The notes beneath the pieces were generated by a model. It was not told the origin of the DNA, made no database searches, and saw nothing but the letters and a program-made list of their open reading frames with translations. The position numbers and the translations under genes were made by a program. From Endozoicomonas sp. G2_2 (GTDB taxonomy: Bacteria; Pseudomonadota; Gammaproteobacteria; Nevskiales; Salinisphaeraceae), in NCBI RefSeq assembly GCF_017744135.1, contig NZ_JAGHQU010000008.1:124001-188000 (forward strand): DNA of 64,000 bases, given 5' to 3'. Positions 1 to 64,000 of this stretch are shown here, one piece after another (positions within the stretch are counted from its first letter, which is position 1; every line of letters starts with the position of its first letter).

Positions 1-403
1 AAAAATGGGCGATTCCACTGGATGCCTGAGGCTCATGGAGCCTGAAACCGAATGGTTCTGCCAGATTGAGAGCGTGGCGCTCCCGCAAGCCGGGAAAGTA
101 GTCCGTTATCGAGCTAGCCTGAAACGAGCTGATTGATCGGCTCGACTCTGTTACTCGCTCGCTATTTGTGAGAATAGTTCCGAAGCGATTCCGAACGAAA
201 TCGACGACTTGGCTATCGAGAACCGGGTTTCTCGACCACAGATCCGCCTCCGCTACAACGGATTTGTAAGTCGAATTTAACCCATTCTGCATACTCAGTT
301 TTCCCCGAGTTGTAGTTATAGTTTCGAGTAAATCGACCCTAACTCGGGGGTCTGCTAAATGGAAGGGGAGCTGTCTATCGGAATTCGATCGCAGGCGGCC
401 CTC
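1..403. other. Left-edge stretch with no recognisable gene
   Basis: This stretch is visibly richer in A and T than the genes that follow. A short open frame runs on the plus strand from the left edge to a TGA at 134-136 (an ATG at 5 would give 43 residues). It could be the 3' end of a gene outside the window, but I recognise nothing in it. CCCCGAGTT at 303-311 and AACTCGGGG at 341-349 form an inverted repeat with a long loop and no T-run, so I do not call it a terminator. The rest shows no coding pattern. Confidence 0.3.
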
Positions 404-1177
404 TTAAATAACGAAGTCGGCCACCACGGGCACGTGATCCGACGGTCGCTTGCGCCCGCGTTCGCCGACGTGCGCCTTGCATTCGCGGCAGTTCTCGGCG
501 AGCGCGCGGGTGGCGAGCACGTGGTCGATACGCAGCCCGGCGTTGCGCGCCCAGCCGCCGTTGCGATAGTCCCACCAGGTGAAGCGATGGCGGCCTTCGC
601 GCTCGTCGAACAGGCGCCAGCAGTCGGTGAGGCCGGCGTCGAGAAGCGTCTGCAGAGCCGCACGCTCGGGGGGCGAGCAGAGGATGCGCCCCTGCCATTT
701 CTCGGGGTCGTAGGTGTCTTCGTCGCGGGGCGCGATATTGAAATCGCCGGTGAGCACGAGCTTGTCGTGGGCCTTCAGTTCGTCGGTGAGCCAGGCGGCG
801 AGCGCTTCAAACCAGGCGAGCTTGTAGGCGTACTTGGGTGAATCGAGATCCTGGCCGTTGGGGCAATACACGCCGATCACGCGCACGCCGTTCACGGTCG
901 CGGCGATCACGCGCTTGTGGTCGTCCTCGAAGCCGGGCAGGGCGTAGACCACGTCCTCTGCTCCGGTCTTGGTGAGCAGGGCGACGCCGTTATAGGTCTT
1001 CTGGCCGGTGAAAACGGTCTCGTAGCCGGCCGCGCGGATGGCATCGGCGGGAAACTTGTCGTCGGTGAGCTTGGTTTCCTGTAACGCGAGCGCGTCGACG
1101 GGGTTCTTCTCCAGCCAGGCGAGGACGTGCTCCAGGCGGACGTTGAGCGAATTGACGTTCCAGGTGGCGATCTGCAT
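404..1177 (-). CDS. xth: Exodeoxyribonuclease III (AP endonuclease)
   Basis: A 257-residue Mg-dependent exonuclease/AP endonuclease of the EEP superfamily, which incises DNA at abasic sites and trims 3' blocks in base-excision repair. Visible family motifs in order are WNVNSLN (N7), LALQETKL (E34 as metal ligand), a GDFNIAP block in the middle, IDHVLAT, and the C-terminal SDHVPV with the catalytic His at about 248. The start is placed at the internal ATG because family members begin MQIATWNVNS; an in-frame start 24 bases upstream would only add eight residues without similarity. It stands alone on the minus strand. Confidence 0.93.
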   Translation of the reverse strand: MQIATWNVNSLNVRLEHVLAWLEKNPVDALALQETKLTDDKFPADAIRAAGYETVFTGQKTYNGVALLTKTGAEDVVYALPGFEDDHKRVIAATVNGVRVIGVYCPNGQDLDSPKYAYKLAWFEALAAWLTDELKAHDKLVLTGDFNIAPRDEDTYDPEKWQGRILCSPPERAALQTLLDAGLTDCWRLFDEREGRHRFTWWDYRNGGWARNAGLRIDHVLATRALAENCRECKAHVGERGRKRPSDHVPVVADFVI

Positions 1178-1266
1178 CCAAGACTTCCTTGCGGTCGACA
1201 ACGCATGAATCGAGCGGGCGGCGGTGTACAGTGCGAGACCTATACCCAGCCCGGCGAATTCACCCG

Positions 1267-1737
1267 ATGATTCGAGTTCTGTTCAAACCGTTTGCGACCG
1301 CCATTGTAATGGCCACCGGACTGGTCGGCTGTGCGAGTTCGCCGCCCAAGCAGTTCACCCGCTCGGCGGATGAGTTCACACCGTGCTCGAGCGCGCCGCA
1401 CTGCGTGTCGTCGCAGGCGCCGCGCGACGGCTCGAAGCATGTCGAGCCGCTGCGCTTCGAAGGCGCGACCGTCGCGGCGGCCCGCCAAGCGCTGCTCAAG
1501 ACGCTCTACGCGGCTGAAGGCGCGAAGGTAGAGCGCGCCGAAAATCGTTTTGTTCACGCCACGTTTCGCACCACGGTGGGCTTTGTCGACGACGTGACCT
1601 TTCTGATCCAGCCCGATGCACAGATCATCGATGTGAAATCGTCGTCCCGGATCGGTTACTACGACTTTAACGTCAACCGAAGGCGTGTCGAGCAATTGCG
1701 GGCACGTTTCGATGCGCTGCTCGACACCGCGGTCTAG
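1267..1737 (+). CDS. DUF1499 family lipoprotein
   Basis: A 156-residue protein with a lipoprotein signal peptide: a basic N-terminus, a hydrophobic stretch and the lipobox LVGC with the lipidated Cys at 22. The mature part ends in a stretch typical of DUF1499, with FRTTVGFVDDVTFLI followed by a run ending VKSSSRIGYYDFNVNRRRVE and a C-terminal basic helix. The function of this family is not established. The ATG at 1267 is chosen because it directly precedes the signal peptide. It runs convergent with the oligopeptidase gene, with a strong hairpin between the two stops. Confidence 0.75.
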   Translation: MIRVLFKPFATAIVMATGLVGCASSPPKQFTRSADEFTPCSSAPHCVSSQAPRDGSKHVEPLRFEGATVAAARQALLKTLYAAEGAKVERAENRFVHATFRTTVGFVDDVTFLIQPDAQIIDVKSSSRIGYYDFNVNRRRVEQLRARFDALLDTAV

Positions 1738-1746
1738 CCTAGCCAT

Positions 1747-1769
1747 CGCCCGCCGGTGACCGGCGGGCG
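1747..1769. terminator. GC-rich hairpin between convergent genes
   Basis: A near-perfect 10-bp stem (CGCCCGCCGG / CCGGCGGGCG) with a three-base loop sits between the stop codons of the convergent DUF1499 and oligopeptidase genes. There is no T-run on either side, so it may act as a transcription barrier or 3'-end stabiliser rather than a classical intrinsic terminator. Confidence 0.5.
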
Positions 1770-1776
1770 CGTGGTG

Positions 1777-3849
1777 TCAGGCCGCGCGCTCGCTCTGGTC
1801 CAGCCCGCTATGGCGCAGTAACGCATCGATCGACGGCTCGCGGCCACGGAAGGCCACGAAGTTGTCGAGGGCGTCGCGGGTCGCGCCGCGTTCCAGCACT
1901 TCGGTGAGAAAGCGCCGGCCCGTGGCCTTGTCGAACAGCGAGCTTTCTTCGAACGCCGCAAACGCGTCGGCCGAAAGGACTTCGGCCCATTTATAGCTGT
2001 AGTAGCCGGCCGCATAGCCGCCCGCAAAGATGTGCATGAAGCTGTGCGGAAAGCGGTTGATCGCCGGCGGCTGCATGACCGCAACCTCGGCGCGCACCCG
2101 GTTCAGCGTATCGAGCACCCGGGCGCCGGTCTGCGGGTCGTAGTCGCGATGCAGGCGCAGATCGAACAGCGATATCTCGATCTGGCGCAGCATCTGCCAG
2201 CCGGCCATGTGGTTGCGCGAGGCATGGAGCTTGTCGAACAGGTCCTGCGGCAGCTTCTCGCCGGTCTGGTAATGGGCGGCGAACAGGTCCAGCGACTCGC
2301 GCTCCCAGCACCAGTTCTCCATGAACTGGCTGGGTAGTTCGACAGCATCCCACTCCACGCCGGAAATACCCGAGATCGGGCCGTAATCCACCCGCGTGAG
2401 CATGTGGTGCAGGCCGTGGCCGAATTCGTGGAAGAGCGTGGTGACCTCGTCGTGGGTCAGCAGGGCCGGGTCGTCGCCGATCGGCGGCGAGAAGTTGCAG
2501 GTCAGAAACGCGACCGGTGTCTGCACGCCGTCGGCACTGGCCCGGCGCGTCTGGAATCCGTCCATCCAGGCGCCGCCGCGCTTGCCCTCGCGCGCGTAGG
2601 GGTCGAGATAGAACACGCCGCGGCGGGTGTTCTCGGCGTCGCGAATTTCGTAGACGGTGACGTCTTCATGCCAGGTCGAGACATCGTCGAGCGCGGTAAT
2701 GCGGATGTCGTAGAGGCGTTCGACCACCTTGAACAAGCCGTCGATGACCTGCGGCGCCTGGAAGTAGGGGCGCAGATCCTCGGCGGAGTAGTCGTAGCGC
2801 TGTTCCTTGAGTTTTTCGCCGTAGTAGCCGACGTCCCAGGCCTGCAGTTCGTCGATGCCGTCTGCGGCCGCGAGTGCACGCAGCTCGGCCAGCTCCGCTT
2901 CGGCCGGGGCGCGGCTGCGCTCGGCGAGATCGAGCAGGAAGGCTTCGATCTGGTCGGGGCTGTCGGCCATCTTCTTGGCCAGCGATTGCTCGGCGTAATT
3001 GTCGAAGCCGAGCAGGCCGGCTGCTTCGTGCCGCAGCGCCAGGATCTCGTCCATGATCGCGCTGTTGTCGTATTCGCCGGCCTGCGGACCGACTTCCGAT
3101 GCGCGGCTGGAGAAGGCTTCGTAGATTTCGGCGCGCAGTTCGCGGTTGTCGGCATGCGTCATCACGGCGATGAAACTGGGCGCGTCGAGCGTGACCAGCC
3201 AGCCGTCGAGATCCTTGTTCGCCGCGTTCTGGGCAAGCAGCGCACGGGCGGAATCGGGCAGGCCGCTGAGCTGCGATTCGTCGGTCACGTGCTTGCGCCA
3301 GGCCTGGGTCGCGTCCAGGAGATTCTGCTGAAAGCTCGTCGACAGCTCGCTCATGCGCTGGGCGATCTCGGCAAAACGTGCCTTGGATTCGTCGTCCAGC
3401 GCCACGCCGGACAGCCGGAAGTCGCGCAGCATGTCGTTGACGACCCGCTGTTGCGCGGCGTCGAGCGTGTCGAAGGTGTCGGCATCGCGCAGGCGCTGCA
3501 CGGCCTCGAACAGTGCCGTGTTCTGGCCCAGTTCCGACGAGAAGGCGGTGAGTTTCGGCAGACAGGCCTGATAGGCCTCGCGCCAGGCCGGCGAATCCAT
3601 CACCGCGTGCAGATGCGAGACCGGCGAGAAGGCCCGTTCGATGCGATCTTCGGCGGCGTCGAGTGGCTCGACCAGCGTTTCCCAGCTGGGGTCGACACTC
3701 TGAGCAATGGCGCGATCGACCGCGCGCCGGGCGTCGGCGATCATCTGGTCGACGGCCGGCTCGGCATGTTCCGGTGCGATCGCCGAGAAGTCGGGCAACT
3801 GGCCGCCTTCGAGCATGGTGAGGAGCGGGTTGTTCTGAACGTCGGTCAT
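1777..3849 (-). CDS. prlC: Oligopeptidase A (M3 zinc metallopeptidase)
   Basis: A 690-residue cytoplasmic M3 peptidase that degrades short peptides, including cleaved signal peptides. The zinc site HEFGH lies at residues 474-478 (H474, E475, H478) and is followed by the expected downstream acidic ligand region in ISGVEWDAVELPSQFMENW. The length and the start MTDVQNNPLLTM match the prlC/opdA family. The ATG at 3849 is preferred over an upstream in-frame start that would add 27 unrelated residues. It is transcribed alone, divergent from gor. Confidence 0.93.
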   Translation of the reverse strand: MTDVQNNPLLTMLEGGQLPDFSAIAPEHAEPAVDQMIADARRAVDRAIAQSVDPSWETLVEPLDAAEDRIERAFSPVSHLHAVMDSPAWREAYQACLPKLTAFSSELGQNTALFEAVQRLRDADTFDTLDAAQQRVVNDMLRDFRLSGVALDDESKARFAEIAQRMSELSTSFQQNLLDATQAWRKHVTDESQLSGLPDSARALLAQNAANKDLDGWLVTLDAPSFIAVMTHADNRELRAEIYEAFSSRASEVGPQAGEYDNSAIMDEILALRHEAAGLLGFDNYAEQSLAKKMADSPDQIEAFLLDLAERSRAPAEAELAELRALAAADGIDELQAWDVGYYGEKLKEQRYDYSAEDLRPYFQAPQVIDGLFKVVERLYDIRITALDDVSTWHEDVTVYEIRDAENTRRGVFYLDPYAREGKRGGAWMDGFQTRRASADGVQTPVAFLTCNFSPPIGDDPALLTHDEVTTLFHEFGHGLHHMLTRVDYGPISGISGVEWDAVELPSQFMENWCWERESLDLFAAHYQTGEKLPQDLFDKLHASRNHMAGWQMLRQIEISLFDLRLHRDYDPQTGARVLDTLNRVRAEVAVMQPPAINRFPHSFMHIFAGGYAAGYYSYKWAEVLSADAFAAFEESSLFDKATGRRFLTEVLERGATRDALDNFVAFRGREPSIDALLRHSGLDQSERAA

Positions 3850-3998
3850 GGATTCAGGTTCTCGCGAAATCGGTGATTGCGGCGCGCGGCGCCGGCTCAA
3901 GTTGACTATGTGCGGGCCGGGGCGCGCCAATCAAGAGCGCCTGACAGGCTGGCGGTGCACACATACAATGCAGGCCATCATATTGCGGGTGAGCAGAC

Positions 3999-5345
3999 AT
4001 GAGTGAGCATTTCGATCTCGTGGTGATCGGCGGCGGCAGTGGCGGCATGGCCACGGCGCGCCGTGCGGCGAGCTACGGCAAGAAGGTCGCGCTGATCGAG
4101 CGCGGCCGACTCGGCGGCACCTGCGTGAACATCGGTTGCGTGCCCAAGAAAGTGATGTGGCATGCCGCCGAGTTCGCCGCCCACGCGGCCCATGCCGCGG
4201 ACTACGGCTTTGCCACCGGCGTGCCCGAGCACGACTGGACGAAGCTGGTCGACAACCGTGAAACCTATATCCAGCGGCTGAATGGTATCTACGCGCGCAA
4301 CCTCGACAAGGACGCGGTCGAGTTCGTTGCCGGCGACGCGCGCTTTGTCGGCGAACGCCGGGTCGCGGTCGGCGAGCGCGAACTCGAAGCAGACCATGTC
4401 GTGATCGCCACCGGCGGCAAGCCGCACTGGCCGGATGTGCCCGGTGCCGCGCTGGGCACCGACTCAGACGGCTTTTTCGGTTGGCGTGAGCGCCCGGACC
4501 GTGTGGCGATCGTTGGCAGCGGTTATATCGCCTGCGAGCTGGCCGGCGTGCTCAATGGCCTGGGCGCGCACGTCACGCTGCTGTTGCGCAAGGAACACGT
4601 GCTCAAGAATTTCGATGCCATGCTCGGCGATACGCTCATCGAGCGCATGAGACAAGCGGGTATCGACGTGCAGATGAATCGTCAGACCGCCGAGCTCAGC
4701 GAGGCCGGCACGCAGGTCAGGGTCGATTTCGAGGATGGCGATTCGATCACCGTCGACAAGCTGATATGGGCGATCGGCCGGCTGCCGAATACCGACAATC
4801 TGGATCTCGAGAGCCTGGGGCTGGAAACCGCCGCCGACGGGACCATCCCCGTCGACGCGTGGCAGGACACCGCGATCGCGGGCGTACACGCGCTGGGCGA
4901 CGTGACCGGCCAGGCCGAGCTCACGCCGGTGGCGATCGCTGCCGGGCGGCGGCTGTCCGACCGGCTGTTCGGCGGCCAGCCCGATCGGCGGCTGGATTAT
5001 CACAACATCCCCACCGTGGTGTTCACCCATCCGCCGATCGGCAGCGTGGGTCTCAGCGAGGCCGAGGCGCGCGCCCAGTACGGCGACGACGCGGTGAAGA
5101 TCTATACCAGTCACTATGTCGCGCTCTATCACGGCGTGCTTGAGCACAAGGTGCCCAGCGACATGAAGCTGGTCTGCGTGGGTGACGACGAGAAGATCGT
5201 GGGCGCGCACGTGATCGGCGATGGTGCCGACGAGATGCTGCAGGGCTTCGGCGTGGCCGTGAAGATGGGCGCGACCAAGGCCGATTTCGACAATACCGTG
5301 GCGATTCATCCGACCAGTGCGGAAGAGTTCGTCACCATGACGTGA
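3999..5345 (+). CDS. gor: Glutathione reductase
   Basis: A 448-residue FAD-dependent pyridine-nucleotide disulfide reductase that reduces GSSG to GSH with NADPH. The FAD-binding GGGSGG lies at about residues 11-16 and the redox-active pair in [13 protein letters not shown] is C42/C47. The second nucleotide-binding motif [11 protein letters not shown] follows, and the C-terminal acid-base pair H437/E442 sits in [10 protein letters not shown]. The CVNIGC arrangement and overall length match glutathione reductase rather than lipoamide dehydrogenase. Its stop overlaps the ATG of the next gene by four bases (ATGA), which suggests translational coupling. Confidence 0.9.
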
Positions 5346-6220
5346 GGCATGGCCGCCGGGTCCTCGGCGCGCTGCTGATGGGCGCGCTGTCGCTGATGCT
5401 CTCGGCCTGCTCGGGGCAGTTCTGGGCCAATGCGCTGACGCCGCGCTGGGGCTACGACCGGCATGCGGATATCGCCTACGGCGACGATCCGCGACAGACC
5501 CTGGACGTCTACGTGCCCTCGGACAAGGCCGCTCACGCGCCCGTGGTGGTGTTTTTCTACGGCGGCAGCTGGCAGAGCGGCGACAAGAACGGTTATCGCT
5601 TCGTGGGCCAGGCGCTGGCGTCGCGGGGCCTGGTCGCCGTGGTGCCGGACTATCGGCTCTATCCGCCGACCACGTTTCCCGGCTTCATCGAAGACGGCGC
5701 CCGTGCCGTGGCGTGGGCCAAGGCGCATGCGGCCGACTATGGCGCCGACCCGGATCGGCTGTTCGTGTCCGGGCATTCGGCCGGTGCCCATATCGGCGCG
5801 ATGCTGGCGACCGATGGCCGCTATCTGGCCGCCGCCGGCGCGTCGATAGCGGACCTCGCCGGCTTTGTCGGCATGGCGGGGCCTTATGATTTTCTTCCCA
5901 TAAGAGACCCGGTGCTGCAGCGGATTTTTGCCCCGCGTGAAACCTGGCCGCGTACCCAGCCCATCGAGTTCGTGGATGGCGATGAGCCGCCGATGTTGCT
6001 CATGCACGGCGCGGCGGACGAGACGGTCTATCCCAAAAACAGCCGAAATCTTGCCAATAAAATTAAAGCCTCCGGCGGATCGGCCCAATTGGAAATCTAT
6101 CCGGATGTCGGGCATATTGGCCTTATTGCACCGCTTGCTGCGCCGTTGCGCATGACCGGCGACCAGCTCGACGTGTTCGCGAATTTCGTCAAAGAAATCG
6201 CCTCAGACAGCCCCCGTTAA
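5342..6220 (+). CDS. Lipoprotein alpha/beta-hydrolase (carboxylesterase-like)
   Basis: A 292-residue alpha/beta-hydrolase anchored as a lipoprotein (lipobox LSAC, Cys23). The oxyanion region reads [12 protein letters not shown], where the usual HGG has become YGG. The nucleophile elbow is GHSAG ([13 protein letters not shown]). The Asp in GAADETVYP and the His in PDVGHIGLI complete a plausible triad. The pattern resembles the BD-FAE/arylformamidase-like esterases; the substrate is unknown. It overlaps the end of gor by four bases and probably shares its transcript. Confidence 0.75.
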
Positions 6221-6267
6221 GCTTTCGCATGTATGATCGCGCGCTTCATTTGAGCGGCATCGATCTC

Positions 6268-6678
6268 ATGCGTCGTTTTGTCACAACAACGATAAGCGTG
6301 CTTTCGCTACTGTGCGCGTCGGTCTCTCTGGCCCATGCCGACCCGGTAGAGTGGAAGGAACTCAACGTGTCCGCAACGGCGTATAATTCCGTGCCGTGGC
6401 AGACGACGGCAAAGAAACCGGCCATCGCTGCCTGGGGTGACGAACTCAAACCCGGCATGCGCGCAATCGCCGTGTCCCGCGATCTGATCGAGCAGGGGCT
6501 TACCCATGGTGCGCGCGTGAAGATCGAAGGCATGCCCGGCGTCTATGTCGTGCGCGACAAGATGAATCGTCGCTGGCGCAAGAAGATCGACATCTACATG
6601 GGCAAGGATGTCGCGGCCGCGCGCGAGTTCGGCATACAACACGATATCCGGATCAGCTGGGCCGAACCCGACAGCTGA
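6268..6678 (+). CDS. Secreted 3D-domain (double-psi beta-barrel) protein
   Basis: A 136-residue protein with a cleavable signal peptide (ends SLAHA). The mature part looks like a 3D domain: SATAYNS at the N-terminal side, a [10 protein letters not shown] strand, and the [18 protein letters not shown] segment whose acidic residues form the active site in MltA-type enzymes and related proteins. Such proteins are usually linked to peptidoglycan cleavage or modification in the periplasm. The internal ATG at 6268 is chosen because it gives a compact signal peptide; an ATG at 6229 would add 13 residues. Confidence 0.65.
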
Positions 6679-6722
6679 TCCTCGCCGGCCAGCGGCCGGC
6701 CACAATCGAGCAAGGAGTGATG

Positions 6723-7472
6723 ATGCCCGGCCAGCTTGTACTGCTACGCCACGGCCAGAGCCAGTGGAACCTCGAAAACCGGTTCACCGGCTGGGTCGAT
6801 GTCGACCTCACCGACAAGGGCCGTGCCGAAGCGCGTGCCGCCGGCCGTCTGCTGGCGGATGAGGGCATCCGCTTCGACGTCGCCTTCACTTCGCTGCTCC
6901 AGCGCGCAATCAAGACCATGTGGCTGGCGCTCGAGGAGCTCGAGCAGCCGTGGGTCGATGTGGTGCGCCACTGGCGCCTGAACGAGCGCCACTACGGCGG
7001 CCTTCAGGGCCTCGACAAGGCCGAAACGGCCGAGAAGCACGGCGAGGAACAGGTTCACACCTGGCGTCGCAGCTACGACATCCCGCCGCCGGAAATGGCG
7101 CAGGATGATCCGGGTCATCCGCGTTTCGACAGCCGCTACCGGCATCTGGACGCCCGTGTCCTGCCGGGCACCGAGTCGCTTTCGCTGACGCTCGATCGCG
7201 TACTGCCGTACTGGCACGACGCGATCGCGCCGCGTCTCAAGGCCGGGGAGACGGTACTCGTGACCGCCCACGGCAACAGCCTGCGCGCACTCGTGAAATA
7301 CCTCGAAGGCATTGCCGACGATGTGATCACCGGCGTCAATATTCCCACCGGGATTCCACAGCTGTACACGCTCGACGAACAGCTCAACGTGATCGAATCG
7401 CGTTATCTCGGGGATGCCGACGCCGCCGAAGCGGCCGCCAAGGCAGTCGCGGATCAGGCCAAGTCGAAATAG
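6723..7472 (+). CDS. gpmA: 2,3-bisphosphoglycerate-dependent phosphoglycerate mutase
   Basis: A 249-residue glycolytic/gluconeogenic mutase that interconverts 3- and 2-phosphoglycerate through a phosphohistidine. The phosphoacceptor motif LRHGQSQWN is at the N-terminus, RHYGGLQG in the middle and the second catalytic His in [10 protein letters not shown]. The start was chosen by the ribosome binding site: AAGGAG at 6712-6717 leaves five bases before the ATG at 6723, whereas the adjacent GTG at 6717 and ATG at 6720 are too close. Confidence 0.95.
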
Positions 7473-7514
7473 CCGTATCGGCCGTCGCAGGCGGCCGACA
7501 CGCGGCTCGGTGGG

Positions 7515-8018
7515 TCAGCGTCGCACGCCAATCACGAGTTCGCCGCTGTCGTTATCGATCAGGCCGGCAGCCGTGAGCCAGGCGCGGGCATCCTCGGCGT
7601 CTTCGGCGAACCACGCCGCGGCGCTGCCGAGCCGGAAGGTATAACCCCAGCGGTCCATATCCGCACACATGCGCTCTCGGTCCATGCCGCCCAAGTGTGC
7701 GCTGGCCAGGATCTGCCAGTAGCAGACCGCGTTCTCCTCGTCATAGGTGCCGCCGGCATTGGTATGCAGGCCGGCCCGCCGCGTCTGGTCCATGCAGACA
7801 TAGTGGCCGGCCTCGTGCATCGCCGAATGCACGGGTGTGTCGCCACGCACATAGATCGTGTCGCCGATCAGCCCGGCCTCCTCGTCGCCCCAGAAACTGC
7901 CGGGAATCGGTTTGCCGTGCTCCGTGCGTACGAGGGTAAGGCCCAGGCGCGCGAACAGCGTGCGCAGGGGAGCGACGCCCATGGCGTCGACCGTGAGCAC
8001 GCCATTCGTGTCAGGCAT
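7515..8018 (-). CDS. Conserved protein of unknown function with HEAGH motif
   Basis: A 167-residue soluble protein with no signal peptide. It contains HEAGH at residues 68-72 in SAMHEAGHYVCMD, the canonical zincin HExxH, and an acidic DEEN at about 93-96 that could supply a third metal ligand. No named peptidase family is recognised, and the small size argues for a minimal zincin-like fold. The start MPDTNGVL is chosen because a start 63 bases upstream would run into the promoter region of the divergent lipoprotein gene, which lies 53 bases away. Confidence 0.6.
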   Translation of the reverse strand: MPDTNGVLTVDAMGVAPLRTLFARLGLTLVRTEHGKPIPGSFWGDEEAGLIGDTIYVRGDTPVHSAMHEAGHYVCMDQTRRAGLHTNAGGTYDEENAVCYWQILASAHLGGMDRERMCADMDRWGYTFRLGSAAAWFAEDAEDARAWLTAAGLIDNDSGELVIGVRR

Positions 8019-8071
8019 GGGTTCGGGGGATTGGCGTACAGTATGCGGATTGCTCAATGCACAGGTGAAAC

Positions 8072-8914
8072 GTGAAACCACAAGCGAAATCCTATCTGAT
8101 CACTGTATTCATGGGGGCGCTGCTGCTGGCCGGCTGTGCCACCGGGCCGGCCGGAAAGCAGGCGCAGGCGAGCGCGTCGAATCGCGTGCTCGCGGCCTAT
8201 GAAGTGCCCGATCTGCTCGCCCAGGCGGCGCCCGCCGTGTCGCAGTCGCTGGACAAGAACCTGCCCGACGACGTGAGCGATACCGATCGCCAGCGCCTGC
8301 GCGACGTGGTTTTCGACGCCTATGATCCGCAGGCCCTGCAGGCCGACGTGGCCGAGAACCTGCGTGAACAGGCCGGCACGGATGGCCGCGAGGCGGCATT
8401 GGTCGCGGCTGCCGAGGCGCTCGACACCCCGCTGGCCACCAAGATGATCGGCCTGGAGTCGACCACCGGCGAGGCGAATTTCGCACAGAACTTCAAGGCC
8501 TTCGTCGATCAGCCGGCAACCGATCGCCGCAAGGCGCGCCTGCGCCAGATCGATTCGCTGGCCCAGGACATGCAGATTATCGAACTGCAGACGGGCTTCA
8601 ACGTCACGCTGCTCGAAGCCATGATCCGGGCACGCAACGCCGCCTCGGGGCCGCAGCATCAGGTCGACGCGCCGCGTATCGAGCAGATGGTCGCCAAGAC
8701 GCGCGGGAACATCGAAGGCAAGCTCGAGCAGCGGGTTCCGCTGATGCTGCTGTACGTCTATCGCGACGTGTCGAATGCCGAGCTGGAAAGCTATGTCCAG
8801 CTGCAGAGCCGGCCCGAGCTGGTCTGGACCAACCAGGCGCTCAAGAAATCCATCATCGACGCGCTGTCCGATGCCGGTGAGCGCGTCGCGAGCAACTTCC
8901 AGAACGCCTCCTGA
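8072..8914 (+). CDS. Lipoprotein of unknown function
   Basis: A 280-residue lipoprotein with a clear lipobox (LLAGC, Cys22). The mature protein is mostly charged and helical, and the C-terminal third (YRDVSNAELESYVQLQ) loosely recalls DUF2059-type proteins. No catalytic motif is visible. The following CoA-binding protein starts six bases after its stop, so the two are probably cotranscribed. Confidence 0.6.
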   Translation: MKPQAKSYLITVFMGALLLAGCATGPAGKQAQASASNRVLAAYEVPDLLAQAAPAVSQSLDKNLPDDVSDTDRQRLRDVVFDAYDPQALQADVAENLREQAGTDGREAALVAAAEALDTPLATKMIGLESTTGEANFAQNFKAFVDQPATDRRKARLRQIDSLAQDMQIIELQTGFNVTLLEAMIRARNAASGPQHQVDAPRIEQMVAKTRGNIEGKLEQRVPLMLLYVYRDVSNAELESYVQLQSRPELVWTNQALKKSIIDALSDAGERVASNFQNAS

Positions 8915-8919
8915 TACCC

Positions 8920-9333
8920 ATGCCACTGATTACCGAAGATGCCGATATTCGCGAGATTCTGGCCCAGACCCGGCGGGTTGCCGTGGTGGGGCTGTCGTCG
9001 AACGAGTCGCGCCCGTCGTTCGGCGTCGCCAAGGCGCTCATGGACGAGGGCTATGGCATCGTTCCGGTAAACCCGAACGAGGACAAGGTCCTCGGTGAGA
9101 ACGCGTTTCCGGATCTGTCGCATATCACCGGAATGGTCGACGTGGTCGACGTGTTCCGTCGGCCCGAGCACGTGCCGCAGATCGTCGATGCCTGCATCGA
9201 GCGCGGCGTGCGTACGCTCTGGCTGCAGGAAGGCGTGGTGCACCAGGCGGCGGCCGAAAAGGCGGCCGCGGCCGGCATCGATGTCGTCATGGATCGGTGC
9301 ATGCTCAAGGAATACCGGCGCCTGCTGGGTTAG
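8920..9333 (+). CDS. CoA-binding domain protein (YccU-like)
   Basis: A 137-residue Rossmann-fold protein of the CoA_binding family. It shows the strand-glycine-loop VAVVGLSSNESRPSFGVA, the second strand YGIVPVNPNE and the VDVVDVFRRPEHVP segment characteristic of YccU-type proteins. Members bind CoA in structures but have no settled reaction. It follows the lipoprotein gene by six bases. Confidence 0.85.
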   Translation: MPLITEDADIREILAQTRRVAVVGLSSNESRPSFGVAKALMDEGYGIVPVNPNEDKVLGENAFPDLSHITGMVDVVDVFRRPEHVPQIVDACIERGVRTLWLQEGVVHQAAAEKAAAAGIDVVMDRCMLKEYRRLLG

Positions 9334-9529
9334 AACAGGCGAGCCGGGCCGCCCGCGAGCGGCCCGGCCCGTGTGCCGCGTCGCGTGCGCCGGCGCGCGG
9401 CCTGTTGCCCGGTGCCGTGCGGTGCGTGCACTGGGCTAAGGTCTAACGCCCACAACTTGCCGTGCGCAATCTGACCACACAGTATGGGGACGTCATCCCA
9501 TCCCGGCACTACAAGGGAGAACCTTATCC

Positions 9530-10060
9530 ATGGCCAATCTGAGCCCCGTAGCCCTGATTCTCATCGTCGTCGTCTGCGCAGTGGTCGCGCTGCTGATCGG
9601 CTATTTCCTTGGTAGCCGGTTCGGCGGCAAGAAATCCGTGGCCATGAAAGAGGCCACCGAAAAGCACGACAGCTACAAGAACGACGTGCGCGAACATTTC
9701 GAGCAGACCTCCGCCATCATGTCGCGCATGGTCGACGACTATCGCGACATGTATCAGCACATGGCTGAAGGCGCCGAGAAGCTGGCCGAGATGCATCCGG
9801 AAAAGCTGGTCACCCCGCCGCCTGCGCCGGAGGCCATCACCCGTGATACCGCCGTCGAGGGTCAGAAAGAAGGCCAGAACGCCGAGCAAGCGACCGACAC
9901 GGACGCCAAACCGGCCACGGCCGATCAGCCGTCCGCGGCGAGCAGGGGCGATACACATGCGCCCAACCGCGACGCGGTGATGAACAGCGACTCCTCGAAC
10001 GATCGCCCCTGGAACAAGGAAAGCAAGGAAAAGGGCGGCAAACGCTACGGTCTCGAGTGA
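9530..10060 (+). CDS. YhcB/ZapG-like inner-membrane protein (DUF1043)
   Basis: A 176-residue protein with one N-terminal transmembrane helix (residues about 6-28) and the following GSRFGGKK, then a charged helical region and a low-complexity acidic tail. This layout matches DUF1043 (YhcB/ZapG), which in E. coli links cell division and envelope growth. The tail is longer and richer in Asp, Ala and Pro than in E. coli. An AAGGGAG ribosome binding site precedes the ATG. Confidence 0.75.
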   Translation: MANLSPVALILIVVVCAVVALLIGYFLGSRFGGKKSVAMKEATEKHDSYKNDVREHFEQTSAIMSRMVDDYRDMYQHMAEGAEKLAEMHPEKLVTPPPAPEAITRDTAVEGQKEGQNAEQATDTDAKPATADQPSAASRGDTHAPNRDAVMNSDSSNDRPWNKESKEKGGKRYGLE

Positions 10061-10116
10061 TCCTTTCCGGGCGCGCCCTGCGCGGTTGCGCCTGATTCGA
10101 AATGCTGTTTTGATTC

Positions 10117-10140
10117 CAGCCGGCCCCGTGCCGGCTGTTT
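10117..10140 (+). terminator. Probable weak terminator after the yhcB-like gene
   Basis: CAGCCGGC (10117-10124) pairs with GCCGGCTG (10130-10137) over a five-base loop and is followed by only three T. It lies in the gap before the FMN oxidase gene. Confidence 0.45.
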
Positions 10141-10185
10141 CAGTTCGGGCGTGGCAATAACGACAACACGACGAGGAGAGCGACG

Positions 10186-11361
10186 GTGGCACGAGCGACG
10201 AATCACTACGGCAACTACCAGTTCGGCATCTACATGGCCGGGCAGGAGGGCCAGCTGCCCGGCTTGCCGTTGCGCTACGAGGATCTCGAAGCCCGGGCGC
10301 GTGAAGTGCTCGATTCCGGCGCCTACTGGTATGTCGCCGGCGGCGCCGGCGAGGCCTCGATGGCGGCCAACCGCAAAGGTTTCGATCGCTATCCGCTCAT
10401 GCCGCGCGTGCTCACCGACGTCAGCCAGCGTGACTTGGGCACAACCGTTCTGGGCAAGCGCCGCAAGACGCCGATCATGCTGGCGCCGCTGGGCGTACAG
10501 GAAATCCTGCACGACGACGCCGAGATGGCGACCGCGCGTGCCGCCGCCCAGCTCGACGTACCGATGATCCTGTCCACTGTCTCCTCGAACCCCATGGAAG
10601 ACGTCAAGCGCGAGCTCGGCGAGACCGCGGGCTGGTACCAGCTCTACTGGCCGAACGACGACGCGCTGGCGGCAAGCCTGGTGCAACGGGCGGAAAAGGC
10701 CGGTTACGAGGCGATCGTGATCACGCTGGACACCAAGATGCTGGCCTGGCGCGAACGCGATCTCGACGGCGCCTATCTACCGTTCCTGGAAGGCAAGGGG
10801 TTGGCGAACTACACCAGCGATCCGGTCTTCTGTGCCGGGCTCGACCAGCCGCCGGCCGACGACGTGCAGGCCACCGTGCGCCACTGGTCGCAGGTCTATG
10901 CTTCGCCCGAACGCAGCTGGCCGGATCTGGCCAAGCTGCGCGAGGCGACCAATCTGCCGCTGATCCTCAAGGGCGTGCTGCATCCGGAAGACGCGCTGGC
11001 CGCGCGTGCCGCCGGGATGGACGGCGTGATCGTGTCCAACCACGGCGGGCGCCAGGTCGACGGCAGCGTGGCCGCGATCGATGCGCTGGCCGGCGTCGTG
11101 GACGCGGTCGGTGCGCATATGGACGTGTTGTTCGATAGCGGTATCCGCCGCGGCACCGACGTGCTCAAGGCGATCGCGCTGGGTGCGGATGCCGTGCTGG
11201 TCGGCCGGCCGTTCGCCTGGGGGCTGGCCTGTGCCGGCGAGCAAGGCGTGGCCGAGGTACTGCGCCGGCTGCTGGCCGATATCGACCTCAGCCTCGCCCT
11301 GATCGGCCAGAGCCGTATCGACAGGCTCAGCCGTGCCTCTCTCGCGCCTGCGCCGCGTTAG
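10186..11361 (+). CDS. FMN-dependent alpha-hydroxy-acid oxidase (lactate 2-monooxygenase-like)
   Basis: A 391-residue TIM-barrel flavoprotein of the FMN_dh family, which oxidises L-2-hydroxy acids. It shows the N-terminal YWYVAGGAGEASMAANR, LAPLGVQ, the LILKGVLHPEDA Lys strand, the SNHGGRQVDG signature with the catalytic His, and the FMN-phosphate loop DSGIRRGTD followed by GADAVLVGRPF. The N-terminus FGIYMAGQ and the overall length resemble lactate 2-monooxygenases more than LldD, but the substrate cannot be read from sequence alone. It uses a GTG start supported by GAGGAG at 10173-10178. Confidence 0.8.
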   Translation: MARATNHYGNYQFGIYMAGQEGQLPGLPLRYEDLEARAREVLDSGAYWYVAGGAGEASMAANRKGFDRYPLMPRVLTDVSQRDLGTTVLGKRRKTPIMLAPLGVQEILHDDAEMATARAAAQLDVPMILSTVSSNPMEDVKRELGETAGWYQLYWPNDDALAASLVQRAEKAGYEAIVITLDTKMLAWRERDLDGAYLPFLEGKGLANYTSDPVFCAGLDQPPADDVQATVRHWSQVYASPERSWPDLAKLREATNLPLILKGVLHPEDALAARAAGMDGVIVSNHGGRQVDGSVAAIDALAGVVDAVGAHMDVLFDSGIRRGTDVLKAIALGADAVLVGRPFAWGLACAGEQGVAEVLRRLLADIDLSLALIGQSRIDRLSRASLAPAPR

Positions 11362-11367
11362 ACTCCA

Positions 11368-11395
11368 CGACGCCCGCGCTTCGGCGCGGGCGTCG
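11368..11395. terminator. UUCG-capped hairpin between convergent genes
   Basis: A perfect 12-bp stem (CGACGCCCGCGC / GCGCGGGCGTCG) capped by TTCG lies between the oxidase stop and the convergent SDR stop. It lacks a T-run on either strand, so it is a barrier or 3'-end stabiliser at least, and an atypical terminator at most. Confidence 0.5.
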
Positions 11396-11402
11396 CGGCG
11401 CG

Positions 11403-12173
11403 TTACATGCGTCCGAGATGCATGCCGCCGTCGAGCAGCAGCGTTTCGCCGGTAGTGATACCGGCGCCGGCAGCGAACCAGGCGATCGACTCGGCCACGT
11501 CTTCGGGCGTGCAGACCTTGGCCAGGGGCGTGTTCGATTCAAGCCGTTCGATCATCGCGTTGTAGCGTTTCTCGCCCAGGCCCTCGGCCAGCCAACTGCC
11601 GCGCACGAAGCCGGGGCAGACGGCGTTCACGCGAATCGCCGGGCCGAGCGCGCGGGCCAGGGATTTGGTCATGGTGATCAGCGCGCCCTTGGAGGCGGCA
11701 TAGGCGATCGAACTGCCGAATCCCATCACCCCGGCAATGGATGCCACGTTTACCACGCTGCCCCGGCCTGCGGCCTGCATGCTTGGCGCCACCGCACGCA
11801 CCATCTGATAGGCGCCGATCGTGTTCACCGCATACAGGTCCTGGAAATCCTGTGCGCTCAGCCCGTCGAGATCCTCGTGCGCACAGAAACGCGTGGTCCC
11901 GGCGTTGTTGACCAGCGCATCGATACGGCCCCACTTGTCCTCTGCGGCCTTGGCCAGTGCACGACAGTCCGCGTCTTCGGCGACGTTGGCCTGCTGCACG
12001 ATGGTCTCGGCGCCCAGTGCCTCGCACTCGCGTGCGACGCTCTCGGCAGCCTCGGCGCTGCGCGAATAGTTGATCACGACGTTGTAGCCACGTTCGGCAA
12101 ACAGGCGGGCACTGGCGGCGCCGATACCGGAAGAGGAGCCGGTGATCAGGGCAACGGGACGGTCGTTCGACAT
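11403..12173 (-). CDS. SDR family oxidoreductase (FabG-like)
   Basis: A 256-residue classical short-chain dehydrogenase. It has the NAD(P)-binding TGSSSGIG near the N-terminus, NNAG in the middle and the catalytic YAASK, with the upstream Ser in the VNVASIAG strand. The C-terminal GETLLLDGGMHLG is typical of FabG-like SDRs. The ATG at 12173 is preferred; an in-frame start 24 bases upstream adds unrelated residues. The substrate is unknown. Confidence 0.85.
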   Translation of the reverse strand: MSNDRPVALITGSSSGIGAASARLFAERGYNVVINYSRSAEAAESVARECEALGAETIVQQANVAEDADCRALAKAAEDKWGRIDALVNNAGTTRFCAHEDLDGLSAQDFQDLYAVNTIGAYQMVRAVAPSMQAAGRGSVVNVASIAGVMGFGSSIAYAASKGALITMTKSLARALGPAIRVNAVCPGFVRGSWLAEGLGEKRYNAMIERLESNTPLAKVCTPEDVAESIAWFAAGAGITTGETLLLDGGMHLGRM

Positions 12174-12205
12174 GGACAGGATTCCTCGATCGGGCAATGA
12201 CGATC

Positions 12206-12227
12206 GCTACGCCCGTATGGGCGTAGC
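12206..12227. promoter_or_regulatory. Perfect hairpin/palindrome upstream of the SDR gene
   Basis: GCTACGCCC-GTAT-GGGCGTAGC is a perfect 9-bp inverted repeat 33 bases upstream of the SDR start. It could be an operator of an unseen regulator or the end of the sufE transcript arriving from the right. The sequence does not decide between these. Confidence 0.3.
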
Positions 12228-12345
12228 GGCGGGTCGTCGAGCATAGCCGATCAGGCAGCGCTCGCCCGAGCGAGCGAACGCTATTCTGCGGTGTGCGCGT
12301 GTTGTTGTACGTGCCCGGCGCGACATGCGCCGCGGTTGGGCGCGT

Positions 12346-12762
12346 CTAGGCGTCCAGCCGGCGGCTGGCCGTACGCTGGATGGTTTCCACCATCGAATAC
12401 AGGCCGTTGCGGCGGTTCATGGTGATGTGTTGTTCGAGGTTGAGATCGGCGAAGATCTGGTTGATATCGATTTCGGCGATTTCCTGCGGCGTCTTGTCCG
12501 AGTAGATCATCAACAGCACGCCGATCAGCCCGCGCACGATATGGGCGTCCGAGTCGCCGCGAAAATGCAGCTTGTCGTCGTCTTCGTCGTCCGCGATCAG
12601 CCAGACCTGGCTCATGCAGCCGCGAACGCGGGTCGCCTCGTTGCGTTCGTCGTCTTCCAGCGGTTCGAGCTTGCGGCCCAAGTCGATGATGAAGCGATAG
12701 CGCTCCTCCCAGTCGGGCAGCATCTCGAAAGTGGTCTTGAGTTGCTCGATCTGTGTATCCAT
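12346..12762 (-). CDS. sufE: SufE family sulfur-transfer protein
   Basis: A 138-residue SufE/CsdE-type protein that accepts persulfide sulfur from a cysteine desulfurase during Fe-S cluster assembly. The acceptor Cys is C49 in RVRGCMSQVWL, the family signature, and the C-terminal NRRNGLYSMVETI is also typical. A strongly acidic DDEDDDK segment sits after the signature. No sufS or csdA gene is adjacent, so it acts with a desulfurase encoded elsewhere. A structured repeat begins about 175 bases upstream. Confidence 0.9.
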   Translation of the reverse strand: MDTQIEQLKTTFEMLPDWEERYRFIIDLGRKLEPLEDDERNEATRVRGCMSQVWLIADDEDDDKLHFRGDSDAHIVRGLIGVLLMIYSDKTPQEIAEIDINQIFADLNLEQHITMNRRNGLYSMVETIQRTASRRLDA

Positions 12763-12936
12763 AACCGGGGCGCGCGAAGGGATGTTCTATGTACAAGCTT
12801 GGGTCATGAATGGGTGCAGTCAAGCGTGGGGGGTCGAGACGAGAGGGATTGGCCGCTGTTCTCGTCCTAGTTGTCTTATTGCCAGGGAGTTCAGTTTTAG
12901 TCGTTTGAAGTTGGCTGGTTCAATGCCGGCGTCGTG

Positions 12937-13599
12937 GGATCAACGGGGCGGGTGAATTTTTACTTGGGGTTTCGCACTGTTGTGCGAGTGTCTTTTATTT
13001 GCTTGTCCAAATAAAAGTCACCAAAACAAAAGACACCCTGTCTTGCGTCGGCGCTTCGCGCCGATGCCCTGCGCGGCTCCGTCCGCAAGCGGGCCAGCCG
13101 GAAACTCGCTACGCTCAAACATCCGGCTGTCTTATCCGCTTGCGGCCTCCACTGCTCGGCGCTACGCCCAAGGGGGGCAATACAAACTAAGACCGGCTCG
13201 CTGACGCTTCGCCAAGATCGCGAAGCGATCTTTGGTCGGACAACGCCGAAGGCGAGTCCGACCCGGAACGCAGCCAGAAACCGAAACGTTCGACTCGGCA
13301 GCCGTCCCAACGCCGTAGCTGGGTAGGCCGCGCCTGTATTCGGGCCCCGTGTGGAGCGACGAGAAGCGCAGGGCCGAAGGGTGTCCGGCGCACTGCGCCG
13401 GTGCGGACAGCATGTCTGAGGATCGCCAAAGCGATCCGAGTTCTGGCCGCATCCCTTCGGACCGAGCATCGCAGTGCACCGGCGCTTCGCGCCGGCGCGC
13501 CATCTGGGTGTCTTTTTCCTTTGCTTACTTTCTTTTGGACAAGCAAAAGAAAGTGAGTCGCACAGCAGTGCGAAACAAAAGGAACGACAAACTCGTGAG
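12937..13599. repeat. Structured non-coding repeat element, copy 1
   Basis: The core at 12963-13575 is matched by an inverted copy at 51249-51859, with looser similarity out to the listed ends. The element is bounded by imperfect terminal inverted repeats of about 75 bases. Each begins with a small hairpin (TCGCAC..GTGCGA at 12972-12987) and then an A/T-rich stem (CTTTTATTTG / CAAATAAAAG at the left, CTTTCTTTTG / CAAAAGAAAG at the right). Inside are further hairpins, such as CGGCGC/GCGCCG at 13049-13063, CCGCAAGCGG/CCGCTTGCGG at 13083-13145 and GGATCGC/GCGATCC at 13420-13437. Short open frames here are by-products of the inverted repeats. No transposase is present. Confidence 0.85.
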
Positions 13600-13734
13600 T
13601 GCTAAAGAACTCGCGGGAAGGAAAGCCAGTATTACACCGACGATCCGCTCCGATCGTTTAAAAACTACGAAAAGCCGCGACGCGATTTCATATGCGAGCC
13701 GGACTCGCCGCGGCACCGCGTTAGACTGACAGCC

Positions 13735-14016
13735 ATGAACGGCTTGACGCGCATCCTGTTACCACTACGCCAGACCATACGCTGGCTACTCGTACGCGCA
13801 CTACAACTGCCGATCCTGATCTATCGCTACGCCATCTCGCCCATGATCGGCCCACGCTGCCGCTACATGCCCACCTGCTCGGCCTATGCGCTGGAAGCGC
13901 TGGAACGCCATGGCCCGATCCGCGGTGGCTGGCTGGCATTCCGGCGCATCACCCGCTGCCACCCGTTGAACGAAGGCGGCTTCGATCCCGTGCCGCCGCG
14001 ACGGGATCGCACTTGA
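13735..14016 (+). CDS. yidD: Membrane protein insertion efficiency factor YidD
   Basis: A 93-residue amphipathic inner-membrane-associated protein of the YidD family, which helps YidC-dependent insertion. The signature is nearly intact: [20 protein letters not shown], then [12 protein letters not shown] and a [15 protein letters not shown] tail. In most gammaproteobacteria this gene sits beside rpmH, rnpA and yidC near the origin. Here it stands alone between the repeat element and ileS. Confidence 0.92.
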
Positions 14017-14120
14017 CACGCCGCGTTTGATGCCCGGAAAGGCGATGCAGCCTTGGCGCGCAAGGTTTATGATGTCGCGCTTCGATTGATGGGCTCGCGC
14101 CCGACAGCAACGTGTCTCCC

Positions 14121-17100
14121 ATGACCGGTTTTGCCGAACACAAGCCCCTGAATCTGCCCGCGCTCGACGCCGAGATCCGGCAGTGGTGGGAACAGACGAA
14201 TGTCTTCGAGGCCAGCACCGAGGCGCGCGCCGATGCGCCGGTGTTCACCTTCTACGAAGGCCCGCCCACGGCCAACGGCCGTCCGGGCATTCATCACGTG
14301 CTCGGGCGCACGGTCAAGGACGCTTTCTGTCGCTACAAGACCATGCGCGGCTATCGGGTCGACCGCAAGGCCGGCTGGGACACGCACGGCCTGCCGGTCG
14401 AGATCGAGGTCGAGAAGGAACTCGGCTTGCAGTCGCGCGAGGATATCGACGCCTACGGCATTGCCGAATACAACGCGGCCTGCCGCGCCTCGGTGCTGCG
14501 CTACAAGGATCAGTGGGACGAACTCACGCGCCGTATTGGCTACTGGGTGGATCTCGACGCGCCCTATGTGACGTTCTCCAACGAGTACATCGAAAGCGTC
14601 TGGTGGCTGCTGCGTCGGATTCACGATCAGGGCCTGCTCTACAAGGGCCACAAGATCCACTGGTACTCGCCGGGTTCGGGCACGGTGCTGTCCTCGCACG
14701 AGGTCAGCCTCGGCTACAAGGAAGTGCAGGATCCGAGCGTGACCATCGCGTTTCCGGTACAGGGTGAAACCGATACGTTCTTTCTGGCCTGGACGACCAC
14801 GCCCTGGACGCTGCCCTCGAACGCCGGCCTTGCCGTGGGCCCGGATGTCGAATATGTGCGCGCCACCCTCGACGGGCGCGATTACATCGTTGCCGCCGAT
14901 CTGGCGGAACGGGTGCTGGGCGAAACTGCCGAGATCGGCACGCGCTACGCCGGTCGCGACCTCGTGGGCATGCGTTATACGCCGGTGTTCGACTGTTTTG
15001 TCGACCACGAGGACGCCGACAAGGCCTGGCGCGTGATTCCGGCCGATTTCGTGTCCACCGAGGACGGCACCGGCATCGTGCACATGGCGCCGGCCTTCGG
15101 TGGCGACGACTATGCCGCCGCGCAGGCGAACGGCCTGCCGCTGTTTAACCCGGTGGAGCGCGACGGCCATTTCACGGCCGACTTCCCGCTGGTCGGCGGC
15201 CAGTGGTTCAAGGACGCCGACAAGGTTCTAGCGCGCGATCTCAAGGATCGCGGCCTGCTGTTCGCCCAGGACGTCACCGTGCACAGCTACCCGCACGATT
15301 GGCGCAAGGGCACGCCGCTGATGAACTATCCGGTGGAGTCCTGGTTCATCGCCACCCAGCAGCACAAGGATCGACTGGTCGAATACAACGACCGTGTGAA
15401 CTGGCACCCCCCGCATGTCGGCACCGGCCGGTTCGGCGACTGGCTGGCCAACAACGTCGACTGGGCGCTCTCCCGGCATCGCTACTGGGGCACGCCGCTG
15501 CCGATCTGGGTCAACGACCGCGACGAGAGCGATATCGTCGTCATCGGCTCCATCGCCGAACTGCGCGAGTACGCCGGCGACGCGGTGCCGGCCGACGAGG
15601 AACTCGATCTGCACAAGCCGCAGGTCGATGCGATCACCTGGCCGGCGAAGAACGGCGGCACCATGAAGCGCGTGCCCGAGATCATCGACGTCTGGTTCGA
15701 CTCCGGCGCCATGCCCTTCGCCCAGTGGCACTACCCGTTCGAGAACAAGGAGCGCTTCGAGGCCAACTTCCCTGCAGACTTTATCTGCGAAGGCGTCGAC
15801 CAGACCCGTGGCTGGTTCTATTCCCTGCACGCCATCGGCACGCTGGTGAAGGATTCGCCGGCCTATCGCAACGTCATCGTCAACGGCCTGCTGCTGGATG
15901 CGAACGGCGAGAAGATGTCCAAGTCCAAGGGCAATACCGTCGACCCGTTCGAGGCGCTCGATACCCACGGCGCGGACGTCATCCGCTGGTACATGCTCGC
16001 CAGCTCCCAGCCCTGGGACAACACCAAGTACGCCGAGCGCGGCCTGCGCGATACGCGTACCAAGGTGTTCGGCACGCTCGAGAACGTCTATTCGTTCTTC
16101 GCGACCTACGCCAATATCGACGGCTTCAGCGCGGACACGCCGGCGCCGGCGGTGGCGGATCGCCCCGAGCTGGATCGCTGGATTCTGTCGCGCCTGCAAT
16201 CGACCGCGGCCGAAGCCACGGCCGCACTGGACGAATACAACCCGACCCGTGCCGCCAGAGCCGTCGAGCGCTTCATCGATGCACTGTCGAACTGGTATAT
16301 CCGCCGCAGCCGGGCCCGCTTCTGGGCCGGTGCGCGTGCGGATGCCGGCGGCGATGCGAGTGAAGAAGCCGTCGCCGACAAGCGCGCGGCCTATCACACG
16401 ACGCTCACCTGCCTGCGCGACGTGGCCGCGATGATGGCGCCGATCGCGCCGTTCTTCTCGGACTGGCTCTACAGCCACGTCAGCGCGCAGACCGGCGTAC
16501 GGGCCTCGGTACATCTGGCCGATTTCCCGGCTGCCGACGCCGAGCTGGTGGATACGGATCTCGAGCGGCGCATGGCGCTGGCGCGGGCGATCGTCGGCAA
16601 CGTGCTGGCGCTGCGCAACGAGGCTTCGATCAACGTCCGCCAGCCGCTGGGCCGTATTCTCGTGGTCGAGGAGCCGGGCGTGGCCCGCGCCGACGTCGAG
16701 GCGGTCGCCGCGATCGTGCGCGAGGAAGTCAACGTCGACGCCATCGAGTTCGTCGCCGGCGAGGGCGATCTGGTCAAGCGCAGCGCCAAGCCCAACTTCA
16801 AGACGCTGGGCAAGCGACTGGGCAAGCAGATGAAGGCGGTCGCAGCTGCCGTCGCTCAGCTGGACGACAGCGATATCGCTGCCTACATGCGCGACAACGC
16901 GATTACCGTGACCGCCGACGGCGAGGCCATCGAACTCGGCGAGGGCGATCTGCTCGTCTCGGCCGAGGGCGTCGAAGGCTGGCTGGTCGGACGCGAGGAT
17001 GGCGTCACGGTGGCACTTGATAGTACACTGACTGATTCACTACGCGAACGCGGGCTGGCGCGCGAAGTGATCAACCGCGTACAGCGGCTGCGCAAGCAGG

Positions 17101-17315
17101 CAGAGTTTCATGTCGCCGATCGGATTCGGGTGCAGTATCGCGCCGACAACGATCTGGCAAAGGCCATCGAAGCCCATGGGGCGATGATGGCACGTGAGAC
17201 CCTTGCCGAAAGCTATGCGCACGACGCCGAGCCGACGGGCGACGTCGAGCAGGCGTTCGAGATCGACGGCGCGAACATCACGCTGGCCCTGACGCGTCTG
17301 TCCGTTAACGGATAG
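14121..17315 (+). CDS. ileS: Isoleucyl-tRNA synthetase, IleRS2 type
   Basis: A 1064-residue class I synthetase that charges tRNA-Ile. The length (IleRS1 enzymes are near 940 residues) and the C-terminal region around NFKTLGKRLGKQMKAV place it in the IleRS2 (eukaryote-like) clade. The class I signature reads GIHH (G56-H59, bases 14286-14297) in ANGRPGIHHVLG instead of the usual HxGH. The second signature KMSKSKGN is intact. The CP1 editing domain shows LAWTTTPWTLPSN. Start: ATG at 14121 is preferred over an in-frame GTG nine bases earlier. The rpmE2 gene follows after 67 bases. Confidence 0.95.
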   Translation: MTGFAEHKPLNLPALDAEIRQWWEQTNVFEASTEARADAPVFTFYEGPPTANGRPGIHHVLGRTVKDAFCRYKTMRGYRVDRKAGWDTHGLPVEIEVEKELGLQSREDIDAYGIAEYNAACRASVLRYKDQWDELTRRIGYWVDLDAPYVTFSNEYIESVWWLLRRIHDQGLLYKGHKIHWYSPGSGTVLSSHEVSLGYKEVQDPSVTIAFPVQGETDTFFLAWTTTPWTLPSNAGLAVGPDVEYVRATLDGRDYIVAADLAERVLGETAEIGTRYAGRDLVGMRYTPVFDCFVDHEDADKAWRVIPADFVSTEDGTGIVHMAPAFGGDDYAAAQANGLPLFNPVERDGHFTADFPLVGGQWFKDADKVLARDLKDRGLLFAQDVTVHSYPHDWRKGTPLMNYPVESWFIATQQHKDRLVEYNDRVNWHPPHVGTGRFGDWLANNVDWALSRHRYWGTPLPIWVNDRDESDIVVIGSIAELREYAGDAVPADEELDLHKPQVDAITWPAKNGGTMKRVPEIIDVWFDSGAMPFAQWHYPFENKERFEANFPADFICEGVDQTRGWFYSLHAIGTLVKDSPAYRNVIVNGLLLDANGEKMSKSKGNTVDPFEALDTHGADVIRWYMLASSQPWDNTKYAERGLRDTRTKVFGTLENVYSFFATYANIDGFSADTPAPAVADRPELDRWILSRLQSTAAEATAALDEYNPTRAARAVERFIDALSNWYIRRSRARFWAGARADAGGDASEEAVADKRAAYHTTLTCLRDVAAMMAPIAPFFSDWLYSHVSAQTGVRASVHLADFPAADAELVDTDLERRMALARAIVGNVLALRNEASINVRQPLGRILVVEEPGVARADVEAVAAIVREEVNVDAIEFVAGEGDLVKRSAKPNFKTLGKRLGKQMKAVAAAVAQLDDSDIAAYMRDNAITVTADGEAIELGEGDLLVSAEGVEGWLVGREDGVTVALDSTLTDSLRERGLAREVINRVQRLRKQAEFHVADRIRVQYRADNDLAKAIEAHGAMMARETLAESYAHDAEPTGDVEQAFEIDGANITLALTRLSVNG

Positions 17316-17382
17316 CGGGCGACGCGGTAGAGACAAGCAGCTTTAGTTTTCAACGAACGACAGACAGTCGAGACAGCAGGCC

Positions 17383-17643
17383 ATGCAGAAAGACATTCAT
17401 CCCAACTATCGCCCCGTGGTGTTCAAGGACATGGGCGGCGACTTCGCGTTCCTGACGCGCTCGACCATCGAGTCCAACGAAACCATCGAGTGGGAAGACG
17501 GCAACACCTACCCGCTGGTCAAGCTGGAAGTCACCAGCGCCACGCACCCGTTCTACACGGGCAAGCAGAACATCATGGACACGACCGGCAAGGTCGAGCG
17601 CTTCAACCGCCGCTTCGGCATGATGAAGGGCAAGAAGCAGTAA
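17383..17643 (+). CDS. rpmE2: Ribosomal protein L31 type B (zinc-independent)
   Basis: An 86-residue type B L31. It begins [17 protein letters not shown], has the [10 protein letters not shown] signature and ends [16 protein letters not shown]. It lacks all cysteines, so it is the C-minus paralogue that replaces zinc-bearing L31 when zinc is scarce in many bacteria. I see no Zur-box-like palindrome in the 67 bases upstream, so its expression here may not depend on zinc. Confidence 0.95.
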
Positions 17644-17748
17644 GACGTCTGCTTCAGGCCGGCGATCGCCGGTCGCATCGGCCACGTCGATGCCGCGCTC
17701 ACGCCCTGTATCCCTGATCAGGGCGGGCGCATGTTCTGAACTACTGCC

Positions 17749-17785
17749 AAACGCTGCGCGATCCCCCGGGGTCGCGCAGCGTTTT
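17749..17785. terminator. Bidirectional intrinsic terminator
   Basis: A long near-perfect stem (AACGCTGCGCGAtCCCC / GGGGtCGCGCAGCGTT) is flanked by AAA on the left and TTTT on the right. It serves the convergent rpmE2 (plus) and metR (minus) transcripts. Confidence 0.8.
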
Positions 17786-17823
17786 GTGCGCGCGAGGTTT
17801 ATACCTGCCGCCTCAGTCGATAC

Positions 17824-18753
17824 CTAGCCGTCGATACCTGGCCCCGGCGCAGTAGCGTCCTCGTGCTGGCGCGACAGGCTCGCAGCCAGATCCAGAAACC
17901 CCGCCACATGACGCAACCCGCGATCGCCGTCGCGCACGCCCAGATGAATCTGTTTGGGGATGCCCCGGGCGCCGAGCGAGACGGCTGACAGCGGCAGTCG
18001 CTGGCCGTATTCGGCCACCAGCCAACGCGGCAGAGCCGCCACGCCGCGCCCGGCAGCGACCAGCTGCAGCATGATGTCGGTGGATTCCACTGTCTTGTGC
18101 CGGCGCGGGCTGCAGCGGGCCGGCACCAGCAGCTGGGTATAGATATCCAGCCGCGAAGTATCCACCGGGTAGGAGAACAGCACCTGATCGGTGAGGTCTT
18201 CTGCAGCGATGTGGTCTCTGCCGGCCAGCGCATGATCCTGTGCCACGGCCAGCACCTGTTCGTAGTCGAACACCGGCGTGAACTTCACGCCCTTCTTTCG
18301 TAGCGGATCGGGGGTGACCAGGATGTCGATCTCGTGGTTGAACAGCGCGGCCATGCCGCCGAACTGGAACTGCTGGACCACGTCGATATCCACGCCCGGC
18401 CATTCCTGCAGATACGGCGCAACGATCTTGAGCAGCCACCGATAGCAGGGGTGGCATTCCATGCCGATCCGCAGCGAGCCGCGTTCGCCGGTGGCGTGTT
18501 CTGCCAATACGGCGTCGACACGCTCGAGTTGCGGCAGTAGCCGATTGGCGGCCGCGAGCAGATGCTCGCCTGCGTCGGTCAGTCGCACCCGCCGGCCTTC
18601 ACGCACCCAGATCGCCGTGCCGGATCGTGTCTCCAGCTTGCGAATCGCATGGCTCAAGGCCGACTGGCTCAAGTGCAGGGCCTTAGCGGCCGCGGTCAGC
18701 GAGCCTTCGCGCTCGATTTCGCGAAGAATGCTCAGGTGCATCCGCTCGATCAT
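17824..18753 (-). CDS. metR: LysR-family regulator of methionine synthesis
   Basis: A 309-residue LysR-type regulator divergent from metE. The N-terminal winged HTH is intact (residues about 5-60, with GSLTAAAKALHLSQSALSH). The effector domain carries IGMECHPCYRWLLKI and FDYEQVLAV as in MetR, which uses homocysteine as coactivator of metE. Both the sequence and the metE neighbourhood support MetR. It ends just left of a bidirectional terminator shared with rpmE2. Confidence 0.88.
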   Translation of the reverse strand: MIERMHLSILREIEREGSLTAAAKALHLSQSALSHAIRKLETRSGTAIWVREGRRVRLTDAGEHLLAAANRLLPQLERVDAVLAEHATGERGSLRIGMECHPCYRWLLKIVAPYLQEWPGVDIDVVQQFQFGGMAALFNHEIDILVTPDPLRKKGVKFTPVFDYEQVLAVAQDHALAGRDHIAAEDLTDQVLFSYPVDTSRLDIYTQLLVPARCSPRRHKTVESTDIMLQLVAAGRGVAALPRWLVAEYGQRLPLSAVSLGARGIPKQIHLGVRDGDRGLRHVAGFLDLAASLSRQHEDATAPGPGIDG

Positions 18754-18761
18754 TCGATCAA

Positions 18762-18774
18762 TGAGTAATAGTCA
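18762..18774. promoter_or_regulatory. Candidate MetR site between metR and metE
   Basis: TGAGTAATAGTCA fits the MetR consensus TGAA-N5-TTCA at six of eight defined positions and lies just upstream of the metR ATG in the A/T-rich divergent spacer. The match is imperfect, so this is only a candidate. Confidence 0.35.
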
Positions 18775-18899
18775 TGTATACATGCAAACATACCAATTTT
18801 ATTCATTGAACGGGCGCTATAGAGTTTCGGCCATCGAACAACGCCGGGCGCGAAAGCAGGGCTGTCTGCCTTTTCGTTCGGCAAACGACAGGAGTGGCC

Positions 18900-21173
18900 A
18901 TGACGATTTCCCAGAACCTCGGTTTTCCCCGTATCGGCGAACGTCGCGAACTCAAGAAAGCGACCGAAGCCTATTGGAAAGGCGATCTCGACCGGGCCGG
19001 TCTTGAAGCCACCGGCGCAGAGCTGCGCCACAGCAACTGGGCCAAGCAGCAGGCCGCGGGCATCGACCTGATTCCGTCCAACGACTTCTCCTTCTACGAT
19101 CAGGTGCTGGGTTTGTCGTGTCTCGTCGGCAACGTGCCCGCGCGTTTCGGCTGGGACGGCAGCGATATGAATATCGATGTCGCCTTCGACATGGCGCGCG
19201 GGACAGACGGTGCGATCGCCTGCGAGATGACCAAGTGGTTCGATACCAACTACCACTACATCGTCCCCGAATTCACGCAGGACACATCGTTCAAGCTGGT
19301 CGGCTCCAAGATCTTTGACGAGTTCGCCGAAGCCAGGGCTCAGGGCATCGTCACCAAGCCGGTGATGGTCGGCCCGGCGACCTATCTCACGCTGGGCAAG
19401 GTCACCGACGGCTCGGATCTGAACAAGTTCGATCTCGCCGACTCGCTGATCGATGTCTATGTCCAGATCGCCGAGAAACTGGCCGCCGACGGCGCCGAAT
19501 GGCTGCAGATCGACGAGCCGATCTTTTCGCTCGACCTGGACGACACGCAGCGTGCGGTGATCGAAAAGGCCTATGCCAAGCTGGCCCAGGTCGATGGCAT
19601 CAAGATCATGGTGGCCAACTACTTCGGCGGTCTGGCCGACAATATGGAATTGTTCACCGCGCTGCCGGTCGCGGCACTGCATATCGACGCGGTGCGCGGC
19701 CTCAAGGAGGCCGAGGTCGTGGCCGCGCGTCTAGACGATAGCAAGTATCTGTCGGTGGGCATCATCGATGGCCGCAATATCTGGAAGACGGATCTCGAGC
19801 GCGCCTCGAACGTGCTGCAGACGATCAAGGGCGAGATCGGCGGCGAGCGTCTGATCGTCGGCCCGAGCTGCTCGCTGCTGCATTCGCCGGTCACCCTGCG
19901 CAGCGAAACCAAGCTCGACGACGAGTTCAAGAACTGGCTCGCCTTTGCCGAGGAAAAGCTCGACGAGATCGTTTTCCTGGCCAATGCCGCGGACGGCAAG
20001 GTCGACAAGGCCATGCTGGCGGCGAACCAGCAGGCCATGGCCGACCGCGCGGATTCTGCACGTATCCACGATGCCGCCGTGAAGCGCCGTGCCGAGGCGG
20101 CAACCGACAAGGATATGCAGCGCGGCGCGCCGTACGCCGAGCGGGCGAAGAAACAGCACGCCAAGCTGAATCTGCCGGCGTATCCGACCACGACCATCGG
20201 CTCCTTCCCGCAGACGCAGGAGGTGCGCAAGGCTCGCGCCGCGCACAAGAAGGGCAAGATGTCGGATGCCGACTACGACGCCTTTCTCGAGGAAAAGATC
20301 GCCGAAGCCGTGAAGATGCAGGAAGACATGGGCTTCGACATGCTCGTGCACGGCGAATTCGAGCGTAACGACATGGTCGAATACTTCGGCGAACAGCTCG
20401 CCGGCTACGCCTTCACGAAATTCGGCTGGGTGCAGAGCTACGGCTCGCGCTACGTGAAGCCGCCGATCATCTTTGGCGACGTCTCACGGCCCGAGGCCAT
20501 GACCGTGAAATGGTCGAAGTACGCCCAGTCGCTCACCGACAAGCCCATGAAGGGCATGCTCACCGGTCCGGTCACCATGGTGCAGTGGGCGTTCGTGCGC
20601 GACGACCAGCCGCGTTCCGAGACCGTGAAGCAGGTCGCGCTCGCGATCCGCGACGAGGTGGTGGATCTGGAAGCCGCCGGCCTGGCCGCGATCCAGATCG
20701 ACGAGGCCGCGTTCCGTGAAGGCCTGCCGCTGCGGCGTGCGGACTGGGAGGCGTATCTGAAATGGGCGGTCGAGTGCTTCCGGCTCGCCTCCTGCGGTGT
20801 CGCCGACGATACCCAGATCCATACCCATATGTGCTACTCGGAGTTCAACGACATCATCGAGGCGATCGCCGACATGGATGCCGACTGCATCTCCATCGAG
20901 ACATCCCGGTCCCAGATGGAGCTGCTGGATGCCTTCGTGCAGTTCAAGTATCCGAACGAGATCGGTCCGGGCGTATACGACATCCATAGCCCGCGCGTGC
21001 CCGGCAAGGACGAAATGGTCGACCTGCTCCACAAGGCCACCGAGGTACTGCCCGCCGAGCGCGTGTGGGTGAACCCGGACTGTGGCCTCAAGACGCGCGG
21101 CTGGGCCGAAGTCGAGCCGGCGCTCAAGCAGATGGTCGAGGCCGCGCGCGAGCTCCGCGACAAGGCTGCCTGA
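18900..21173 (+). CDS. metE: Cobalamin-independent methionine synthase
   Basis: A 757-residue methyltransferase that makes methionine from homocysteine and 5-methyl-THF-polyglutamate without B12. Visible are the N-terminal [21 protein letters not shown], the TTIGSFPQT start of the catalytic half, and the zinc ligands in [12 protein letters not shown] and [14 protein letters not shown] 18900 is preferred because AGGAG at 18890-18894 leaves five bases; an in-frame GTG at 18894 overlaps that site. Confidence 0.96.
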
Positions 21174-21217
21174 CCCGCCAGTCCCCGTCGTTGCGGTCCT
21201 GGTCAGATCGTAGCGTC

Positions 21218-21247
21218 CCCGCCCCGGTTCGCCGGGGCGGTTTTTTT
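21218..21247 (+). terminator. Intrinsic terminator of metE
   Basis: CCGCCCCGG-TTCG-CCGGGGCGG is followed directly by seven T, 45 bases after the metE stop. Confidence 0.92.
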
Positions 21248-21257
21248 ATGCGCCGCG

Positions 21258-22004
21258 TCAGCCGAGCCAGCGTTGTGGATGGTCGCAGGCCAGGACACCG
21301 TCTTCCCAGTCGGCCCAGCCCGTGAAGGGAATGGCCGTGATGTCGTCGATGCGGCGTAGGCGTTCGGCCCAGCGGTTCTTGAGTTGGTCGAGATGGTCCT
21401 CGAACGCCGCAGTGTCCTGGTAGGCGATGCCGCCGCCCTGTACGCCGTGCGCCACGAACGGCGCAAGCACGTCGAAGCCCATGTAGTGCAGCGAGTAGTG
21501 GATGGGCCAGAGCAGGCGCTCGATCGGCCCGCCACGGCCGAAGGGCGAAAACGTGTGGGCCGGGCCGCCGGTGGTCACCGACAGCAGGGCGCGTTTGCCG
21601 CGAAAATGACCCTCGTCGTAGCGCCGGCGCCCGGTATAGAGCTCGCCGTAGACGAACACACGATCGAACCAGCCCTTGAGCATGGCCGGCTGGGCATGCC
21701 ACCACAGCGGAAACTGCAGCACGACCAGGTCTGCGGCTTCGAGCCGGTCGATTTCGCGCTGTGCGTCGACCGCGCGCGTGCCTTGGTCGCCGGCGTAACG
21801 CTGTTCGGTAAGGGCCGCGAACACGTCTGTGTCCGCGCGTTGCCGATAATGGTGCGGGCCTTCGACCGGATCGAAGTGTTCGGCATAAAGATCCGAAACG
21901 GTCACCTGCGCGCCGCTCGCGCGCAGGGTTTTGTGCGTGATGTCGCTTAGCGCGGCGTTGAACGAGGTCGGTTCCGGGTGGCAATGAACGATCAGGGCAT
22001 GCAT
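21258..22004 (-). CDS. NAD(P)H:quinone oxidoreductase (flavodoxin-fold, NQO1-like)
   Basis: A 248-residue flavodoxin-like quinone reductase. The N-terminal MHALIVHCHPEPTSFNAAL matches the flavin-phosphate loop of the NQO1/MdaB family, and FPLWWHAQPAMLKGWFDRV and LLSVTTGGP are family blocks. It probably reduces quinones or electrophiles by two-electron transfer. It is divergent from a LysR-type regulator 90 bases away, the usual arrangement for a regulator and its target. Confidence 0.85.
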   Translation of the reverse strand: MHALIVHCHPEPTSFNAALSDITHKTLRASGAQVTVSDLYAEHFDPVEGPHHYRQRADTDVFAALTEQRYAGDQGTRAVDAQREIDRLEAADLVVLQFPLWWHAQPAMLKGWFDRVFVYGELYTGRRRYDEGHFRGKRALLSVTTGGPAHTFSPFGRGGPIERLLWPIHYSLHYMGFDVLAPFVAHGVQGGGIAYQDTAAFEDHLDQLKNRWAERLRRIDDITAIPFTGWADWEDGVLACDHPQRWLG

Positions 22005-22094
22005 GACATCGGCAGCAGTCGAAATGAGACGCTTACGGTAGTCTTTGCGAATATGAAATAGAATTCGCCAGGATAGATAACCGCGTTTGCATTT

Positions 22095-22991
22095 ATGCAA
22101 GAAAGCCTCGATTGGAACGAGCTTCGGCTGGCGCTGGCCATTGCCCGGGCCGGCTCGCTTGCCGGCGCGGCGCGGGCGCTTTCGGTGAGTCACGCCACCG
22201 TGTTCCGGCGCTTGAAGACCCTCGAGGCGCGTCTCGGCGTCGCGCTGTTCGAGCGCGATCGTGGCGGTTACACCGCAACCGTGGCGGGTGACGATCTGGC
22301 CGAGGCGGCCGTGCGCGTCGAGCAGGAAGTGCTCGGCGTGCAACGCCGGGTCGCCGGGCGCGACCTGCGCCCGTCCGGTACCGTGCGGCTGACGACGACA
22401 GACACCCTCTTCGAAGGGCTGCTGGCTCCGGTGCTGGCGGAATGCCGCCGCGCGTATCCGGACATCGACCTGGAGATCGCGATCTCCAACGAGCCGTTCA
22501 ACCTCACCCGGCGTCAGGCAGACATGGCGATCCGCCCGATCGCGAAGCCGCCCGAGGCGTTGATCGCGCGTCGACTCGGGCGGGTCGCGCTGGCGGTTTA
22601 TGCTGCGGCTGATGCCGGTGAGCCCGCGCCACCGAAGCGGAACTGGCTGGGGCTGGACGACAGCGTTAGCTTTCCGGCCCTCGAAACCTGGATGGCACGA
22701 CACGCCGAACGATCGGCGTGCCGCTTTCGCATGGACAGCCTGCTCGGGCTGCGCGCGGCGGTGCGTAGCGGGGCCGGCCAGGCCGTGCTGCCCTGTTATC
22801 TGGCCGACGACGATCCGGCTCTCGCGCGCCTGGCGCCACCGATCGAAGAAGTCGCAACCGATCTGTGGCTGCTGATTCATCCTGATCTGCGCAAGGTCGC
22901 GCGTATTCGCGCGGTGCGCGACGTGATCGTCGGGGCGCTGGCTCGGGCCGCGGTTCAGAAACGGCTGGCGGGCGAATCGCCGGACCAATAA
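22095..22991 (+). CDS. LysR-family transcriptional regulator
   Basis: A 298-residue LysR-type regulator. The N-terminal HTH lies at residues about 5-60 (AGSLAGAARALSVSHATVFRRL), followed by the effector-binding domain with LAVYAAADAG and LLGLRAAVRSGAGQAVLPCY. Its divergent position suggests that it controls the quinone reductase gene; the inducer is unknown. Confidence 0.85.
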   Translation: MQESLDWNELRLALAIARAGSLAGAARALSVSHATVFRRLKTLEARLGVALFERDRGGYTATVAGDDLAEAAVRVEQEVLGVQRRVAGRDLRPSGTVRLTTTDTLFEGLLAPVLAECRRAYPDIDLEIAISNEPFNLTRRQADMAIRPIAKPPEALIARRLGRVALAVYAAADAGEPAPPKRNWLGLDDSVSFPALETWMARHAERSACRFRMDSLLGLRAAVRSGAGQAVLPCYLADDDPALARLAPPIEEVATDLWLLIHPDLRKVARIRAVRDVIVGALARAAVQKRLAGESPDQ

Positions 22992-23144
22992 TGGGCGTGT
23001 GCGAAAGCGCGCTGTCCTGGTATCGGATCGATAGCACTGCGCGCCGCGGTTGAAACCATAGGCATCCCGGCGATGGCGAGCGCATTGTTAAACTAGCGGC
23101 CTTTTGCCGGCGCCGCGCCGCCGCCGTTCACCAGGTACGTCCCC

Positions 23145-24575
23145 ATGTCCGTTGTCACCCGTTTCGCCCCATCGCCCACCGGCTACCTGCACATCGGGGG
23201 CGCACGCACCGCGCTTTATTCCTGGCTGCACGCCAAGGCGAACGGCGGCAACTTCGTGCTGCGCATCGAGGATACGGATCGCGAACGCTCCACCGACGAA
23301 GCCGTGCAGGCCATTCTCGATGCCATGGTGTGGCTGAATCTCGAGCACGACGGCGACATCTATTATCAGACCCAGCGCTTCGGTCGCTATGCTGAAGTCA
23401 TCGACTGGCTGCTGGCCGAAGGAAAGGCTTATAAATGCTATTCCAGCGCCGAGGACGTGGAGGCGATGCGCGAGGCGGCGCGCGCCAAAGGCGAAAAACC
23501 GAAGTACGACGGCACCTGGCGGCCCATGCCGGGCAAGACGCTGCCGGAGCCGCCGGCCGGGGTCGATCCGGTGATCCGTTTCGCCACGCCGCTGGAAGGC
23601 GACACGGTGATCCACGATCTGGTCAAGGGCGATATCACCATCAGCAACACCGAGCTGGATGATCTGGTGATCGCCCGCGCCGACGGCACGCCGACCTACA
23701 ACTTCTGCGTGGTGGTCGACGACATGGACATGGGTATCACCCATGTCATCCGCGGCGACGACCACGTGAACAACACGCCGCGCCAGATCAACATCCTTAA
23801 GGCGTTTGTGGGTGACGACGGCGAGCTGCCGGTCTATGCCCACGTGCCGATGATCCTCGGCTCTGACGGCAAGCGCCTGTCCAAACGCCACGGCGCGGTG
23901 GGCGTGATGCGTTATCGCGAAGAAGGCTATCTGCCCGAGGCGCTGCTGAACTATCTCGTACGCCTGGGCTGGGCGCATGGCGACCAGGAAATCTTCACCC
24001 GCGACGAGATGCTCGAACATTTCGATATCGAGAACGTGCAGGGCGGCGCGTCCACCTTCGACCCGGACAAGCTGCTGTGGGTGAATCAGGAACACCTGAA
24101 AATGGCCGAGCCCGAGGCGCTGGTCGACGAACTGGCCTGGCATCTGGCACGCGAAGGTGTAGAGAACGTCGATCGCGCGCGCCTGGCCGAGATTGCGGGT
24201 ATTCAGAAAGGCCGCTGCAAGACCATGCTCGATATGGCTCGGCAGAGCCTGTTCCTGTTCTCGCCGGTCAGCGAATACGACGAGAAAGCGGTCAAGAAAC
24301 ACATGAAGGCCGGCTCGCCGGCGCTGCTGGCCGACGTGCGTGAACGGGTGGCCGCGCTCGACGCCTGGGACGGCGAGGCACTGGGCGCGGCCGTCAAGCA
24401 GACCGCGACCGACAACGAGGTCGGCATGGGCAAGGTGGCCCAGCCGATTCGTATCGCGGTCACCGGCAGTGCGGTATCGCCCTCGATCGACGCGACCCTG
24501 CTGCTGCTTGGCCGTGAAGAGACGTTGGCCCGGCTGGATGCCGCGGTCGCGGCTTTCGGCGACGGCGCGGGCTGA
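23145..24575 (+). CDS. gltX: Glutamyl-tRNA synthetase
   Basis: A 476-residue class I synthetase that charges tRNA-Glu. The HIGH-type signature appears as FAPSPTGYLHIGGARTAL and the KMSKS-type loop as GKRLSKRHGAVGV. The length and the C-terminal anticodon-binding half are normal. It is monocistronic as far as visible; a stretch without genes follows. Confidence 0.96.
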   Translation: MSVVTRFAPSPTGYLHIGGARTALYSWLHAKANGGNFVLRIEDTDRERSTDEAVQAILDAMVWLNLEHDGDIYYQTQRFGRYAEVIDWLLAEGKAYKCYSSAEDVEAMREAARAKGEKPKYDGTWRPMPGKTLPEPPAGVDPVIRFATPLEGDTVIHDLVKGDITISNTELDDLVIARADGTPTYNFCVVVDDMDMGITHVIRGDDHVNNTPRQINILKAFVGDDGELPVYAHVPMILGSDGKRLSKRHGAVGVMRYREEGYLPEALLNYLVRLGWAHGDQEIFTRDEMLEHFDIENVQGGASTFDPDKLLWVNQEHLKMAEPEALVDELAWHLAREGVENVDRARLAEIAGIQKGRCKTMLDMARQSLFLFSPVSEYDEKAVKKHMKAGSPALLADVRERVAALDAWDGEALGAAVKQTATDNEVGMGKVAQPIRIAVTGSAVSPSIDATLLLLGREETLARLDAAVAAFGDGAG

Positions 24576-24986
24576 GCGCGTTCGCGTCCGAGTTTTTATT
24601 GTCATCCGGCGCAAGCGAGCACCGGAGGGCAAACACCGCCCTGCGACGTGAAAGATGATGGCGTGGGCCGGAGCCCGTCTGCGGCGACGAAAAGCGCCGC
24701 CGCGAGGGGTGGCCGGCGCGCCGCGCCGGTGCCCGAAAACACCGAGCAAACTGATCGACGTCCATGCCGGACAGGGCCGGGCGAATGCCCGACTCAGGTG
24801 CCAGAACGCTTGCCGCCGTTGTGGGTGGGCGCTGGCCTGAAGCCGGTGGTTCGGCGCCGCATAGGGAAGATGACGCGCAATAGCCGGCGCCGCGCTGGGC
24901 CGAAAGCCCCGCGTTTTGCCGACGGCAGCGCAATACCATAACGCCCGCCCAGTCGATACAATGCTTGTTCAACTATCGAGGCAAGC
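24576..24986. other. Gene-free spacer with a possible decayed repeat fragment
   Basis: 411 bases without a convincing gene. Around 24685-24745 the order of blocks (GGCGACGAAAAGCGC, a G-rich run, then GGCCGGCGCGCCGCGCCGG) resembles 13350-13410 of the structured repeat. The terminal hairpins are missing, so it may be a decayed internal fragment or convergent GC-rich sequence. The end of the spacer carries the promoter region of the arsR-type gene. Confidence 0.3.
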
Positions 24987-24988
24987 AT
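24961..24988. promoter_or_regulatory. Candidate operator overlapping the start of the SmtB-like gene
   Basis: ATGCTTG (24961-24967) and CAAGCAT (24982-24988) form an inverted repeat that spans the ribosome binding site and start codon of the downstream repressor gene. Autoregulation by the repressor would fit. Confidence 0.4.
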
Positions 24989-25298
24989 GACCACCTATCT
25001 TGAACTCCAGGTTCTGAGCACCGGCCAGACATCGCGCCTGGCCGAGATGTTTCGGCTGTTGGGCGAACCCAATCGCCTGTCGCTGGTCTATGCCTGTCTC
25101 GAGGAGCCGCGCAGCGTGCAGACGCTGGCGGCCGATATCGATATTTCGATGTCGCTGGCGAGCCATCACCTGCGTCTGCTGCGAGCCGCGCGTCTGCTGC
25201 GCGCCGAGCGTCGCGGCAAGCAGGTGTTCTATGTCGCCGCCGACGCGCACGTTCAGCGCGTGCTGCGCGACATGGCCGAACACGGCGACGAGGCGTAA
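24987..25298 (+). CDS. SmtB/ArsR-family metal-sensing repressor
   Basis: A 103-residue ArsR/SmtB winged-helix protein. The recognition helix region is ISMSLASHHLRLLRAA. The C-terminal helix carries D86, H88, H99 and E102, spaced D-x-H-x10-H-x2-E, the alpha-5 zinc site of SmtB. It therefore probably senses Zn(II) or Co(II) and derepresses the CDF exporter whose gene starts six bases after its stop. Confidence 0.85.
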   Translation: MTTYLELQVLSTGQTSRLAEMFRLLGEPNRLSLVYACLEEPRSVQTLAADIDISMSLASHHLRLLRAARLLRAERRGKQVFYVAADAHVQRVLRDMAEHGDEA

Positions 25299-25303
25299 CC
25301 GAC

Positions 25304-26266
25304 ATGGGCCACACGCACGATCACGCACACCCTCATGACCATGGTCATGACCACGACCACGGCGGTCTGGGTGGCCATCATCATCACGGCGGCAGCGGCC
25401 GCGTACTGGTGTTTTCGCTGTGCCTGACGCTCGCTTTCGCTTTCGTCGAGGCGATCGGCGGCTGGTGGGCGGATTCGCTGGCGCTGATGTCCGACGCCGG
25501 GCATATGTTTACCGACAGCTCCTCGCTGGCGATCGGCGCGCTCGCGGCCTGGATGGCCAAGCGCCCGGCCTCGAAGATGCATTCCTTCGGTCTGCAGCGC
25601 GCGGAGGTGCTCGGCGCGCTGATCAATGCGGTGTTGATGATCGTCGTGGTGGTCGCGATCGCGGTCTCGGCGGTCGAGCGCTTTTCCGATCCGCGCGAGG
25701 TCGCCGGCGCGCCGGTCATGATCATCGCCGCTATCGGCCTGGTGATGAATATCGGCGTCGCCGCCATTCTCATGCGCGGCGAGCAGACCATGAACGTACG
25801 CGGCGCGCTGATCCACGTGATCGGCGATCTGCTGGGCTCGGTGGCCGCGCTGGCGGCCGGGCTGGTGATCATCCTCACCGGCTGGATGCCGATCGATCCG
25901 TTGCTGTCCCTCGGCGTGAGCGCGCTGATCATGGTCTCCGCGCTGCGGCTGCTGCGCGACGTGGTGCACGTGCTCATGGAGGGCGTACCGCGCGGGGTGG
26001 ACGTCGTGAACGTGGGCCAGGCGTTGGCCGCGGTCGAGGGTGTGCGCGCGGTGCATGATCTGCATATCTGGAGCCTGTCCTCAAGTCAGCGCGCGCTGGC
26101 GGCGCATGTGGAGATCGCGCGGCTTTCCGAGTGGCAGCGTATTCTGCCCAAGCTGCAGCAGCTGCTCGCCGAGCGGTTCTCGATCACGCATACGACGCTG
26201 CAGCCGGAGGATCGCGCCACCGCCCGAGATTGTGTCTGCGAAGCGGATTGCGGCATCGCCAGCTGA
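25304..26266 (+). CDS. Cation diffusion facilitator (zinc/cobalt efflux)
   Basis: A 320-residue inner-membrane CDF exporter. The N-terminus is a His-rich metal-binding tail (residues 3-30, many HDH repeats). The transport site residues are visible in SDAGHMFTD (TM2) and in HVIGDLLGS (TM5), giving the D/H-x3-D pairs of zinc CDFs. The cytoplasmic C-terminal domain shows VRAVHDLHIWSLSS. It forms an operon with the SmtB-like repressor. It resembles CzcD/ZitB; the exact metal is not fixed by sequence. Confidence 0.9.
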   Translation: MGHTHDHAHPHDHGHDHDHGGLGGHHHHGGSGRVLVFSLCLTLAFAFVEAIGGWWADSLALMSDAGHMFTDSSSLAIGALAAWMAKRPASKMHSFGLQRAEVLGALINAVLMIVVVVAIAVSAVERFSDPREVAGAPVMIIAAIGLVMNIGVAAILMRGEQTMNVRGALIHVIGDLLGSVAALAAGLVIILTGWMPIDPLLSLGVSALIMVSALRLLRDVVHVLMEGVPRGVDVVNVGQALAAVEGVRAVHDLHIWSLSSSQRALAAHVEIARLSEWQRILPKLQQLLAERFSITHTTLQPEDRATARDCVCEADCGIAS

Positions 26267-26346
26267 CCGATCCGGGGGCGATGCTGCGGGCAGGGCAGGC
26301 GGGCGCGTTATCCTGCCCGTGGGCGTCTTGCCGACCGGATGAAGCC

Positions 26347-26700
26347 ATGCACATCGCGACCCGACGCATCTACGACCCGGCCTGCGACGACGACGGCTAT
26401 CGGGCCCTGGTGGATCGCATATGGCCACGGGGCGTGTCCAAGCGCGATGCCGCACTCGACGGCTGGTACAAGTCACTCGCGCCGTCCACCGAACTGCGCC
26501 GCTGGTTCGGGCACGACCCGGCGCGCTGGGACGCGTTTTGCGCGCGCTATCGCGCCGAACTCGATGAGGCCGAGGCCGACGTGATCGACGAACTGCGCGC
26601 CCGGGCCGCCGAGACCGGCCTGATGCTGCTGTACGCGGCCCGCGATACCGAGCACAACAACGCCGTCGTGCTCAAGCGCTATCTGGAGGACAGCGCGTGA
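26347..26700 (+). CDS. DUF488 family protein (YeaO-like)
   Basis: A 117-residue protein matching the YeaO branch of DUF488. It shows RIYDPACDDDGYRALVDRIW followed by PRGVSK, LAPSTELRRWFGHDP, and the C-terminal LMLLYAARDTEHNNAVVL. Function is unknown. The ATG at 26347 is chosen because family similarity begins there. The next small gene starts on its stop codon (GTGA overlap), indicating coupling. Confidence 0.85.
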   Translation: MHIATRRIYDPACDDDGYRALVDRIWPRGVSKRDAALDGWYKSLAPSTELRRWFGHDPARWDAFCARYRAELDEAEADVIDELRARAAETGLMLLYAARDTEHNNAVVLKRYLEDSA

Positions 26701-26888
26701 ACGATTCCGAAGATCGACTCGCGTTGGCCGAGCGGGTCCGCGCGGCCTGTATCGAAGCCGCACTCGCGGGCTACGAGAACGCCGCGGTGGCCGGCCTCTG
26801 TGGTGAGGGGGCCCTGGAGGTCGCGATCAGCGCCATGCGACAGGTCGATATCGACGCGATCGTGGCACGCGGGCCGCGCGACGACTGA
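26697..26888 (+). CDS. Small conserved-looking protein coupled to DUF488
   Basis: A 63-residue acidic, helical protein with a GTG start overlapping the DUF488 stop. It contains the segment ACIEAALAGYENAAVAGLCG. Similar short proteins follow DUF488 genes in some pseudomonads as far as I recall, often annotated loosely as acetyltransferases, which the size does not support. Function unknown. Confidence 0.55.
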   Translation: MNDSEDRLALAERVRAACIEAALAGYENAAVAGLCGEGALEVAISAMRQVDIDAIVARGPRDD

Positions 26889-26925
26889 AAGCCTCCGGTC
26901 AGGGCATCCCTCGGCCTGGCGCGCA

Positions 26926-26966
26926 CAAAAAAGCCGGCGGGCCACCGGGCTTGATTGCCCGCCGGC
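26926..26966 (-). terminator. Intrinsic terminator of sat
   Basis: Read on the minus strand, GCCGGCGGGC (26957-26966) pairs with GCCCGCCGGC (26933-26942) and is followed by six T at 26927-26932, just past the sat stop. The A-run on the other side gives little support for termination of the small plus-strand gene. Confidence 0.8.
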
Positions 26967-27003
26967 CCACCGGCCTTATGCGCCATAAAGGCGATCCTGC
27001 CGG

Positions 27004-28188
27004 CTACTTGCTCTGGTAGTAGTCCATCAGGATCTCGGCGACTTCCGGGCGCGAGAATTCCTCGGGCGGGGCCACGCCGTTGCCGAGCATCTCGCGCACC
27101 TTGGTGCCGGACAGCAGCACGAAGTCTTCTTTCGTGTGGTCGGGCACGTCGCGCATCATCACCACCTTGCCCAGCTTCTTGGAGAAGGCGGTGTGATCGG
27201 CGGCGAAGATCTCGATATCCAGCGCGTCGTCCGGCACCCGCTCCTCGAAGATGGTCTGCGCATCGAAGGGGCCATAGAAATCGCCCACGCCGGCATGGTC
27301 GCGGCCGACGATGAGATAGCTGCAGCCGGCGTTCTGGCGGAACACCGCATGCAGCACGGCTTCGCGCGGGCCCGCATAGAGCATGTCGAAACCGTAGCCG
27401 GTGATCATCACCGTATTCGGCGGGAAGTACACATCGACCATCTTGCGGATGGCGGCATCGCGCACGTTGGCGGGGATATCGCCCGGCTTGAGCTTGCCCA
27501 GCAGCATGTGCACGAGAATGCCGTCGGCGCCGGTGGCCTCCATGGCCATCTTGCACAGTTCCTCATGGGCACGGTGCATGGGGTTACGGGTCTGAAACGC
27601 CACGACCTTTTCCCAGCCGCGCTCGGCGAACTCGTCGCGGATCGAGCCCGCGGTGCGGAAGGTGTCGGGGAAGTCCTTTTCGAAGTAGCTGAAGTTCAGC
27701 ACCTGGATCGGGCCGTGCACCACGTGCCGACCGAGGCTCTTGAACGTCGCCACGCCGGGGTGTTCGGCGTCGCTGGTGGAAAAGATCTGTTCGACCAGCG
27801 TGTTCAGTTCATCTTCGCTGAACTCGTCGATGCCTTCGACGTCCTGGACGGCAATGACCGGGTTGCCGTCCACGTTCGGGTCCCGCAGGGCGATACGGGC
27901 CGCGCCCTTGATCGGCTCGATATCGTCGACCACGTTGAGCACGGGTACCGGCCAGAACAGACCGTCCGTGGTGCGCAGGCTCTCGCCCACCGACAGGGCG
28001 TCGGCCTTGTTCATGAAGCCGGTCAGCGGGTTGAAGTAGCCCGCGCCGAGCATGACGGCATTGGCCGCGGCTGCGGAACTCACCGTGATGGACGGCAGTT
28101 CGTGGGCCTCCTGCATGAGCTGCTCGCGGGCCGCGTCGTCGGCCACATAGAGCGGATTGAGCGTATCGGAACCGTGCGGTTTGATCAT
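27004..28188 (-). CDS. sat: ATP sulfurylase (homomeric Sat type)
   Basis: A 394-residue sulfate adenylyltransferase converting ATP and sulfate to APS and PPi. Nucleotide-binding motifs are QTRNPMHRAHEELCK and VGRDHAGVGDFYGP; the N-terminal PUA-like and C-terminal parts are complete. It is the single-subunit Sat rather than the CysD/CysN heterodimer common in gammaproteobacteria. It could serve assimilation or, in reverse, sulfite oxidation. No reductase or APS kinase gene is adjacent. The start MIKPHGSDTLNP is preferred; upstream in-frame residues are unrelated. Confidence 0.92.
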   Translation of the reverse strand: MIKPHGSDTLNPLYVADDAAREQLMQEAHELPSITVSSAAAANAVMLGAGYFNPLTGFMNKADALSVGESLRTTDGLFWPVPVLNVVDDIEPIKGAARIALRDPNVDGNPVIAVQDVEGIDEFSEDELNTLVEQIFSTSDAEHPGVATFKSLGRHVVHGPIQVLNFSYFEKDFPDTFRTAGSIRDEFAERGWEKVVAFQTRNPMHRAHEELCKMAMEATGADGILVHMLLGKLKPGDIPANVRDAAIRKMVDVYFPPNTVMITGYGFDMLYAGPREAVLHAVFRQNAGCSYLIVGRDHAGVGDFYGPFDAQTIFEERVPDDALDIEIFAADHTAFSKKLGKVVMMRDVPDHTKEDFVLLSGTKVREMLGNGVAPPEEFSRPEVAEILMDYYQSK

Positions 28189-28257
28189 GTCATCGCGCCT
28201 TGCGTTGTCGAATGGCAAAAGCTCGCCGCCCGGCCGCGCCATGCGGCCGGACGCATG

Positions 28258-28279
28258 AAAAAAACGCGGTCGCACCGCG
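28258..28279 (-). terminator. Intrinsic terminator of fur
   Basis: On the minus strand CGCGGT-GCG-ACCGCG is followed by seven T (28258-28264), about 90 bases past the fur stop and before the sat start. Confidence 0.85.
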
Positions 28280-28366
28280 CTTCTTACACGAAAGTTTGGC
28301 GGATTCTAACGCATTGCGGCATGGGCGCGCCGCGTACGGTGATGCGTGCCGAACGGGCCCGCGTGC

Positions 28367-28798
28367 TCAGGAGTTCTTCTTGGTGTCGTTTTCGCAGTTG
28401 TCCGCGCGGCATTCGCCGTAAAGCACGAGCGTGTGCTTGGACAGGTCGAAGCCGGACTTCTGGGCCACATCGCGCTGGCGCTGCTGGATTTCGGTATCGA
28501 AGAATTCCTCGATCTTGCCGCACTTCACGCAGATCAGGTGATCGTGCGGGCCCTGCTCCAGTTCGAACAGGGCGTGGCCGTCCTCGAAATGGTGGCGAAT
28601 CACCAGGCCGGCGTCCTCGAACTGCGAGAGCACGCGATAGATCGTCGCCAGGCCGATGTCCTCGTCGTCCTCCATAAGACGGCGATAGACGTCTTCCGCC
28701 GAGAGATGATCCTCGCGGTTGTTCTGTAGCACTTCCAGGATCTTCAGGCGGGGCAGTGTCGCCTTGAGTCCGGCTTTGCGCAGATCGCTGGTTTGCAT
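28367..28798 (-). CDS. fur: Ferric uptake regulator
   Basis: A 143-residue Fur protein. The N-terminal winged HTH ends with DEDIGLATIYRVLSQFEDAG. The metal-binding region shows HHFEDGHALFE, HDHLICVKCGKIEEFFD with a CxxC pair, and a C-terminal Cys pair (GECRADNC). The ATG at 28798 gives the canonical MQTSDLRKAGLKATLPR start. A perfect 15-base palindrome, GCTGAATGATTCAGC, lies upstream at 28852-28866 and may be part of its control region. Confidence 0.95.
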   Translation of the reverse strand: MQTSDLRKAGLKATLPRLKILEVLQNNREDHLSAEDVYRRLMEDDEDIGLATIYRVLSQFEDAGLVIRHHFEDGHALFELEQGPHDHLICVKCGKIEEFFDTEIQQRQRDVAQKSGFDLSKHTLVLYGECRADNCENDTKKNS

Positions 28799-28882
28799 GC
28801 GTCGACACCTCAATGAATCAGGCGGTGGCCGTGTGTTTGGACCGCCCGGGCGCTGAATGATTCAGCCCGATCGGCGCCGCCT

Positions 28883-30229
28883 TCAACGCCCGCGTTCGCG
28901 GTCGTAGGTCAGCGCCTGACCGATACAGCCTTGGCTAAGTTTACCTCCATGATAGGCCAGTTGGCCAGATACGAAGGTGCTCATGATGCGGCTTTGGAAC
29001 GTATGGCCGGCGAACGGCGTCCAGCCGCATTTCGCCAGTACCGGTTCGTTGTCGACCACGGTCTGGCCGTCCATGTCGACCAGCACCAGATCCGCCCAGT
29101 AGCCTTCGCGGATATAGCCGCGCTCGGCGACGCCGAACAGATCTGCCGGGTTGTGCGCCGCCTTGGTCACCAGCTGTTCGAGGCTGAAATGCCCCGCGCT
29201 CACGTGATCGAGCAGCGACACCAGCGCGTGCTGTACGAGCGGCAGCCCGGCCGGCGCGTCGAAATAGGGGTTGTCCTTTTCCTCGAACAGATGCGGCGCG
29301 TGGTCCGTCGCTAGCACGTCGATGCGGTCCTCGGCGAGCGCTTTCAACAGCGCGCTGCGATCGGCATGGGTCTTGATCGCCGGATTGCACTTGATCAACG
29401 TGCCGCGGGCGGCGTAGTCCGTATCCTCGAAGAACAGGTGATGAATACAGGCCTCCGCGGTGATCTGCTTGTTGCCCATCGCGCCGCGCTCGAACAGCTC
29501 CAATTCGTCCGCGGTGGTGATATGCAGGATATGCAGCCGGGTGCCGTGCCGCCGCGCCAGGTCGATCGCCTTGGAGGACGATGCATAGCAGGCCTCGCGC
29601 GAGCGGATGATCGGGTGCTCGCTCATGGGCACGTCGTCGCCGTACAGCTCTCGTGCCCGCGCGGCGTTGCGCTCGATCATGGGCGTGTCTTCGCAGTGCG
29701 TGAGCACGGTCAGCGGCGAATGCTCGAAGATCTGCTCCAGCGCGGTGTCGTCATCGACCAGCATCTTTCCGGTGGACGCGCCCATGAAGATCTTCACGCC
29801 GGCCGCCAGACGCGTATCGAGCTGCTTGATGTCCTCGATATTGTCGTTGGTCGCACCGAAATGAAAACCGAAGTTGGCCGCGCAGCGCCCGCGCGCGAGC
29901 TCGTGCTTGGCAGCCATGCTGTCGTTGTCGATGGTCGGCGGCTTCACGTTCGGCATGTCCATGAAGCTGGTGATGCCGCCGGCGACCGCCGCGCGCGATT
30001 CGCTGGCCAGATCTGCCTTCGCGGTCAGGCCCGGTTCGCGGAAGTGGACCTGGTCGTCGATCATGCCCGGCAGCAAAAAGCGCCCTTCGGCATCGATCAC
30101 CTCGACATCGCTCGGCGCGTCGATTGCGGGGGCGATCTTCTCGATCCGGCCTTTGCGGATGAACACGTCGGCTTCGCGGCGCTGGCCTTCGTTGACGATA
30201 CGGGCGTTCGCGATCAGATAGTCGGTCAT
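28883..30229 (-). CDS. Dihydroorotase (amidohydrolase, class I-like)
   Basis: A 448-residue amidohydrolase of the dihydroorotase/allantoinase group; the product would close or open the dihydroorotate ring in pyrimidine synthesis. Motifs include GMIDDQVHFREPG, the GVKIFMG segment whose Lys may bridge metals, THCE, LHILHITT and LATDHAPH. In the first metal motif the usual HxH reads QxH (DDQVHF), which I believe is a subfamily trait of this DHOase type. The gene precedes fur on the same strand with an 84-base gap. Confidence 0.8.
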   Translation of the reverse strand: MTDYLIANARIVNEGQRREADVFIRKGRIEKIAPAIDAPSDVEVIDAEGRFLLPGMIDDQVHFREPGLTAKADLASESRAAVAGGITSFMDMPNVKPPTIDNDSMAAKHELARGRCAANFGFHFGATNDNIEDIKQLDTRLAAGVKIFMGASTGKMLVDDDTALEQIFEHSPLTVLTHCEDTPMIERNAARARELYGDDVPMSEHPIIRSREACYASSSKAIDLARRHGTRLHILHITTADELELFERGAMGNKQITAEACIHHLFFEDTDYAARGTLIKCNPAIKTHADRSALLKALAEDRIDVLATDHAPHLFEEKDNPYFDAPAGLPLVQHALVSLLDHVSAGHFSLEQLVTKAAHNPADLFGVAERGYIREGYWADLVLVDMDGQTVVDNEPVLAKCGWTPFAGHTFQSRIMSTFVSGQLAYHGGKLSQGCIGQALTYDRERGR

Positions 30230-30305
30230 GCGGCGACAGCACGGTTCGGATTTCGCCCCAAGTCTAGCGCTTCAGGCCGGCACCCGTGTTAGCGGCTGTG
30301 GCGTT

Positions 30306-31181
30306 TCAGCCGCCACGCCGCGCGATGGCCCCCTTGCCGACGCCTTCATAGGCGCGCACGGCCACCCGCTGGCCGGGGTGCGCCCGGGCCAGTTCGCCGG
30401 CGATGTGGTCGGCGATGTTTTCGACCGTCGGCGGGCCATCGAGCACGATGCAGCGCGCGGCGTCGATCGCCAGCGCGAAATCGCCCTGGGGGGCGGTATA
30501 GGCGAAATGATGTCGGCCGGCGTCGTCGGTATGCGCCAGGTCCGCGCGCTGACCGATGAACACGCCCTGCCAGCGTGCGGCCCAGTCCCGGGCGATATCC
30601 GGCCGCTCGTGGTCGTCGATCGCCACGCCGAGCCGGCAGCGATGGCCGTGCGCCATGCGCTGGCAATTGCCGTCGTGTGTGCGCAGGCCGTGACAGTAGT
30701 GATAGTGGGCGTCGGGAATCGTCTCTTCGTGAAGCGTGAGCTCGAGGCAGTCGATGTTGGCGGGCAGCAGCGCGCGCAGACGCTCGGTCAGCCAGTCCTG
30801 CAGCAGGTCGGTGGTGATGCGTTCGGCGTCGAGCGTGGCCGTGCCCGTGGCCGGGCCCTCGTAGTCGATGCGGGCACCATCGGCGGTGGTCAGCGCCAGC
30901 TTGTGGCCATGGCGCGACAACCCCGGTGCGCGCAGCGGCACGAGCAGCCGGTGATCGATGAGGGCGTCGATTTCGGCCTTGATCTCACGCTTGGCCGGGC
31001 CGAAGTCGAAGAGCATGCCGTGTTCGTCGCGCCGGCCGGTGAGCACGACATCCACCAGCCACGTGCGCCCGATCAGCCCGAGTTCGGTATCCAGAACGCC
31101 GCAATCGATATGCGTGAGCTGTTCGACGAACAGGTCCAGGGCCGGCTCGGCCGGCGCCTGTGCCGCGGGGGCCGGGGTCAC
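30306..31181 (-). CDS. Tandem 6-pyruvoyltetrahydropterin synthase-like protein
   Basis: A 291-residue protein made of two QueD/6-PTPS-like domains. The first (to about residue 140) has GMLFDFGPAKREIKAEIDAL and LIDHRLL, but the zinc HGH is replaced (GLIGRTW). The second carries HYCHGL, NCQRMAHGHRCRL with an intact HGH, and ends with AVRAYEGVGK containing the conserved Glu. The start is a GTG overlapping the stop of the Trm112-like gene (GTGA), because residues upstream in this frame are unrelated. The role is in pterin or deazapurine chemistry; exact product unknown. Confidence 0.75.
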   Translation of the reverse strand: MTPAPAAQAPAEPALDLFVEQLTHIDCGVLDTELGLIGRTWLVDVVLTGRRDEHGMLFDFGPAKREIKAEIDALIDHRLLVPLRAPGLSRHGHKLALTTADGARIDYEGPATGTATLDAERITTDLLQDWLTERLRALLPANIDCLELTLHEETIPDAHYHYCHGLRTHDGNCQRMAHGHRCRLGVAIDDHERPDIARDWAARWQGVFIGQRADLAHTDDAGRHHFAYTAPQGDFALAIDAARCIVLDGPPTVENIADHIAGELARAHPGQRVAVRAYEGVGKGAIARRGG

Positions 31182-31432
31182 GCCCGGACGGGCAAATCGA
31201 TCCCGCGCTCGGGCAGCATCACGGGAATACCGTCGTCCACGCGATAGGCCGTGCTGCGATCGGAAGTGATCAGCGCCGCCTCCAGGGGCGTGTCTACCGT
31301 GCTGTCGTCGACATAGCGGGCATCGCCGGCGGCCACGCGCTCGTTGAGGCGGGCCAGGGTGTCGCCGTCGGCCAGCGACACGGCCGCGCCGGAAACCGGG
31401 CAGACCAGAATATCGAGCAGTTTCTTGTCCAC
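31178..31432 (-). CDS. Trm112-like small protein
   Basis: An 84-residue Trm112/UPF0434-type protein: VDKKLLDILVCPVSG at the start and AYRVDDGIPVML near the end. Only one cysteine remains, so the zinc site of eukaryotic Trm112 is absent. The start is taken as GTG at 31432 from the family pattern (MDKKLL); a TTG at 31456 would add eight residues. It is coupled to the following 6-PTPS-like gene by a GTGA overlap. Confidence 0.75.
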   Translation of the reverse strand: MDKKLLDILVCPVSGAAVSLADGDTLARLNERVAAGDARYVDDSTVDTPLEAALITSDRSTAYRVDDGIPVMLPERGIDLPVRA

Positions 31433-31605
31433 GAAGGCGACTCGCTTGCAGTTCAAAGACGAATTCTAGCACTGCCGCCGCGGGCTCATGCGGCCCCGGC
31501 GTTCAAGAAATACGGCCTCGCGCCGCTATGCCGTTAACGAGCAACTGACGGTTCGGCCGTGGTGTCTGGCGCGGCGCCGGCCCGGTCGGCATAAGGAAAG
31601 CGTTC

Positions 31606-33144
31606 ATGAGTGAGCCGGCCGGCCTCATCACCCCGGCGTATCGACAGCGGATCGATCGCCTGCTCTGGCGCGCGGCGATCGCGCATATGCTGGTGTGTAT
31701 CGGCGTGGGGCTGTTCACGCAGACCATCGCGCTGGCGCTCTGCGTGATGGCGGCAGCCGCCGCCGTCACGGCATTCGTCGGCTGGCTGCGGCCGGGCAGC
31801 CTGCTCAGCGGCGTGGCGATGGCCGGCCAGTTCATGGCCCTGTCGGCGCTGCTCATCCAGCAGTCCGGCGGGCTGATCGAGGCGCATTTCAGCATCTTCA
31901 TCATGCTCTCGGCGCTCATTCTCTACTGCGATTGGCGCGTGACCGTGGCGGGTGCGGCGATTATTGCCATCCATCACGTCGCGTTCACTTATCTGCAGTA
32001 CCAGGGCCTGCTCGATTTCTATGCCTACGATGCCGGCATGGCGATGACGCCTACGGCGCTGCTGGCCTGTCTGGGCATGCATGCCGGCGCGGTGGTGGGT
32101 CAGGCGATCGTGCTGGTCTATCTGGCCGAGTCGCTGCGTCAGGTGGTGATCGACGGTCTTGAGGTCACGGCTTTCGCGCGCCAGGCCGACAAGGGCGCGC
32201 TCGACATGGCGTTCACGCCCAGGCGGCTGGCGCGCCCGGCGATCGCGGCCGTGGCCCAACTGCAGACGCGCCTGGCCGGCGTGTTCGGCGATGCCGCCCG
32301 TGCTGCCGCCACGGTGCAAGCGCTCGGTGCCGATACGGCCCGGGCCCAGCAGCAACTCAAGGCCCAGTCGGTACGCAGCGGCGAACAGATCGAACGTATT
32401 GCTGCCGGTACCGAACAGTTTTCCAGCACCACGCGCCAGGCTGCGGCCGAGGCCGAGCGTACCCACGAGCTCGCACTGACCGCCGGCGAATCGGTGGAAC
32501 ACAGCGCCGGCAGCGTGCGCCGGCTCGACGAAACCATGGGCCGGATCGAAGACAGCGCGAAGGACATTGCGCGCCTGCTCGGCGAGATCGACGACATCAG
32601 CTTCCAGACCAATCTGCTCGCGCTCAATGCCTCGGTGGAGGCAGCCCGCGCAGGCGAGCAGGGCCGCGGTTTCGCGGTGGTGGCTGGCGAAGTGCGCAGC
32701 CTGTCGCAGCGCAGCGCCGAGACCGCCAAGGCCATTCGTGCGCGCGTACAGCGCTCGATCGGACATGTGGAAGCCGGCGTGACCGATGTGCGCGATGCGG
32801 CCGATCGCATGCAGCGGGTGGTCGCGGTGTTCGCGGAAGTACGGGAGCGCATGCACGAGATCAGCACGTCGAGCCAGCAACAGCATCAGGGCATCGAAAC
32901 GCTCAATACGAGCATTCTGGGGATGCAGGAGGCGCTGGCCCTGTCGGCCGAGTCGATCGAGCGTACCGATCAGGTGGCCGCACGGTTGGCGAGTGAAGCG
33001 GAAGCTTTGAACACGGCGATCCGCTATTTCCGTACCGCGCCGGTCGCCGACGCCACGGACGTACCCCGCGAACGTCGTCATCGCCAGCGCCCGCCCAAGG
33101 AATCGGTCACCGAGGCCGTACGCCAGGGCGTGCTGCCGACCTGA
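31606..33144 (+). CDS. Methyl-accepting chemotaxis protein with multi-pass sensor region
   Basis: A 512-residue chemoreceptor. The first ~195 residues are mostly hydrophobic, with about five or six membrane segments and no sizeable periplasmic domain. The cytoplasmic half is a long coiled coil with the hairpin tip ISFQTNLLALNASVEAARAG and QGRGFAVVAGEVRSLSQRSA, which binds CheA/CheW. The C-terminus is basic and lacks an NWETF-type CheR/CheB tether. The signal is probably sensed inside or near the membrane (redox, energy or a lipophilic ligand). It stands alone without che genes nearby. Confidence 0.88.
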   Translation: MSEPAGLITPAYRQRIDRLLWRAAIAHMLVCIGVGLFTQTIALALCVMAAAAAVTAFVGWLRPGSLLSGVAMAGQFMALSALLIQQSGGLIEAHFSIFIMLSALILYCDWRVTVAGAAIIAIHHVAFTYLQYQGLLDFYAYDAGMAMTPTALLACLGMHAGAVVGQAIVLVYLAESLRQVVIDGLEVTAFARQADKGALDMAFTPRRLARPAIAAVAQLQTRLAGVFGDAARAAATVQALGADTARAQQQLKAQSVRSGEQIERIAAGTEQFSSTTRQAAAEAERTHELALTAGESVEHSAGSVRRLDETMGRIEDSAKDIARLLGEIDDISFQTNLLALNASVEAARAGEQGRGFAVVAGEVRSLSQRSAETAKAIRARVQRSIGHVEAGVTDVRDAADRMQRVVAVFAEVRERMHEISTSSQQQHQGIETLNTSILGMQEALALSAESIERTDQVAARLASEAEALNTAIRYFRTAPVADATDVPRERRHRQRPPKESVTEAVRQGVLPT

Positions 33145-33217
33145 TCGCGTCTTCGCGGCGCGCATCCAACACGCGGTCCGCAGGGTTACCATGCAGGGCG
33201 ACCCACGGAGAGCGAGC

Positions 33218-34264
33218 ATGCGCGACGAAGTTCAGGATTATTACGGCCGCCAGCTGACCGGCAGCGCCGATCTGCAGACCACCGCCTGCTGCGATCAGGC
33301 GCCGCCCGAGCATCTGAAGCCCCTATTGGCCAAGCTGCACGATGAAGTGGTCACCCGCTACTACGGCTGCGGTCTGGTTGCGCCGGCCGCGCTCGAAGGC
33401 ATGCGCATTCTCGATCTGGGCAGCGGTTCGGGCCGCGATGTCTATCTGCTGGCCGCGTTGGTGGGCGAGACCGGCGAGGTCGTCGGCGTGGACATGACCG
33501 ACGAGCAGCTGGCCGTTGCGCGTCGACATCAGGACTACCATCGCGAAGTCTTCGGCTTCGCCGAATCCAATGTGCGGTTCCTGAAGGGCTATATCGAAGA
33601 ACTGGACGCGCTCGATCTGGCGCCCGCCAGCTTCGATATCGTCATCTCCAACTGCGTGATCAACCTCAGCACTGACAAGGCCAAGGTGATCGGCGACGTG
33701 AAGCGGCTGCTCAAGCCTGGCGGCGAGTTCTATTTCTCCGATGTCTATGCCGACCGGCGTATTCCGTCGCCGCTGGCCACCGATCCGGTGCTCTACGGCG
33801 AATGCCTGGCCGGCGCGCTGTACTGGAACGATTTCGAGAATCTCGCCCGCCAGTGCGGCTTCGGCGATCCGCGTCTGGTGGAGTCCCGCCGGCTCGGTAT
33901 CGACAACCGTGCGATCGAGGAAAAGCTCGGCAATATCCGGTTCTATTCCGCGACCTACCGGCTGTTCAATATCGACGGCCTGGAGCCGGCCTGCGAGGAC
34001 TATGGCCAGGCGGTCATCTACAAGGGCACGCTCGCCGACGCCCCGCATGGCTTCACTCTCGATAGCCACCACCATATCGAGACCGGGCGCGTGTTCCCGG
34101 TCTGCGGAAACACCTGGCGCATGCTCGCCGACAGTCGCTTCGCGCCGCATTTCCAGTTCATTGGCGATTTCGAAACCCACTACGGCATCTTCGAAGGTTG
34201 TGGTACCGCCTTGCCGTTTGCCGAGGGCGCGGCCTCGACGGCGTCGACGGGCGGCTGTTGTTGA
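33218..34264 (+). CDS. arsM: Arsenite S-adenosylmethionine methyltransferase
   Basis: A 348-residue SAM methyltransferase that converts arsenite to methylated arsenicals. It shows the SAM motif ILDLGSGSGRDVYLLA, GVDMTDEQLAVA, the ArsM hallmark VISNCVINLSTDKAKV with its Cys, FYFSDVYADRRIP, and a second Cys in NLARQCGFGDP. The N-terminal TACCDQ and C-terminal GGCC add cysteines. Start: ATG at 33218 has GGAG seven bases upstream; an ATG at 33191 has no such site. No arsR is adjacent. Confidence 0.9.
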   Translation: MRDEVQDYYGRQLTGSADLQTTACCDQAPPEHLKPLLAKLHDEVVTRYYGCGLVAPAALEGMRILDLGSGSGRDVYLLAALVGETGEVVGVDMTDEQLAVARRHQDYHREVFGFAESNVRFLKGYIEELDALDLAPASFDIVISNCVINLSTDKAKVIGDVKRLLKPGGEFYFSDVYADRRIPSPLATDPVLYGECLAGALYWNDFENLARQCGFGDPRLVESRRLGIDNRAIEEKLGNIRFYSATYRLFNIDGLEPACEDYGQAVIYKGTLADAPHGFTLDSHHHIETGRVFPVCGNTWRMLADSRFAPHFQFIGDFETHYGIFEGCGTALPFAEGAASTASTGGCC

Positions 34265-34292
34265 GAGCCAGCCGGCCCATGCTTGATGGGTA

Positions 34293-34307
34293 TGTAATAA
34301 TATAACA
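34293..34307. promoter_or_regulatory. Zur box upstream of the TonB receptor gene
   Basis: TGTAATAATATAACA matches the gammaproteobacterial Zur core TGTTATA-N-TATAACA at all but one defined position. It lies about 60 bases upstream of the receptor start in an A/T-rich patch, as expected for zinc-dependent repression. Confidence 0.75.
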
Positions 34308-34367
34308 AAATAGATTGAGCGCTCCGGCACGAGTGCCACCGGGGCGTCGTTCCTACAGGGAGAAATC

Positions 34368-36539
34368 ATGATGCGAATCAGACGCGGGTCAGCGTTCGCA
34401 TGCGCATTGTTCATAAATGTAATGATATTACATAACTCTTGGGCGCAATCGGGCGCGGGTCCGGTAAAATCGTTGGACATGGCGTCCGGTAGCGGCAATG
34501 CCGATCAGGCGCTCGGCCCGATCTCGGTTACCGGCGTGCCGCTGCCCGGTAGCCCGCTATCGCAGGCCGCCGATGTCGACGTAGTCGAATCCGAGGCAAT
34601 CGAAGCCAAGGGCGCGACCAATCTCGGCGAAGCATTGAGCGATCTGGCCGGCGTGGACTCGATCGGCACGGGCAACAGCGTGGGCAAGCCGGTGATTCGC
34701 GGTCTCTCGGGCGAGCGCATTAAGATACTGTCCGACGGCGTGGGCGTAGATCATCAGCAATACGGCGTGCGCCACATGCCCACGACCGATACCTTCCTGC
34801 TCGGACGCGCCGAAGTCGTGCGCGGTGCGTCGAGCGTGCTTTACGGCTCGAGCGCGCTGGGCGGCGCGATCAACCTGTTGCCGCCGGACATCGTCTGGGA
34901 TAAGCGGATTGAAGGCGAAACGCTAACCCGTTATTCCACGAATAACGACCAGTGGGATACCGGTATAAAAGCCACCGGCGGCAACGGCCGCTTCGGGTAT
35001 TCCGCAGGCATTATCCGCCGCAGCGCGGGCGATATCGAAACGCCGGATGAATCGACTTATTTCCCGCCGGCGCCGAGCGCCGATCTGCAGGATGCGCCGG
35101 CCTATACCGGCAAGCTCGGTAATACCGACTTCGACCAGGTCAACGGTGATTTCGCACTGGGCTATCGTGACGACGGCGGCGGTGAATGGACTGCGCGCTA
35201 TTCGCGCTACAACGACGAGCACAACTTCCTGCTGCCGCCGCCGGCGGGCAATCTGCCACCTAGCGCGGGCGAAGAGGGCGTCGGCCAATATATCGACAAC
35301 GAACAGATTGAGCTGGCAGGTGAGAAAGAAGCCGGCGGCATCACCTGGAAGCCCAAGCTCGTCTGGCAGAACAACCGCCGGCGTTCCAACGCGGCCGGTA
35401 CGCCGCGGGTGGCCGGCTTCGATAACGCCCTCGATATCGAATTCGACCAGTACACCGCGCGTCTGGAAGGCCAGCACGGGCCAGTGCTCGGGCTTGACGG
35501 CGGCACGGTTGGCATCGAATACGTGACCAAGGATCAGGTCTCGCGCGGCACCACCCAGCTCTCGCCCGGTGGCGATGTGGACAACTTGGCCGTGTTCGTC
35601 TTCGAGGAGAAAGGCTTCGGGGATCTGCTGCTGCAGGCCGGGCTGCGCTATGACCATCACGAGATCGAAGGTGATGCGTCGAAGACCGCCAACCCGTCGC
35701 AGAGCGTGATCGATGCGGAAAAACAGTCCTACGATGTGGTCACCGGCTCGCTCGGCGGCATCTACAGCCTGACCGATCGACTTTCCGTAGCGGCCAACGT
35801 GGGGCGGGGTTTTCGCGCGCCCACGCTTTTCGAGCTGTACGCCAGCGGTGTACACGGCGGCGTCGCGGCCTTCCAGCAGGGCGACCCGAATCTCGAAGAG
35901 GAAACCTCGCTGAACACGGATCTGTCGCTGCGCTGGGCCTCCGACACATTGCGCGCCAAGGCCACGGTCTATCGCAATGCGATCGATAACTATGTCTTCC
36001 TGCGTGACACCGGCGATACCTTCAACGGTCTGCCCGTGTTCGCCAACGACCAGACCGACGCCGAACTCATTGGCGCCGAGCTGTCGATCGAGAAAGACGT
36101 CAACGACTGGATGACGCTGAGCGCAGCCGCCTCGACCGTCGACGGCGAACGCCGCGACAACGGCGACGAACTCCCGCTGCTGCCGGCCGACAACGTGCGT
36201 CTGGGCGCCGAATTCACGCCGGCCAGCGACGGCTGGCTGCGCGACCCGCGCGGCTCGGTCACGCTGCGCTACTACGCTTCCAAGGATGCCGCGCCCGGCG
36301 AACCCTTCGCACAGTTCGACGATGCGCCGTTTGGCAGCGCCTCCACCGACGACTATTTCCTGATCGATCTCGGCGCCGGCTTTTCGCCGCGTATCGCCGG
36401 CCAGACCGTGCATCTCGATCTGGCCGTCAACAACCTGCTCGACGAGGACTATCGTGGCTTTCTCGACACCTACAAGGGCTACGCGCTGTCGCCCGGTCGC
36501 GATATCCGATTGACGGCGCGCGTGCCGTTCGGCGGCTAG
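34368..36539 (+). CDS. TonB-dependent receptor, probably for zinc (ZnuD-like)
   Basis: A 723-residue outer-membrane receptor. The signal peptide ends near NSWAQ; the plug follows with VIRGLSGERIKILSDGVGVD and RAEVVRGASSVLYGSSALGG; the barrel ends with a strand-like RLTARVPFGG lacking a terminal aromatic residue. The His-containing segment VDHQQYGVRHMPTTD in the plug resembles ZnuD-type receptors. A Zur box lies upstream and a second one overlaps codons 17-22. A decayed ZIP transporter gene follows at once. Zinc or a zinc complex is the likely substrate, by inference from the operators. Confidence 0.8.
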   Translation: MMRIRRGSAFACALFINVMILHNSWAQSGAGPVKSLDMASGSGNADQALGPISVTGVPLPGSPLSQAADVDVVESEAIEAKGATNLGEALSDLAGVDSIGTGNSVGKPVIRGLSGERIKILSDGVGVDHQQYGVRHMPTTDTFLLGRAEVVRGASSVLYGSSALGGAINLLPPDIVWDKRIEGETLTRYSTNNDQWDTGIKATGGNGRFGYSAGIIRRSAGDIETPDESTYFPPAPSADLQDAPAYTGKLGNTDFDQVNGDFALGYRDDGGGEWTARYSRYNDEHNFLLPPPAGNLPPSAGEEGVGQYIDNEQIELAGEKEAGGITWKPKLVWQNNRRRSNAAGTPRVAGFDNALDIEFDQYTARLEGQHGPVLGLDGGTVGIEYVTKDQVSRGTTQLSPGGDVDNLAVFVFEEKGFGDLLLQAGLRYDHHEIEGDASKTANPSQSVIDAEKQSYDVVTGSLGGIYSLTDRLSVAANVGRGFRAPTLFELYASGVHGGVAAFQQGDPNLEEETSLNTDLSLRWASDTLRAKATVYRNAIDNYVFLRDTGDTFNGLPVFANDQTDAELIGAELSIEKDVNDWMTLSAAASTVDGERRDNGDELPLLPADNVRLGAEFTPASDGWLRDPRGSVTLRYYASKDAAPGEPFAQFDDAPFGSASTDDYFLIDLGAGFSPRIAGQTVHLDLAVNNLLDEDYRGFLDTYKGYALSPGRDIRLTARVPFGG
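34418..34432. promoter_or_regulatory. Second Zur-box-like palindrome inside the receptor coding region
   Basis: TGTAATGATATTACA has perfect six-base arms around a three-base centre and matches most positions of the Zur core. It falls within the signal-peptide codons, 111 bases downstream of the end of the first box, in a patch much richer in A and T than the rest of the gene. Confidence 0.55.
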
Positions 36540-36541
36540 CG

Positions 36542-37353
36542 ATGGCGCAGCTCGCTTCAGACGGGGCGGACGATCCGCTCGGCCGCAGCGCCGGTTATTC
36601 GATGGCAGGGCTTTTCCTGCTTGTTGTAGCCGTGGGCGCACTGGCGGGTTATCACAAGGTGGTGCTGATCGCTCTGATTGCCTGCAGCGCGATGTGTGCT
36701 GGGGCCGCGCTCGGCTATCGCGCGATTGGCGCGAGCGTTGCCTGGACGGCGTGGCCGGCGGCGCGATGATCGCCGCGGCCTGCATTCTGTTGCTGCCGCA
36801 GGCCGTCGCGCTGGAGCCGTAATTCGCCGGCGCCGGGATCGCGTTTGGCCTGCTGTTCGGGCTCGTGCTGCATCGAGCCTGTCGCGAACAGTCATGGCGA
36901 GCGGGCGCGCTCGGCGAGTCCAGCCTCATCGCATTGACCGTCCATTCCGCAGGCGCCGGTGTGGTCATTGGCATGCTCTATGGACGCATGCCGGACCTGG
37001 GCCTCTGGTTGGGCGCGGTCATCGTCGCGCACAAACTGCCCGCCGGCTACGCCATCGCGAGGCGCCTGCGTGCGCAGGGCGGGGCGCTGGCCAGCGTGGC
37101 GCTGCCGGCCTGTGCCGTCGGGGTGGTGGCGGTGCCGGCCGCGTTGGTCACGGCCGGGCTGCCGCCTTCGGCGCCGGTCGGCGCTCTGTGCCAGGGCCCG
37201 GCTGCCGGCATCTTCTTGCAAGTCGGTCTGGAATGCGTCGCCTCGGAAGGCCCGGGCGGTGGCAGCGCCCTGAAGACGCCGGGTTGGCGCCTCTGATTAC
37301 CGGTGGGCCTGGGGATGGGACTGATGCTGGGTCTGCGCGCCATAGCCGGCTGA
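36542..37353 (+). pseudogene. Decayed ZIP-family metal transporter
   Basis: Translating across frames gives one ZIP-like membrane protein of about 270 residues, the normal family length. The N-terminal part (GLFLLVVAVGALAGYHKVVL) is in one frame; near 36740 it shifts by one base to a frame reading CLDGVAGGAMIAAACILLLP. That frame is then broken by TAA at 36820-36822 and TGA at 37294-37296 and ends at 37351-37353. Recognisable are HSAGAG and HKLPAG, the remains of the TM4/TM5 metal-site motifs HSxxDG and HxxPEG, in which the acidic residues are lost. It starts two bases after the TonB receptor stop. Confidence 0.75.
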
Positions 37354-37610
37354 TTTAGCAGCCGTACAGCGATTCGCCGCTATCGCGAACCGGAGCTGCC
37401 TTCGGCGATTGCCGCAACGCTTTCAGATCAATCGGCATGCCTTGCTCGGCGCTATGCGGGCAGGGGCCGACCGCGGCCCGGCGCATGATCGCGCTCATGC
37501 AGCGCGGGTAGCCAAGCGCTTTTCCTGCAAGGCAGCGACGTCGATACAGTAGGATCGAGGCTGAGCCCGGCATCTCGTGTGTCGGTGGTTGACCGGATCA
37601 GGACGAAGCG

Positions 37611-40600
37611 ATGACGCAGTCGATCACGAAAGTGCTGGTGGCCAACCGCGGCGAGATCGCGATCCGGGTCATGCGTACGGCCAACGAGATGGGCATCCGC
37701 ACGGTGGCGATCTATGCCCACGAGGATCGTTTCGCGCTGCACCGCTTCAAGGCCGACGAGAGCTATCTCGTGGGCAGCGGCCAACAGCCGATTGCCGCTT
37801 ATCTGGATATCGACGCGATCATCCAGGTGGCGCGCGACTGCGGTGCGGACGCGATTCATCCGGGCTACGGTTTTCTCTCCGAGAACCCGAACTTCCCGAA
37901 AGCCTGCGAGGCCGCCGGTATCGTATTCATCGGCCCGCCGGTCGCCGTGCTCAACGCCTTCGGCGACAAGGTTTCGGCCCGCGAGGCCGCGGAGCGGACT
38001 GGCGTGCCGGTCATCCCGGCGTCCGGCGTGTTGCCTGACGACCGCGACGAGATCGCCGCCATCGCGGACAAGCTCGGCTACCCGCTCATGATCAAGGCGA
38101 GCTGGGGCGGCGGTGGGCGCGGCATGCGTCGGGTCGAGGATGCCGACAAGCTGCTCGACGAGGTCGATATCGCGAAACGCGAGGCCGGCTCGGCGTTCGG
38201 CAACGATGCCGTCTATCTGGAAAAGCTGGTCGAGCGTGCCCGCCATGTGGAGGTCCAGATTCTGGGCGATAGCCACGGCAATGTCGTGCATCTGTTCGAG
38301 CGCGATTGTTCGGTCCAGCGGCGCAACCAGAAGGTGGTGGAGCGCGCGCCGGCGCCGTATCTCGACGACGCCACCCGCCAGGGCCTGTGCGATTCGGCCA
38401 TGCGGCTGTGTTCGCACGTCGGCTATGTCGGTGCGGGCACGGTGGAATTCCTGCTCGATGTCGACAGCGGCGCGTTCTATTTCATCGAGGTCAATCCGCG
38501 TATTCAGGTCGAGCACACGGTCACGGAAGAAGTCACCGGTGTGGACGTGGTGCGCGCCCAGATCCGGATCGCCGAGGGTGCGGCGATCGGCGCCGACGAT
38601 GCGCTGCCGGCTCAGGAGCTGATCACCATCGACGGCCATGCGCTGCAGTGCCGCGTGACCACCGAGGACCCGGAGAATGGCTTCGCGCCGGATCACGGAC
38701 GGCTCACCGCCTATCGCAGTTCGGCCGGTTTCGGCGTGCGCCTGGACGGCGGTACGGCCTATACCGGCGCGGTGATCACGCCGTACTACGACTCGCTGCT
38801 GGTCAAGGTCACCACCTGGGCGCGTACCGTCGACGCCACCATCTCGCGTATGGATCGCGCCCTGCGAGAATTCCGCATCCGCGGGCTGTCGACCAACCTG
38901 CAGTTCCTCGAAAACGTCATCGGCCACCCGAGTTTCATGGCGGCCGAATACACCACCCGCTTCATCGACACAACGCCCGAGCTGTTCGAGTTCAAGGCCC
39001 GTCAGGACCGCGCCACGCGGCTACTGCGTTTCATCGGTGATGTGACCGTCAACGGCCATCCGCAGATGGAAGGCCGCACGGTGCCGCGCGTCGTGTTTCC
39101 CGAGGCGCCGCGACCGGCCTGCGACCTGCATGCGGCCCCGCCGCGCGGCCTGCGCGATGAACTGCTCGAGCGCGGCCCGGCCGCCTTCGGCCAGTGGATG
39201 CGTGAGCAACAGCGCGTGCTGCTCACCGACACCACCATGCGCGACGCTCACCAGTCGCTGTTGGCCACGCGCATGCGCACGCACGATATCGCCGCTATCG
39301 CGCCCTATTACGCGCGCATGTTGCCCGGCCTGCTGTCGCTGGAATGCTGGGGCGGGGCGACCTTCGACGTGGCCCTGCGTTTTCTCAAGGAAGACCCCTG
39401 GGAACGCCTGGCGCTGATCCGCGAGGCTGCGCCGAATATCCCGCTGCAGATGCTGCTGCGCGCCTCCAACGCGGTCGGCTACACGAACTATCCCGACAAC
39501 GTCGTGCGTTATTTCGTGGCGCAGGCGGCGCGCAACGGTATCGATATCTTCCGCGTGTTCGATTCGCTCAACTGGGTCGAGAACATGCGCGTGGCCATGG
39601 ACGCGGTGATCGAGGCCGGCGGTGTTTGTGAAGGTACGATCTGCTACACCGGCGATCTGTTCGATCCGGCCCGGCCGAAGTACAACCTCAAATACTACGT
39701 CGACAAGGCGAAAGCGCTGGAGAAAGCCGGCGCGCATGTACTCGGTATCAAGGACATGGCCGGTATCTGCCGACCGCGCGCGGCCGCCGAACTGGTGCGC
39801 GTGTTGAAACAGGAAACCGGCCTGCCGATCCATTTTCATACCCACGACACCTCGGGGATCGCAGCCTCGACGCTGCTGGCCGCGGTCGAGGCTGGCGTGG
39901 ACGCCATCGACGGCGCGCTGGATTCGATGAGCGGGCTGACCTCGCAGCCGAATTTGGGCTCGATGGCCGCCGCGCTCGAACATACCGATCGCGATCCCGG
40001 GATCGACCGCGAGGCCATGCAGTCGCTGTCGAACTACTGGGAAGGCGTGCGCAGTGTGTATGCGCCGTTCGAGGCCAATGTCCGCTCCGGCACGGCGGAT
40101 GTCTATCGCCATGAAATGCCGGGCGGGCAGTACACCAATCTGCGCGAGCAGGCGCGGGCACTCGGCCTGGCCGATCGCTGGCCCGAGATCGCCAAGGCCT
40201 ATGCGCAAGTCAACCAGCTGTTCGGCGATATCGTGAAGGTCACGCCGACGTCCAAGGTGGTCGGCGACATGGCGCTGCATATGGTTGCCAACGACCGCAG
40301 CGCCGAAGAGATCGCCGATCCCGACGTGGATATCGATTTCCCGGATTCCGTGGTGGCGCTGTTCAAGGGCGAGCTGGGTTTTCCGGCCGACGGCTTTCCC
40401 GAATCCCTGCAGAAGAAGGTGCTGCGCGGCGAAAAGCCGCTCACCGACCGCCCTGGCGCGCTGCTCGACGATATCGATCTGGAAGCCGAGCGCGAGACCG
40501 CCGGCGAAGCACTCGGCACCACGCTCAGCGATACCCAGCTCGCCTCGCATCTGATGTATCCCAAGGTGTTCGCGGACTATGTCGCCCATCGCCAGCGCTA

Positions 40601-41060
40601 TGGCAACGTCAGCCCGCTATCGACCCAGGTGTTCTTCTACGGCCTGCGCGGCGAGGAGGAAACACGGGTCGATATCGAGCCCGGCAAGCGCCTGCTCATC
40701 AGTCTGCAGGGCCAGGCTGATGCCGATGAGGACGGCATCGTGCGCCTGTTCTTCGAGCTCAACGGCCAGCCGCGACCGATCCGTATCGCCCGCGCCGGTA
40801 GCGACGCGGCGATCGCCCATCCCAAGGCCGACAAGAACGACGCCAACCAGGTCGGTGCGCCCATGCCGGGCATGGTGGTGCACACGGCGGTGCGCGAAGG
40901 CCAGGAGGTCAAGGCCGGCGACGCGCTGCTCGGTCTGGAGGCAATGAAGATGGAAACGACGATTTCGGCGCCCCACGACGGCCGAATCGCGACGCTGCAT
41001 GTCTCCAGCGGGGTGACGGTCGCGGCCGGCGACCTGCTGGTCACGCTCGACGCGCCTTAG
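37611..41060 (+). CDS. pyc: Pyruvate carboxylase, single-chain
   Basis: A 1149-residue biotin enzyme that carboxylates pyruvate to oxaloacetate. In order it has: the N-terminal biotin carboxylase (VLVANRGEIAIRVMRTANEM, then the ATP-grasp with GGGGRGMR and VEFLLDVDSGAFYFIEVNPR); the carboxyltransferase (LLTDTTMRDAHQSLLATRMR and a His-rich HFHTHDTSG metal site); and the C-terminal biotinyl domain EAMKMETT, with the biotinylated Lys at about 1113. The single-chain form is common outside gammaproteobacteria and less usual here, where two-subunit forms or PEP carboxylase prevail. No adjacent regulator is visible. Confidence 0.96.
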   Translation: MTQSITKVLVANRGEIAIRVMRTANEMGIRTVAIYAHEDRFALHRFKADESYLVGSGQQPIAAYLDIDAIIQVARDCGADAIHPGYGFLSENPNFPKACEAAGIVFIGPPVAVLNAFGDKVSAREAAERTGVPVIPASGVLPDDRDEIAAIADKLGYPLMIKASWGGGGRGMRRVEDADKLLDEVDIAKREAGSAFGNDAVYLEKLVERARHVEVQILGDSHGNVVHLFERDCSVQRRNQKVVERAPAPYLDDATRQGLCDSAMRLCSHVGYVGAGTVEFLLDVDSGAFYFIEVNPRIQVEHTVTEEVTGVDVVRAQIRIAEGAAIGADDALPAQELITIDGHALQCRVTTEDPENGFAPDHGRLTAYRSSAGFGVRLDGGTAYTGAVITPYYDSLLVKVTTWARTVDATISRMDRALREFRIRGLSTNLQFLENVIGHPSFMAAEYTTRFIDTTPELFEFKARQDRATRLLRFIGDVTVNGHPQMEGRTVPRVVFPEAPRPACDLHAAPPRGLRDELLERGPAAFGQWMREQQRVLLTDTTMRDAHQSLLATRMRTHDIAAIAPYYARMLPGLLSLECWGGATFDVALRFLKEDPWERLALIREAAPNIPLQMLLRASNAVGYTNYPDNVVRYFVAQAARNGIDIFRVFDSLNWVENMRVAMDAVIEAGGVCEGTICYTGDLFDPARPKYNLKYYVDKAKALEKAGAHVLGIKDMAGICRPRAAAELVRVLKQETGLPIHFHTHDTSGIAASTLLAAVEAGVDAIDGALDSMSGLTSQPNLGSMAAALEHTDRDPGIDREAMQSLSNYWEGVRSVYAPFEANVRSGTADVYRHEMPGGQYTNLREQARALGLADRWPEIAKAYAQVNQLFGDIVKVTPTSKVVGDMALHMVANDRSAEEIADPDVDIDFPDSVVALFKGELGFPADGFPESLQKKVLRGEKPLTDRPGALLDDIDLEAERETAGEALGTTLSDTQLASHLMYPKVFADYVAHRQRYGNVSPLSTQVFFYGLRGEEETRVDIEPGKRLLISLQGQADADEDGIVRLFFELNGQPRPIRIARAGSDAAIAHPKADKNDANQVGAPMPGMVVHTAVREGQEVKAGDALLGLEAMKMETTISAPHDGRIATLHVSSGVTVAAGDLLVTLDAP

Positions 41061-41305
41061 CCGAAATCTTCGGCTGAAATGCGTGGGCCGCCCGCACGCT
41101 GCCCATGATCGGTGGCTGGCCGCGTCGTGCCGGCCGGCGCATGGTGTGACCGCGTGCCGCGCACTGGCGGCTGCCCGGGCCGTCAGCACGGTAATTTCGG
41201 CAACCCGTTCGGGACGACGAGGTCTTCCACCAAAGTCGTATGGGCCGCTGTTTGGCGGGTGCTGCACTGTGCAACGACAACAATTATTAACGAGGAGAAA
41301 TGGCG

Positions 41306-42529
41306 ATGGGCAATCTTCGAGGCGCCCTGTCGGCGCTGACCGTGGCCGGCGCGATGGCGGTCGGCATGCCGGCACACGCCGCCGGCAACGACGACGGCAA
41401 GGTTCGGATCGGCGTGCTGGGCGACATGTCCGGCGTCTACTCCACCGGCTTCAGTGGGCGCGGCGCCGTAGCCGCCGTGAAGATGGCGGTCGAGGACTTT
41501 GGCGGCGAAGCACTCGGCGAAGAGGTCGAAGTGCTGTCGGCCGATCACCAGAACAAGGCGGACATCGCCTCGGCCACCGCGCGTGAGTGGATCGACCGCG
41601 AGAAGGTCGACGTGATCATGGACCTGACCAATAGCGCGGTCGGTCTCGCCGTTCAGCAACTGGCATCAAACAAGGGCATCATCACCATCAACACCGGCGC
41701 CGCCACGTCGGAGCTGACCAACGAGGCCTGCACGCCCTACGGCATCCACTACGGCTACGACACTCATGCGCTGCCGGTGGGTACCGCGACCGCCATCGTG
41801 AAAAACGGCGGTAAGAAGTGGTTCTTCATCACCGCCGACTATGCCTTCGGTCATTCGCTGGAGAAGAACACCCGCGCGGTGGTGGAGGAACTGGGCGGCA
41901 GCGTCGCGGGTTCGGTGCGGGCCCCGTTGAACACCAACGATTTCTCGTCCTATCTGCTGCAGGCGAAAAGTTCGGGCGCGGACGTGATTGGCCTCGCCAA
42001 CGCCGGTCAGGACACCACCAACGCGGTCAAGCAGGCCAACGAGTTTGGCATCGTCTCCGGCGGCCAGTCGCTGGCCGGCATGCTGGTGCTGATTTCCGAC
42101 GTGCAGAGCCTGGGCCTGGATAGTACTGCCGGGCTGCAGTTCACCGTTGGCTGGTACTGGGACCACGACGAGCAGTCGCGCGAGTGGACCGAGCGCTATC
42201 TCGACAACGGTGGCACCACGCCGACCTTCCCGCACGCGGCGCTGTATTCGTCGACCACGGCTTATCTGAACGCGGTCGAAGCGGCCGGCACCGACGAGAG
42301 CGACGCCGTGCGCAAGGCGATCGGTAACAAGCCGATCGACGATTTTTTCGCCAAGGGCGGCCAGATTCGCGACGACGGTCTGCTCGAGCACGACATGTAT
42401 CTGCTCAAGGTCAAGAAGCCGGCGGAATCCGAAAGCCGCTGGGACATCGCCACCGTCGAACGCACGATTCCCGGCGATCAGGCCTACCCGCCGTTGTCCG
42501 AATCCGGCTGCGCGATGCTCGACAACTAG
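41306..42529 (+). CDS. ABC transporter substrate-binding protein (branched-chain amino acid type), orphan copy
   Basis: A 407-residue periplasmic binding protein of the Leu/Ile/Val family with a cleavable signal peptide ending AHA. The start is set by GAGGAG at 41292-41297, which fits the ATG at 41306 (eight bases) better than the ATG at 41300. It is clearly paralogous to the binding protein at 53844-55061; both share LGDMSGVY-like, SADHQNKAD, NSAVGLAVQ and ITADYAFGHSL blocks. No permease is adjacent, so it may deliver a ligand to the Liv importer 10 kb away. Confidence 0.85.
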   Translation: MGNLRGALSALTVAGAMAVGMPAHAAGNDDGKVRIGVLGDMSGVYSTGFSGRGAVAAVKMAVEDFGGEALGEEVEVLSADHQNKADIASATAREWIDREKVDVIMDLTNSAVGLAVQQLASNKGIITINTGAATSELTNEACTPYGIHYGYDTHALPVGTATAIVKNGGKKWFFITADYAFGHSLEKNTRAVVEELGGSVAGSVRAPLNTNDFSSYLLQAKSSGADVIGLANAGQDTTNAVKQANEFGIVSGGQSLAGMLVLISDVQSLGLDSTAGLQFTVGWYWDHDEQSREWTERYLDNGGTTPTFPHAALYSSTTAYLNAVEAAGTDESDAVRKAIGNKPIDDFFAKGGQIRDDGLLEHDMYLLKVKKPAESESRWDIATVERTIPGDQAYPPLSESGCAMLDN

Positions 42530-42555
42530 CGCGCCATTCACGGCATGAAACCCAG

Positions 42556-42588
42556 GCCGCCGGCGTTCGCGCCGGCGGCGCTCTTTCT
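42556..42588 (+). terminator. Probable terminator after the orphan binding protein gene
   Basis: GCCGCCGGCG-TTCG-CGCCGGCGGC (42556-42579) is a perfect 10-bp stem with a UUCG loop followed by a short T-rich tract, 26 bases after the stop. Confidence 0.65.
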
Positions 42589-42617
42589 ATACCTCTCTGA
42601 CCATCGAGTGCCCGACC

Positions 42618-44144
42618 ATGACCGACAAGCAAATTGACCGTATCCGTGCCAACGGCAAGGTGCCGCTGTTCATCGACGGCGAATTCGTCGACAGCACCAC
42701 GAGTGACTGGATCGAGCTGAACAACCCGGCGACCCAGGAGGTCATCGCCCAGGTTCCGGTCGCCACCGACGACGAGATGCAGCGCGCGGTCGAATCCGCG
42801 AAGGCGGCGTTCAAGGAATGGCGCGATGTGCCCACGGTCGAGCGCGTGCGCTATCTGTTCAAGTACCAGACGTTGCTCAAGGAGCGCCAGGAAGAGATCG
42901 CCAAGGTGCTTTCCGAGGAGACGGGCAAGACCTTCGCCGATGCCATGGGCGACGTCTGGCGCGGTATCGAAGTGGTCGAACATGGCTGCGGCATGACCAC
43001 CCATATGATGGGCGAGACCGCCGAGAACGTCGCCCGCAATATCGATACGCACAGCTATGTACACCCGATCGGCGTCTGTGCCGGGATTACGCCCTTCAAC
43101 TTCCCGGCCATGATCCCGCTGTGGATGTACCCGCTGGCCGTGGCCTGCGGCAACAGCTTCATCCTCAAGCCGTCGGAGCAGGATCCGCTCACCCCGGTCA
43201 TGCTCACCGAACTGTTCGCCGAGGCGGGCTTCCCGAAAGGCCTGCTGCAGCTGATCCACGGCGACAAGCGCCAGGTGGACGCGATTCTCGATCACCCGGA
43301 CGTCAAGGCCGTGTCCTTCGTCGGTTCCGTGCCGGTCGCCGAGCACGTCTATCGAAAAGGCACGCACAACCTCAAGCGTGTGCAGGCCATGGCGGGTGCC
43401 AAGAACCACATGATCGTCATGCCCGATGCCGACAAGGAACAGGTCGTGTCTTCGCTGGTGGGTTCCTCCTGCGGCGCGGCCGGCCAGCGCTGCATGGCGA
43501 TCTCGGTCGCGGTGCTCGTGGGCGAATCGACTCGCGACTGGGTCGACGACATCAAGCAGGCGCTGTCCGAGATCCGTCCCGGCGCGCCGGGCGACGACGG
43601 CGCGGCCTACGGCCCGCTCATCAACAAAAAATCACGCGATCGCGTGCGCGACCTGATCCAGGGCGCGTCCGCCGAAGGCGCCGATGTGCTGCTCGACGGC
43701 TCGGATGTGGCAGTCGACGGCTACCCGGACGGCAACTGGATCGGCCCGACCCTGTTCGACAACGTCACCACCGACATGAAGATCTACAACGAAGAGATCT
43801 TCGGCCCGGCGCTGTGCGTGATGCATGTCGACACGCTCGAAGAGGCGATCGAACTGGTCAACGCCAACCCCTACGGCAACGGCACCTCGATCTACACCAA
43901 GTCGGGCGCGGCCGCTCGCAAGTACCAGCACGAGACGGAAGTCGGCCAAGTCGGTATCAACCTGCCGATTCCCGTACCCGCGCCGTTCTTCTCCTTCACC
44001 GGCTCGAAGAACTCCTTCTTCGGCGACCTGCACGCCTACGGCAAACAGGCCGTGCGCTTCTATACCGAAACCAAGACCGTGCTCTCGCGCTGGCCCGAGG
44101 ACGACGTGCCTGCGGGTCCGAACATGACGATCAGCATGCGCTGA
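42618..44144 (+). CDS. mmsA: Methylmalonate-semialdehyde dehydrogenase (CoA-acylating)
   Basis: A 508-residue aldehyde dehydrogenase that oxidises methylmalonate semialdehyde to propionyl-CoA, the last step of valine degradation. Typical MmsA blocks are [22 protein letters not shown]-like [18 protein letters not shown], and the catalytic Cys in [14 protein letters not shown]. The C-terminal [20 protein letters not shown] is diagnostic. It belongs functionally with the genes at 45419-49431, from which it is separated by a small insert. Confidence 0.93.
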
Positions 44145-44159
44145 GTTTCGAGAAAAGGT

Positions 44160-44750
44160 ATGCGCCGACTTGTTTTTATCATAGCGCCGTTAGTAATGAT
44201 GGCAATGGGGTGCAGTACGACTCCCGGCGACGCTGCGTATCGCGCAGGCCATGCGCAACAAGCAGCGGAACTCTATAGAGCGGAAGCAAACCAAGGCGAC
44301 GCAGAGGCAGCACTAAAACTCGGTGTGCTTCTCGACGAAGGAAAGGTTAGTCCAGACACTTTTGGCACGGCGGGGCAGGCGTTTACGAAGGGCTGCAAGC
44401 TCGGCAGCTTGGCGAGCTGCCATAACGTTGGAGTGGCTTACGAATACGGCAAAAACGGGTTGGCTCAAGACCGTAGCGAGGCAAGAACTTACTACGAAAA
44501 AGCAGCAAAACTTGGTTATATGCAGTCGCAATATAACCTCGCCAGCCTCTACGCAAACCGATACTTCTCGAACGATATCGAAGGGTATAAGTGGTTGCTC
44601 GTTTCTCAAATGCAGGCCGAGAAATGTGCTTCTCAACCATTGTGTGAGTGGGTGCTTAGTGACCCGCCAGGCCATAAGCAAAAACTGCACGACCGTATGT
44701 CCGAGCAAGACCTGCGAACTGCAAAGCAGCAGGCAAGTGCGTGGCGCTGA
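44160..44750 (+). CDS. Sel1-repeat lipoprotein
   Basis: A 196-residue lipoprotein (lipobox AMGC) whose mature part contains Sel1-type helical repeats: ALKLGVLLDEG, ASCHNVGVAYEYGKNG with LAQDRSEARTYYEKAAKLGY, and SQYNLASLYANRYF. Such proteins usually mediate protein contacts in the envelope. Codon and base use differ from the neighbours: the gene is clearly less GC-rich, which suggests acquisition. It sits between mmsA and the rest of the valine cluster. Confidence 0.78.
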   Translation: MRRLVFIIAPLVMMAMGCSTTPGDAAYRAGHAQQAAELYRAEANQGDAEAALKLGVLLDEGKVSPDTFGTAGQAFTKGCKLGSLASCHNVGVAYEYGKNGLAQDRSEARTYYEKAAKLGYMQSQYNLASLYANRYFSNDIEGYKWLLVSQMQAEKCASQPLCEWVLSDPPGHKQKLHDRMSEQDLRTAKQQASAWR

Positions 44751-44810
44751 AACTTAACAGTCTGCAGCCACTTGATGTTTCACCCGGTGCCAGAGCGTGA
44801 AATCAGTAAA

Positions 44811-44842
44811 GGCACGTGGGTGCGATGGCTATCGCATGTGCC
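44811..44842. promoter_or_regulatory. Inverted repeat upstream of the antitoxin gene
   Basis: GGCAC...TGCGAT and ATCGCA...GTGCC form an interrupted inverted repeat ending 25 bases before the antitoxin ATG. Toxin-antitoxin pairs usually autoregulate through such sites; a 3' hairpin of the Sel1 gene is the alternative. Confidence 0.4.
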
Positions 44843-44867
44843 CGTACTGAAAATCAGTGGTACAACC

Positions 44868-45104
44868 ATGAGCATGAGTATCGATATCGAAGAGATCATC
44901 CGGCTGCCGGTTTCGGAACGGCTAAGGGTCATCGAGCAGCTATGGGATTCGGTAGTTCTGGAGCCCGAAAAGGTCGATGTGCCTGATTGGCATCGCAAAG
45001 AATTGCGCCGACGGCTGAATGCCTATGAAACGAAGCCCAAGGAAGGCAACGCTTGGCGGGATGTTCGCCAGCGACTCGAGGGGAATGAAAAATCGAATCG
45101 CTGA
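44868..45104 (+). CDS. Antitoxin of the addiction-module (Unstab_antitox) family
   Basis: A 78-residue acidic protein matching PF09720-type antitoxins: SIDIEEIIRLPVSERLRVIE then QLWDSVVLEPEKVDVPDWHR, and the LRRRLNAYE segment. Start could be the ATG at 44868 or 44874. Its 3' end overlaps the reading frame of a RelE/ParE-type toxin, the normal gene order for this family. Confidence 0.75.
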   Translation: MSMSIDIEEIIRLPVSERLRVIEQLWDSVVLEPEKVDVPDWHRKELRRRLNAYETKPKEGNAWRDVRQRLEGNEKSNR

Positions 45105-45388
45105 TTGTTCTGCCCGAAGCCGAAGCAGACCTTGAGGAAGCTTTCAGCTGGTATGAAGAGCAAAGGCCGGGTTTGGGCAGCGAATTTCTCGACGAGGTCA
45201 GTGCTGCATTTAACCGAATTTGCGCCTACCCGCGTGCATGTCCGTCGGTCGAGGCGAATATTCGGCGCGGGTTTACTCACCGTTTTCCATACTCCGTGTA
45301 TTTCGAGTTGGAGGCGAGCATTTATGTTTTCGCGGTTCTGCATCAGAAACAGGCGCCGGCCGCCTGGTATAGCCGCGCGAATAACTGA
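45085..45388 (+). pseudogene. RelE/ParE-type toxin gene with a frame break at its start
   Basis: The long frame reads IESLIVLPEAEADLEEAFSW and then YEEQRPGLGSEFLDEVSAAF and FPYSVYFELEASIYVFAVLH, a clear RelE/ParE toxin ending at 45388. Its expected start ATG (45085) is in another frame: between it and the toxin frame lies a run of five A (45088-45092). Removing one A would give MKIESLIVLP. The first in-frame standard start in the toxin frame is a TTG at 45173, which would remove about 28 residues. It is therefore inactivated, expressed by frameshifting, or a sequence error. Confidence 0.65.
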
Positions 45389-45418
45389 CGAAACGCCCTA
45401 TAACCGCGCCAAATCGAC

Positions 45419-46579
45419 ATGAATTTCGAACTCGACGACACCCAGATCGCACTGCGTGAAGCGGCCGAAGACTTCGCGCGCAAGGCGCTCGCGCCCAAGG
45501 CGGCGGAATGGGATGCGGAATCGATCTTCCCGCGTGACGTGATCGCCCGGGCCGGCGAACTCGGGTTCTGTGGGCTGTATACGCCGGAAGAACAGGGCGG
45601 GCTCAGTCTCGCCCGACTCGATAGCGCGATGATCTTCGAAGCACTCTCCGGCGGCTGCACGTCCACCGCGGCGTATATCAGCATCCACAACATGGCGACC
45701 TGGATGGTGGCTACGTTTGGCGGTGACGACGTACGCGACCAGTGGTGCGGCGAGCTGGCCGCGGGCGAAAAGCTGGCCTCGTACTGCCTGACCGAGCCGG
45801 GGGCCGGTTCGGATGCGGGTTCGTTGAAGACGAAGGCCGAGCGTGATGGCGATGCCTATGTGCTCAACGGCAGCAAGTGCTTCATCTCCGGCGCGGGCGA
45901 TACCGATCTGCTGGTGGTGATGGCGCGTACCGGCAAGGCCGGGCCGTCCGGGATCAGCACCTTTGCGGTGCCGGCGAACAGCGAGGGCATCAGCTACGGG
46001 CGCAAGGAACCCAAGATGGGCTGGAACAGCCAGGCCACGCGCACCATCACTTTCGAGGACGTGCGCGTACCGGCCGCCAACCGGCTCGGCGAGGAAGGCC
46101 AGGGGTTTTCGATCGCCATGAAAGGCCTGGACGGCGGGCGGATCAATATCGCGGCCTGCTCGCTGGGCACGGCCCAGGCCGCGCTCGACGCCAGCCGTCG
46201 CTACATGAGCGAGCGCGAGCAGTTCGGCAGCAAGCTGGAAACCTTCCAGGCGCTGCAGTTCAAACTGGCCGATATGGCCACCGAGCTGGTCGCCGCCCGC
46301 CAGATGGTCTGGCTGGCGGCCAGCCGGCTCGACAACGGCCATCCTGAAGCCACCGCCTTCTGTGCCATGGCCAAGCGCTTCGCCACCGACCGTTGCTTCG
46401 ATATCTGCAACACCGCGCTGCAGATTCACGGCGGCTACGGCTATATCCGCGAATATCCGCTGGAGCGCCACGTGCGCGACGTGCGCGTGCACCAGATTCT
46501 GGAAGGCACGAACGAGATCATGCGCATGATCATCGCCCGGCGCGTGCTCGCCGATCACGACGGCGATACGCTCCGGTGA
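45419..46579 (+). CDS. Acyl-CoA dehydrogenase, probably isobutyryl-CoA dehydrogenase
   Basis: A 386-residue FAD acyl-CoA dehydrogenase. It shows YCLTEPGAGSDAGSLKTKAE, the TFAVP and WNSQATRTITFEDVRVPAAN segments, ALQIHGGYGYIREYPLERH and the QILEGTNEIMRMI end with the catalytic Glu. The neighbours (hydratase, 3-hydroxyisobutyryl-CoA hydrolase, mmsB) indicate that it makes methacrylyl-CoA from isobutyryl-CoA in valine degradation. The next gene's GTG overlaps its stop (GTGA). Confidence 0.88.
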   Translation: MNFELDDTQIALREAAEDFARKALAPKAAEWDAESIFPRDVIARAGELGFCGLYTPEEQGGLSLARLDSAMIFEALSGGCTSTAAYISIHNMATWMVATFGGDDVRDQWCGELAAGEKLASYCLTEPGAGSDAGSLKTKAERDGDAYVLNGSKCFISGAGDTDLLVVMARTGKAGPSGISTFAVPANSEGISYGRKEPKMGWNSQATRTITFEDVRVPAANRLGEEGQGFSIAMKGLDGGRINIAACSLGTAQAALDASRRYMSEREQFGSKLETFQALQFKLADMATELVAARQMVWLAASRLDNGHPEATAFCAMAKRFATDRCFDICNTALQIHGGYGYIREYPLERHVRDVRVHQILEGTNEIMRMIIARRVLADHDGDTLR

Positions 46580-47373
46580 ATGACGGCATGCCGCCAGTCG
46601 AGCGCATGGACCGCACGGCGGTCCTGACCTTCGACAACCCGCCGGCGCATGTCTTTACCGCTTCGATCCTGCGCGACTTCGCCGCGCGGCTGGATGCGCT
46701 CGAAGCGGACCCCGACGTTACGGCGCTCGTGGTCACCGGCGCAGGCGATCGCTTCTTCTGTGCCGGTGACGATCTCAATATGTATGTGGGCGTGAACCCG
46801 GCCGAGGCGCGCGAACTCACGCGCCTGCTGGCGGCCGTGATCACCCGCCTGCGCGCATTCAGCGGCGTGACGATCGCCGCGATCAACGGCTGGTGTCTCG
46901 GGGGCGGGCTGGAATGTGCGCTGGCCTGCGATATTCGTATCGGCGAAGCCCATGCGCAATTCGGCCTACCGGAAGGGCGGGTCGGGTTGCTGCCCTGTGG
47001 CGGCGGTACGCAGATGCTCGCACGCCAGGTCGGCGATGGCTGGGCCAAGCGTCTGATCCTCTGCGGCGAAACCGTCGATGCCGATACCGCGCTGCGCATC
47101 GGCCTGATCGAGGAAACGGTTTCGGCAGGACAGGCGCGCGACGCCGCCCTCTCGCTCGCTGAAAAGGCCGCCCGCCAGAGTCCGGTCGCACTCGCTGAAA
47201 GCAAGACACTCGTCCATTCAAATCGAGCGGGCGATCTCGAAACGGGCCTGGCCCGCGAGCGCGACGCCTTTGGAGACCTGTTTGCAGGGCGCGATGCGGC
47301 CGAGGGCGTGGCCGCTTTTCTGGAAAAACGCGAACCCCAATGGAACCACAACAGGAGTCGCAATGAGCGATAG
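46576..47373 (+). CDS. Enoyl-CoA hydratase/isomerase family protein
   Basis: A 265-residue crotonase-fold protein. The oxyanion hole residues lie in FCAGDDLNMY and INGWCLGGGLECALACDIRI, and the Glu in FGLPEGRVGLLPCGGGT fits a hydratase. In this cluster it would hydrate methacrylyl-CoA to 3-hydroxyisobutyryl-CoA. GTG at 46576 is taken as start because it overlaps the upstream stop; an ATG at 46588 is possible. It overlaps the next gene by 11 bases. Confidence 0.85.
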   Translation: MNDGMPPVERMDRTAVLTFDNPPAHVFTASILRDFAARLDALEADPDVTALVVTGAGDRFFCAGDDLNMYVGVNPAEARELTRLLAAVITRLRAFSGVTIAAINGWCLGGGLECALACDIRIGEAHAQFGLPEGRVGLLPCGGGTQMLARQVGDGWAKRLILCGETVDADTALRIGLIEETVSAGQARDAALSLAEKAARQSPVALAESKTLVHSNRAGDLETGLARERDAFGDLFAGRDAAEGVAAFLEKREPQWNHNRSRNER

Positions 47374-48490
47374 CAGCGTCGTCTTCGAAGAACGCGAGGC
47401 CGGCAACGGCCGCACCGTCGCGTTTGCCCTGCTCAACGCCGAGCGTGCGCTCAACTCGCTGTCGCGCGCGATGATCGACAGCCTGCAGGCGCAGCTCGAC
47501 GCGTGGGCAAAGCGCGACGACATCGTCTGCGTGGTGCTGCACGGCGCGGGCGAGAAAGCCTTCTGTGCCGGTGGCGACGTGATCGGCCTGTACAAGGCCA
47601 TGACCGCGAGCGGCGACGCGCCCAGCGCCGACGCGGAAGCCTTCTTCGCCCATGAATATCGGCTCGATCACACCATCCATCGCTATCCCAAGCCGGTGCT
47701 GTGCTGGGGCGACGGCACGGTGATGGGCGGCGGCCTGGGTGTGATGGCCGGTGCGAGCCATCGGGTGGTGACCGAACGCAGCCGAATCGCCATGCCGGAA
47801 GTCACCATCGGCCTGTTTCCGGACGTGGGCGCGAGCTGGTTTCTGGGGCGCATGCCGCAGCGCATCGGCCTGTTTCTGGGGCTGACGACCACGCCCATGC
47901 AGCCCGGCGACGCGCTCTGGCTTGGCCTGGCCGACTATCGCATCGTGTCCAGCGAGCGCGAGGCGCTGTTCGACACGCTTACCGGGCTGGACTGGCAAGG
48001 CGAGCGCAACGCCGACGACGCGGTGCTGGCCCGCGCGCTGCGTGACTTCGAGGACATCGAGGCGAGCGACGACGCACGCCGCGAATCCGCGCTGTTCGCC
48101 CACCAGCAAACAATCGCGCGGCTGACCGATACCGCGACCGTCGCCGAATTCCAGACGCGCCTGGCCGAACAGGCCGAGGCCGACGCCTGGTTCGCCCACG
48201 GCGCGAAAGCGATCGCGGGGGCATCGCCGTTGTCGCTGGCGGTCGTGCACGCCCAGCTCGCCCGCGATCCCAAGCTGTCGATCGAGGACGTGTTTCGCCG
48301 CGAGCTGGCCATGGCAATCGCCTGCACGCGCCGGCCCGATTTCGCCGAAGGCATCCGTGCGCTGCTGGTGGACAAGGACAAGAACCCGCAGTGGGCGCCG
48401 GCGACCCTGGATGAAGTCGCGCCGGAAGCGGTGGCCGCGCATTTCCGATTACCCGCCGACTACGATCACGATCCGTTGGGCGACCTGTAA
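47363..48490 (+). CDS. 3-hydroxyisobutyryl-CoA hydrolase
   Basis: A 375-residue crotonase-fold thioesterase of the HIBCH type, longer than hydratases. Family motifs are KAFCAGGDVIGLY, GTVMGGGLGVMAGASHRVVT, RIAMPEVTIGLFPDVGASWF and the C-terminal ALLVDKDKNPQWAPATLDEV. It would release 3-hydroxyisobutyrate from its CoA ester. ATG at 47363 has an AGGAG site upstream. It overlaps the preceding gene. Confidence 0.9.
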   Translation: MSDSSVVFEEREAGNGRTVAFALLNAERALNSLSRAMIDSLQAQLDAWAKRDDIVCVVLHGAGEKAFCAGGDVIGLYKAMTASGDAPSADAEAFFAHEYRLDHTIHRYPKPVLCWGDGTVMGGGLGVMAGASHRVVTERSRIAMPEVTIGLFPDVGASWFLGRMPQRIGLFLGLTTTPMQPGDALWLGLADYRIVSSEREALFDTLTGLDWQGERNADDAVLARALRDFEDIEASDDARRESALFAHQQTIARLTDTATVAEFQTRLAEQAEADAWFAHGAKAIAGASPLSLAVVHAQLARDPKLSIEDVFRRELAMAIACTRRPDFAEGIRALLVDKDKNPQWAPATLDEVAPEAVAAHFRLPADYDHDPLGDL

Positions 48491-48531
48491 CAAGCTAAAT
48501 ATAAATAAATAATCGAAACAAGGAGGAGAAC

Positions 48532-49431
48532 ATGTCCGGCACAATCGCCTTCATCGGCCTGGGCAATATGGGCGCGCCGATGGCCGCCAACCTGATCGAG
48601 GCCGGCTATACGCTCACGGTCTTCGACCTGGTCGAACAGGCCATGGCCGATGCCGCAGCACTCGGCGCCAAACACGCCCAGAGCGCGGCCGCGGCCGCCC
48701 GCGACGCCGAGATCGTGATCTCCATGCTGCCCGCCGGCAAGCACGTGGCCGATCTCTACATGGGCGAGGGCGGTCTGCTCGATGCGGTCGGCAGCGGCAC
48801 GTTGCTGGTCGACTGTTCCACCATCGATGCGGAAACCGCACGCAAGGTCGCGGCCGCCGCCACCGAGCGCGGCTTGCCGATGATCGATGCGCCGGTGTCC
48901 GGCGGCGTGAATGGCGCGAAGGCGGGCGGGCTGACCTTCATGGTCGGCGGCGAGGCCGAAGCCGTCGAGCGCGCCAGCCCGCTGTTCGACGTCATGGGCA
49001 AGACCTATTTCCATGCCGGGCCGGCCGGCGCCGGCCAGGTCGCCAAGATGTGCAACAACATGCTGCTGGGCATCCTCATGACGGGAACATCGGAAGCCAT
49101 CAATCTGGCCGTGGCCAACGGCCTCGACCCGAGCGTCGTGTCCGAGATCATGAAGAACGCCTCCGGCGGCAACTGGGCGCTCAATGTCTACAACCCCTAC
49201 CCGGGCGTGATGGACAACGCGCCGGCCTCGAACGGCTACAAGCCGGGTTTCGGCGTCGATCTCATGCTCAAGGATCTGGGCCTGGCGATGGATTCCAGCC
49301 TCAAGAACGGTGTGGCCACGCCGCTGGGCTCGATGGCGCGCAACCTCTATTCCGTCCACAGCCAGTCCGGCCACGGCGGCGACGATTTTTCGAGCATTCT
49401 CAATCTGCTCAAGGGGCAGTCGCTGGACTGA
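48532..49431 (+). CDS. mmsB: 3-hydroxyisobutyrate dehydrogenase
   Basis: A 299-residue NAD-dependent beta-hydroxyacid dehydrogenase. It shows the Rossmann start FIGLGNMGAPMAANLIEAGY, the substrate-binding DAPVSGGVNGAKAGGLTFMV and the catalytic Lys region VAKMCNNMLLG. It oxidises 3-hydroxyisobutyrate to methylmalonate semialdehyde, feeding MmsA. An AAGGAGGAG ribosome site precedes the ATG in a short A/T-rich spacer. Confidence 0.93.
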   Translation: MSGTIAFIGLGNMGAPMAANLIEAGYTLTVFDLVEQAMADAAALGAKHAQSAAAAARDAEIVISMLPAGKHVADLYMGEGGLLDAVGSGTLLVDCSTIDAETARKVAAAATERGLPMIDAPVSGGVNGAKAGGLTFMVGGEAEAVERASPLFDVMGKTYFHAGPAGAGQVAKMCNNMLLGILMTGTSEAINLAVANGLDPSVVSEIMKNASGGNWALNVYNPYPGVMDNAPASNGYKPGFGVDLMLKDLGLAMDSSLKNGVATPLGSMARNLYSVHSQSGHGGDDFSSILNLLKGQSLD

Positions 49432-49518
49432 AGACCGGGGCTGGTGCCGTCACCTCGACGATAAAAATAATCACGGCGGCCGATCCCGGGCCGCCGACCG
49501 CGAGAAAAGGAGAAGGCG

Positions 49519-51201
49519 ATGCATTCTGCAGACGCATTCAAGGCTGCACGGCAACAACTGCTGGACCTGCGCGAGGACTATCCGCGCGCCTGCGAGGCCT
49601 TTCGCTGGCCCGAGCTGGACGAGTTCAACTGGGCACTCGACTGGTTCGACGACTACGCGAACGACAACGACAAGATCGCGCTCTGGCTGGTCGACGCCGA
49701 CGGCAGCGAGCATCGCTACAGCTTCGAGCAGATGCGCCAGCGCTCCAATCAGGTGGCCAATTTCCTGCGCGACCAGGGCCTGGGCCGGCGCGACACGCTG
49801 CTGGTGATGCTCGACAACGTCACCGAGCTGTGGGAGACGATGTTGGCCGCGATCAAGCTGGGCGCGGTCGTGATTCCGGCCACCACGCTGCTATCGCAGA
49901 AGGATCTGGGCGACCGCCTCGCCCGCGGCGGTGTGACCCATATCCTCGCCGCCGAGGAGCACGTGGCGAAGTTCGAAGGCGTGGCCGGCGGGCTGACCTG
50001 CGTCGTCGCCGGCGGACCCTGCGGCCAATGGGTCGGCTACGAGGCCGCCTATGAGTCCTCGACCGAGTTCGCCCCCGACGGCGTGACCCATGCGACCGAC
50101 CCGCTGTTGCTCTATTTCACCTCCGGCACCACGTCGAAGCCGAAACTGGTGCTGCATACCCACCAGAGCTACCCGGTCGGCTCGCTGTCCACGATGTACT
50201 GGCTCGGGCTGCAGCCGGACGATATCCATTTCAATATCAGCTCGCCGGGCTGGGCCAAGCATGCTTGGTCCAACCTGTTCGCGCCCTGGGATGCCGGCTG
50301 TACGGTCTTCGTCTATCGCAGTGCGCGCTTCTCCGCGCCCGAGGCGCTACAGGTGATCGCCGACAAGGGCGTGACCAGCCTTTGCGCGCCGCCCACCGTC
50401 TGGCGGCTGCTGATTCAGGAGGATCTGGGCGCCTACGACATGAAGCTGAAAAGTCTGGTCGGCGCTGGCGAGCCGCTCAACCCGGAAGTCATCTCGCGGG
50501 TCGAGAAACTCTGGGGGCTCAAGATCCGCGACGGCTACGGCCAGACCGAAACCACGGCCCAGATCGGCAATCCGCCGAACCAGCAGATGAAGTCCGGCTC
50601 GATGGGCCGTCCGTTGCCCGGCTACCGGATCGCCCTTCTCGATACCTTCGACGAGGAGAGCGACGAAGGCGAGATCGCCATCGACGTGCGCGCCGATCGC
50701 CCGCTCGGGTTGATGCAGGAATACCGCGACGACCCCGAGCGCATGGCCAAGGCTCTGCACGACGGCTACTACCGCACCGGTGATGTCGCCAGCCGCGACG
50801 ACGACGGCTACTACTGGTACGTCGGTCGCGCCGACGACGTGTTCAAGAGTTCGGATTACCGCGTCAGCCCGTTCGAGCTGGAGTCGATCCTCATCGAGCA
50901 CGAATCCGTGGCCGAAGCGGCCGTGGTGCCTTCGCCCGATGATCTGCGCCTGAACGTACCCAAGGCCTATGTCGTGCTTCGGCGTGGCCACGAACCCGGC
51001 CCGGACGCCGCAAAGGCTCTGTTCGCCTTCGCCCGGGAGCGCATGGCGCCGTACATGCGTATCCGTGAGCTGGAATTCGCCGAACTGCCCAAGACCATTT
51101 CAGGGAAGATTCGGCGTGTGGAGTTGCGTGCGCATGCGGCGGGGGATGAGAAGGGCGAGTTTGCTTATAGCGAGGCGGATTTTCCGGAACTCAAGATTTA
51201 G
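49519..51201 (+). CDS. AMP-forming acyl-CoA synthetase
   Basis: A 560-residue ANL-superfamily ligase. Core motifs are LYFTSGTTSKPKLVLHTHQS (A3), GAGEPLNP, DGYGQTETTAQ (A5), YYRTGDVASRDDDGYYWYVG (A7-A8) and the C-terminal LPKTISGKIRR with the adenylation Lys. It resembles medium-chain or acetyl/propionyl-CoA synthetases. Its place after mmsB suggests activation of a short or branched acid that enters or leaves valine degradation; the exact substrate is unknown. Confidence 0.85.
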   Translation: MHSADAFKAARQQLLDLREDYPRACEAFRWPELDEFNWALDWFDDYANDNDKIALWLVDADGSEHRYSFEQMRQRSNQVANFLRDQGLGRRDTLLVMLDNVTELWETMLAAIKLGAVVIPATTLLSQKDLGDRLARGGVTHILAAEEHVAKFEGVAGGLTCVVAGGPCGQWVGYEAAYESSTEFAPDGVTHATDPLLLYFTSGTTSKPKLVLHTHQSYPVGSLSTMYWLGLQPDDIHFNISSPGWAKHAWSNLFAPWDAGCTVFVYRSARFSAPEALQVIADKGVTSLCAPPTVWRLLIQEDLGAYDMKLKSLVGAGEPLNPEVISRVEKLWGLKIRDGYGQTETTAQIGNPPNQQMKSGSMGRPLPGYRIALLDTFDEESDEGEIAIDVRADRPLGLMQEYRDDPERMAKALHDGYYRTGDVASRDDDGYYWYVGRADDVFKSSDYRVSPFELESILIEHESVAEAAVVPSPDDLRLNVPKAYVVLRRGHEPGPDAAKALFAFARERMAPYMRIRELEFAELPKTISGKIRRVELRAHAAGDEKGEFAYSEADFPELKI

Positions 51202-51224
51202 GCGCGTCGCTTGTTGTTTGTCCG

Positions 51225-51884
51225 CTCACGAGTTCGACGGACCTTTTGTTTCGCGCTGCTGCGCGACTCACTTTCTTTTGCTTGTCCAAAAGAAAGTAAA
51301 CAAAGGAAAAGGACACCCGGACACAGCGCCGGCGCAAAGCGCCGGTTCACTGCGACACGCAGCGGCGACGGGATGCGGCCAGAACTCGCGTCGCTTTGGC
51401 GACGCTCAAACAGGCTGGCCGCACCGGCGCAGTGCGCCGGACACCCGTCGCCGCTCCGTGTCTCCGTCGCCGTGCAACGGGCCTGAATACAGACGCCAGG
51501 CCCATAGTGAGAGTCACCTACGCCGGCAAGCCGATTTTCAGCTTGGGGCTCTGCTCTCGTCGGATTAGGCGCACGCCTAACGCAACACAGAAAGCCCAAC
51601 CTTGAGCGAGCGACAGCGAGCTTGCCTGTATAGGGTCCCCTTGGGCGCAGCGCCGAGCAGTGGAGGCCGAAAGAGAAAAAGACAGCCGGATGTTTGAGTC
51701 GCGCGTAGCGCGGCGAGTTTCCGGCTGTCCTCTTTCGGCCGGAGCCGCGCAGGGCATCGATGCGCAGCATCGACGCAAGACAGGGTGCCTTTTGTTTTGG
51801 TTACTTTTATTTGGGCAAGCAAATAAAAGTGACTCGCACAGCAGTGCGAAACCCCAAGCCGAAATTGACCCGCGTCATTGATCC
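51225..51884. repeat. Structured non-coding repeat element, copy 2 (inverted)
   Basis: This is the reverse-oriented partner of the element at 12937-13599; the core is 51249-51859. Block order and spacing are the same over almost the whole length, and the size agrees within a few bases. Several stems differ from copy 1 on both arms at once and stay paired: CGATGC/GCATCG at 51758-51772, CCGAAAGAG/CTCTTTCGG at 51667-51738, GCGTCGC/GCGACGC at 51388-51405 and the end hairpin TCGCGC/GCGCGA at 51251-51266. It fills the space between the convergent ligase and livM genes. Confidence 0.85.
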
Positions 51885-51990
51885 AGAACTCCTGTGTTTC
51901 CAAGCGAGTCCCCACTCAAAAACAAAGCGCCGGTGGGTCTTTGTACGAGCCAGCAGCCAGCAGCAAGCGGCTGAGGAAGCTACTTAAAAC

Positions 51991-52908
51991 CTAACTCGCC
52001 TTCGCCTTCAACATCCGCGCCAGCTCCCCCACGAACCCGCGCCGAAACAGCAGCACGCAGACCACGAAGATCGCGCCGATGGCGACCTGCACCCAGGAGC
52101 CGAAAGAGGCCAGCTCGTCTTGCAGCGTGATGACCGCGGCCGCACCCGCGATGGGGCCGAACAGCGTGCCCATGCCGCCGAGCAGGGTCATAAGCACCAC
52201 TTCGCCAGACATCTGCCAGTGTACGTCGGTGAGCGATGCGAACTGGAAGATCACGGATTTGGTGGCCCCCGCAGTGCCGGCCAACGTGGCGGACAGCGTG
52301 AAGGCGATGAGCTTGAAGCGTTCGACGTTGTAGCCCAGTGAGCGCGCCCGCGGCTCGTTCTCGCGGATGGCGGTGAGGATCTGGCCGAACGGCGAGTGTA
52401 TGGTGCGATAAATGATCAGAAAGCCGATCATGAACACGGTGAACACGAAGTAGTACATCGTGATCGAATCGTTCAGGTCGAAAACGCCCAGCAGGGTGCC
52501 GCGCGGAATGCCCTGCAGGCCGTTCTCGCCGCCGGTGAACGGCAGCTTGAGCGCGAGGAAGAAGATGATCTGCGCCAGCGCCAGCGTGATCATGGCGAAA
52601 TAGATGCCCTGGCGGCGGATCGCCAGCGCGCCGAAGATCGCGCCCAGGACCATCGCGAACAGGGTGCCGGTGAGAATGCCGGGCAGGGGGGCGAAGCCCC
52701 AGGCGGTGATCACGTGGCCGGTGATATAGGCCGCGCCGCCGAAGAACGCCGCATGGCCGAATGACAGCAGCCCCACATAGCCCAGCAGCAGGTTGAAGGC
52801 GCAGGCAAACAGCGCGAAGCACAGCAGCTTCATGGCGAAGACCGGATAGGTCAGCCATGGCGCGGCCAGCCCCAGCACGATCAGCATTACCCAGAAGACT
52901 TTGTTCAT
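51991..52908 (-). CDS. livM: Branched-chain amino acid ABC transporter permease LivM
   Basis: A 305-residue inner-membrane permease with about eight to ten hydrophobic helices. The family blocks GYVGLLSFGHAAFFGGAAYI, RRQGIYFAMITLALAQI and NGLQGIP are present, as is the GGMGTLFGPIAGAA loop that contacts the ATPases. It is the last gene of the importer operon livG-livF-binding protein-livH-livM and follows livH after four bases. Confidence 0.92.
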   Translation of the reverse strand: MNKVFWVMLIVLGLAAPWLTYPVFAMKLLCFALFACAFNLLLGYVGLLSFGHAAFFGGAAYITGHVITAWGFAPLPGILTGTLFAMVLGAIFGALAIRRQGIYFAMITLALAQIIFFLALKLPFTGGENGLQGIPRGTLLGVFDLNDSITMYYFVFTVFMIGFLIIYRTIHSPFGQILTAIRENEPRARSLGYNVERFKLIAFTLSATLAGTAGATKSVIFQFASLTDVHWQMSGEVVLMTLLGGMGTLFGPIAGAAAVITLQDELASFGSWVQVAIGAIFVVCVLLFRRGFVGELARMLKAKAS

Positions 52909-52912
52909 AGGA

Positions 52913-53815
52913 TCATCCGTCTGCCTTGCCGAACAGGCCGGCGGGCCGGATCAGCAGCACGATCACCATGATGAAGAAGATCACCGTATTGGCCGCCGGC
53001 GGGTAGAGCGCCTGGGTTAGCCCCTGCACCAGGCCCAGCGTGAGCCCGGTGACGATCGCGCCTAGAATCGAGCCCATGCCGCCGATGACCACGACCGCGA
53101 ACACGGTGATGATCAGGTCCGCGCCCATCAGCGGGCTCACCGAATAGATCGGTGCGGCGAGCACGCCGGCGAGTGCCGCCAGCGCCACGCCGAAGCCGAA
53201 GGTGAGCGTGACCATGCGCGGCACGTTGATGCCGAACGCCTCAACCAGCTTCGGGTTTTCCTGGCCGGCGCGCAGCACAGCGCCTAGGCTGGTGCGCTCG
53301 ATCATGAACCAGGTGGCGAAGCACACGATGATCGACAGCACGATCGCGAACAGCCGGTACTTGGGAAAGTACATGAAGCCGAGATTCACGATGCCGTTGA
53401 GCATGTCCGGCGTGGCCGGGTAGGCGGTGCCGGAAATATTGAAATAGTTGGACAGTACGCCCTGCAGTACCAGGGCGACGCCGAAGGTCAGCAGCAGGCC
53501 GTAGATATGGTCGAACTGGTACAGCCGCCGCAACATGAACCGTTCCATGAGCATGCCGAAGCAGCCCACGACGATAGGCGCGACGATCAGCGCCCACCAG
53601 AAGCCCATCTGGAAATCCGGGTAGCCCAGCCACGGGCCGATATAGGAATAGCCGATCAGCGCCACGAACGCGCCCAGCATATAGAGCGCGCCGTGGGCGA
53701 AGTTGATGACGTTGAGCAACCCGAAGATGATCGCCAGGCCGAGGCTGAGCATGGCGTAGAACACGCCCTGGCTCAGCCCCAGCATCGTCTGCGCCAGAAT
53801 GGCGTCGAGGTTCAT
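52913..53815 (-). CDS. livH: Branched-chain amino acid ABC transporter permease LivH
   Basis: A 300-residue permease with the LivH-type start GLSQGVFYAMLSLGLAIIFG, the NFAHGALYMLGAF block, and the AVVVIGGMGSILGAIVTGL coupling loop. It forms the transmembrane heterodimer with LivM. Confidence 0.92.
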   Translation of the reverse strand: MNLDAILAQTMLGLSQGVFYAMLSLGLAIIFGLLNVINFAHGALYMLGAFVALIGYSYIGPWLGYPDFQMGFWWALIVAPIVVGCFGMLMERFMLRRLYQFDHIYGLLLTFGVALVLQGVLSNYFNISGTAYPATPDMLNGIVNLGFMYFPKYRLFAIVLSIIVCFATWFMIERTSLGAVLRAGQENPKLVEAFGINVPRMVTLTFGFGVALAALAGVLAAPIYSVSPLMGADLIITVFAVVVIGGMGSILGAIVTGLTLGLVQGLTQALYPPAANTVIFFIMVIVLLIRPAGLFGKADG

Positions 53816-53843
53816 GGCTTACGGTCCTTGCCTGACGGTCGCG

Positions 53844-55061
53844 TTACTGCTTGATCAGCGAGCAGGCGCTTTCCGAGATCGGGATGTAGGCCTCGTCGGC
53901 CGGGATCGTGCTCACGATATCCAGCAGGTCCCAGTCGCTCTTGGATTCGTCCGGTGTCTTCACCTTGGCGAGATACATGTCGTGCGACATCAGGCCATTG
54001 GCCTCGATCTTGCCGTTCTGGACGAAGAAGTCGTTGAGCGCCATCTCGCCGAGTTGCTTGCGCACCGGCGCGGCTTCGTCGCTACCCACGGCCTTGATGG
54101 CTTCGAGATAGTGCATCACTGCCGAATAGACGCCGGCCTGAACCATGGTCGGCATCGCGCCGTGCTGGTCGAAGAAGCGCTGCGACCACTTGCGGCTTTC
54201 CTCGTTGCGGTCCCAGTAGAAGGCGGTGGTGAACTGCAGGCCTTGGGCGGTATCCAGCCCCAGCGCCTTCACGTCGGTGAGAAACACCAGCATGCCGGCC
54301 AGCTTCTGGCCGCGCTGCACGATGCCGAAGGAGTTGGCCTGCTTGATCGAGTTCACGGTATCGCCGCCGGCGTTGGCCAGGCCGATCACATCGGCGCCGG
54401 AACTGCTGGCCTGCAGCAGGTACGACGAGAAGTCGGTCGTGCTCAAGGGCGCTTCCACGCTGCCCATCACCTCGCCGCCCATCTCCTTGACCACGCGCGA
54501 CGTGTTGTCGCGCAGCGAGTGGCCGAAGGCGTAGTCGGCGGTGATGAAGAACCAGCTCTTGCCGCCGTTCTCCACCATGGCCGTCGCGGTGCCCACGGGC
54601 AGCGCGTAGGTGTCGTAGACGTAGTGAATGCCGTACTTCGAGCACTGACTTTCGGTGAGCTCCACCGAGCCGGCGCCGGTGTTCATGGTGATGGTGTCCT
54701 TGCCGGAAGCTAGCCCCTGCACGGCCAGGCCGACCGCCGAGTTGTCCATGCCCACGAGCATGTCGACCTTGTCGCGGTCGATCCAGCGGCGCGCGATCGA
54801 CGAGGCCACGTCGGCCTTGTTCTGGTGATCGGCCGACACGATTTCGATGTTCTCGCCGAGTACCGAGCCGCCGAAATCCTCCACGGCCATCTTCGCCGCG
54901 ATCACGGCGCCGGGGCCTTCGATCGCCTTGTAGACGCCCGACATGTCGCTGAGCACGCCGATCTTGACGCTGCCGTTGCTCGCACCGTCGGCGGCGAGCG
55001 CCGTGGAGCCGAAGGCCGCGACACCGGCCGCGCACATGGCCGTGATGAGTGATCTGTTCAT
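53844..55061 (-). CDS. Branched-chain amino acid ABC transporter substrate-binding protein
   Basis: A 405-residue periplasmic binding protein of the Leu/Ile/Val type with a signal peptide ending near TALAAD. It is paralogous to the orphan copy at 41306-42529. It is encoded within the importer operon, between livF and livH, and is preceded by a GGGAG ribosome site. The ligand is probably a branched-chain amino acid or a related short acid; the adjacent valine pathway supports this. Confidence 0.9.
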   Translation of the reverse strand: MNRSLITAMCAAGVAAFGSTALAADGASNGSVKIGVLSDMSGVYKAIEGPGAVIAAKMAVEDFGGSVLGENIEIVSADHQNKADVASSIARRWIDRDKVDMLVGMDNSAVGLAVQGLASGKDTITMNTGAGSVELTESQCSKYGIHYVYDTYALPVGTATAMVENGGKSWFFITADYAFGHSLRDNTSRVVKEMGGEVMGSVEAPLSTTDFSSYLLQASSSGADVIGLANAGGDTVNSIKQANSFGIVQRGQKLAGMLVFLTDVKALGLDTAQGLQFTTAFYWDRNEESRKWSQRFFDQHGAMPTMVQAGVYSAVMHYLEAIKAVGSDEAAPVRKQLGEMALNDFFVQNGKIEANGLMSHDMYLAKVKTPDESKSDWDLLDIVSTIPADEAYIPISESACSLIKQ

Positions 55062-55123
55062 TGTGGTTTCTCCCCCGGGGCCTGGCCCCTCGCTTTATTG
55101 ATGCGTTGTATCTTCTTGGACGG

Positions 55124-55828
55124 TCAGACGCTCAGGAACTGGTTGATGCGCTCCTTCTTGGCCTCGGCCTCGTGCGCCTCGATGACTTCCGCCACCTCGC
55201 CGTGTTCAATGATGTAGTGGCGATCGGCAAGAGGAGCGGCGAAATGGAAGTTCTGTTCCACCAGCACGATGGTGAGCCCGCGTTCCTTCATCTGGCGGAT
55301 GGTGTCGCCCAGGGCCTGCACGATCACCGGGGCCAGGCCTTCGGTGATCTCATCGAGCAGCAGCAGGCGGGCGCCGGTACGCAGCACGCGGGCCATTGCC
55401 AGCATCTGCTGTTCGCCGCCGGACAGCTGCATGCCCATGCTGCGCCGGCGCTCGGCCAGATTCGGGAACATGGCGTAGATCTCTTCCACGCTCATGCCGT
55501 CGTTACCGAGCTTGGGCGGCAGGGCGAGGTTTTCGTCCACGTTCAGGCGCGCGAAAATGCCGCGCTCCTCCGGGCAGTAGCCGAGCATGCCCAGGCGCGC
55601 GATCTTGTGGGTGGGCTGGTCGATGACCTGTTTCCCGCCCACGGTGATCGAACCACTGCGTTTGTCGACCATGCCGAGGATGGATTTCAGCGTGGTCGTA
55701 CGCCCGGCGCCGTTGCGGCCGAGCAGGGTCACCACCTCGCCTTCGCGTACCGACAGGTTCACGCCGTGGAGGATGTGCGACTCGCCGTACCAGGCGTTGA
55801 GGTCCTTGATTTCGAGCAGGTCAGACAT
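55124..55828 (-). CDS. livF: Branched-chain amino acid ABC transporter ATPase LivF
   Basis: A 234-residue ABC ATPase. Walker A reads GRNGAGRTT, with Arg43 in place of the usual Lys (codon at 55700-55702). The signature LSGGEQQMLAMARVL and Walker B LLLLDEITEGL are normal, and the D-loop/H-loop region contains IVLVEQNFHFA. The partner LivG keeps a normal Walker A. It overlaps livG by eight bases. Confidence 0.92.
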   Translation of the reverse strand: MSDLLEIKDLNAWYGESHILHGVNLSVREGEVVTLLGRNGAGRTTTLKSILGMVDKRSGSITVGGKQVIDQPTHKIARLGMLGYCPEERGIFARLNVDENLALPPKLGNDGMSVEEIYAMFPNLAERRRSMGMQLSGGEQQMLAMARVLRTGARLLLLDEITEGLAPVIVQALGDTIRQMKERGLTIVLVEQNFHFAAPLADRHYIIEHGEVAEVIEAHEAEAKKERINQFLSV

Positions 55829-56582
55829 GGGCCGTATCCGAAGTGCCCATATAGGCTTCCATCACCGCCGGGTCTTTCGACACCTGCGCGTACGGGCCTT
55901 CGGCGAGAATCTCGCCGCGGTTGAGCACGGTGATCTTGTCGGCCAGCGTCGACACCACCTTCAGGTTGTGCTCCACCATCAGAATGGTCCGATCGGCCGC
56001 CACCTGGCGGATCAGCGCGGTAACCTTGCCCACATCCTCGGCGCTCATGCCCTGGGTGGGCTCGTCGAGCAGCATCAGTTTCGGGTCCAGTGCCAGCGTG
56101 GTCGCGATCTCCAGCGCGCGCTTGCGCCCGTAGGCCAGTTCCACACTGGTGGTCTCGGCGAACTCGGCCAGACCCACTTCCTCGAGCAGCTGCATCGCCC
56201 GCTCGTTGGTCGAATCCAGCACCTTGGCGGACCGCCAGAAGTGATAAGACAGCCCGAGATGGCGCTGCAGGGCCACGCGCACATTGTCGATCACGCTCAG
56301 GTGCGGAAAGATCGCCGAGATCTGGAACGAGCGCACCATGCCGCGGTTGGCGATATCCGTCGGCTTGTGCCGGGTGATGTCGGTCCCGTCGTAGACGATG
56401 CTGCCGGAGGTGGGCGCGATGAATCGCGTGAGCAGGTTGAAGACCGTGGTCTTGCCGGCGCCGTTGGGGCCGATCAGCGCGTGGATGCTGCCGCGTTCGA
56501 CATCGAGGTCCACATCGCTCACGGCCGCGAAACCGGCAAAGGTCTTTGTCAGACCGCGTGCCTGAAGAATCGCGTCGCTCAT
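55821..56582 (-). CDS. livG: Branched-chain amino acid ABC transporter ATPase LivG
   Basis: A 253-residue ABC ATPase with Walker A GPNGAGKTT, the LivG-type RSFQISAIFPHLSVIDNV Q-loop region and Walker B LMLLDEPTQGMS. The ABC signature is degenerate (ELAYGRKRALEIA), as is usual in LivG. It is the first gene of the importer operon. A 17-base palindrome lies about 90 bases upstream. Confidence 0.92.
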   Translation of the reverse strand: MSDAILQARGLTKTFAGFAAVSDVDLDVERGSIHALIGPNGAGKTTVFNLLTRFIAPTSGSIVYDGTDITRHKPTDIANRGMVRSFQISAIFPHLSVIDNVRVALQRHLGLSYHFWRSAKVLDSTNERAMQLLEEVGLAEFAETTSVELAYGRKRALEIATTLALDPKLMLLDEPTQGMSAEDVGKVTALIRQVAADRTILMVEHNLKVVSTLADKITVLNRGEILAEGPYAQVSKDPAVMEAYMGTSDTAHV

Positions 56583-56673
56583 GACTGCGTCGTCAGGTTA
56601 TGCGCGCTGGGGCGTGCTGTTCGATTGCTGCTTCGCGCCATACCGCCGCTTTATCGGTGAATCGGGAAAGCTG

Positions 56674-56690
56674 ACAACTGAGTCAGTTGT
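56674..56690. promoter_or_regulatory. Perfect palindrome upstream of the importer operon
   Basis: ACAACTGAGTCAGTTGT is a perfect 8+1+8 palindrome about 90 bases upstream of livG. Its size and symmetry fit a TetR-type operator, but no TetR gene is visible in the window. It is followed by TTTT on the plus strand, so a short terminator is the alternative reading. Confidence 0.45.
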
Positions 56691-56819
56691 TTTCCGACTC
56701 TACTGGCACGGCCGGGGTCGGGTTATTCGACGTTAGTCGGGTATGGACCGGTCAAACCCTTGCGGCAGAAAGGCTGCAGTATGAACAGGTTTGCCGGGCG
56801 CTGTGCGCCCCAGGGCCGG

Positions 56820-57314
56820 TCAGCCCTTGCCGGTACAGGCCTTGCAGGTGCCGCCGATCTCGATCGTTTCGTGGTCGATGCGAAAACCCGCACGCTTGGC
56901 CTCGTGGGCAAGCGCGTCGTCGACTTCCGGGCTCGGAATCTCGGCCACCCGCTCGCAGGAGCGGCAGATCAGAAACTTCGGATGGCTCTTGCCGTGGCCG
57001 GCATCGCAGCCGATGAATGCATTGAGCGATTCGATCTTGTGGATCAGGCCCGCCTCGAGCAGGAAATCGAGCGCGCGATAGACCGTCGGCGGCGCCGCAT
57101 TGCCGCGTTCCTGGCCGATGGTATGCAACAGGTCATAGGCCTTGGTCGGCCGATGATTGTCCCAGATCAGTTCCAGCACACGCCGGCGAATCGCCGTCAG
57201 GCGCAGGCCCTGCTCGGCGCACAGCGTTTCGGCACGGGCGAGGGCATCGCTGATGCAGGCGGAATGATCGTGGCCGTGGGCGTTGAATACCGGATTATGC
57301 TGATGGGTCGTCAT
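56820..57314 (-). CDS. zur: Zinc uptake regulator (Fur family)
   Basis: A 164-residue Fur-family repressor. It has a His-rich N-terminus (HGHDHSAC), a winged HTH with GNAAPPTVYRALDFLLEAGL, and two CxxC pairs (ICRSCERV and GTCKACTGKG) that hold structural zinc. It resembles Zur rather than Fur, and the nearby Zur-box-like palindromes agree. Its ATG overlaps the stop of the upstream MerC-like gene (ATGA), so the two are translationally coupled. Confidence 0.88.
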   Translation of the reverse strand: MTTHQHNPVFNAHGHDHSACISDALARAETLCAEQGLRLTAIRRRVLELIWDNHRPTKAYDLLHTIGQERGNAAPPTVYRALDFLLEAGLIHKIESLNAFIGCDAGHGKSHPKFLICRSCERVAEIPSPEVDDALAHEAKRAGFRIDHETIEIGGTCKACTGKG

Positions 57315-57781
57315 GGGCTGGGCGGTGTGTTCGAGGCCGTACTGTTTGCCTGTACGTGCGAATGCCCGTGGTGGGGGCAGTGTCCGGCCCGCGCATACCG
57401 AAAGTTCTGGATATGGGCCACGGCAATCAGCAGGCCGCCGACCACCGTCGTGGCGCGTTCGAGCATATCCGCGCCAAGCGCGTGCGCGCCGAACGCCGCC
57501 ACTACCAGCGCGAGCACGCCCAGCGTACCGAAAAACGGCACGACATGGCGCCGGTGCCGACGATAGCCTGCGCCGAGTGCAACCACGGTGGTGGGTATGA
57601 CCACAATCAGGATCAGCTGATGAAAGGTGCCGTGTTCGACCACGGTGAAGCCGAAGACCGGAAACAGCGCGACGACGACCGGTAGCGCCAGACAATGCAC
57701 GAGACAAAGCCCCGACAGAACCACTGCGGCCTTGTCGAGTTTGCCGGTAACATTGTGCGAAGAGCCCTGGCCCACGGTCAT
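57311..57781 (-). CDS. MerC-like membrane protein coupled to zur
   Basis: A 156-residue protein with four predicted membrane helices. The first contains LSGLCLVHCLALPVV, the Cys pair region of MerC-family proteins, and the tail is His-rich (HCPHHGHSH). MerC proteins carry Hg(II), but no mer genes are here. Its coupling to zur and the Zur-like box in front suggest a role in zinc handling. That is an inference. Confidence 0.75.
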   Translation of the reverse strand: MTVGQGSSHNVTGKLDKAAVVLSGLCLVHCLALPVVVALFPVFGFTVVEHGTFHQLILIVVIPTTVVALGAGYRRHRRHVVPFFGTLGVLALVVAAFGAHALGADMLERATTVVGGLLIAVAHIQNFRYARAGHCPHHGHSHVQANSTASNTPPSP

Positions 57782-57802
57782 GCCTTGTCCGGGAACGGAA
57801 AG

Positions 57803-57817
57803 CGTTAATATATAACA
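57803..57817. promoter_or_regulatory. Zur-box-like palindrome in the divergent spacer
   Basis: CGTTAATATATAACA has the arms GTTA/TAAC and matches the Zur core at 11 of 14 defined positions. It lies 22 bases upstream of the MerC-like gene and 19 bases upstream of the PCu(A)C-type gene, so it could repress both. Confidence 0.55.
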
Positions 57818-57835
57818 TTTGTAAAGGAGCGAGCT

Positions 57836-58495
57836 ATGGGGCGGCAGAAAAATACGGTCGTCACGCGGGGTTGTGCCGCTTTGATGCTGGCGGGCGTGTT
57901 CTCGCTGGCGCTGGCCGGTTGTGGGGAATCGCAGGCGCCGGATTGCGGCGGGTTGAAGGTCGACGGACCGTGGGTGCGTGAAGCGCCGTCCGGCGCCGAT
58001 GTCATGGGCGCCTACTTCAAGCTCGTCAACGACGGCGATAGCAAGGTCGTGGTCAACGGTGTGACCAGCAGCCAGTTCGACCGCGCGGAAATACACGAGA
58101 CCGTGGTCAATGACGACGGCCAGGCCAGCATGCAGCCGATGGAACAGGTCGCCGTTCCCGCCGGCGAGACGGTCGAGTTCCGCTCCGGCGGCCGCCACGT
58201 CATGTTGTTCTCGCCCTCTCAGGCTTACGCCGCGGGTGATCAGGTCGAGCTGATCCTGGCCTGCGGTGAGCAGGGCGCCGAACTGCCGGTAGCGGCCACG
58301 GTGCGCGCCGAGCAACCGGGGGCACCCGGTGGCGGCAGCGGCCAAGGCATGGACCACGGCAGCATGGACCATGGCGACATGGATCACGGGTCGATGGACG
58401 AAGAGTCCATGAGCGAGCCCGACTCCGATGCCATGTCGAACCCGGACGCCGAGGGCGCCGGCGAAGCCAACGAGGATTCGGCCAGCGCCGAATAG
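57836..58495 (+). CDS. PCu(A)C-type periplasmic metal chaperone with Met/Asp/His-rich tail
   Basis: A 219-residue lipoprotein (lipobox LAGC, Cys29). The central domain is PCu(A)C/DUF461: VREAPSGADVMGAYFKLVND, EIHETVVNDDGQASM and GGRHVMLF give the His/Met copper ligands. The C-terminal 45 residues are low complexity, with repeated MDHG units followed by an acidic tail. Family members deliver Cu(I) to cytochrome oxidase, but the divergent Zur-like box hints at zinc control. An AAGGAG site precedes the ATG. dapF starts eight bases downstream. Confidence 0.8.
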   Translation: MGRQKNTVVTRGCAALMLAGVFSLALAGCGESQAPDCGGLKVDGPWVREAPSGADVMGAYFKLVNDGDSKVVVNGVTSSQFDRAEIHETVVNDDGQASMQPMEQVAVPAGETVEFRSGGRHVMLFSPSQAYAAGDQVELILACGEQGAELPVAATVRAEQPGAPGGGSGQGMDHGSMDHGDMDHGSMDEESMSEPDSDAMSNPDAEGAGEANEDSASAE

Positions 58496-58502
58496 CGTTT
58501 CG

Positions 58503-59351
58503 ATGGATCTGAGTTTCACCAAGATGCACGGTCTCGGCAACGACTTCGTCGTGCTCGACGCGACGCGCACGCCGGTCGAGCTGGACGCCGTCGCGGCGCG
58601 CGCCATTGCGGATCGGCGCTTCGGTATCGGTTGCGACCAGATTCTCATCGTCGATCCGCCGCGCCGTGCCAACGCCGATTTCGGCTATCGCATCCTCAAC
58701 GCCGACGGCAGCGAATCCGGCCAGTGCGGCAACGGCGCGCGCTGTTTCGCCCGCTTCGTGCGCGAGCAGGGCCTGACCGACAAGGACGAGATCACCGTCG
58801 ATGTGAGCGGCGGGCAGATGGTCATCGAAGCGCTGGGCGATCATCGCTACCGGGTGGCCCTCGGCGTACCGGCGTTCGCGCCGGCCGAGATTCCGCTCGC
58901 CGGCTTCGAACAGGCCGAGAGCTACACGCTCGACGATGTCGCCGGCCGAAGCGTGCACTTCGCGGCACTGGCCATTGGCAACCCGCACGCCGTGTTGCGC
59001 GTAGAGGATGTAGACAGCGCCGATGTCGAAACCCTCGGCCCGGCGCTGGAGAGCCATCCGGCGTTCGTCGAGCGTGTGAATGTCGGATTTATGCAGGTCG
59101 TGGCCCGCGATCGTGTCCGCCTGCGTGTTTACGAACGCGGGGCCGGCGAGACGCTGGCCTGTGGCAGCGGTGCCGCGGCCGCGGTGGTGGCCGGCATCGC
59201 GGCCGGCACGCTCGATGCGCACGTGAGCGTCGAGTTGCCGGGTGGTGTGGCGCAAGTGGACTGGGCAGGCCCGTCCAAAGCGGTATATTTAAGCGGCCCG
59301 GCCGAGCGCGTGTTCGACGGCAAGCTGGTATCGTCGGAAGCGAAGGCGTAA
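58503..59351 (+). CDS. dapF: Diaminopimelate epimerase
   Basis: A 282-residue PLP-independent epimerase converting LL- to meso-diaminopimelate for lysine and peptidoglycan. The two catalytic cysteines lie in GQCGNGARCFARF and ACGSGAAAAVVA. The start MDLSFTKMHGLGNDFVVLD is canonical. It heads the conserved run dapF-DUF484-xerC-hslV-hslU. Confidence 0.95.
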   Translation: MDLSFTKMHGLGNDFVVLDATRTPVELDAVAARAIADRRFGIGCDQILIVDPPRRANADFGYRILNADGSESGQCGNGARCFARFVREQGLTDKDEITVDVSGGQMVIEALGDHRYRVALGVPAFAPAEIPLAGFEQAESYTLDDVAGRSVHFAALAIGNPHAVLRVEDVDSADVETLGPALESHPAFVERVNVGFMQVVARDRVRLRVYERGAGETLACGSGAAAAVVAGIAAGTLDAHVSVELPGGVAQVDWAGPSKAVYLSGPAERVFDGKLVSSEAKA

Positions 59352-59431
59352 CGGCGCGGGGGCGACGCAGCGTCGGCCTTGCTTGGCGCCCCGCCGTGTG
59401 AGCGTTTTCTCACCTCAAGAGATGGTTCGAA

Positions 59432-60160
59432 ATGAACGAAGCCGAAAAACAAAGTCCCACTCCTGAACTCGACGAAGCCGAAGTCGCGGCCTACCTGCAG
59501 GCGCATCCCGATCTGATCAGCCGCTATCCGGCGGTGCTCGAGGCTATGAACGTGCCGCACGAAAGCGGCTCCGCTGTGTCGCTGATCGAGCGCCAGGTCA
59601 ACGGCCTGCGCACGACCAACCGCCAGCTCCAGGCGCGCTTCAACGAACTGGTCGAGACCGCACGGGACAACGAACAGCGCGTGGTCCAGCTCAACCGGCT
59701 GGCCAAGGTGCTGGTTTCGGCGCCGACCGCGGCCGAGCTGGTGCCCGAGCTGGCGTACTGCCTGCAGCAGCATCTCGATGTCGACCACATCTACGTGGGT
59801 CTGTCCGGCAACAGCGGCGAGGTGGAGGCCCTGGCCGACGGCGAGATTCACGCCATCGCCGAAGACAACGACGCCGGCAAGGCGCTCACCAACGTCTACC
59901 GGCGCGGCAAGCCGATCTGCGGGCCGCTGTCGGAAGAGCAGTCCGAGGCGCTGTTCGCCACCCGCACCAACGACGTGCCGGCGCTGTCCAGCGCGGCCAT
60001 GATCCCGCTCGGCGCCAAGGGCGTGCACGGCGCGCTGGTGCTCGCCAGCCGCAAGAGCACGCGCTTTGTGCCCGACATGGGCACGCTGTTTCTCGAATTG
60101 ATGGGCGAACTCGTCACCGCCGCGCTGCAGCGCCTGCTCGGCCGCGAGGCGTTGCCCTAG
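59432..60160 (+). CDS. DUF484 family protein
   Basis: A 242-residue protein of DUF484: an N-terminal helical region (EVAAYLQAHPDLISRYPAVL) with a coiled coil around ERQVNGLRTTNRQLQARFNE, then a GAF-like domain ending SAAMIPLGAKGVHGALVLAS. It is found between dapF and xerC in many gammaproteobacteria; function is unknown. Confidence 0.9.
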   Translation: MNEAEKQSPTPELDEAEVAAYLQAHPDLISRYPAVLEAMNVPHESGSAVSLIERQVNGLRTTNRQLQARFNELVETARDNEQRVVQLNRLAKVLVSAPTAAELVPELAYCLQQHLDVDHIYVGLSGNSGEVEALADGEIHAIAEDNDAGKALTNVYRRGKPICGPLSEEQSEALFATRTNDVPALSSAAMIPLGAKGVHGALVLASRKSTRFVPDMGTLFLELMGELVTAALQRLLGREALP

Positions 60161-60202
60161 CGCGGCCATCACGGCCCCCGCGTGGGGCCAACGAGCCAAC
60201 GC

Positions 60203-61141
60203 ATGAGCGATCTCGCGTCACGGGTCGAAGCCTTTCTTGACCATCTCGCCCACGAACGGCGGGTGTCCGCACACACGCACGCTGCTTACGCGCGTGATCT
60301 CGGCACTGCCCGCGACTGGCTGGATGAGCGCGCTCTCGCCGACTGGTCGCGGGTGACGACCGCCGATCTGCGCGAATTCGTCGCCGCTCGCCATCGGGCC
60401 GGGCTCAAGCCGGCCAGCCTGTCGCGGCTGGTTTCGGCGCTGCGCAGCTTTTATGTGTGGCAGATGCGCGAAGGCTTGTCTTCACGCAATCCCGCGCTCG
60501 ACGTACGTGCACCCAAACGCCCGCCGCGTCTGCCCGAGACCGTGGACGTCGACGACCTCGCCGCGCTGCTCGACGTGACCCCCGACGCGGATATCGATAT
60601 CCGTGACCATGCGCTGCTGGAACTGTTCTATTCTGCCGGCGTGCGTCTGGCCGAAGCCGTCGGCCTCGACGTGAACGATGTGGATCTCGCCGGCGGCGAG
60701 GCGCGCGTGCTCGGCAAGGGGGCGCGCCAGCGCAGCGTGCCGATCGGCTCGCGCGCTATTGCCGCGTTGAAGAACTGGTTGCGTATCCGCCCGCAGTGGG
60801 CCGCGGCCGGGGAGACGGCGCTGTTCGTGTCCGCGCGCGGCACGCGCCTGTCGCGCTCCAGCGTGGCCGCGCGAATGGACGGCTGGGCGCAGCGCCACGG
60901 CCTGCCGGTGCATCTGCATCCGCACAAGCTGCGCCATTCCTTTGCCACCCATGTGCTTGAATCCAGTGCGGATCTGCGCGCGGTGCAGGAGCTGCTCGGC
61001 CACGCCAACATCGGCACCACGCAGATCTATACCCATCTGGATTTCGCCCATCTAGCCAAGGTCTACGACGCGGCCCACCCGCGTGCCCATCAGCGCGCCG
61101 ACGAAAGCGCTCATCAAAGCCTCGAAGGCGCCGACGAATAG
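60203..61141 (+). CDS. xerC: Tyrosine recombinase XerC
   Basis: A 312-residue tyrosine recombinase that, with XerD, resolves chromosome dimers at dif. The N-terminal SAM-like domain shows [17 protein letters not shown]. Catalytic residues are visible in [13 protein letters not shown] (Arg), [10 protein letters not shown] (Lys), [10 protein letters not shown] (His, Arg) and [17 protein letters not shown] (His, Tyr). ATG at 60203 is preferred over an upstream GTG at 60182. Its place after DUF484 supports XerC. Confidence 0.93.
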
Positions 61142-61245
61142 CCCAAGCTGAACGGCCGCCGTACGGCCCGCGTACGAATTTTCTTGAATCGGGTTCGCCA
61201 CGGCCCCAACTCGAAACAGATCGACGTCAACGCAGGGCAAATGCT

Positions 61246-61788
61246 TTGAAACAATTCGACGGTACGACAATCCTCGCCGTGCGCCACAACGGCAAGACCG
61301 CGCTGGCCGGTGACGGCCAGGTCTCCATGGGCGACACCATGTTCAAGGGCAATGCCCGCAAGGTCCGCCGCCTGTACGACGACAAGGTCCTGGCCGGTTT
61401 CGCAGGCGGCACGGCCGATGCCTTCACGCTGTTCGAGCGTTTCGAGGGCAAGCTGCAGGAACATGGTGGCCAGCTCGTCAAGGCCGCGGTCGAAATGGCC
61501 AAGGACTGGCGCACCGACCGCGCCCTGCGCCGGCTGGAGGCGCTGCTGCTGGTCGCCGACGAGACCGCCACGCTGATGATCTCCGGTAACGGCGACGTCA
61601 TGGAGCCGGAGCACGCCTGCATGGCGATCGGCTCCGGCGGCGCCTATGCGCAGGCCGCGGGCCGCGCGCTGGCCGAGAACACCGAAATGGACGCGCCGAC
61701 CATCGCCGAAACCGCGATGCACATCGCCGCGGACACCTGTATCTATACCAATCACCACATCACCGTCGAGGTGCTGGAAAATGTCTGA
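61246..61788 (+). CDS. hslV: ATP-dependent protease subunit HslV
   Basis: A 180-residue proteasome-like peptidase. It starts with TTG at 61246, which gives [17 protein letters not shown]; removal of the propeptide would expose the catalytic Thr of [26 protein letters not shown] is a family signature. Its stop overlaps the hslU start by eight bases. Confidence 0.95.
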
Positions 61789-63190
61789 AACAGCTCCCGA
61801 GACCGTCACCGACGACAACGGCGAAACGCCGGTGCTGCCGCGCCACGAAATGACGCCGCGCGAGATCGTGGCGGAACTCGACCGTCACATCATCGGCCAG
61901 GCCGAAGCCAAGCGCTCCGTCGCCATTGCGCTGCGTAACCGCTGGCGGCGCATGCAGCTGGATGAGTCCATCCGCGGCGAGATTACGCCCAAGAACATCC
62001 TCATGATCGGCCCGACCGGTGTCGGCAAGACCGAGATCGCACGTCGTCTGGCGAAACTCGCCAACGCGCCGTTCACCAAGATCGAGGCGACCAAGTTCAC
62101 CGAAGTCGGCTATGTCGGCAAGGAAGTGGACTCGATCATCCGCGATCTGGTGGAAGTCGCCATCAAGATGACGCGCGAGGCCGCCAAGAAGGAAGTGCGG
62201 ATCAAGGCCGAGGACGCCGCCGAGGAGCGCATCCTCGACGCGCTGCTGCCGCGCCCGCAGAACTGGGATGAGGCCAACGAGTCCGACCAGAAGGCCACGG
62301 AATCCACTGCCACGCGGCAGGTGTTCCGCAAGCGCCTGCGTGAAGGCAAGCTCGATGACAAGGAAATCGAGCTGGAGCTGCAGCAGGGCGGCCAGAACGT
62401 CGAGATCATGGCGCCCCCGGGCATGGAGGAGATGACCAACCAGCTCCAATCCATGTTCCAGAACATGAAGGGCGACAAGACCAAGCGCAAGAAGATCAAG
62501 ATCAAGGACGCCTATCGCCAGATCGTGGACGAGGAAGCCGCGAAGCTGGTCGACGAGGAACAGATCAAGTCGCAGGCCATTGACCAGGTCGAGAACAGCG
62601 GCATCGTCTTCATCGACGAGATCGACAAGGTCTGCAAGCGCTCCGATGCCGGTGGCGGCAGCGGTGGCGATGTCTCCCGCGAAGGCGTGCAGCGCGACCT
62701 GCTGCCGCTCGTGGAAGGCTCCACCATTTCCACCAAGTACGGCATGGTGCGCACCGACCACATCCTGTTCATCGCCTCGGGCGCCTTCCATGTCGCCAAG
62801 CCGTCGGACCTGATTCCGGAACTGCAGGGCCGCCTGCCGATCCGGGTCGAGCTTGACGCGCTCAAGGCCGCGGACTTCGTGCGCATTCTCACCGAGCCGC
62901 ACTGCTCGCTCACTGAACAGTACGGCGCGTTGATGAACACCGAAGGCGTGTCCATCGAGTTCACCGACGACGGCGTGCACCGCATTGCCGAGATGGCCTT
63001 CAAGGTCAACGAAGGCACCGAGAACATCGGCGCCCGGCGGCTGCACACCGTCATGGAACGCCTGATGGAGGAAATCTCCTTCGAGGCGCCGGACAAGTCC
63101 GGCGAGTCGCTCGAGATCGATGCTGCCTACGTGGACAGCAAGCTCAAGGATCTGGCGGCCGACGAAGACCTGTCGCGCTATATTCTGTAG
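61781..63190 (+). CDS. hslU: HslU ATPase of the HslUV protease
   Basis: A 469-residue AAA+ unfoldase. It has [20 protein letters not shown], Walker [16 protein letters not shown], the pore loop GYVGKEVDS, Walker [11 protein letters not shown] and the C-terminal DLSRYIL that docks into HslV. The start at 61781 is set by the standard overlap with hslV. A terminator follows. Confidence 0.96.
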
Positions 63191-63228
63191 TCGACAGGTC
63201 GGATAACGGGCGAACAATGCCCGCATCG

Positions 63229-63261
63229 AGCCGGGGCGGGTTTATCCTGTCCCGGCTTTTT
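63229..63261 (+). terminator. Intrinsic terminator of hslVU
   Basis: AGCCGGGGCGGG pairs with CCTGTCCCGGCT over a five-base loop and is followed by TTTT, 39 bases after the hslU stop. Confidence 0.75.
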
Positions 63262-63285
63262 CATGCCCTCAACAAGGCGAACGCC

Positions 63286-63645
63286 ATGGAAGCCCCTACC
63301 GACATCACCCTGCACCAGAAGTCCAAGGTGCTCGAAGTGGAATACCCGGACGGCGCCAACTATAAGCTTCCGCTGGAATACCTGCGCGTCTATTCGCCGT
63401 CGGCGGAAGTGCGCGGCCACGGCGGGCCGATGGAACTCGTCACCGGCAAGCGCGACGTGGGCGTGACCTCCATCGAGCCGGTCGGCAATTACGCCATCCA
63501 GCTCAACTTCGACGACGGCCACAACACCGGCATCTTCTCCTGGGAGACGCTGCGCGAACTGGGCGACAACTACGAAGACAATTGGAACGAATACCTGGCC
63601 CGTCTTGAAAAAGCCGAAGCCTCGCGCGACAAACTCTGGCATTAG
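63286..63645 (+). CDS. DUF971 family protein
   Basis: A 119-residue protein of DUF971, the domain also found at the N-terminus of gamma-butyrobetaine hydroxylase. It shows ITLHQKSKVLEVEYPDGANY, LPLEYLRVYSPSAEVRGH, and GNYAIQLNFDDGHNTGIFSW. It commonly follows hslVU; a role in Fe-S cluster handling has been suggested for relatives but is not shown here. The ATG at 63286 is chosen because the family begins there and the hslVU terminator lies just upstream. Confidence 0.88.
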   Translation: MEAPTDITLHQKSKVLEVEYPDGANYKLPLEYLRVYSPSAEVRGHGGPMELVTGKRDVGVTSIEPVGNYAIQLNFDDGHNTGIFSWETLRELGDNYEDNWNEYLARLEKAEASRDKLWH

Positions 63646-63837
63646 CGCGCGCCGCCAAGGCAGCGCCGCGCCGCACCATGGGTTGAAGGCGCAATGCATG
63701 GCGCGTCGTCATGCCTTGCGCGTGATGAGTCAGAAGGGTTATGTGCCTGAATCCATGGGAGCCCGGCGTCGGCATTCGCGGCTGACCGGATGAACGTCAG
63801 GGATCATCGCCGGCCGGTGCGGCCCGGCGTCGTCGCA

Positions 63838-64000
63838 TTACCATTCTTCCTTGAACGGCCGTAGATCCATTTCCTGTGTCCAGGCGCTGCGTGGCTGGCG
63901 ATGAATCGCCCAGAAGGCGTCGGCGATGGCCTCGGGGTCGAGCGCGCCGTCGCTGCCCTTGGACTTGATCCACAGCTTGGCGAGATTGCCGCCGGCGTTA
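63838..64000 (-). CDS. SDR family protein, 3' end (partial)
   Basis: The minus-strand frame enters from the right edge and ends at a TAA at 63838-63840. The 54 visible residues include DPEAIADAFWAIHRQPRSAW and the end ELDLRPF-like MDLRPFKEEW, typical of the C-terminus of a group of short-chain dehydrogenases. The NAD-binding part lies beyond the window. Confidence 0.7.
   Translation of the reverse strand, partial: NAGGNLAKLWIKSKGSDGALDPEAIADAFWAIHRQPRSAWTQEMDLRPFKEEW

Follow-up and report, generated by a model that had tools for sequence, protein, structure and literature searches.

A dispersed gammaproteobacterial repeat of two outward-facing structured units with a proposed triplex-pseudoknot tail

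A 64,000-nucleotide stretch of the genome of Endozoicomonas sp. G2_2 (the window) contains two inverted copies of a non-coding element, at 12937-13599 on the plus strand and at 51884-51225 on the minus strand, and we consider it reasonably probable that they belong to a dispersed non-autonomous repeat built of two outward-reading structured-RNA units, of which the units with GGA-bearing heads found elsewhere serve as CsrA decoys. Most interspersed repeats of bacteria are classed as parasites with no other function. The family described here displays selection that fits a triple helix, seen from comparative genomics alone and including a base code, G facing a T-A inversion, not expected from mirror symmetry; it also places the orphan family TwoAYGGAY in a larger context. 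It further raises the possibility of dozens of dispersed decoys buffering a global regulator, for which a genus that lost CsrA offers a natural experiment.

Both copies were found by sequence and genome search where the original prediction had placed them, with 77% identity to each other, and all four of the paired stem changes quoted for them are present as written. The interpretation as a two-copy curiosity is ruled out by a search of the source genome (3.73 Mb, 33 contigs), in which 88 matches resolve into 30 places; 27 of these span both element ends, and they are 71-90% identical to the query. Matches are also present in all 13 of the 13 congeners searched, where the left and right modules are often separate and some lie in arrays. 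Two of these species (G011 and G012) have five sites in common, mostly with 95-98% identity.

The element had been described as one stem-rich body, which has to be corrected. The left module, when reverse-complemented, can be aligned with the right one, which identifies the two as homologous units of about 240 nt, facing outward on either side of a centre of about 125 bp. Alignment of the units places the left unit of copy 1 at 12963-13198 (outward strand minus) and the right unit at 13324-13581 (outward strand plus), the gap between the unit matches at 13199-13323 being the centre; in copy 2 the right unit lies at 51243-51500 (minus) and the left unit at 51621-51858 (plus). Read outward, each unit comprises a junction head, a hairpin, the motif GGGTG, a pyrimidine linker and then the hairpins H2 and H1; on this strand the head is variable and the tail conserved by sequence comparison. 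The head of the right unit of copy 1 (plus strand throughout) is a stem junction at 13374-13460, formed by CCGAAGGG/CCCTTCGG, CCGGCGC/GCGCCGG and TGCGG/CCGCA (helices 1-5 of the covariation count) and including at 13413-13442 a GAG-type internal loop (TGTCTGAG...CGAGTT) around the hairpin GGATCGC/GCGATCC (helix 5). A further hairpin at 13479-13495 (helix 6) precedes the tail. Here the pseudoknot strand TGTC at 13509-13512 (helix 7), whose partner is GACA in the loop of H2 (13538-13541), is followed by the pyrimidine linker at 13513-13523, a proposed third strand which, by linker-arm comparison, has one extra C relative to the purine arm in copy 1, and then by H2 at 13525-13556 (helices 8-9) and H1 at 13558-13573 (helix 10). 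The corresponding parts of the left end, on the minus strand, are the linker with the pseudoknot strand at 13023-13035 (linker-arm comparison), H2 at 12992-13017, with the purine arm AAATAAAAG and a linker G opposite its T (third-strand comparison), and H1, placed from the sequence, at 12972-12987. Alignment of the ends extends the conservation beyond H1 by about 42 bp on the left (plus-strand feature 12934-12971) and by 33 bp on the right (plus-strand feature 13574-13606), after which the ends fade. The predicted terminal inverted repeats are present in reduced form, about 8 bp long (about TCACGAGT), imperfect and fading outward.

The claim that a folded single strand is under selection is supported by covariation of the unit, by a covarying pseudoknot and by the code of the third strand. 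For the unit, a structure of 60 pairs written from the window sequence was scored on an alignment of 62 units, selected from 78 in the own genome, its genus and other genera. Paired cells amount to 94.9%, compared with 39.5-44.6% when the partners are slid by 1-3 columns; a structure taken from one aligned sequence is favoured on this measure, which does not explain the double changes. The latter affect 38 of the 60 pairs and 311 cells, compared with 20-40 cells in the slid controls, so that the covariation first read from two copies holds over the wider set. No shuffle among 500 reached any of five measures; we rely on the slide control because relatedness among units inflates the shuffle control.

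Sequence comparison further indicates that the H2 loop pairs with the bases just 5' of the linker. A pattern that fixed most of H2 and left the partner free gave 117 hits in named genomes, and in 113 of them the partner fits the loop class: GCAC follows in 63/63 hits with TG loops, RGGC in 32/33 with CC loops, RGAC in 12/13 with TC loops and RGCC in 6/7 with GC loops, the sole CG loop showing no fit. Among 61 aligned ends of 71, pairing in the four pseudoknot pairs reaches 95.5%, and each of the four shows double changes; the slid control of the 18-pair tail structure gives 40-53% in the same 61 ends. Exact pseudoknot matches were obtained in 80% of 172 outward instances, compared with 24% when linkers and hairpins were swapped.

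Comparison thus shows a tail with the pairing pattern of an H-type pseudoknot, H1 following, in which the linker fits as a third strand on the H2 stem (T.A-T, C.G-C, G.T-A). Aligned parallel to the H2 purine arm, the linker attains a mean match of 7.62 out of 8 over the 172 outward instances, compared with a mean of 7.06 (s.d. 0.03, maximum 7.15, 1000 permutations) for swapped linkers and hairpins. In a register fixed by the A and G positions alone, the base opposite A is T in 1103/1117 cases, that opposite G is C in 169/184 and that opposite T is G in 15/17, and the 26 C positions face C in 20 cases and T in six; among the sequences compared, these T and C inversions of the purine arm were seen in the window's genus. 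Many right ends in the own genome, including that of the window, carry an extra C in the linker. A mirror repeat would give A opposite T and G opposite C and is ruled out at the inversions, where these bases occur in 0/17 and 0/26 cases, respectively; the third-strand code therefore differs from mirror symmetry. G is the base that matches a T-A inversion in a parallel triplex. At the sequence level the arrangement, with the third strand parallel to the purine arm and T.A-T and C.G-C triplets, is that of the pyrimidine motif, and we propose that the linker and H2 may form an intrastrand triplex of this kind.

These results also bear on an explanation without selection, in which palindromes and mirror repeats alike are kept by template-switch mutation and by gene conversion between copies. 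The alignment suggests that copies exchange blocks and that the arms of simple hairpins are correctable against each other, and the simple hairpins could indeed be explained by palindrome-correcting mutation. The covarying pseudoknot, which varies in concert across genera, and a third strand that never has the mirror base at inversions could not, and GGA loops (see below) sit on one strand. We regard this explanation as already largely refuted and as highly improbable.

Pyrimidine loops lying in the major groove of stem 2 of an H-type pseudoknot are known from telomerase RNA and other triplex pseudoknots. The tail is likened to these by fold only, the present case being a dispersed bacterial repeat. 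An intrastrand triplex motif, BoxC, has been studied by Holder (2015; PMC4666352) and, in the accessible part of that paper, is GC-rich and of purine type. Like the proposed tail, BoxC is there a single strand folding with Hoogsteen pairing and with pyrimidine and purine segments; the tail differs from this description in being A/T-rich, in following the pyrimidine type on the outward strand and in having a covarying pseudoknot. A literature search with six H2 strings returned one unrelated plant paper, and the literature within the search, mostly outside subscription papers, held nothing recognised as this repeat family beyond TwoAYGGAY.

The tail is widespread in the class. A covariance model of it, built without the pseudoknot and applied at a cut-off of E <= 1e-6, matches in 80 of 369 sampled genomes and in 64 of 271 genera. 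Regions from 40 of the 80 matching genomes, covering 28 families, supplied a fresh set of 51 distinct sites, in which the pseudoknot is present, G.U allowed, at 46 sites and the triplex register holds within one mismatch at 50, although the triplex matches are partly pre-selected because the model contains the sequence profile of the linker. A perfect triplex occurs in 42 of 43 usable sites (7.98/8 observed, permuted mean 7.14) and a Watson-Crick pseudoknot in 38 (permuted mean 25%, maximum 49%). T inversions from three further families carry G in 3/3 cases (L346, L355 and L366); two C positions, one facing C and one facing G (L342 and L345), occur in hairpins whose loops were set one pair off by the script. 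An origin from phages or plasmids was dropped: a sequence search of phages gave no match to the element, viral contigs gave no hits of the H2 pattern, and plasmids yielded nothing beyond a 52-base piece found in three Pasteurella records. Of these, the record inspected (L086:1950-2110) holds a lone tail between dapF and a DUF484 gene, with the pseudoknot strand TGTA, the loop TACA and a fitting linker and without a GGA head or H1.

Judged from base-pair types and loop placement, the outward strand appears to be the favoured one, the bias in GGA loops being stronger than a modest bias in G.U pairs. On the outward strand, G.T cells outnumber A.C cells by 69 to 27 in the first 51 rows of the alignment and by 93 to 51 in all 62, and by 18 to 6 in structures predicted without G.U. 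The consensus energy of the right module is better outward (-107.5 versus -79.2), and that of the left module is slightly better inward (-67.9 versus -62.3 outward). Upstream of the tail, GGA-bearing hairpin loops number 92 outward versus three inward in 76 named units, 14 versus none in 15 units of a neighbouring family, 44 versus none in 44 units of the fresh set, nine versus one in 29 units of the own genome and six versus two in 40 congener units, the background being 5.0% per strand (4767 hairpins). By a looser criterion, 7/29 own and 6/40 congener units have a GGA loop.

Two types of head were distinguished, one with A(N)GGA hairpins and one with the internal loop TGTYYGA...GAGYY, and they rarely occur together. 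GGA heads prevail among named units (44, with 10 GAG heads, one unit having both and eight neither) and in the neighbouring family (nine, with five GAG heads); the units of the own genome divide into 27 GAG heads, no GGA heads, one with both and one with neither, and those of congeners into 35 GAG heads, no GGA heads and three with neither. In Solimonas, a GAG-type and a GGA-type unit share one element (L139:5276-5836, and L072). The 91 units of other genera contain 106 GGA loops, 95 of them A(N)GGA, and A(N)GGA loops occur in 54/77 units of other genera versus 1/67 in the window's genus.

As sequences, the A(N)GGA loops resemble CsrA/RsmA sites. CsrA is canonical in all 24 genomes examined outside the window's family and, in the family's other three genomes, canonical in one, weak in one and without a match in one. 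Within the window's genus, eight of 14 genomes have no CsrA match and six have a weak or degenerate one, none of which extends beyond position 42 of 53. Completeness is only 81-87% in three of the 14. The C-terminal stretch VHREEI, found in three canonical CsrA proteins, has been lost in the genus homologues, being absent from four translated ones (L372-L375, from G000, G003, G004 and G002) and from the weak one of G014. The decay of CsrA together with the rarity of GGA heads in this genus is what binding of CsrA by GGA heads predicts, counted as one clade and one correlated event. Fold and tail persist where CsrA is missing, as in G008, whose single contig has 31 element matches and no CsrA match, and the GAG head is also present in genomes that have CsrA.

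Comparable arrangements of GGA motifs are known from non-coding RNAs. TwoAYGGAY (Rfam RF01731) is presented, in the accessible parts of its sources, as two hairpins with AYGGAY loops and as a candidate CsrA-binding RNA (Weinberg, 2010, PMC2864571; Gardner, 2014, PMC4333381), and it belongs to the same Rfam clan as RsmW. The TwoAYGGAY model hits the head in some units, immediately 5' of the triplex tail: this placement, on the same strand, was found in six of 39 sources scanned (14 of the 39 at the gathering score only), above the cut-off in L139, L063 and L329 and below it in L343, L093 and L103. However, the model covers the head alone, leaves 33 of the 39 sources and the window's element unmatched and, as matched, lacks the tail, the paired arrangement and the dispersed repeat. 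In the window RF01731 gives no match at the gathering cut-off or at E up to 5, and no known Rfam family was retained there, none matching at gathering and none credibly at E up to 5. RsmW (PMC4950607) and RsmU (PMC7694677) are, in the accessible text, Csr/Rsm decoy RNAs with several exposed GGA motifs, as in the GGA-type units; as described there they are single genes, whereas the putative CsrA sites of the element lie in a multi-copy repeat with a triplex-pseudoknot tail. At L345:102-157, directly 5' of a triplex tail, RsmW matches with 31 bits, below its cut-off of 52; the unit and RsmW may be related.

In the reading as a repeat of outward-reading RNA units, each unit would be transcribed outward, the triplex tail would protect the 3' end of this RNA or present it to a protein, and GGA heads would bind CsrA/RsmA, so that the repeat would act as scattered decoys while the element spreads. 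In the window's genus, which has seen CsrA decay and keeps the head with the tandem G.A internal loop, the fold would have to serve something else as well, in the simplest case letting the element persist or spread. We put forward only tentatively the wider reading of a modular RNA repeat, selfish or domesticated and of a previously unnamed class, with interchangeable protein-binding heads (CsrA decoy or tandem G.A) on a shared triplex-pseudoknot tail, which would have spread class-wide by an RNA-dependent or single-strand-dependent route and lost the CsrA head in the one genus examined where CsrA decayed.

The element had been proposed to be a non-autonomous mobile element, a structured RNA or both. 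The dispersed repeat and the selected fold stand, and mobility is indirectly supported, by absence at three sites only. At the first the element is missing from all congeners whose flanking gene was found (0/7), at the second from all 12, not all of which keep the same neighbours (G004, for example), and at the third no complete element exists in the 11 congeners whose contig covers the site. Some of these absences may be losses, since G004 retains a remnant of the left end, H1 and the right end at site 3 and G005 a right-end-like piece at site 1. The element encodes no transposase, as predicted, being too short and too variable to do so.

MITEs and REP/REPIN sequences are intergenic, non-coding and multi-copy, with hairpins near their ends. 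The element resembles them in each of these respects, as far as the accessible description of Pseudomonas fluorescens repeats goes (PMC2718517; the sequences of R178 and R200 lay outside the comparison); it differs in the conserved fold of about 240 nt at each end, in its fading ends and in that no target duplication or partner transposase was found. The main alternative is a MITE-like DNA element: single-stranded DNA would adopt the hairpins, pseudoknot and triplex, a transposase or recombinase acting in trans would recognise them, and any RNA would be incidental. Dispersed copies that are present or absent at orthologous sites would suit it, as would structured ends facing outward on both sides, and G.T pairs and pyrimidine triplexes are possible in DNA too. 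Against this, the ends fade and no target duplication was seen by eye in the flanks of the copies, the sites compared yielding no clean empty one; the GGA loops on the outward strand are left unexplained by a role in DNA; and mobilisation by a RAYT was dropped, the genome having two Y1 transposase loci, neither with element ends beside it. We think this alternative possible and rather unlikely. No ends shared with an autonomous transposon were found, genome-wide for Y1 transposases and among the few long outward pairs read. The long pairs in L343, L332 and L088, read by eye, enclose ORFs, and one between two outward tails in Methylomonas (L088:5530-5964) resembles by eye a Y1-type (RAYT-like) transposase. 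A long copy in G012, considered as an autonomous version, is instead interrupted: an insertion sequence with the ends GAGGGTGTAGA...TCTACACCCTC lies inside the H2 loop of the element (L308, contig C1, about 1560-2770 of the reverse complement).

The surroundings of the copies point to a different possibility, a bidirectional module serving as terminator or RNA-stabilising end for the genes on both sides. By a simple gene caller, the 29 own copies with both neighbours lie between convergent genes in 16 cases, co-directional genes in 12 and divergent genes in one, compared with six, 35 and five of the 46 gene pairs of the window, and five terminator-like patterns were found versus 1.5 expected; a pattern search for promoters found none. 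Convergent positions may, however, only reflect the harm of other insertions, and in the named genomes single units are oriented without regard to the neighbours (10/12/10/8 of 40, by crude gene calls), leaving a 3'UTR role tied to a neighbouring gene unsupported. We consider a 3' end module improbable.

Shortened forms of the repeat, or mini-elements, consisting of a left end, a single H1 and a right end, were observed at L294, L297, L303 and L305. Such sites number zero in the own genome and are present in four of 14 genomes of the genus, for which reason their interpretation as universal targets was dropped and they are read, probably correctly, as deletion products. In L305 the mini-elements adjoin complete units in an array. 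In a Stagnimonas unit (L117:710-949) a short palindromic insert, about 30 nt long, breaks the foot of H2.
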